Virus record (IMG/VR): IMGVR_UViG_3300006919_000498
Span: 1 to 22,682 of that record
From: a virus
Length of the DNA stretch: 22,682 bases
Strand: one strand, 5' to 3'
Shown: one piece after another, positions 1-22,682 of the stretch
How positions within the stretch are numbered: the first letter of the stretch is position 1
How the letters are laid out: each line of letters begins with the position of its first letter
Position numbers and translations under genes: made by a program
The notes under the pieces: generated by a model
What the model was told of the DNA's origin: nothing
The model's input: only the letters and a program-made list of their open reading frames with translations
The model's database searches: none

Positions 1-1
1 C

Positions 2-2527
2 AAGGGTAAAGAGCAAGACGATGTAGTCATGGCTTTGACTCAGGCAATTGGACCTGATGAAGCTATTAAGTTGCTCGAACAATGTGACATGTCTAAGCAT
101 GCTGCTAAGCTTGTGCCTAATAAGAAGGGCAATCCCGATGGACCTCTTCCAAAATGGGGAGAACCTGAAGGTGTTGAAGATGCAATGAAGAAAACACCTG
201 GTCAGAAAAAAGTAAAAGAAGCATGCTGGGACGGATATAAGAAAGTTGGTATGAAAAAGAAAGGTAAGAAGCGTGTACCTAATTGTGTACCAGAAGAAAA
301 AGAAGTCAAGACAATTAAAGTCGGCGAAGATGCAGTAGGTAGTGACAATTGTCATTACGCTCTTGTGATGGATCGGAAAGTCACTGCTGTTGGTACTAAA
401 GACGAGATGCTCGCTAAGTGTAAAGAAGAGGGCGGCAGAGTTTGGGTATCTACTAAAAAGGTTGGTGATGTCGTCGAAGAAGCAGAACTACGTCATCTGT
501 TGCGATTAATTCCTGAAACTAAATCAGCACAAGATCCTGATATTAAAGACCGTAAAGGTACACAACCAGTCGCGTATCATAAAGGTTTAAAGAAAACAAC
601 GAAAGCCAAGCGAGATGCACACTTTAAGAAGCATGGCAAGAAAGCAGACGACGATGCATCAGCATATCAAGATGCGCCTGGCGATAAGAAAGCAAGGAAG
701 GGAGACATGCCTAAGTCTAAGTATACTAAGTTTGTAGATAAGATGATGGACGAAGAGCACGAGATTCATGTACGACTTGACCATCTCGATGGCGATAGTC
801 GTCAAAAGAAAGCTGGTGCAGTGATGCGTAAACACGAAAGAGCGGGTCATATCGAGTATGTAGGTAATACTGATAAAGGTGTTGTGTTTAAAGCGAAAAG
901 TAAATCACATGCTGACCGCCTGCATCGAGATCTGAAGCCGCATGCAACTGGAGTTGAGCATATGAATGAAGGTATGTCACCTGAATCTCAGAAAGCACAT
1001 CGTAATATGTTCAAAGCAGCACAGAAGAAGAAAGACGATAGTGCTGCTCAAGCTGAAAGAGAAAAAAGATTAAAGGCAAAAGGTTGGGTCAAGAATGATC
1101 GTGGCGGTATGTCAAAGGTAAGCGAAGCGAAGTATGCTGTTGACATCGAAGGTATGCCTCGTTTCTATATGGATTCAGACTCTCCTGCAAGAGTTAAGAT
1201 TGCGCTACGACAGATGTTGAAGAAAGCGTCTGCAGTAAAGAGTGTTACTCGTACATATGATACTAACATCAAAGCAGATTTGCGACAGAGGCTCAAAGAC
1301 GCGTCGACAGATATGCATACTAATCTAGTGGGTGAATCAGATGAAGTACATGCTCGTTTTATGAGAGCTCATGGCAAGAAAGCAAGTGGTCATGGTCGTT
1401 GGGCATTTACGACGAGTCGTCATGGTCAATCACAACCAGGTCAAACGTTTGTTCATACTGGACATTTTGGAGATGCTCATAAAAAAGCAAAGAAGCATTT
1501 CGGCAAGCCAGTATATGTAATGGAAAAACTCAAAGCGTCAGATGATATGGGCAAATGGGTAGATGATTTTAAAGATTCCGACGCACCACAATTTAAGGGG
1601 AAATCAATGAAAAAGCGACGTCAAATGGCTATCGCTGCTAAGCTATCAGCAATGCGCGAAAGCACTGAGGCCTATGGTAAGTCAGTAAATAAAATGGCAG
1701 ACGATAAGAAGAAAGCTGGTATCTCTGCTTCTGATAAGAATAAGTTGGGCAAGTTGGCCGACATGATGAAGAAAGAACGCAAAGAAGAAACACAGATTGA
1801 CGAACTGTCAAAGAAGACTCTCGGTTCATATGTAAAGAAAGCAACAAAGTCTGCGGTCGGCGCTACACGTGATATCGCAACCGGTAATAAGCCTGATGAC
1901 GCTCATAGAATCAGCAACAAAAGAGCAAAGGGAATCAATACTGCTGTCAATAAGCTGACAAAAGAAGACATTGATTATATGAAGTCTAATCAACATCCAT
2001 TAGATCGTTCAGATGCGCATCATACGCAAGCAAGTTTTCACTCACAAGAAGCAGCTAAGGCTAAAAAAGCAGGCGATAATGTTGCACACGGACAACATAA
2101 AAATGCAGCTAGACATCATACAGCTGCTGGCGATGCTTGGGAACGTCATCATGCTAAAGTAAAGAAAGGCATGAATGTTTCCCCTCCGCATCAAATGTCG
2201 AAGGTTGCGCATTCTTCTACTCAAAACGCGGCGGGCATGAATGAAGAAAAACAAAAGAAAGATCATCAGACTATCAGCTATGTTACACATGGCGGCCAAA
2301 AAGGCAAAGTACAAGTACACAAAGACAATGCCTTTAAAGCGCTGAATCATTATCGTAAGAATAATAAGAGTGCACAATTTGAAGAGACTGGTTCATGGAA
2401 AAAAGATTCTGGTTGGAGAAAAGCTCCGGCCGAACGAAAAGATGAATACGGCAATACTATCAAGAAGCAAAACATTGCCAAGCATCTTGCTCGTAAAGCA
2501 ATGAAATCAATGGAGAAAAAATCATGA
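2..2527 (+). CDS. Very large Lys/His-rich modular phage protein, probably head-associated (5' end outside window)
   Basis: No enzyme fold is recognised. The frame is open from base 2. The first ATG (base 29) has no ribosome site at a usable distance, so the gene probably begins before the window; numbering here is from that ATG (832 residues). The protein is a string of basic modules that I recall as separate or fused pieces in other marine T4-like phages: residues about 60-90 (a CWDGYKKVGMKKKGKK stretch ending in PNCVPEE), 185-219 (KGLKKTTKAKRDAHF to QDAPGD), 368-421 (YAVDIEGMPRFYMDSDSP region), 507-541 (SDAPQFKGKS to AIAAKLSAM), 588-610 (QIDELSKKTLGSYVKKA), a His/Ala-rich stretch 651-740, and a basic tail. 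Short hydrophobic-x-Glu motifs (MDE, MNE, VSE, VGE, MRE, IDE) lie between the modules. A processed internal-head or scaffold-like role is inferred, not shown. It overlaps the next gene by ATGA. Confidence 0.75.
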   Translation, partial: KGKEQDDVVMALTQAIGPDEAIKLLEQCDMSKHAAKLVPNKKGNPDGPLPKWGEPEGVEDAMKKTPGQKKVKEACWDGYKKVGMKKKGKKRVPNCVPEEKEVKTIKVGEDAVGSDNCHYALVMDRKVTAVGTKDEMLAKCKEEGGRVWVSTKKVGDVVEEAELRHLLRLIPETKSAQDPDIKDRKGTQPVAYHKGLKKTTKAKRDAHFKKHGKKADDDASAYQDAPGDKKARKGDMPKSKYTKFVDKMMDEEHEIHVRLDHLDGDSRQKKAGAVMRKHERAGHIEYVGNTDKGVVFKAKSKSHADRLHRDLKPHATGVEHMNEGMSPESQKAHRNMFKAAQKKKDDSAAQAEREKRLKAKGWVKNDRGGMSKVSEAKYAVDIEGMPRFYMDSDSPARVKIALRQMLKKASAVKSVTRTYDTNIKADLRQRLKDASTDMHTNLVGESDEVHARFMRAHGKKASGHGRWAFTTSRHGQSQPGQTFVHTGHFGDAHKKAKKHFGKPVYVMEKLKASDDMGKWVDDFKDSDAPQFKGKSMKKRRQMAIAAKLSAMRESTEAYGKSVNKMADDKKKAGISASDKNKLGKLADMMKKERKEETQIDELSKKTLGSYVKKATKSAVGATRDIATGNKPDDAHRISNKRAKGINTAVNKLTKEDIDYMKSNQHPLDRSDAHHTQASFHSQEAAKAKKAGDNVAHGQHKNAARHHTAAGDAWERHHAKVKKGMNVSPPHQMSKVAHSSTQNAAGMNEEKQKKDHQTISYVTHGGQKGKVQVHKDNAFKALNHYRKNNKSAQFEETGSWKKDSGWRKAPAERKDEYGNTIKKQNIAKHLARKAMKSMEKKS

Positions 2528-2682
2528 AGAAATTTAAGGATTTTGTAACGGAGAAGAAGTTGTCTCCTGCACAAGACAAGCATCTCGATGTCCATGATGA
2601 TGACAAAATTGATGCTAAAGATTTCGCTAAACTTCGTGCTAAGAAGGCAGCGAAAGACCGGTCTGTCAGCGACGACGACTAA
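2524..2682 (+). CDS. Small protein with capsid-targeting-like N-terminus and EF-hand-like loop
   Basis: This is a 52-residue gene whose ATG overlaps the TGA of the preceding gene (ATGA), so translation is probably coupled. Its first ten residues, MKKFKDFVTE, match position by position the pattern M-K-x-[YF]-x-[DE]-F-[IV]-[AT]-E of the capsid-targeting propeptides of T4 internal proteins, which the gp21 prohead protease removes after the Glu. Residues 22-33 (DVHDDDKIDAKD) resemble an EF-hand or dockerin calcium loop: acidic side chains at loop positions 1, 5, 9 and 12 and Ile at 8, but His at 3 and Asp rather than Gly at 6. The rest is Lys/Ala-rich with an acidic tail. Being an internal head protein is inference from the N-terminus and the neighbours. 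Confidence 0.8.
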   Translation: MKKFKDFVTEKKLSPAQDKHLDVHDDDKIDAKDFAKLRAKKAAKDRSVSDDD

Positions 2683-2688
2683 TAAATA
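2681..2688 (+). promoter_or_regulatory. Late-promoter-like octamer
   Basis: AATAAATA matches the T4 late consensus TATAAATA at 7 of 8 positions. It lies 30 bases before the ATG of the next gene, which has a GGAG ribosome site at 2707-2710. A late start here suits a structural gene. It partly overlaps the stop codon of the upstream gene, so chance is possible. Confidence 0.45.
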
Positions 2689-2718
2689 ACTGTTTAACAC
2701 TAAGACGGAGATAAAGAA

Positions 2719-3054
2719 ATGTCTTTATTCGGTAAAAGAGACCAATATTCAGATGCGCCTAAGTTTACTGCGAAAGCAGAAACCGGTGAAACTGGTCAAG
2801 ATCTGTTCGGTACTGAAGTATTCGGTGTGGATGCTGCAGAATCAGCAGCTGCCCGTGGTGACGGTAAAGGTAGTGTCCCTACCGGTTGGGTAAAGGTCAC
2901 GACTGGAACTGGTGGCCGTTCAGGTCGAGTCACTCACGAGACTTTGGCTTGTACTGGTATTACTGGCGATGCAACTGACTTTGCTAATACCTCTACGACT
3001 GACGTTGCTAACACTACTGGTGCTGCTGACGATTCTACGTTCGCTGATTCCTAA
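2719..3054 (+). CDS. Conserved small phage protein (MSLFGKRDQYSDAPKF family), probable structural protein
   Basis: It encodes 111 residues and starts at an ATG with GGAG eight bases upstream. The N-terminus MSLFGKRDQYSDAPKF, the central Gly-rich GWVKVTTGTGGRSGRVTHET region and a short acidic Thr/Asp/Ala-rich tail match a protein I recall from many marine T4-like phages near head genes, where it is usually unnamed. It has no signal peptide, membrane segment or cysteine cluster; the one Cys is near residue 76. Its position under a late-type octamer and next to other small head-block genes suggests a virion or assembly role, but the function is unknown. Confidence 0.85.
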   Translation: MSLFGKRDQYSDAPKFTAKAETGETGQDLFGTEVFGVDAAESAAARGDGKGSVPTGWVKVTTGTGGRSGRVTHETLACTGITGDATDFANTSTTDVANTTGAADDSTFADS

Positions 3055-3070
3055 TCAAAATTAGATTGTT

Positions 3071-3460
3071 ATGACACCATTGAATGAGTCTAACTTTTTG
3101 TTATATGCTGCGGCAAACTACACCAATACGGTGTACGATACTGAAGAGTTTTATGATGACCTGAAAAGGTTTAAGTATTTAAAGCGTCTCTTCTCAAGAT
3201 ATATCGAGAAGGGTGAATTGAAAGAAAGATTGATCCTCAACCATATTATTACATTATATAATGTCTTTACACACGATGCTGTTACTCGTATGTTGTTTTT
3301 TAAAATAGACGAGGAGCACTGGGAAATATTAAAGACATTTTTATTGTTTCTTCAAAATATGCCTCAAGTAATATATGATATACAATTCGAAGGGTGTCAT
3401 ATACGATCTGAAATGATTTCAGTAGATCTTAAAATCGCAGAAGTACTAAGGAACATATAG
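3071..3460 (+). CDS. Conserved phage protein of unknown function, helical
   Basis: This gene encodes 129 residues. The opening MTPLNESNFLLYAAANY and the segment EFYDDLKRFKYLKRLFSRY, followed by LKERLILNHIITLYNVF, match a family I recognise from cyanophages and related marine T4-like phages, always without a known role. It appears all-helical, with no cysteine pair motif, signal peptide or obvious catalytic pattern. The stop TAG shares its G with the GTG start of the next gene, so the two are probably translated together. No strong ribosome site precedes the ATG; the gap from the preceding gene is only 16 bases. Confidence 0.85.
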   Translation: MTPLNESNFLLYAAANYTNTVYDTEEFYDDLKRFKYLKRLFSRYIEKGELKERLILNHIITLYNVFTHDAVTRMLFFKIDEEHWEILKTFLLFLQNMPQVIYDIQFEGCHIRSEMISVDLKIAEVLRNI

Positions 3461-3600
3461 TGGCTAAAGCAGCAATTGGCGGAAAAGCAATCATCGAGCC
3501 TAATAATAAAGGGACCAGTATTGGTCGCAAGAATATTAAGATGGCATCGATGAATAAGTCTAGTAAGCGTAGCTTTAAGAAGTATCGAGGTCAGGGATAA
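3460..3600 (+). CDS. Small basic conserved phage protein with GTG start
   Basis: A 46-residue gene fits exactly between its neighbours: the GTG start shares a base with the upstream TAG, and its TAA shares a base with the downstream ATG. The N-terminus reads MAKAAIGGKAIIEPNNKGTS and the C-terminus is very basic (KSSKRSFKKYRGQG). I recall the same pattern (a GGKAxIEPNNK opening and a KRYRGQG-like end) in small proteins of cyanophages and other marine T4-like phages, often in this same neighbourhood. A nucleic-acid or acidic-protein binding role would fit the charge but is not shown. It is too short for most gene callers and easy to miss. Confidence 0.85.
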   Translation: MAKAAIGGKAIIEPNNKGTSIGRKNIKMASMNKSSKRSFKKYRGQG

Positions 3601-4112
3601 TGGCAAAAGGTGTAGTAGATCTAGCAGCAATATACATGTTTTTAAAGCGATTAGTTACACCATTTGACCAATGGGATGCCTACAAAACAGGACTTATCGA
3701 TAAAGATGGTAAGGTCATTGTTGATAAAGCAGACCGTACACCTGAGCAGAACAAATCATTCGGTTACTTCGATAGACTTGTTGCTAATCTGAAAAAATTA
3801 CTTGGTAAAATTCCAGGTGGTAAGACTCGTATCGCATCATTTGCGGCTGCGCTATTACTTTTGCGTGAAAAAAATCTAGATCCTGATGATGTTGAGTATC
3901 TCGAAGAATGTTTACAACACTATATGCAAGAAGCTGAGATGCTCGTTGAAGAAGGTGTGATGGCTGGAACACCTACTAATAACACCACAATGGGTCCGGG
4001 AATGGGCGATGATGCTCAAGCATTCCCGAAAAAGAAACGTCGAAAGACACAGTTTGTTACTCGCAACTTTATTGAGGTGGGTGGTAAGCGTAAAAGAATA
4101 TTCAAGGGCTAA
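3600..4112 (+). CDS. Conserved phage protein, late-block, function unknown
   Basis: The product has 170 residues. It starts at a TAATG junction with the preceding small gene. The N-terminal MAKGVVDLAAIYMFLKRLVT, followed by PFDQWDAYKTGLIDKDGKV, is a recognisable family in marine T4-like phages that is generally listed as hypothetical or structural. The middle part (LVANLKKLLGKIPGGKTRIA, then a helix with LLLLREKNLD) is amphipathic. Residues about 110-128 are acidic, and the C-terminus is strongly basic (KKKRRK and GGKRKRIFKG). There is no export signal. Its neighbours suggest a head or neck role, but that is only inference. Confidence 0.85.
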   Translation: MAKGVVDLAAIYMFLKRLVTPFDQWDAYKTGLIDKDGKVIVDKADRTPEQNKSFGYFDRLVANLKKLLGKIPGGKTRIASFAAALLLLREKNLDPDDVEYLEECLQHYMQEAEMLVEEGVMAGTPTNNTTMGPGMGDDAQAFPKKKRRKTQFVTRNFIEVGGKRKRIFKG

Positions 4113-4114
4113 TC

Positions 4115-4399
4115 ATGGCTGAAACGCAAGCAAAACGTCTCGATCGAATCGAAGAAAAAATCGACAAGCTGTCTGACGCCATGATCTCTCTGGCACGTGC
4201 AGAAGAAAAGCTTATTGCCATAGAGCAGAATAATCATGCTAACTTCGAACGCCTCAATCGCTTCTCAGCTAAGCTGGACGATATCGAAAAGAAGGTAGAC
4301 AACAATGCCCGCACTGTTGCTGTCATCAATCGTCTGTTTTGGATAGTCGCTGTAGCGATGTCATCGGTAGTCATCTCACAACACTTTCCATTCGTATAA
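4115..4399 (+). CDS. Coiled-coil protein with C-terminal membrane anchor (XhlA-like)
   Basis: This gene encodes 94 residues and starts two bases after the preceding stop. Residues 5-65 form an amphipathic heptad-like helix (RLDRIEEKIDKLSDAMISLA and following). A hydrophobic segment at about 74-90 (LFWIVAVAMSSVVIS) ends almost at the C-terminus. The architecture and the RIEEKIDKL...LARAEEKL pattern resemble XhlA/hemolysin-type small phage proteins, which anchor in the inner membrane and sometimes act beside holins. No endolysin or holin is visible nearby, so a lysis role is only a possibility. It is the last gene before a new promoter and probably ends the late block. Confidence 0.8.
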   Translation: MAETQAKRLDRIEEKIDKLSDAMISLARAEEKLIAIEQNNHANFERLNRFSAKLDDIEKKVDNNARTVAVINRLFWIVAVAMSSVVISQHFPFV

Positions 4400-4402
4400 G
4401 CA

Positions 4403-4430
4403 TGTACATGCCTTGAAATAGCGGTATAAT
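4403..4430 (+). promoter_or_regulatory. Early-type sigma70-like promoter for the primase operon
   Basis: TGTACA (4403-4408), a 16-base spacer and a perfect TATAAT (4425-4430) precede the primase ATG at 4459. The -10 context GGTATAATAGCTCT is nearly repeated at 22557-22570 (GGTATAATGGCTCT), where TGTACA lies 17 bases upstream of the -10. That points to a promoter motif reused across this genome. Confidence 0.65.
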
Positions 4431-4445
4431 AGCTCTATCGCTATT
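4417..4445. promoter_or_regulatory. Inverted repeat around the -10 box (candidate operator)
   Basis: AATAGCG (4417-4423) and CGCTATT (4439-4445) are perfect 7-base inverted repeats with 15 bases between them, enclosing the TATAAT box. A second, smaller inverted repeat, ATAG-CT-CTAT (4429-4438), is nested inside. The arrangement could bind a dimeric repressor or form a hairpin in the 5' leader. No regulator is assigned. Confidence 0.4.
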
Positions 4446-4458
4446 CAGGTATTTTATT

Positions 4459-5472
4459 ATGTGGCTAGAACAAAAATATATTGGGCTCATCTCTAATCGA
4501 TTAGACCGATTTAAAAGAGTCAAGGCTCAACATTACAACTTCAGGTGCCCAGTTTGTGGAGACTCCCGAAAAAATAAGTACAAAGCACGTGGTTGGATAT
4601 TTCCAAAAGACGATGGCGGATATTTGTACCATTGTCATAATTGTAGTATCACTTTGGGTATCGATAAGTTACTTGAGTTCGTCGATCCAATAATTTATCA
4701 GGAATTTATCCGCGAAAAAATATCAGAGAGTGTTAGTCCAAGTGAAAGGAAAGTTTCTGAGGCCGAAGTACTAGCTATTAAAATGAAACCTCCTAAGTTC
4801 GTTAAGTCTAGCGAGCTAAAAAATCTCAAAAAAATCTCACAATTGCCTCATGATCATCCCGCCAAGGCATATATAAACAAGAGACAGATTCCAACTACGA
4901 GCCATAGTAAATTGTTCTATGCTCCTCGTTTCAAACAGTTTGTCAATACAGTGATATCAAATAAATTTGACAATCTAGACAACGAAGAACCACGTCTCAT
5001 TATACCGTTTCTCGATGAGGAGAAAAACCTCTTCGGGTTTCAAGGACGATCCTTTCGTAAAGATGGTATACGGTATATTACGATCATGATAGATACAAAG
5101 AGACCGAAAGTATTTGGTCTCGATAGTTGCGATCGATCAAAAACACACTTCATACTCGAAGGTCCGATCGATTCAATGTTTGTCAATAACTCACTGGCGA
5201 TGGCTGGTGGATCAATTGATTGGGATCTAGTGAACGATCAATCAGTATTCGTTTATGATAATGAGCCACGTTCAGCTGAAACCTGCGCTAAGATCGAGAA
5301 GATTATAGATAAAGGTTACAAGGTGGTTATATGGCCAGAACAAATTAAATCAAAAGATGTGAATGATATGATACTGAATAAAGAAGTAGTTAACATTGAT
5401 GACACTTTGCAGTATAATATATCTTCTGGACTTGAAGCAAAAGTACTTTTTACAGCATGGAAAAAAATATGA
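4459..5472 (+). CDS. DNA primase, T4 gp61 type
   Basis: The product has 337 residues, close to the 342 of T4 gp61. It makes RNA primers for lagging-strand synthesis together with the replicative helicase. An N-terminal zinc site is visible: C30-P-V-C33 and C59-H-N-C62. A Toprim-like core follows, with the IIPFLDEEKNLFGFQGRSF strand block, the acidic motif ILEGPIDSMF (the conserved Glu) and VFVYDNEPRS (the DxD-like second motif), then a lysine-containing KSKDVNDMIL segment. The helicase partner (gp41 type) is not in the window. The gene leads the replication operon and has its own promoter at 4403-4430. Its TGA overlaps the next ATG. Confidence 0.92.
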   Translation: MWLEQKYIGLISNRLDRFKRVKAQHYNFRCPVCGDSRKNKYKARGWIFPKDDGGYLYHCHNCSITLGIDKLLEFVDPIIYQEFIREKISESVSPSERKVSEAEVLAIKMKPPKFVKSSELKNLKKISQLPHDHPAKAYINKRQIPTTSHSKLFYAPRFKQFVNTVISNKFDNLDNEEPRLIIPFLDEEKNLFGFQGRSFRKDGIRYITIMIDTKRPKVFGLDSCDRSKTHFILEGPIDSMFVNNSLAMAGGSIDWDLVNDQSVFVYDNEPRSAETCAKIEKIIDKGYKVVIWPEQIKSKDVNDMILNKEVVNIDDTLQYNISSGLEAKVLFTAWKKI

Positions 5473-5705
5473 ATATAACCTTACTTTCTACTTATTATAA
5501 TGAAGCCGATGATAGAAAGGCTGAAGTATTTAAAGATAAGTATCATTTCGGTGTACGTATGTACGAGAAAGAGTCAAAAGCTTGGGGCTATGGCAAGTGG
5601 GTACTTAAACGAACCGAGCTACTTAAAAACCATAATGAATATTATGCACAAGATTTAGCAGAAAATTACGTTCAAAAATGGGGCGCGTTCAAAGATGGAA
5701 ATTGA
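5469..5705 (+). CDS. Small conserved phage protein, unknown function
   Basis: It encodes 78 residues from the ATG that overlaps the primase stop as ATGA. An earlier in-frame ATG at 5457 would add four residues (MEKN), and neither start has a strong ribosome site. The sequence MNITLLSTYYNEADDRKAEV, then YHFGVRMYEKESKAWGYGKW, has a beta-rich opening and an aromatic-rich middle, with a helical C-terminus (HNEYYAQDLAENYVQKWG). I recall similar short proteins beside primase in marine T4-like phages, all unnamed. It has no membrane segment or metal motif. Confidence 0.75.
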   Translation: MNITLLSTYYNEADDRKAEVFKDKYHFGVRMYEKESKAWGYGKWVLKRTELLKNHNEYYAQDLAENYVQKWGAFKDGN

Positions 5706-5916
5706 TCCAGTTGTTTTAATTACAGTTGCTTGCATGTGGATTTCGTATACGGTTGGTGCAACAATTGGTCAACTCCGCGGATTCCATAAAGGCTTCGTTA
5801 AAGGAGCAAGCGATGGTATTGACCGAATGGTTGAGGTCCTAAAGAAAGATTACGGTCTAGATGTTGTGTACGCAACCCCCCACATAGAACTAGAAGAAGA
5901 GGAAGACCATGTTTAG
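5695..5916 (+). CDS. Small single-span membrane protein
   Basis: This is a 73-residue protein. Residues about 5-24 (PVVLITVACMWISYTVGATI) form one hydrophobic span, followed by a positively charged stretch (RGFHKGFVKG), which by the positive-inside rule puts the C-terminus in the cytoplasm. The tail ends in an acidic run (ELEEEED). The gene overlaps the previous gene by 11 bases and the following nuclease gene by 8, so it belongs to the primase transcript. The function is unknown; host-membrane association of replication factors or a superinfection role are both possible but unsupported. Confidence 0.75.
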   Translation: MEIDPVVLITVACMWISYTVGATIGQLRGFHKGFVKGASDGIDRMVEVLKKDYGLDVVYATPHIELEEEEDHV

Positions 5917-6346
5917 ATACAATTGTGTAATTCGCAGAGTGGTCGATGGTGATACTGTAGATGTAGATATCGATCTTGGTTTCGGGATTTGGCAACATAA
6001 TGAACGCGTCCGTATTCACGGTATTGATACACCAGAATCTCGTACTCGAGATATAATCGAAAAACAATTTGGCTTGCTAGCAAAAGAGTTTGTCAAAAAA
6101 ATATTACCAGTTGGTTCAAAACAAACTCTCGTCACTGAAAAAGCAGGTGATGAATCAAAAGGTAAATTCGGCCGTATTTTAGGTAAATTTGAAGTATATG
6201 ATGGAGTAACAAATAGCACTATGTTTTTAGGAGATATTATGATCCGCGAAGGTCATGCAGTTCCTTACTTCGGTTTAAGTAAGGAAGACATCAAAGAAGC
6301 ACATCTTGCTAATCGTCAAAAACTGCATGAACGCGGAGTGATCTAA
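5909..6346 (+). CDS. Staphylococcal-nuclease-like (SNase) thermonuclease
   Basis: The product has 145 residues and an OB-fold SNase domain over its whole length. Family-typical catalytic and calcium-binding residues are visible: D13/D15 in VVDGDT, an Arg in ERVRIHGID (R33 or R35), D40-T41-P-E43, and R89 in GKFGRILG. The active site therefore looks complete. No signal peptide is present, so it should act in the host cytoplasm, unlike secreted staphylococcal nuclease. Degrading or nicking host DNA to feed the nucleotide-salvage genes next door is a reasonable inference. It overlaps the upstream gene by 8 bases and joins nrdA by TAATG. Confidence 0.9.
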   Translation: MFRYNCVIRRVVDGDTVDVDIDLGFGIWQHNERVRIHGIDTPESRTRDIIEKQFGLLAKEFVKKILPVGSKQTLVTEKAGDESKGKFGRILGKFEVYDGVTNSTMFLGDIMIREGHAVPYFGLSKEDIKEAHLANRQKLHERGVI

Positions 6347-8655
6347 TGATTCAAAATATTCAAGTCACAAAAAGAGATGGCGAAAAAGAAGTCTTAGATC
6401 TCGAAAAGTTTCATCGCGTAGCCGCATATGCTTGCGATGGACTGAACGGAGTGTCTGCATCAGAACTTGAAATCAAAACACATATTCAGTTCTACAACAA
6501 TATTAAAACTGTCGATGTACAGGAGATGTTGATTAAAGCAGCTGCTGATCTTATTACCGAAGAAACTCCGAACTATCAATATGTAGCAGGCCGTCTAATC
6601 AATTATGGGCTGCGCAAAGAAGTCTATGGTAAGTTTGATCCGCCTTCTTTAGTAGAACATATCATCGAGAACATTTCGTTTGGTCGTTACGATGGTGTGC
6701 TCATGAACAAATATAGTCGAGAAGACATACTATTTCTCGATACAAAGATTGATCATGATCGAGACTTTGCGCTAACTTATGCTGCGATGGAACAAATGCG
6801 CGGTAAGTATCTCGTCAAAGATCGTGTAACAGGTGAAATCTTTGAAACACCTCAGATGGCGATGATGTGTATTGCTATGACATTGTTTGCAGATTATGAA
6901 AAGAATCGAATGGACTGGGTTGTAAAGCTATACAACGCACTCAGTAATTTTGATATTAGTCTGCCTACACCAATTATGGCGGGAGTACGAACGCCTCAAC
7001 GACAGTTCTCGTCTTGCGTACTTATCGAGACTGATGACTCACTGGATTCTATCAATGCAACAGCATCCTCGATCGTTAAATATGTTTCACAAAAAGCCGG
7101 TATTGGTGTTGGAGCTGGCCGTATACGTGCTCTCGGTTCCGCTGTTCGTAACGGTGATACTTCTCATACTGGCATCATACCTTTTCTTAAGTATTTCCAA
7201 AGTGCTGTTAAATCTTGTTCTCAAGGCGGCGTCCGTGGTGGGGCGGCAACTATATATTACCCCATCTGGCACCTCGAAGTAGAAGATTTACTCGTACTCA
7301 AGAACAATAAAGGTACCGAAGAGAATCGTGTTCGTAATATGGACTACGGCGTACAATTTAATCAAGTCATGTATGAACGGCTTGTCAAAGGTGAAGACAT
7401 TACACTCTTCTCACCGCACGAATGCAAAGATATGTACGAAGCATTCTTTACTGACACCAATAAGTTTCGTGATCTATACGAAAAGTACGAGCGTAAGACT
7501 TCAATCATGAAGCGATCTGTTCCTGCTCGTGATCTTTTTGCTGCGTTTATGCAGGAAAGAAAGGATACTGGTCGTATCTATTTGATGAATGTTGATAACG
7601 CTAATGACCATGGTGCATTTAAGAAAGAGCTTGCACCTATTCGTCAGTCGAATCTCTGTTGTGAAATTAATTTGCCTACAACACCACTCAATGATCTGCA
7701 TGATGAGAATGGTGAGATTAGTCTGTGTACTCTAGCGGCTATTAATTGGGGTAATATCAAAAAACCTGCAGACTTTGCATTGCCTTGTGAATTGGCTGTT
7801 CGTGCACTTGACGCACTGCTCGACTATCAAGATTATCCTGTTAAAGCCGCGTTTGTGGGCTCTATGAATCGTCGACCTCTTGGTGTCGGCATTATTAACT
7901 TTGCACATTGGTTAGCGAAGAATGATACCAACTATCAATATCCAAACCTCGAGTTGATTCATGAGTATGCAGAAGCATGGTCGTACTATCTCATTCAAGC
8001 ATCTGCTGTACTTGCTGCTGAGAAGGGCGCATGTTTGAAGTCTGACGAAACAAAGTATCACGATGGTATATTGCCTATCGATACGTATAAGACAACAGTT
8101 GATGAGTTGGTAAAACCAGATTACAAGCTAGATTGGGACACACTTCGGGATTTATTGAAGAAAGTTGGTATTCGTAATTCTACGCTGATGGCATTGATGC
8201 CTGCTGAGACGTCTGCGCAGATTAGTAATAGTACGAATGGTATTGAACCTCCTCGCTCACTCATCTCTGTGAAGCAGTCAAAAGACGGTGTGCTGAAGCA
8301 AGTTGTACCTCAGATTGGTCGACTTAAGAATAAGTATGATTTACTTTGGGATCAAAAGTCACCTGAAGGTTATCTCAAGATTATGGCAGTATTACAGAAA
8401 TTTATCGATCAAGGTATTTCAGTGAATACTAGCTACAATCCTCTGCATTATGATGAGGAAAAGATTCCACTGTCATTAATGATGCAACACATGTTGATGT
8501 TCTATAAGTATGGTGGCAAACAGTTGTATTATAATAATACGTATGACGGAGCTGGCGAAATCACAGACGAACGTGATCCTCCAGTTGAAGAAGTCGAAGA
8601 AGGTGCAGCTTGTGATTGGAGAAATCCTGAAGATTGTGATGCTTGTAAAATCTAA
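6346..8655 (+). CDS. nrdA: Class Ia ribonucleoside-diphosphate reductase, alpha subunit
   Basis: The product has 769 residues (E. coli and T4 enzymes are about 755-760). It reduces NDPs to dNDPs with the NrdB radical subunit. Visible features are an N-terminal ATP-cone-like region (QVTKRDGEKEVLDLEKFHR), the redox cysteines C224 (FSSCVLIE) and C461 (SLCTLAAINWG), the catalytic triad N436-L-C438-C-E440, the PAETSAQISNSTNG substrate-phosphate loop, the radical-transfer tyrosines Y728-Y729 (LYYNNTYDG), and a C-terminal C764-D-A-C767 that glutaredoxin or thioredoxin would re-reduce. All essential residues appear intact. Gene order is nrdA, unknown gene, nrdB, with TAATG junctions throughout. Confidence 0.97.
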   Translation: MIQNIQVTKRDGEKEVLDLEKFHRVAAYACDGLNGVSASELEIKTHIQFYNNIKTVDVQEMLIKAAADLITEETPNYQYVAGRLINYGLRKEVYGKFDPPSLVEHIIENISFGRYDGVLMNKYSREDILFLDTKIDHDRDFALTYAAMEQMRGKYLVKDRVTGEIFETPQMAMMCIAMTLFADYEKNRMDWVVKLYNALSNFDISLPTPIMAGVRTPQRQFSSCVLIETDDSLDSINATASSIVKYVSQKAGIGVGAGRIRALGSAVRNGDTSHTGIIPFLKYFQSAVKSCSQGGVRGGAATIYYPIWHLEVEDLLVLKNNKGTEENRVRNMDYGVQFNQVMYERLVKGEDITLFSPHECKDMYEAFFTDTNKFRDLYEKYERKTSIMKRSVPARDLFAAFMQERKDTGRIYLMNVDNANDHGAFKKELAPIRQSNLCCEINLPTTPLNDLHDENGEISLCTLAAINWGNIKKPADFALPCELAVRALDALLDYQDYPVKAAFVGSMNRRPLGVGIINFAHWLAKNDTNYQYPNLELIHEYAEAWSYYLIQASAVLAAEKGACLKSDETKYHDGILPIDTYKTTVDELVKPDYKLDWDTLRDLLKKVGIRNSTLMALMPAETSAQISNSTNGIEPPRSLISVKQSKDGVLKQVVPQIGRLKNKYDLLWDQKSPEGYLKIMAVLQKFIDQGISVNTSYNPLHYDEEKIPLSLMMQHMLMFYKYGGKQLYYNNTYDGAGEITDERDPPVEEVEEGAACDWRNPEDCDACKI

Positions 8656-9431
8656 TGGCGTTCTTAGTACATAATCTACCACCAATCCCTGTCATGGTTC
8701 GTAAAGAGTATCTCTATGATCTCGAATATGGCCATGGCGAGTTTACACCTGGTGTTTGGACATCAGTCAAATCGGTGACAGGTAAAGCACTCTACTTTGA
8801 AACACTATTGACAGATTACGGTGCATTGTTTGATAAGCTACCACTTTCTGCATTTGTATGGAAGACAGATCTTGATTACGATCTACCACTCGATACATTA
8901 CAATTATGGGACTGCTTCGACTATCACATAACTGTTATCCAGAAACCACTTCTGTCGAGCTGTAAGTTTTTCGGTAAAGATAAACAGTTTCATGAAGGTG
9001 AATATTTGTTTACAATAGATAATTGCCATGCAGATAAGAACGTTCTTAACGAGAACTTTAGTGAGTTTGATCCTGAGCATAAGTCATTCAACATCATTCA
9101 ATTGCAGAATGGTCAGTTTGCCGCTCAGCCAAATAATCGAATCATATGGCGTGACTCGAGTCTGACGATTGACGAACCACTAACACCCGATTTTAAAGTC
9201 TGTACACAGAATTATCATGTAGAGACAGAACCAAAGTGGAGTGTAGGTCATACAGATGAATGGAGCTACAAGACAAAAGAAGAAGCTGAACTCGATATAG
9301 TAAAAGATGATTATATACAGTTCAAAAAGAAATACAAAGAAGCTCTGCATGATTACACGCGAGTGAGAGAAGACAACGAGAAATTTCGTCATCGTAAGAA
9401 GGTGGCAAGAAAAAGGAAATATAAAGAATAA
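8655..9431 (+). CDS. Unknown protein encoded between nrdA and nrdB
   Basis: It encodes 258 residues and is joined to both neighbours by TAATG, so it is co-translated with the reductase genes. The first two thirds look beta-rich and aromatic (MAFLVHNLPPIPVMVRKEYL, HGEFTPGVWTSVKSVTGKAL, then an FVWKTDLDYDLPLD region). The last 50 residues form a very basic, charged helix (IQFKKKYKEALHDYTRVRED, ending RKKVARKRKYKE). Four scattered cysteines form no obvious metal site. I recall homologues in the same position in other marine T4-like phages, without function. A role in reductase assembly, regulation or translation is a guess based only on position. Confidence 0.88.
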   Translation: MAFLVHNLPPIPVMVRKEYLYDLEYGHGEFTPGVWTSVKSVTGKALYFETLLTDYGALFDKLPLSAFVWKTDLDYDLPLDTLQLWDCFDYHITVIQKPLLSSCKFFGKDKQFHEGEYLFTIDNCHADKNVLNENFSEFDPEHKSFNIIQLQNGQFAAQPNNRIIWRDSSLTIDEPLTPDFKVCTQNYHVETEPKWSVGHTDEWSYKTKEEAELDIVKDDYIQFKKKYKEALHDYTRVREDNEKFRHRKKVARKRKYKE

Positions 9432-10474
9432 TGTCAGTATTTCATACAAAGAAAATTGATTTTACTACACAGCCAGCATTCTTTGGGCCTCGTGTAAATA
9501 TTGCACGATATGACAAGCAGCGCTATCGAATCTTTGAGACTCTCACCGACAAGCAACTCGGTTTCTTTTGGCGGCCTGAAGAGGTGGACGTTACTCGCGA
9601 TAGCAAAGACTTTAAGAATCTGACTCAGCACGAACAACATATCTTTACGAGCAATCTGAAACGTCAGATCTTGCTCGACTCAGTACAAGGGCGCGGTCCC
9701 GTTGAGACGTTCATGCCTTTGTGTTCGTTACCTGAACTTGAGAACTGGCTCGTAACATGGGCCTTCAGCGAGACCATTCATTCCCGATCTTATACACATA
9801 TTATTCGTAATGTGTATTCAGATCCTTCTAAAGTATTCGATGAGATGCTAGACATCAAAGAGATTGTCGACTGTGCTAAATCTATTTCGAAATACTATGA
9901 CAACCTTGCAGAGAATCCAACGAAAAGAAATCTATGGCTTGCATTGAACGCTGTCAATGCACTCGAAGGTATTCGTTTCTATGTATCATTCGCTTGTAGT
10001 TGGGCATTTGCTGAGCTAAAGAAGATGGAAGGTAATGCAAAGATCATTAAGTTTATCGCACGAGACGAGAACGTGCACATGGCATCAACACAACAACTGA
10101 TCAAACTGTTGCCTAAAGAAGATAAAGACTATGCCCAGATTGCTATAGATACAGCAGACGAGGTGAAACAAATCTTTCGTGATGTGCTCGATCAAGAAAA
10201 AGCGTGGGCCGAATATCTATTTAAAGAAGGTTCGATGATTGGTCTGAATGCAGAGCTCTTAAGTGAGTACGTGGAGTGGTTAGGTAATAAGCGTATGTAT
10301 GCTATTGGCTTGTCTAATGAGCGAGGTGGATCTGATCCTTTGCCATGGACACAGAAGTGGATCAGCGGCGCGGAAGTGCAAGTTGCACCACAAGAAACAG
10401 AAATTACATCTTATATTGTAGGTGGTATCAAGAAAGATGTTGATGATGACACATTTAAGGACTTTTCGTTTTGA
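9431..10474 (+). CDS. nrdB: Class Ia ribonucleoside-diphosphate reductase, beta (radical) subunit
   Basis: The product has 347 residues, somewhat shorter than the E. coli (375) and T4 (about 388) proteins. It carries the diiron-tyrosyl radical centre used by NrdA. The ligand set is visible: D83 (LLDSVQGRG), E114 and H117 with radical tyrosine Y121 in SETIHSRSYTHIIRN, E179 (LEGIRFYVSFACSWAF), and E213 and H216 in FIARDENVH. The Tyr is present, so this is the classic tyrosyl-radical type. The C-terminus (DDDTFKDFSF) is acidic and aromatic, as expected for docking to NrdA. Its stop overlaps the TTG start of the next gene. Confidence 0.97.
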   Translation: MSVFHTKKIDFTTQPAFFGPRVNIARYDKQRYRIFETLTDKQLGFFWRPEEVDVTRDSKDFKNLTQHEQHIFTSNLKRQILLDSVQGRGPVETFMPLCSLPELENWLVTWAFSETIHSRSYTHIIRNVYSDPSKVFDEMLDIKEIVDCAKSISKYYDNLAENPTKRNLWLALNAVNALEGIRFYVSFACSWAFAELKKMEGNAKIIKFIARDENVHMASTQQLIKLLPKEDKDYAQIAIDTADEVKQIFRDVLDQEKAWAEYLFKEGSMIGLNAELLSEYVEWLGNKRMYAIGLSNERGGSDPLPWTQKWISGAEVQVAPQETEITSYIVGGIKKDVDDDTFKDFSF

Positions 10475-11112
10475 AAGATATAGAAATAAAAATAATCAAT
10501 GAAGCTTTAGAGATCGTAAAGCCAGAAAAAATATTGTATATTGGGGATGCTGGCATTCGTGACTATCGCGAAATTCAATTTATATTAGACAAAAGGGGTA
10601 TAAATGAGACCCCCGAAAATACTAAGCATCTGTTCAGTTTGTTAGGCTACGATAAAGTTGATATTTTTAATGAAAATGAAATAGATAATTTACCTGCTGA
10701 AACATATGATTTAGTAATCAATGCTTTCGCATCTTCTACATATTTCGATCAAGTTAAATTTTTTGGATCTCTTATTGTAAGAACCCATGTGGGAGGTTAT
10801 CAGTGTCATATTGTTCCATTTATGACTACTATGGATAATGAATTTTTCTCTTATTCACCTTCATTTTTCCCTTATTTAGGTAGTTTTAATAATCTGACAA
10901 TTGAAAAATCTTGGCTAGGAAATTATTTCTTAACGAAATTCTATGAATTTGACATAGAACGAGAATTTCAGGGCATCAACTATGAACGAACATTGGGTAT
11001 AAATTTTCTTCAAAACGATAATTGGACTTCACACATTGCGCTTGGCGTAATATTAAAACGTCATGAAAAAGAAGCTTCAAAAGGATCAGAAGATGTACAA
11101 AAAGACGATTAA
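10471..11112 (+). CDS. Unknown protein with Rossmann-like N-terminus (possible degenerate methyltransferase fold)
   Basis: It encodes 213 residues. The start codon is TTG, overlapping the nrdB TGA, with AAGGA at 10457-10461 nine bases upstream. A strand-Gly pattern at residues 18-28 (PEKILYIGDAG) and a later hydrophobic strand (YDLVINAFASSTYF, about 79-92) resemble a class I methyltransferase or nucleotide-binding sheet, but no clear SAM-binding GxGxG is present. The second half is rich in Phe, Tyr and Ser. The gene is visibly more A/T-rich than nrdA and nrdB, which may mean later acquisition. The function cannot be assigned. Confidence 0.75.
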   Translation: MKDIEIKIINEALEIVKPEKILYIGDAGIRDYREIQFILDKRGINETPENTKHLFSLLGYDKVDIFNENEIDNLPAETYDLVINAFASSTYFDQVKFFGSLIVRTHVGGYQCHIVPFMTTMDNEFFSYSPSFFPYLGSFNNLTIEKSWLGNYFLTKFYEFDIEREFQGINYERTLGINFLQNDNWTSHIALGVILKRHEKEASKGSEDVQKDD

Positions 11113-11263
11113 TTGTAAATCGTGCGAAGTAAAGTGCGACGTCATTATACGTCAATCAAACTTTGATGATGAAGAAATGCCAATCGAATTTTGTCCAATC
11201 TGCAGTGCTTCTCTTGAAGACCAACAATTTGAATATGATGATGACATGGAGTTAGAGTGGTGA
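11093..11263 (+). CDS. Small zinc-ribbon-like protein
   Basis: This gene encodes 56 residues. The chosen ATG has AAGGA (11081-11085) seven bases upstream; an earlier in-frame ATG at 11063 would add ten Lys-rich residues and lengthen the overlap with the previous gene to 50 bases. Cysteines C8, C11 and C15 (NCKSCEVKC) pair with C34 and C37 (FCPIC), giving a CxxC...CxxC zinc-ribbon pattern. The C-terminus is acidic (QQFEYDDDMELEW). Short zinc-ribbon proteins of this type sit near dCMP deaminase in other marine phages. Binding nucleic acid or a protein partner is possible; no activity is known. Confidence 0.8.
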   Translation: MYKKTINCKSCEVKCDVIIRQSNFDDEEMPIEFCPICSASLEDQQFEYDDDMELEW

Positions 11264-11718
11264 GGGACTGTATTAGTTCAGCTTGGGATAAAAAGTTTTT
11301 AGCATTAGCACAACATATCTCTACATGGTCAAAAGACCCATCGAAAAAGATTGGCGCTGTAGCTGTTGGACCTAATCGTAATATTCTCGCAACGGGATAT
11401 AATGGATTCCCAAAAGGAATACAAGATACCGAAGAACGACTTAATGATCGCGAGACAAAGTATGAGCTTGTGGTACACGCTGAAATGAATTGTATATATA
11501 ATGCTGTAGAGAATGGTGTTTCACTCAAAGGTGCACATCTCTATGTTTATGGATTACCTATCTGCCATGAGTGTGCAAAAGGCGTAGTACAAGTTGGTAT
11601 AGGTAGAGTAATCGTTGAAGATGCATTATGCGCCGAACAAAGGTGGTCAGATAGTTTTGCCAAATCAAAAAGAATCTTCTACGAAGGTAATGTCGTCGTT
11701 AACTACTGCAAGTTATGA
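11257..11718 (+). CDS. Deoxycytidylate (dCMP) deaminase
   Basis: The product has 153 residues. It converts dCMP to dUMP, the precursor of dTMP, and so works with NrdAB to balance pyrimidines. The zinc-dependent cytidine deaminase motifs are present: H74-A-E76 (VVHAEMNCIYNA) with the catalytic Glu, and P101-I-C103-H-E-C106 (the PCxxC-like second motif). The KDPSKKIGAVAV and TGYNGFPKG segments are typical of the dCMP branch. The start is GTG at 11257, or GTG at 11260 overlapping the upstream TGA; GGAG at 11248-11251 would serve either. No thymidylate synthase is visible in this window. Confidence 0.92.
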   Translation: MVRDCISSAWDKKFLALAQHISTWSKDPSKKIGAVAVGPNRNILATGYNGFPKGIQDTEERLNDRETKYELVVHAEMNCIYNAVENGVSLKGAHLYVYGLPICHECAKGVVQVGIGRVIVEDALCAEQRWSDSFAKSKRIFYEGNVVVNYCKL

Positions 11719-12136
11719 AAATCCCTGGATACATCTATTAGAAGGTTGGGCGCTTGAGTCCGAGCATGTACAAAACTTCTATGGTATGGTATATTTGTTA
11801 ATTAATAAGGAAACTAAACGCAAGTATATCGGTAAGAAGTTTTTCTGGAGTAAGAAGACACTACCTCCTCTCAAAGGCAAGAAGAGAAAGAGAAAATCAT
11901 TAGTCGAATCAGACTGGAAAAGTTACTACGGATCAAATCAAGAACTAAAAGAAGAACTAGCTAATGGTGCAGAGTTCGAACGTTATGTTGTTCAGCTGTG
12001 CGAAACAAAAACAGAGTGTGCATACTGGGAAATGGATTATCAAATTCGCTGTGAAGCACTACTTACTGAAGAATACTATAACCAATTTATTGGTGGGAAG
12101 ATAAACGGAAAATGGTTGAAGAAAAAAGAATCATAG
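11690..12136 (+). CDS. GIY-YIG-like putative endonuclease
   Basis: It encodes 148 residues from ATG 11690. A longer form from 11615 would overlap the deaminase by 104 bases, so the shorter start is preferred, although its ribosome site (GAAGG) is unusually close. Residues 32-52 (GMVYLLINKETKRKYIGKKF) have the GIY...YIG strand pattern, with the first motif altered to MVY. Then come a conserved WSKKTLPPLKGKKRKRK stretch, ESDWKSYYGSN, and AYWEMDYQ with E114 as the likely metal-binding Glu. The same family is widespread in marine T4-like phages as a putative endonuclease. It lacks an extra DNA-binding domain and sits inside an operon, so homing-endonuclease behaviour is uncertain. Confidence 0.82.
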   Translation: MSSLTTASYENPWIHLLEGWALESEHVQNFYGMVYLLINKETKRKYIGKKFFWSKKTLPPLKGKKRKRKSLVESDWKSYYGSNQELKEELANGAEFERYVVQLCETKTECAYWEMDYQIRCEALLTEEYYNQFIGGKINGKWLKKKES

Positions 12137-12351
12137 TTTATACGCAGGCTGGATGTCCTCCGTGTGAAATGCTAAAGATGTACATCGAACAAAAAGATGT
12201 AAAATGCGAGGTGATTGAAGTAGAAACTGATATACCACGAGAAACTTTAGTAAAGATACATCCGGAAATCGCTGATATGGGATTTCCGTTTTCAACAATC
12301 AATCATCGAATGATTGGTGATCTCATGTTATATTTGGAGAGTGGTTTATAA
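12112..12351 (+). CDS. Glutaredoxin / thioredoxin-like protein
   Basis: This gene encodes 79 residues and overlaps the previous gene by 25 bases. The N-terminal strand (KRIIVYTQAG) leads directly into the active site C15-P-P-C18. The later GFPFSTINHRMIGDLMLYLE segment corresponds to the cis-Pro and final helix of the fold. T4 NrdC is a comparably small protein. Its context with nrdA, nrdB and dCMP deaminase makes it the probable reductant for the NrdA C-terminal cysteines. The CPPC sequence differs from the usual glutaredoxin CPYC, so it may be closer to a redoxin of thioredoxin-like potential; this cannot be told from sequence. Confidence 0.9.
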   Translation: MVEEKRIIVYTQAGCPPCEMLKMYIEQKDVKCEVIEVETDIPRETLVKIHPEIADMGFPFSTINHRMIGDLMLYLESGL

Positions 12352-12527
12352 TGTTAGATGTTTATAGAATTAAAAAGACCCGCGAAATCGTTTATCCATT
12401 AGGTAAAGCTGATAATAATCATACATTAGTTTTGTTTCGTAATAAAAGAAAATCTAATAAGGGTAACTGGGGAAATATTCGTTCGGTACGTGATGAGAAT
12501 ATCATAAAGGATAGAGAAAATGGCTGA
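12351..12527 (+). CDS. Small basic protein, unknown
   Basis: This is a 58-residue gene joined to the glutaredoxin gene by TAATG and overlapping the glycosyltransferase start by 8 bases (ATGGCTGA), which is good evidence that it is translated. The sequence starts MLDVYRIKKTREIVYPLGKA and is beta-strand-like and basic (LVLFRNKRKSNKGNWGNIRS), with no cysteine, membrane segment or recognised motif. The function is unknown. It fills the only space between the two flanking genes. Confidence 0.7.
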   Translation: MLDVYRIKKTREIVYPLGKADNNHTLVLFRNKRKSNKGNWGNIRSVRDENIIKDRENG

Positions 12528-13521
12528 GGTCATTAACGGTGAGTTCAAAAGAAACGAGACCAACGAGAAGTCAATGGGTGGTACTGAAGTATTGACTATG
12601 AAATTGGCCGAAAGGCTAGATAAAGATGTACTCGATGGTGTACAGATCGTATCATCTCGTGTAAGAGAATTGCACGACGATGTAATACGTATTTTTTGGG
12701 CGCATGACTTACCAGGTGATCCCGAATCAGAATTTTTAGGTACTCAATACGGCAAAGATAAGTTTCATCGATTTGTGTTTGTATCTAATTGGCAGATGCA
12801 GGGTTATATCGACCGCTATAATATTCCGCCATCAAAGTGTGTAGTCTTGAGAAATTTTATCGATCCTATCGACGATTATGAAAAAGACGAAGATCAAATT
12901 AAATTGATTTATCACACTACTCCTCACCGAGGATTAAATATTCTTGCTCCAGTGTTTAATATGTTGTGTCAAAAGTATGACAATATTACACTTGATGTCT
13001 ATTCATCTTTTGCATTATACGGTTGGGATGTTCGCGATCAAGATTACAAGCAAGTATTCGAAACACTAGAGAGTAATCCTAAAGTTACAAATCATGGTAC
13101 ACAATCAAACGATGTCGTAAGAGAAGCATTACAGAAATCACACATCTTTGCTTATCCTACCACATGGAAAGAAACGTCATGTTTGAGCTTAATCGAAGCA
13201 ATGTCAGCAAAAAATATCTGTGTGCATTCAAATTACGGTGGAATTTTTGAGACGGCTTCGCATTGGACAAATATGTATCAATACAATGAAGATTTACAGA
13301 ATCATGCAAGTGCATTCTACAATATGCTTGATTTAACAATCGAAAATTATAATGATATGAAACACAATGCTGTGCCGACTAAAGTATATGCCGACACTTT
13401 TTATAGTTGGAAAAATAGAAAATCAGAGTGGGAGGCTCTCATCGCTTCGTTAAAATATGGTATAGTTGATAAATCTTTACCAAAAGACGAAGGACCGATG
13501 TTTAACTATAAAACTACATAA
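12520..13521 (+). CDS. GT4-type glycosyltransferase
   Basis: It encodes 333 residues and has a GT-B-fold pattern. The N-terminal SMGGTEVLTMKLAERL holds the Gly-rich acceptor-side loop. RIFWAHDLPGDPES and the RFVFVSNWQMQGY helix follow, then LIYHTTPHRGLN (start of the second Rossmann domain) and WKETSCLSLIEAMSA, which has the E218-x7-E226 nucleotide-sugar motif of retaining GT4 enzymes. The N-terminus is short for the family: only about 20 residues precede the GGTE loop, and the usual first strand is missing. The acceptor (DNA base, virion protein or host glycan) cannot be determined. AAAGGATAG upstream of the ATG could serve as a ribosome site. Confidence 0.87.
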   Translation: MAEVINGEFKRNETNEKSMGGTEVLTMKLAERLDKDVLDGVQIVSSRVRELHDDVIRIFWAHDLPGDPESEFLGTQYGKDKFHRFVFVSNWQMQGYIDRYNIPPSKCVVLRNFIDPIDDYEKDEDQIKLIYHTTPHRGLNILAPVFNMLCQKYDNITLDVYSSFALYGWDVRDQDYKQVFETLESNPKVTNHGTQSNDVVREALQKSHIFAYPTTWKETSCLSLIEAMSAKNICVHSNYGGIFETASHWTNMYQYNEDLQNHASAFYNMLDLTIENYNDMKHNAVPTKVYADTFYSWKNRKSEWEALIASLKYGIVDKSLPKDEGPMFNYKTT

Positions 13522-13529
13522 ATAGTTTT

Positions 13530-13850
13530 ATGAGCAATGTAATAGAGTTCCCATTAGATCGCCGCTTTGAACAAATGGCGATTGAAGATGGATTCAATAT
13601 CTACGATAAAGTAGAAGTCGCTGAATTAGATACGGATCAATACCTATCTGAAATACTCAGTAGTATGTTTAATAATGACTACAGAGTAGATAATGAAGAT
13701 TACGTGTATGATATTTCTTTCTTATACGAGACTCTCAAATCATTTGTCTATAAGATGAATGATTGTCATCATCCTATTCAACACTTTGCAAAGAATTTAT
13801 ACTGGGATGCCGTGCACCCAAACACTACTCAATTGGAATTCGATTTTTAG
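13530..13850 (+). CDS. Acidic conserved phage protein, unknown
   Basis: It encodes 106 residues and starts eight bases after the glycosyltransferase stop. It opens with SNVIEFPLDRRF, a pattern I recall from short marine phage proteins, and is strongly acidic through the middle (LDTDQYLSEILSSMFNNDYR and DNEDYVYDISFLYETL). The C-terminus TTQLEFDF resembles a short hydrophobic peptide motif of the kind that binds a sliding clamp, but this is not proven. There is no export signal or metal site. It is the last gene before the 13852-13880 promoter. The function is unknown. Confidence 0.78.
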   Translation: MSNVIEFPLDRRFEQMAIEDGFNIYDKVEVAELDTDQYLSEILSSMFNNDYRVDNEDYVYDISFLYETLKSFVYKMNDCHHPIQHFAKNLYWDAVHPNTTQLEFDF

Positions 13851-13851
13851 G

Positions 13852-13880
13852 TTTACAAAGCCACTTTTATTTGGTAGAAT
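13852..13880 (+). promoter_or_regulatory. Sigma70-like promoter for RNase H
   Basis: TTTACA (13852-13857), a 17-base spacer and TAGAAT (13875-13880) stand 27 bases before the GTG start of the next gene, in one of the few intergenic gaps in the window. A GGAG ribosome site follows at 13897-13900. Confidence 0.65.
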
Positions 13881-13907
13881 ATACTAGTAAATAAGTGGAG
13901 TTTAACA

Positions 13908-14756
13908 GTGATTATATTAGATTACAACCAAGTAGCCCTCGCCAATCTAATGGTCAGCGGCCCTAAAAATGTCAATGCGAACGAAGATCTACTACGTCAC
14001 ATGATCCTCAATTCTATTCGCATGAATAAAGTCAAGTTTGAGAAAGAGTTCGGCGAGTTAGTCATCGCATGCGACGCTACGTCTAACTGGCGCAAACAGT
14101 TCTTCCCCTATTATAAGGCGAATCGCAAGAAGAATAGACAAGATTCTGGTCTCGACTGGAACGAAATCTTTCGTATTCTCAATGCAGTACGCGATGAACT
14201 TGCAGAATTCTTTCCCTATCCCACCGTCCGAGTTGAGCATGCCGAAGCCGATGATGTCATTGCGACCCTTTGTCATGAACACGGACGCCAACTCGGCGGT
14301 GACCCTATCCTCATCTTGTCAGGCGACAAAGACTTCCAACAACTACAGCGTTACTCAAATGTTTCGCAGTATGATCCTACTCGTAAGAAGTGGATTAAGT
14401 GTAATAATCCTGAAGATTTCTTGCAAGAACACATTCTTAAAGGTGATACAGGTGATGGTATTCCAAATGTGCTCAGTTCTGATGATACATTTGTAGCAAA
14501 TGCACGACAGAAGCCATTACGATCGAAAAAAATGGAAGAACTGAAGATGCTACATTTTTGGGATTGGGCTGAAGATGTGAACAAAAATTATCAGCGTAAT
14601 CGTATGCTTATTGATCTAAATGCTGTACCTGATAGAATACGCACAGCAACAAAGAAAGCAGTAGAAGAACAAGAAGGTAAAGGACGAGATAAACTCTTCA
14701 ATTACTTTATCAAATACAAACTCAAAAACCTAACCGAATGCATATCTGAATTTTAA
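13908..14756 (+). CDS. RNase H / 5'-3' flap exonuclease, T4 Rnh type
   Basis: The product has 282 residues (T4 RNase H has 305). It removes RNA primers and flaps during lagging-strand replication. Acidic metal ligands of the FEN/PIN-like fold are visible: D5 (IILDYNQ), D56 (VIACDATSNWRKQFFP), E113/D115/D116 (EHAEADDVIA), D140 and D142 (LSGDKDFQQL), and D180/D183 in GDTGDGIPN, which begins the helix-hairpin region. The KANRKKNR stretch is the usual basic arch segment. The start is GTG, supported by GGAG seven bases upstream. It pairs functionally with the gp61-like primase encoded upstream. Confidence 0.92.
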   Translation: MIILDYNQVALANLMVSGPKNVNANEDLLRHMILNSIRMNKVKFEKEFGELVIACDATSNWRKQFFPYYKANRKKNRQDSGLDWNEIFRILNAVRDELAEFFPYPTVRVEHAEADDVIATLCHEHGRQLGGDPILILSGDKDFQQLQRYSNVSQYDPTRKKWIKCNNPEDFLQEHILKGDTGDGIPNVLSSDDTFVANARQKPLRSKKMEELKMLHFWDWAEDVNKNYQRNRMLIDLNAVPDRIRTATKKAVEEQEGKGRDKLFNYFIKYKLKNLTECISEF

Positions 14757-15316
14757 TGAAAAAGACATTCGTAGTTTTTCCAGTAATTATAAACAAATTT
14801 AAACATCATGAAGAGTTAAAAGAAAAATTACTTACAGCAATCAACGAACAAAAAGAATTTAAACCTCTTATAGTTCATGATCAAAATATAGCAAGATGTG
14901 ATTGGGATACATCTCGTTTTGATAGAGAACGTGAATGGTATAAAATTTTAGATGAACCACTACATGAACATTTAAAAGAGTGGTGTACACATTTAAAGTA
15001 TGAGTATTTCGAAATACATGAAATATGGTTTCAACAATATACTACTGGTGGTAAACACTCATGGCATACACACGGAGATAATTTTACGAATGTATATTAC
15101 CTCGACTTACCACAAGACAGTTCACAGACTGAATGGATAGGACCAGTGACGCGCAAAATACATAAATTTGATGTAGCTGAAGGAGACATCATTACTTTTC
15201 CAAGTTGGCTAATACATCGCGGCCCTATAAATTTATCAAGCAAAATGAAAACTATCATATCATGGAATTTGGAAGTTACAATAAGTGATCTATACGGAGA
15301 GAATAATGGCAGTTAA
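14756..15316 (+). CDS. 2OG-Fe(II) oxygenase-like protein (putative, PF13759-like)
   Basis: This gene encodes 186 residues, joined to RNase H by TAATG. A double-stranded beta-helix oxygenase pattern is visible: WFQQYTTGGKHSWHTHGDN with H106-G-D108 as the HxD iron motif, NVYYLDLPQ, then EGDIITFPSWLIHRGP with the distal His H154, and a basic residue near K165 that could bind 2-oxoglutarate. The substrate is unknown. The gene is visibly A/T-richer than its neighbours. It is one of two such enzymes in this window, and the two are not obviously alike outside the core motifs. Confidence 0.82.
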   Translation: MKKTFVVFPVIINKFKHHEELKEKLLTAINEQKEFKPLIVHDQNIARCDWDTSRFDREREWYKILDEPLHEHLKEWCTHLKYEYFEIHEIWFQQYTTGGKHSWHTHGDNFTNVYYLDLPQDSSQTEWIGPVTRKIHKFDVAEGDIITFPSWLIHRGPINLSSKMKTIISWNLEVTISDLYGENNGS

Positions 15317-15737
15317 ACTAATTAGTGATATCTTTAAAGAAATCGAGAAGACATCAGGTAGAAAGAATAAAATCGCTAAGCTGCAGGAGTATGAAGGTAA
15401 TAATGCTTTTATGCAAATCCTCGAGGCAGTATGTGATGTTCGCATCATATTTGAATTGCCTGAAGGTGCACCACCATTCAATCCACCAGAAGATATGATT
15501 GATAACACAGGCGGACTATATCAAGAAGTTCGTAAGCTGTATATCTTTACTAAGAATCAACGTAGTGCGAATATTCATAACATTAAACGTGAACGTATAT
15601 TCATCGAGATGTTAGAGAGTATTCACCCAGAAGATGCTAAGCTAATGCTTGGCGTCAAAGATAAGAAGTTGCCATATAAAGGCATTACAACTAAGTTAGT
15701 AGAGGAAGCATTTCCAGGTAGGTTCAAGTATGAGTAA
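15306..15737 (+). CDS. Conserved phage protein (DUF6433-like), unknown function
   Basis: It encodes 143 residues from ATG 15306, chosen because GGAGA (15296-15300) sits five bases upstream; an upstream in-frame ATG at 15285 lacks a site. It is helical and strongly conserved in style with proteins of cyanophages and other marine T4-like phages: KLISDIFKEIEKTSGRKNKI, ELPEGAPPFNPPED, then FIEMLESIHPEDAKLMLGVK and a final KLVEEAFPGRF. Family naming is from memory and should be treated as tentative. In those phages the gene commonly lies among replication and recombination genes. No catalytic motif is apparent. Confidence 0.85.
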   Translation: MAVKLISDIFKEIEKTSGRKNKIAKLQEYEGNNAFMQILEAVCDVRIIFELPEGAPPFNPPEDMIDNTGGLYQEVRKLYIFTKNQRSANIHNIKRERIFIEMLESIHPEDAKLMLGVKDKKLPYKGITTKLVEEAFPGRFKYE

Positions 15738-15903
15738 GTCAAAACGAGAAAGTAATTATCGTAAAGAAGAACGTAAGTTTGAAGACGGTAGTAAGAAGGA
15801 ATTTATCCACGAGTATCGCGAGCATAAAGAAGAAAAATATTTAAAAAATGTGCTCAGATCTAACGATTTGGAAGCTCTGTTGGAAGTTGAAGATTATAAA
15901 TAA
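15730..15903 (+). CDS. Small highly charged protein, unknown
   Basis: This is a 57-residue gene overlapping the previous one by eight bases (ATGAGTAA). The composition is extremely charged (MSKSKRESNYRKEERKFEDG, then KKEFIHEYREHKEEKYLKN), probably one long helix, with a more hydrophobic end (LEALLEVEDYK). The overlap and the tight fit before the next gene support it. The function is unknown. The last codons contain a TATAAATA octamer, discussed among the rejected signals. Confidence 0.7.
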   Translation: MSKSKRESNYRKEERKFEDGSKKEFIHEYREHKEEKYLKNVLRSNDLEALLEVEDYK

Positions 15904-15906
15904 AAC

Positions 15907-16140
15907 ATGCCAACGTACACATATTTTAATTCTGAGACTGGTGATTTAGAAGACCATGTACACAAAATTGCTGAGATGGATTCCTTCTTGGCGGCACATC
16001 CTCATCTCACTCGCAAGATCACCACTAATAAGACAAGTATTGTTACTGGCGTCAATCAAAGACCTGACGCTGGCTTTCGTGATGTTCTCAAATCAATAAA
16101 GAAAGCTTCTGGGAGGGGCAGCACAATCGAAACATTCTAA
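15907..16140 (+). CDS. FmdB-like conserved phage protein lacking the zinc-ribbon cysteines
   Basis: It encodes 77 residues. The opening MPTYTYFNSETGDLEDHVHK follows the MPxYxF pattern of FmdB-type small regulatory proteins, but the CxxC pairs of that family are absent, and the stretch HVHKIAEMDSFLAAHPHL takes their place. The end, RPDAGFRDVLKSIKKASG, is characteristic of the cyanophage version of this protein. I recall it next to PhoH in related phages, as here. Loss of the zinc site suggests a purely structural or protein-binding role. The function is unknown. Confidence 0.83.
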   Translation: MPTYTYFNSETGDLEDHVHKIAEMDSFLAAHPHLTRKITTNKTSIVTGVNQRPDAGFRDVLKSIKKASGRGSTIETF

Positions 16141-16172
16141 CCCGTAAGTATAACAAAAACAGAGTAGGTTAT

Positions 16173-16913
16173 ATGGCACTTTCGAAGAGACAAAGGCGCG
16201 CATTGCGTAAAGACGGTATTTTAGACAATCGCGACCACGTACCACAGAGAGGCATGAAGCTTCAGCCAATCTATCCGAAAACTTTTGCTCAACAGTTGAC
16301 TTTTGATGCATTCGACTCAGGAGACCACTTACTACTTCATGGAATGGCAGGTACAGGTAAGACTTTTATATCTTTTTACTTGGCACTGTCCGAACTTTTC
16401 AATAACCCCGACTGCGAATTCTATGACATTACTGTCGTAAGATCTGCAGTACCAACCAGAGATATCGGCTTCCTTCCGGGTAATGAAGATGAAAAGCTAT
16501 CAGTATATGAAGAACCTTATCGAGCAATCTGTAACGAGTTGTTTCGACGTGGTGACGCATACGATATCCTGAAAGAGAAAGACCTCGTAAAATTTATGTG
16601 TACTTCTTTCGTCAGAGGCTGTACAATGGATAATACTATTGTCATAGTAGACGAAGTTAACAACATGAATTTTCATGAACTCGATTCACTGATTACACGA
16701 ATCGGAAACAACGCGCGACTCATCTTTTGCGGCGACTTCCGCCAAAGTGATTTGACTAAACAGCAGGAGAGACAAGGTCTCTTAGACTTTATGAAGATTA
16801 TCGACAGACTACATGGATTCGAACACATTGAATTTCATGCTAACGATATTGTTAGATCGTGTCTGGTGAAGGAGTATATCATTGCAAGAGAAGAACTCGG
16901 GCTTTGCGCTTAA
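16173..16913 (+). CDS. phoH: PhoH-like P-loop ATPase
   Basis: The product has 246 residues. Walker A is GMAGTGKT at 57-64 and Walker B is IVIVDE at 156-161, followed by VNNM; most PhoH proteins have EAQN-type residues there. Then comes LIFCGDFRQSDL, the conserved sensor-like strand. The core corresponds to the single PhoH domain found in many marine T4-like phages. PhoH is an ATPase with proposed RNA-related roles; despite its name, phosphate control in phages is not proven. The ribosome site AGTAGG is modest. The last 32 bases overlap the next gene. Confidence 0.92.
   Translation: MALSKRQRRALRKDGILDNRDHVPQRGMKLQPIYPKTFAQQLTFDAFDSGDHLLLHGMAGTGKTFISFYLALSELFNNPDCEFYDITVVRSAVPTRDIGFLPGNEDEKLSVYEEPYRAICNELFRRGDAYDILKEKDLVKFMCTSFVRGCTMDNTIVIVDEVNNMNFHELDSLITRIGNNARLIFCGDFRQSDLTKQQERQGLLDFMKIIDRLHGFEHIEFHANDIVRSCLVKEYIIAREELGLCA
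16869..16874 (+). promoter_or_regulatory. Ribosome site inside phoH that fixes the TTG start of the next gene
   Basis: AAGGAG lies within the phoH coding sequence, exactly seven bases before TTG at 16882. No ATG or GTG occurs in that frame until residue 90, so this site is the main evidence for the TTG start. Confidence 0.7.
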
Positions 16914-17565
16914 ATTATTTGAACCTAAACCCCTAAAACGAATCAACGAGGACGGCCAAAGGCTGTACGTTACTGAAAGCGGAGAAAAATATCCATCAGT
17001 AACGTCAGCCCTTGGTGCATTATCGAGGAAGAAGATATGGGAATGGCGAAAACGTGTGGGCGCGGAAACTGCCAACAAGATCTCAACACAGGCATCTCGC
17101 GCAGGTACTGCAGTGCACCAGGTTGCCGAGGACTATATTCTTGGGCAGATGAAAGAAGACGTGAATCCGATCGCACTAAACACCTTCAAAACTATCCAAC
17201 CTTATCTGGACGAACACGTTGACGAGATCTATGGTGTCGAATTACAAATGTATTCCGATGAACTCAAGACTGCTGGTACGTCCGATCTGATCTGCCGTTA
17301 TGCAGGTCAAAATACAATCTTAGACTTCAAAACATCTAAACGCTGGAAACCAAAAGACGAGATTCATTCGTACTTTATGCAAGGTGCTGCGTATGCTACA
17401 ATGGTGAAAGAACACTATGATATGGATATTGAACGTATCGTAATTCTCATGGCAGTTGGTGGTGGAGAAGGTGCAATTGTATTTAATGAACCACTCGAAG
17501 ATTGGCAACCAATGACTCGTAAATTCTTTGATCTATATCATAAAGGCAAACTAAAGGACTTCTAA
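16882..17565 (+). CDS. PD-(D/E)XK nuclease, RecB/Cas4-like exonuclease
   Basis: It encodes 227 residues with a TTG start, supported by AAGGAG seven bases upstream. The RecB-type nuclease motif series is complete: H79 (AGTAVHQVAED), E120 in GVELQMYSD, D135 in GTSDLI, D148-F-K150 in ILDFKTSKRW, and Q167-x3-Y171 in YFMQGAAYA. Such enzymes cut or trim single- or double-stranded DNA ends; in phages they can serve recombination or host DNA degradation. No iron-sulfur cysteine set is present, unlike typical Cas4. The gene overlaps phoH by 32 bases and joins the next gene by TAATG. Confidence 0.9.
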   Translation: MQEKNSGFALKLFEPKPLKRINEDGQRLYVTESGEKYPSVTSALGALSRKKIWEWRKRVGAETANKISTQASRAGTAVHQVAEDYILGQMKEDVNPIALNTFKTIQPYLDEHVDEIYGVELQMYSDELKTAGTSDLICRYAGQNTILDFKTSKRWKPKDEIHSYFMQGAAYATMVKEHYDMDIERIVILMAVGGGEGAIVFNEPLEDWQPMTRKFFDLYHKGKLKDF

Positions 17566-18233
17566 TGCATCCGAGTAAATGGGCTTTGTCGAGAAATTTC
17601 TTGACCGAAGATCAATGTGATGAAATCATTGAATTAGCCGAGAGAATGAAAAGGCAACGCGGTTCTCTTCATGACTACGAAAATAGTGTGCACAAAGATT
17701 CACGATTATGCGATGTTATTTGGTTTACCGAACATAATGCAGAAAAAGCTGGCGTTGTAGATGAGGTAGGAAGAATATATCAAATTGTTGATCAACAATT
17801 TAATGGTGTCAAACAAATCATGAAACTAGATCATTGGATAATCGATGATCGCGAAAATTTTCAATATACAGAATACACAAAGAAAGGCGAATGGTATGAT
17901 TGGCATATTGACTGTCATCGAGAACCATATCCTGAATTAGATGAGAATGGTAATCCGCATCGATGGGCAGGAAAGGTACGGAAAATGAGTATGAGTATTT
18001 TCCTCAATGATCCATCAGAATGGACGGGTGGTTATTTTGAAATAGAAAATACATACGATAGACCACCATCAGAACCATATATGAGAGTCAATCGTTATGG
18101 TCCAGGGATTGTAGATTGTAAAAAAGGAAATGCAATTATTTTCTCTTCAGATTGTTATCATCGAGTATCTAAGTTAGAAACTGGCAATCGTAAATCATTA
18201 GTCTGCTGGTTTGTTGGTCCACCCTTTGTTTAA
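17565..18233 (+). CDS. 2OG-Fe(II) oxygenase, prolyl-4-hydroxylase type
   Basis: The product has 222 residues. The iron site reads H114-I-D116 (EWYDWHIDCH), with distal H199 (SSDCYHRVSKLETGNRKSL) and R209 or K210 as the 2-oxoglutarate anchor. The beta-helix core is visible in SMSIFLNDPSEWTGGYFEIE and IVDCKKGNAIIF. This matches the P4H-like family common in marine T4-like phages, where substrates are unknown (protein hydroxylation and nucleic-acid modification have both been suggested). It is the final plus-strand gene; its TAA forms part of the hairpin shared with the opposing operon. Confidence 0.9.
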   Translation: MHPSKWALSRNFLTEDQCDEIIELAERMKRQRGSLHDYENSVHKDSRLCDVIWFTEHNAEKAGVVDEVGRIYQIVDQQFNGVKQIMKLDHWIIDDRENFQYTEYTKKGEWYDWHIDCHREPYPELDENGNPHRWAGKVRKMSMSIFLNDPSEWTGGYFEIENTYDRPPSEPYMRVNRYGPGIVDCKKGNAIIFSSDCYHRVSKLETGNRKSLVCWFVGPPFV

Positions 18234-18260
18234 TTGGATTAAGCGATCTAATCCAATTAA
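18230..18260. terminator. Bidirectional palindromic terminator between converging operons
   Basis: Bases 18230-18241 and 18249-18260 form a perfect 12-base-pair stem with a 7-base loop (AGCGATC). The stop codon of the plus gene and that of the minus gene both lie inside the stem, at mirrored positions. The stem has few G-C pairs and no long T tract, so efficiency may be modest. Confidence 0.6.
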
Positions 18261-18733
18261 TTATTCAGCGGATTATCAAGTATAATCTGAATCTTCTCTT
18301 CGAGATCTTTTCTCGTCTGACGTAAATCTGCATCGAGCGTTCTCATCCGCTCGTTTACTTTAGACTCAATATTATATACATCATCACGCAGCTCGCGTTG
18401 TGTAGTATTTGTCTGATCGTCTACACGTCTAGCAAGGGCCTCGACTTTATCCATATCTTCGGTTAGTCTATCTTCTGCTAACTCAAGCTTCTTCTCAAGC
18501 TGCTCTATCGTAGCGAGGAGCGACGCCATTGACTCTGATTGTACTGCTAACTCTTGCTCTATGTGTGACATGTCAGGCGCCACGTACTCCTCGATCTGCG
18601 CCTTCATATTACGATAGTCATTGTAAAATTCAAATGCACCCCATGCACCACCGCCGAGAGTGGATAATGCAGTAAGAATCATAAACATCTTACCGCCTTT
18701 GAATGTCATGCCAGCAAATTCAAATTCTGCCAT
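18257..18733 (-). CDS. Membrane-anchored coiled-coil protein
   Basis: It encodes 158 residues. One hydrophobic span at about 15-37 (KMFMILTALSTLGGGAWGAF) follows a short N-terminus. Residues 50-150 are a long heptad-rich, highly charged coiled coil (SLLATIEQLEKKLELAEDRL and onward), probably facing the periplasm. The shape recalls an inner-membrane spanin, but no embedded or adjacent outer-membrane lipoprotein partner is evident, so that label is not given. It is the last gene of the minus-strand set, and its stop lies in the terminator stem. AGAAGG nine bases before the ATG is a plausible ribosome site. Confidence 0.8.
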   Translation of the reverse strand: MAEFEFAGMTFKGGKMFMILTALSTLGGGAWGAFEFYNDYRNMKAQIEEYVAPDMSHIEQELAVQSESMASLLATIEQLEKKLELAEDRLTEDMDKVEALARRVDDQTNTTQRELRDDVYNIESKVNERMRTLDADLRQTRKDLEEKIQIILDNPLNN

Positions 18734-18818
18734 CTTTCTTTGCCTTCTCTGCTAGTTTTCTGTCTGTAGTCCTAATGATGATGTAACCTTTATTATCATA
18801 GATCGTATACATTCTCAT
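18720..18818 (-). CDS. 32-residue small protein in the envelope cassette
   Basis: This is a short gene whose ATG overlaps the TGA of the preceding minus-strand gene (ATGA) and whose end overlaps the next start by 14 bases, so it exactly bridges the gap. The product begins MRMYTIYDNKGYIIIRTTDR and continues with a basic helix (KLAEKAKKDGRI). It has no export signal. The coupling geometry is the main support. The function is unknown. Confidence 0.55.
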   Translation of the reverse strand: MRMYTIYDNKGYIIIRTTDRKLAEKAKKDGRI

Positions 18819-19279
18819 GATAGTATACTCACAAAGCCGGCAATTAATACGGCACAAAATACAAAGAAGCCGGCGACGGCTACTGCATCAATATAAAATG
18901 CTTTTTTACGTGCAGCTGCTTGTGCTGCTTCAATTCTACGTTGACGAATGGCTCGTCTTTCTTTCATCATATCTTCGTAAAATTGTTGTTGTCCAGTATA
19001 AAGCAAAAATTCGTATAGTTCCTTTTCTAATTGCTTTATCTTATGTCGTGCTGCGGTGACCTGTAGTGCTTGTGCTTCTACACTGCTTCCACCAAATAAC
19101 GATCCCACCATAGATGGGTTTTTAGCGTGTTGATCTGCTTCTGCTAGTGTTTCTTTCGCATCAAAGAATTTTGCAAAAACATCGTACATATCCTGGACCT
19201 CTTGGCCCTTCTCAATCGCTCCTTTAATCATATTGAAAGCAGAACCAGCCATCGACAACGCGGCGGCTATTTCTACCAT
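18815..19279 (-). CDS. Tail-anchored membrane protein conserved in marine T4-like phages
   Basis: It encodes 154 residues. The N-terminus is an amphipathic helix (EIAAALSMAGSAFNMIKGAI). A middle region SLFGGSSVEAQALQ leads into a long basic helix (KERRAIRQRRIEAAQAAARK), and one span at about 129-153 (FYIDAVAVAGFFVFCAVLIA) ends at the C-terminus. The basic stretch just before the span predicts a cytoplasmic N-domain. I recall proteins of this plan (ALSxAGSAFN opening, RQRR helix, C-terminal span) in cyanophages, unnamed. AAGGA nine bases upstream supports the start. It may couple cytoplasmic events to the exported proteins encoded before it. Confidence 0.82.
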   Translation of the reverse strand: MVEIAAALSMAGSAFNMIKGAIEKGQEVQDMYDVFAKFFDAKETLAEADQHAKNPSMVGSLFGGSSVEAQALQVTAARHKIKQLEKELYEFLLYTGQQQFYEDMMKERRAIRQRRIEAAQAAARKKAFYIDAVAVAGFFVFCAVLIAGFVSILS

Positions 19280-19284
19280 TATGA

Positions 19285-19746
19285 TTATTCCTTATCTGTA
19301 TTACCTGCCATTACGCTTGGTGCCGTCGGAGCCTCAAACTGCAAGTTCCGAAGGTTTTGTATCTCGCGTTGTAACTTCAGTACTTCGAGTCGTTTCTTTT
19401 CTAACTCGAGTTTATATAATACATTACAATTGAGTCTTTCTTTTGGTGCACCGATAGGAATCGTAATTCTACCGTACACACCAATATCTCTCATAAAATC
19501 ATCATTATTAAAATTGTATGTTGGATCATATCCACCATAAAACGGATCATTTTGATTTAATATACCTACTACACCAAATTCTACGTTAGTTGATGAACCA
19601 ATCGCAGCTGAACACTCTAAATCACCTGCTCGTATTCTGTCAGATTGAAAACTCTGAGGTGATTGAGGTATCGCGATATTAATGCCATTCGATTGTGCAT
19701 AAGCAAAACACGGTAGCAATAATATCAATGTCAATAATTTTTTCAT
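19285..19746 (-). CDS. Exported protein with signal peptide, beta-rich plus coiled coil
   Basis: The product has 153 residues. The signal peptide is classic: MKKLLTLILLLPCFAYA, cleaved before Q18. The mature part holds two cysteines (C45 and C107), which could form a disulfide, and beta-like strands (CSAAIGSSTNVEFGVVGI; DIGVYGRITIPIGAPKERLN). A charged helix at 108-136 (YKLELEKKRLEVLKLQREIQ) probably mediates oligomerisation. I recall the GVYGRITIPIGAP block from other marine phage proteins. Periplasm or outer membrane are the likely locations. It is coupled to the upstream gene by ATGA. The function is unknown. Confidence 0.82.
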   Translation of the reverse strand: MKKLLTLILLLPCFAYAQSNGINIAIPQSPQSFQSDRIRAGDLECSAAIGSSTNVEFGVVGILNQNDPFYGGYDPTYNFNNDDFMRDIGVYGRITIPIGAPKERLNCNVLYKLELEKKRLEVLKLQREIQNLRNLQFEAPTAPSVMAGNTDKE

Positions 19747-20114
19747 TTTACTTTAGAACATATCCTAGAGGAAACCAAACTCGCAGACTTGTTTTGTTTC
19801 ACATGTAACGAACGTGAACAGATATACCTTGCTCTTGGTAGATCTGCCTTTCTTATGTATATATTTATCTTCTTGCGTTCAAGATATTCGACAGGAACAT
19901 TACGCTCTTCTGCCGCCCACGGCACATGTATAAACTCATCATCAAAAACTTCAAACGTATAATATGCTACATCGCCACGAGAATTCCATAGCTCCATCTC
20001 AGCAACGTATATACCTTCGACATATGATTGTTTGAGTTTAGGATAGGTGGGAGTCCATGAATGGGCCGCAACGGGCCCACTCAGGACTAATAACAGGCAC
20101 ATAATATAGCGCAT
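19743..20114 (-). CDS. Exported protein, possible periplasmic chaperone-like (PapD-type) domain
   Basis: It encodes 123 residues. The signal peptide MRYIMCLLLVLSGPVAA is cleaved before H18. The mature sequence looks all-beta: IYVAEMELWNSRGDVAYYTF, then VPVEYLERKKINIYIRKADL and RARYICSRSL. The order (paired-strand NSRGxxxYY-FEVFDD block, then a basic strand with KKINIYIRKADLP) recalls the N-terminal domain of fimbrial chaperones, including the G1-strand region and the DLPxxR segment. Cysteines C99 and C119 could pair. Only one Ig-like domain fits, whereas PapD chaperones have two and about 230 residues, so the link is tentative. The downstream gene overlaps by four bases. No ribosome site is evident, so it depends on coupling. 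Confidence 0.78.
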   Translation of the reverse strand: MRYIMCLLLVLSGPVAAHSWTPTYPKLKQSYVEGIYVAEMELWNSRGDVAYYTFEVFDDEFIHVPWAAEERNVPVEYLERKKINIYIRKADLPRARYICSRSLHVKQNKSASLVSSRICSKVK

Positions 20115-20116
20115 GT

Positions 20117-20614
20117 TTAGAGTGCTATACAGTTAGCCTGAACAATCGCAGTGTATGTACCACCGGGAAGTGCTTTGCTAACGCCATAATCAGCTTCTGA
20201 ACTCACCTTAAACCAAGTTGAACCGGTATAATCGAGATCGATTTCGGTTGTCGAATCATATTCTATCTTGCTAGTATCGTATGCTGACATTTGAGCATCA
20301 GAGACAGCTTCTACAGCAGTAGAACCAGTCCATGAGATAGTATCAGTGAGTGCAGGACTTTGTGAGAATGAAGAAGGATGAGTAATAACAGCCTTATACG
20401 CACTAGCGATTACTACGTCGTAACGAACGACGGGTTCAACACCTCCATCTGCCGCATCAGTGCTAAGTACACTAGCTGTAGGGTTACCATAAACACCTTG
20501 CTTATCGAGAGTTACTACACATTTTGATTCGACATTGCCCACGATAGGAGCATCAAGTGCTTGTGCACTCATTGCAGTTACCGCGATTGCTGCTGCCAAA
20601 ATTTTCTTGAACAT
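20117..20614 (-). CDS. Exported Ig-like, possible pilin-like subunit or surface protein
   Basis: The product has 165 residues. The signal peptide MFKKILAAAIAVTAMSAQA is cleaved before L20. The mature chain is Ser/Thr/Asp-rich and beta-like, with one cysteine near each end (C32 in VESKCVVTLD and C162 in IVQANCIAL), suggesting a disulfide that staples the first and last strands, as in several secreted beta-sandwich subunits. The C-terminal GGTYTAIVQANC alternates hydrophobic residues. A chaperone-like gene lies directly downstream. AAGGAG seven bases before the ATG (20622-20627) is a strong ribosome site, so this may be the most highly made product of the set. A pilin-like role is inference. 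Confidence 0.82.
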   Translation of the reverse strand: MFKKILAAAIAVTAMSAQALDAPIVGNVESKCVVTLDKQGVYGNPTASVLSTDAADGGVEPVVRYDVVIASAYKAVITHPSSFSQSPALTDTISWTGSTAVEAVSDAQMSAYDTSKIEYDSTTEIDLDYTGSTWFKVSSEADYGVSKALPGGTYTAIVQANCIAL

Positions 20615-21495
20615 TAACGTTCTCCTTTGTATTGTGATTTGACTAATTTATCATGAAGTAAGTCTTGTGCAAACTGTAGTCTGCGTCCCCGATTATTTTT
20701 AGGCAACGCAGCATCTTTGAGTTGAATTGTTTCATTATAAACAGTGTCAGGTAATTGCTCGTAATATTGGTTAGAAAAGTTGGCTAGTGCCATCATTTGT
20801 TTTTGCTTCGCAGTATCTTGAGCATTCTGTAACGATCTATTCGCTATACCTAAAACTGTCTCAAGATCAACCTCTTCTTCATCGTCTTCTTCTTCAGACA
20901 TCCTTTGTCGCTCACGTTCTTCTTCATCTTCATCACGCATAGTCATCTCTCTATCGATCTCGTCTTGCACAAACGTATCGTCGAGCGGATCTACAACTTC
21001 AACTGATGGTATATCAGGTATTTCTACCTTATAACCAGGACATGATGGATCCGATTGTGGATCAAAACATGTATCATATTGATAAGTATAAATCACTGAT
21101 GGGTCAGTCACTTTACCGTCACCTTCCCATGTTATTTCTCCATCTCCCCAATAATCTATAGGAATTCCACCAACACCGATTACTTTGAAGATAGAGTTAC
21201 CAGGCAATCCAGTCCAGTCATCGGTTTCTCGAAAGATATATCCACCGTCGACCGCGTTTTCGTTTTGTATTGTGACAAGTAAAGGATCTTCAGGATTCTT
21301 GACTGTCGTATATCGATACAAAACTGTATTGACTTGCAAACCTGCCTGTTGAGGCAGAAGATTACTCATCACCCAATTATATCCATTCTGAGCTGCATTG
21401 GTCGTTTGACCAAATACTTGTTCAGAGTAAGAGTAAGAGGGCAAGCAAGCCAGCGAGACCGCCACCAGCAATTGCTGTATTCTTCGTATTGTCAT
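20614..21495 (-). CDS. Exported acidic protein with CxDPxxDPSCPGY motif
   Basis: It encodes 293 residues. The signal peptide MTIRRIQQLLVAVSLACLPS extends to about S24; a lipobox around C17 is a poor match. The first half is beta-rich (VNTVLYRYTTVKNPEDPLLV, SIFKVIGVGGIPIDYWGDGE) and ends in C143-F-D-P-Q-S-D-P-S-C152-PGY, a motif I recall from other marine phage secreted proteins. A very acidic linker follows (170-210), then a helical tail. GAGGG at 21501-21505, five bases before the ATG, fixes the start even though it gives a 74-base overlap with the upstream gene. The next gene joins by TAATG. The function is unknown. Confidence 0.83.
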   Translation of the reverse strand: MTIRRIQQLLVAVSLACLPSYSYSEQVFGQTTNAAQNGYNWVMSNLLPQQAGLQVNTVLYRYTTVKNPEDPLLVTIQNENAVDGGYIFRETDDWTGLPGNSIFKVIGVGGIPIDYWGDGEITWEGDGKVTDPSVIYTYQYDTCFDPQSDPSCPGYKVEIPDIPSVEVVDPLDDTFVQDEIDREMTMRDEDEEERERQRMSEEEDDEEEVDLETVLGIANRSLQNAQDTAKQKQMMALANFSNQYYEQLPDTVYNETIQLKDAALPKNNRGRRLQFAQDLLHDKLVKSQYKGER

Positions 21496-22030
21496 CTATT
21501 CCCTCATCTTTTTTTTCGCCAGGTTCTACTGTCTTGCCTTCGGCAAGCCACGCAGCTTTGGCTTCAGGACCGATGAGTCCGTCATACGGACATGGTGTAC
21601 CAGCATTCATCATTGCATCGAATACTCTTTCATCAGTACACATGAGTGACACTGCGGCCACTTTCATACCCATATCGTATAGAGTTTTGGCATTCTTCAG
21701 TCGTTCACAGTTTTCATCAGTAAATTGCGTACCTGTAGAAATACCGAGAATTTGTGTCTGAACTGCTCCAGCCACACCAAACGTACAAAGATCAGAGTTC
21801 GATGTATTAATAGTCGGCGTAATCGCTGACGCTGGGGGTGACTTCAATGTCGTAGTAGTACTTCCGTTTGTTGTAATTGTGCTTGTAGTCGTCGATTCAG
21901 TTCTTATCAGATTGGGATCAATCGCCTCTTCTTCTTGAGCAAGTACGAAAGCTGGTAACCATAAGAAAGCACCAATGACTAAAACACAAATGAGGGTAAT
22001 CCTCACTATGCTTGAGTCTAATTTATCCAT
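21422..22030 (-). CDS. Exported Thr-rich protein with conserved cysteine domain and hydrophobic C-terminus
   Basis: This is the first gene of the minus-strand set (202 residues). The N-terminal hydrophobic segment ITLICVLVIGAFLWLPAFVLA could be a signal peptide cleaved before Q32 or an anchor. A Thr/Ser-rich linker (44-62) leads to a conserved domain with four cysteines (C82, C108, C131, C147), including LCTFGVAGAVQTQILG, NCERLKNAKTLYDMGMKVAA and GTPCPYDG. I recall this domain in many phages, never with a function. The last 20 residues (AIAGGGLAGLLALLLLL) are a hydrophobic span with a Gly triplet but no basic tail, probably a membrane anchor. Two disulfides are plausible. Confidence 0.83.
   Translation of the reverse strand: MDKLDSSIVRITLICVLVIGAFLWLPAFVLAQEEEAIDPNLIRTESTTTSTITTNGSTTTTLKSPPASAITPTINTSNSDLCTFGVAGAVQTQILGISTGTQFTDENCERLKNAKTLYDMGMKVAAVSLMCTDERVFDAMMNAGTPCPYDGLIGPEAKAAWLAEGKTVEPGEKKDEGIDDNTKNTAIAGGGLAGLLALLLLL
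21501..21505 (-). promoter_or_regulatory. Ribosome site placing the 20614-21495 start inside the upstream gene
   Basis: On the minus strand, GAGGG is followed after five bases by the ATG at 21495-21493. This supports a start well inside the preceding coding region rather than a later one. Confidence 0.65.
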
Positions 22031-22061
22031 TGTTGTTTTACCTATAAAATATTAAATCATC

Positions 22062-22090
22062 TGTATAGGCATAATGTGAGGGTGGCTCAA
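22062..22090 (-). promoter_or_regulatory. Sigma70-like promoter for the envelope cassette (weaker candidate)
   Basis: On the minus strand, TTGAGC (22090-22085), 17 bases and TATACA (22067-22062) precede the ATG at 22030 by about 30 bases. It matches the sigma70 consensus at 4/6 and 5/6 positions or so and could give earlier expression in addition to the late octamer just upstream. Confidence 0.4.
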
Positions 22091-22098
22091 CCACGGTT

Positions 22099-22106
22099 TA
22101 TTTATA
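22099..22106 (-). promoter_or_regulatory. T4-type late promoter octamer for the envelope cassette
   Basis: The minus strand reads TATAAATA, a perfect match to the T4 late promoter consensus, in non-coding DNA about 69 bases before the first ATG of the minus-strand operon. This is the best late-promoter candidate in the window and implies expression with the virion genes, using a gp55-like sigma factor encoded elsewhere. Confidence 0.65.
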
Positions 22107-22123
22107 CCCCATAATTCCCAGCC

Positions 22124-22143
22124 CCTGTCAATAAATGGACAGG
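22124..22143. repeat. Short hairpin in the divergent control region
   Basis: CCTGTC (22124-22129) and GACAGG (22138-22143) form a 6-base-pair stem with an 8-base loop (AATAAATG). It lies between the late octamer and the 16-bp palindrome. It could be a weak terminator or protein site; there is no T tract. Confidence 0.35.
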
Positions 22144-22172
22144 CCCCTGCACCTCACGGCATATACGAAAAA

Positions 22173-22188
22173 GTTATAAGCTTATAAC
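22173..22188. promoter_or_regulatory. Perfect 16-bp palindrome (candidate operator)
   Basis: GTTATAAGCTTATAAC reads the same on both strands over all 16 bases, in non-coding DNA between the divergent transcription units. It lies 20 bases upstream of the -35 position of the plus-strand promoter at 22209-22237. A dimeric DNA-binding protein is the usual reader of such a site; none is identified. Confidence 0.5.
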
Positions 22189-22208
22189 CCAAAAGTCTAA
22201 CCAGGCTA

Positions 22209-22237
22209 TGTAACGGGCCAGCTCCCTGTAGTAGAAT
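22209..22237 (+). promoter_or_regulatory. Weak early-type promoter for the 63-residue gene
   Basis: TAGAAT (22232-22237) with TGTAAC 17 bases upstream (22209-22214) precedes a small gene with a strong AAGGAG ribosome site. The box is followed by AGCAGC, similar to the AGCTCT or GGCTCT that follows the other early-type boxes. The -35 match is poor. Confidence 0.4.
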
Positions 22238-22261
22238 AGCAGCCCCCGAAAGGAGAATACT

Positions 22262-22453
22262 ATGTATACTTATGAACTCGACTGTGCTCACGACGCAACT
22301 TTGGGCTATCTTTCTGATCTCTGTACCAAATACAATGCACACTATCGCTCACTCATCCATTATGGACCCGCCGGCGGTAATCCGTATATCCAATTCATTT
22401 TTAATAACCAAAACGACTTAGATCATTTTATTATTGATTATGTAAATAATTAA
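22262..22453 (+). CDS. Small early-type phage protein, unknown
   Basis: It encodes 63 residues and starts at an ATG preceded by AAGGAG eight bases upstream, the strongest ribosome site on the plus strand here. The sequence MYTYELDCAHDATLGYLSDL, then YRSLIHYGPAGGNPYIQFIF and NDLDHFIIDYVNN, suggests a small alpha/beta fold (a strand, a helix, two strands and a helix). Two cysteines, C8 and C21, are present. There is no export signal and no recognised family. The isolated promoter and strong ribosome site are typical of early host-takeover genes, but no activity can be assigned. The 137 bases after it hold only the promoter of the next gene and a loose 8-base inverted repeat (22472-22479 with 22529-22536). 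Confidence 0.75.
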   Translation: MYTYELDCAHDATLGYLSDLCTKYNAHYRSLIHYGPAGGNPYIQFIFNNQNDLDHFIIDYVNN

Positions 22454-22535
22454 CAAAAATAATCTAAAAAAATCTCTAATCAAATCAATAACTTGCATGC
22501 GCCCAAAAAGGCTAATAAAATCAAAGACTTAGAGA

Positions 22536-22564
22536 TGTACAATCCCATCTTAGCAGGGTATAAT
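22536..22564 (+). promoter_or_regulatory. Early-type promoter for the last gene
   Basis: TGTACA (22536-22541), a 17-base spacer and a perfect TATAAT (22559-22564) precede the ATG at 22591; GGAG follows at 22579-22582. The same TGTACA-TATAAT-RGCTCT arrangement occurs before the primase gene. Confidence 0.7.
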
Positions 22565-22590
22565 GGCTCTTGTCAAATGGAGATATACTT

Positions 22591-22682
22591 ATGAAAGCGA
22601 TCATTCAGACTCAACACATGGAAAACTACGGCGCCCACGATTGGGACGGTAAGGGCGAGTGCCCGCAGTACTGGAAGCCGAA
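22591..22682 (+). CDS. Conserved small phage protein, 3' end cut by the window
   Basis: Thirty codons are visible before the window ends, starting at an ATG with GGAG eight bases upstream and the 22536-22564 promoter. The sequence MKAIIQTQHMENYGAHDWDG, followed by KGECPQYWKP, matches a small hypothetical protein family that I recall from many phages and some bacteria (MKAIIxTQxMENY-AHDWDG). It is aromatic-rich with one Cys. The function is unknown. It looks like an early gene, and more of the same block probably lies to the right. Confidence 0.75.
   Translation, partial: MKAIIQTQHMENYGAHDWDGKGECPQYWKP

Follow-up and report, generated by a model that had tools for sequence, protein, structure and literature searches.

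A block of genes for envelope-directed proteins recurs far beyond chance among the relatives of a T4-like phage, and its six core members keep one order wherever all of them are present. The DNA analysed here, referred to as the window, is a virus record of 22,682 bases and carries T4-like genes. Its minus strand holds eight chained open reading frames, g1 to g8, at positions 18257-22030; these overlap or are separated by short gaps, and the adjoining genes are on the plus strand, as an earlier sequence-only reading of this DNA had described. The gene set appears to be undescribed in the open-access literature. The reading that we tentatively favour is an accessory envelope module that is made late and helps at release, beside lysis. 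The features of the cassette are as follows.

22099-22106, minus strand: T4-type late promoter octamer TATAAATA, upstream of g1
21422-22030, minus strand: g1, 202 aa; signal peptide or anchor, Thr-rich linker, conserved Cys domain, hydrophobic C-terminal tail
20614-21495, minus strand: g2, 293 aa; signal peptide, beta (jelly-roll-like) domain at residues 26-141, acidic region, C-terminal helices (AlphaFold2, alignment)
20117-20614, minus strand: g3, 165 aa; secreted, one Cys pair conserved (C32, C162), resembles a pilin by eye only
19743-20114, minus strand: g4, 123 aa; secreted, one predicted PapD-type (Ig-like) domain, cysteines C99 and C119 conserved (AlphaFold2, Foldseek, VIA-align, alignment)
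19285-19746, minus strand: g5, 153 aa; secreted, with Cys pair C45/C107 and a C-terminal helix (alignment)
18815-19279, minus strand: g6, 154 aa; single C-terminal membrane span, optional member
18720-18818, minus strand: g7, 32 aa, basic; optional, travels with g6
18257-18733, minus strand: g8, 158 aa; short segment at the N-terminus, weak span followed by a coiled coil, invariant Asn-Pro-Leu at the C-terminus (alignment)
18230-18260, no strand assigned: perfect 12-bp inverted repeat where g8 and the plus-strand gene 17565-18233 converge

The proteins g2, g3, g4 and g5 have clear N-terminal signal peptides, matching the four counted before. The description of the first gene also holds, since g1 has a signal or anchor at residues 13-31 and a hydrophobic tail at 184-202. 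This tail is coded within the overlap with the g2 signal peptide (62-149 nt across relatives) and may therefore be partly a by-product of it; among six relatives in which g1 and g2 do not overlap, only HTVC115P has a hydrophobic g1 tail. Two single-span membrane proteins had also been proposed. One is g6, with a C-terminal span at residues 132-150. The other, g8, is less certain, as its one N-terminal span is weak and falls under the hydropathy cut-off of 1.6 used for membrane spans; a coiled coil follows it. A Pfam scan of g1-g8 gave no match above noise, and a PHROG scan gave no named function above noise. Clear PHROG matches were obtained only for g1 and g5, both to unnamed PHROGs, and those of g8 are coiled-coil noise. 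Searches of g1-g5 against PDB and Pfam profiles returned chance-level matches only. The Pfam and PHROG scans found no endolysin or holin among g1-g8, and a lipobox scan found no candidate for an outer-membrane lipoprotein partner in any of the eight, in agreement with the earlier statement that the cassette has no endolysin, holin or lipoprotein spanin.

In scans of IMG/VR, more than 180 loci encode g2, one scan yielded 394 relatives of g1, and 29 loci are close in g3. The order g1-g2-g3-g4-g5-g8 is found on one strand in 137 of the 137 loci holding all six genes, a count made with iterated profiles on fetched loci, some of which are on the same contig. The order is maintained at g2 identities down to approximately 41%, and the flanking genes vary. 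In a dereplicated set of 60 loci (54 whose g2 sequences share less than 75% identity, and six from phage records), 49-59 have the core genes, while the next neighbour families are present in 19 and 13. The core is thus a unit in changing surroundings. Part of the eight-gene cassette is optional: g6 occurs in 53 loci only and g7, the 32-residue protein of the earlier reading, in 42, and both are confined to the window's clade and some others. The remaining six genes do not scatter. All 18 carrier genomes tested have g8. Among bacterial genomes, g2 was found on one 6-kb MAG contig only, which is probably a mis-binned phage.

The late promoter proposed for the cassette is supported by the relatives and not by the window itself. 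In the window alone, two copies of the octamer were found and 2.1 are expected, which is not above chance. Among 50 dereplicated relatives, the octamer is upstream of g1 in 23 against an expectation of approximately 2.5, mostly 27-46 nt before the gene. Together, the fixed gene order, the octamer in relatives and the signal peptides uphold the view of a conserved, late, envelope-directed module without a named function. The hairpin at 18230-18260 had been read as a terminator. It has a perfect, AT-rich 12-bp stem common to the end of g8 and the convergent gene, but no T-run follows it on the cassette strand, and it is not conserved in relatives.

A core of g1, a middle protein and g8 is older and wider than the T4-like phages. 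Homologues of g1 are present in the cultured SAR11 phages HTVC023P, HTVC115P, HTVC202P, HTVC033P, Baldr and Mosig, in the Roseobacter phages CRP-207 and CRP-810, in the T7-like Votkovvirus S28C10 and in spring-water phages, and more distant homologues are found in Achromobacter N4-like phages. The pelagiphages HTVC008M and Melnitz have no g1 homologue. In most g1-carrying phages, g1 is closely followed downstream by a homologue of g8 that ends in the invariant Asn-Pro-Leu. Mosig, HTVC023P, HTVC115P, HTVC033P, HTVC202P and Baldr have the full arrangement of g1, secreted middle protein and g8, and g1 and g8 are also found in CRP-207, CRP-810, ctXG6705 and ct7L0027. The middle protein of the SAR11 phages and S28C10 is secreted and has a carbohydrate-binding-like N-terminus and an acidic tail. 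In the SAR11 phages it is like g2 in layout and not significantly in sequence; homology of the two was not supported by hhalign, where a borderline C-terminal match between g2 and HTVC115P gp53 is the sole exception. The SAR11 and T7-like cores are without g3-g5.

A role at release is favoured because the core adjoins lysis genes in several unrelated settings. In Mosig, a GTA-type holin (PF11351) is upstream of the core; in HTVC033P, an Amidase_2 gene and a holin-like gene take this position. Downstream of the core are a Peptidase_M15 gene in HTVC023P and a Mosig-type holin plus a lysozyme in ctXG6705. The IMG/VR loci L060, L068 and L073 have a GTA holin and/or a GH19-type enzyme after g8, and in other IMG/VR loci a T4-type lysozyme adjoins g1 or g8. 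Six Votkovvirus-type contigs, one of which starts within g1, share the order (holin-like), g1, middle protein, g8-like, terminase large subunit. In T7 the order is holin, terminase small subunit, spanins, terminase large subunit, and the Votkovvirus-group core thus occupies the slot that holds the spanins in T7. The canonical holin-endolysin set often adjoins the core in other lineages, although its enzymes and holins are absent from the cassette and the T4-type lysozyme of carriers lies elsewhere than in the cassette. In G001, a near-complete contig of the window's clade, the lysozyme is at 25.4 kb, the candidate holin and spanins are at 117-118 kb and the cassette is at approximately 70-74 kb. 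With lysis genes tens of kb away, T4-like phages do not generally show this adjacency; a lysozyme is within 9 kb of the cassette in 13 of 60 loci, close to the chance expectation in 150-kb genomes.

The cassette is not the spanin set of the window's clade. A lipobox scan of G001 and G002, both near-complete relatives, led to an o-spanin (PHROG 812) and then to an i-spanin profile, and a separate, overlapping i-spanin (PHROG 739) and o-spanin (PHROG 812) were found in 9 of 12 long cassette-carrying T4-type contigs. These include G002 and G001, the window's closest near-complete relative, in which the i-spanin is at 117,441 and the o-spanin at 117,802. Because these carriers have their own pair, that identity is ruled out for the cassette, and the coexistence of the two leaves no essential lysis step unfilled in this clade. 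A search of carriers for the T4 holin T found none. A small membrane protein of approximately 105 aa, whose alignment shows a single EF-hand loop and two spans, is a candidate holin and is probably the holin or a holin partner. Its gene immediately precedes the spanin pair in G001 and L068, comes ahead of the spanin and endolysin in CRP-345, and adjoins GTA-type holins in CRP-810 and L060. In several lineages it is 0-15 nt after g8, and in HTVC008M and Melnitz it is between the baseplate and tape-measure genes. The moves of this gene between the spanin locus and the cassette also tie the cassette to lysis, if indirectly.

A PapD-type fold is predicted for g4 with high confidence. The AlphaFold2 model is a single PapD-type domain (pLDDT 92.5), and its closest folds by VIA-align are the N-terminal domains of pilus chaperones, with FimC, Caf1M, SafB and DraB at Z 10.6-10.8 over approximately 100 residues (top Z 10.8, FimC and Caf1M). 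The model also matches CsuC (Z 9.6) and MSP domains (Z 9.2). The invariant cysteines C99 and C119 are on the last two strands of the model, as is the cysteine pair of Caf1M-type chaperones. By sequence, g4 gave no match to a pilus chaperone. The N-terminal domain of g2 is modelled as a generic beta sandwich (best Z 8.9) with weak resemblance to baseplate and tail domains.

Given the chaperone-type fold of g4, an assembly in the periplasm or on the surface is still plausible. In one form of this, which is possible but unlikely, the phage would make a periplasmic or surface fibre with g3 as pilin-like subunit, g4 as its chaperone, and g1, g2, g5 and g8 as anchor or export proteins, and infected cells would become sticky or altered at the surface. 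The g4 fold and its cysteine pair are consistent with this, as is the g3-then-g4 order, which mirrors the pilin-then-chaperone order of SCPU operons. Like chaperone-usher pili (FimC, Caf1M, CsuC), the cassette encodes a chaperone N-terminal domain fold after a secreted beta-type protein. It differs in that g4 ends with the first chaperone domain and has no second, that the usher (PF00577) was found in 0 of 19 carrier records, some of them fragments, with a positive E. coli control, and that g3 resembles a pilin by eye only, with a non-significant hhalign probability of 17% against SCPU pilins. Moreover, g4 matches MSP domains as well, and the SAR11 and T7-like cores do without g3-g5. Curli (type VIII secretion) genes are known from pelagimyophages (PMC7029224, PMC9599517, PMC9004378), and the CsgGF pore of Melnitz has been proposed to act in lysis (PMC9004378). 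These are likewise multi-gene envelope modules of marine phages, and the secretion genes (PMC7029224, PMC9599517) lend the fibre some precedent. The cassette is not itself a curli system, as no CsgG- or CsgF-like protein is among g1-g8 by Pfam. In the open-access literature in PMC, no described system with these parts was found, and the curli modules that were returned consist of different genes.

About as unlikely is a superinfection-exclusion or lysis-inhibition device, in which late envelope proteins would sense or block incoming phages. Late expression, as judged from the promoter, envelope targeting and the accessory distribution beside a complete lysis set are all in keeping with such a device. 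Known exclusion proteins are usually encoded by one or two small genes, and a strictly ordered core of six genes beside lysis genes would be atypical.

Replacement of the spanins by the core, with g8 as i-spanin and g1 or g2 as outer-membrane partner, is improbable. The architecture of g8, an inner-membrane protein with a periplasmic coiled coil, fits that of the i-spanin in two-component spanins (lambda Rz/Rz1, T7 gp18.5/18.7; PHROG 739, 812), although its span is weak, and its profile weakly matches the Melnitz i-spanin (E 2e-5) and PHROG 312. The core also fills the T7 spanin slot in T7-like phages. Eleven records with the core, from SAR11, Roseobacter, T7-like and spring-water phages, yielded neither PHROG 739- nor PHROG 812-type spanins, and four spanin profiles, of which PHROG 312 and PHROG 1804 took in part of the set only, gave nothing except a weak Rz match that is ctXG6705's own g8. 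In searches of carriers with Rz (PHROG 312) and PHROG 1804, the only matches were a homologue of g8 and, in CRP-345, a spanin; this phage is without g8. Set against this, most T4-like carriers tested have a separate pair, and the cassette is composed of three to six proteins without an outer-membrane lipoprotein. The substitution fails for the window's clade and is possible only for SAR11 and T7-like phages. Virion components or DNA-ejection proteins are very improbable: the late promoter, a tail-fibre gene upstream in some loci and the weak likeness of the g2 beta domain to baseplate and tail domains would suit them, but nearly all members have signal peptides or membrane anchors, and none has a structural PHROG match.

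For the favoured module acting at release, the following mechanism may be proposed. In this scheme, g8 would be seated in the inner membrane with its coiled coil reaching into the periplasm, and g1 and g2 would be exported by Sec and bind on the periplasmic or outer-membrane side, so that the three form an envelope-crossing assembly. In T4-like phages, g3, g4 and g5 would be added beta-rich periplasmic subunits, with the predicted PapD-type g4 serving g3 as a chaperone or a strand donor. The assembly would help to breach or remodel the envelope at release. In T4-like phages it would act alongside the canonical holin, endolysin and spanin set; some SAR11 and T7-like phages might use it instead of spanins. 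A more specific version, which we consider doubtful, is an usher-free phage assembly in which g4 handles the secreted beta subunit g3 and a periplasm-crossing structure is built on the g8 anchor; this late module would differ from holin, endolysin and spanin and would help to open the Gram-negative envelope.

Hundreds of marine phage contigs keep this block while its neighbours change, and the block is thus under selection. If it acts at release, the lysis of Gram-negative cells by abundant ocean phages would have a further component that has gone unrecognised. A surface structure, if that is what it builds, would be an appendage made by the phage with a PapD-type chaperone fold. Because cultured SAR11 and Roseobacter phages carry the core triad, its function can be tested.

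The first two genes of the cassette, g1 and the secreted g2, overlap by 74 nt (window 21422-21495), and the two reading frames of this segment encode the hydrophobic tail of g1 and the signal peptide of g2. The overlap of tail with signal peptide is kept in 53 relatives. g2 is also carried by a 6.3-kb contig (L178) of a Bacteroidetes MAG, which is probably a mis-binned phage fragment. A plus-strand window gene (17565-18233) converges on the cassette. It has no Pfam match, and by eye it resembles a putative 2OG-Fe(II) oxygenase (window 14756-15316, PF13759 match).

In the nearest near-complete relative, G001, chained genes form an envelope cluster. A recurrent phage lipoprotein family, marked by an (S/K)-(F/Y)-Y-D-(D/N)-N-E motif, is found a few kb away from the cassette:

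G001 39944-40718 (L202:944-1718), membrane protein, 63-aa lipoprotein with cysteines and multi-span protein
L115:17248-17622, lipoprotein family member
L124:17260-17625, lipoprotein family member
L021:15115, lipoprotein family member
G002 36122-36496, lipoprotein family member

Proteins of one unnamed family combine an EF-hand with two membrane spans and are candidate calcium-responsive holins or antiholins. Spanin, holin or endolysin genes adjoin them in several phages.

L016:13294-13620, EF-hand and two-span protein
G001 117101-117430, EF-hand and two-span protein
L184:4483-4800, EF-hand and two-span protein
L172:3870-4223, EF-hand and two-span protein

Two g8 homologues are labelled lysozyme in GenBank:

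L172:3292-3873, CRP-207 gp73
L174:6219-6641, CRP-810 gp51

No lysozyme features were seen in either. Both have a span followed by a coiled coil and a terminal Asn-Pro-Leu.

In HTVC008M (L180/L218; 117049-117779), stop codons break up the i-/o-spanin matches, reflecting either decay or sequencing error. No spanin of PHROG 812 or A10 type was found in S28C10, the member of the T7-like set that was searched. The secreted triad (g1, a secreted middle protein and a g8-like protein) occupies the T7-spanin slot in T7-like marine phages (L185, L187-L192), where it is possibly a spanin substitute.
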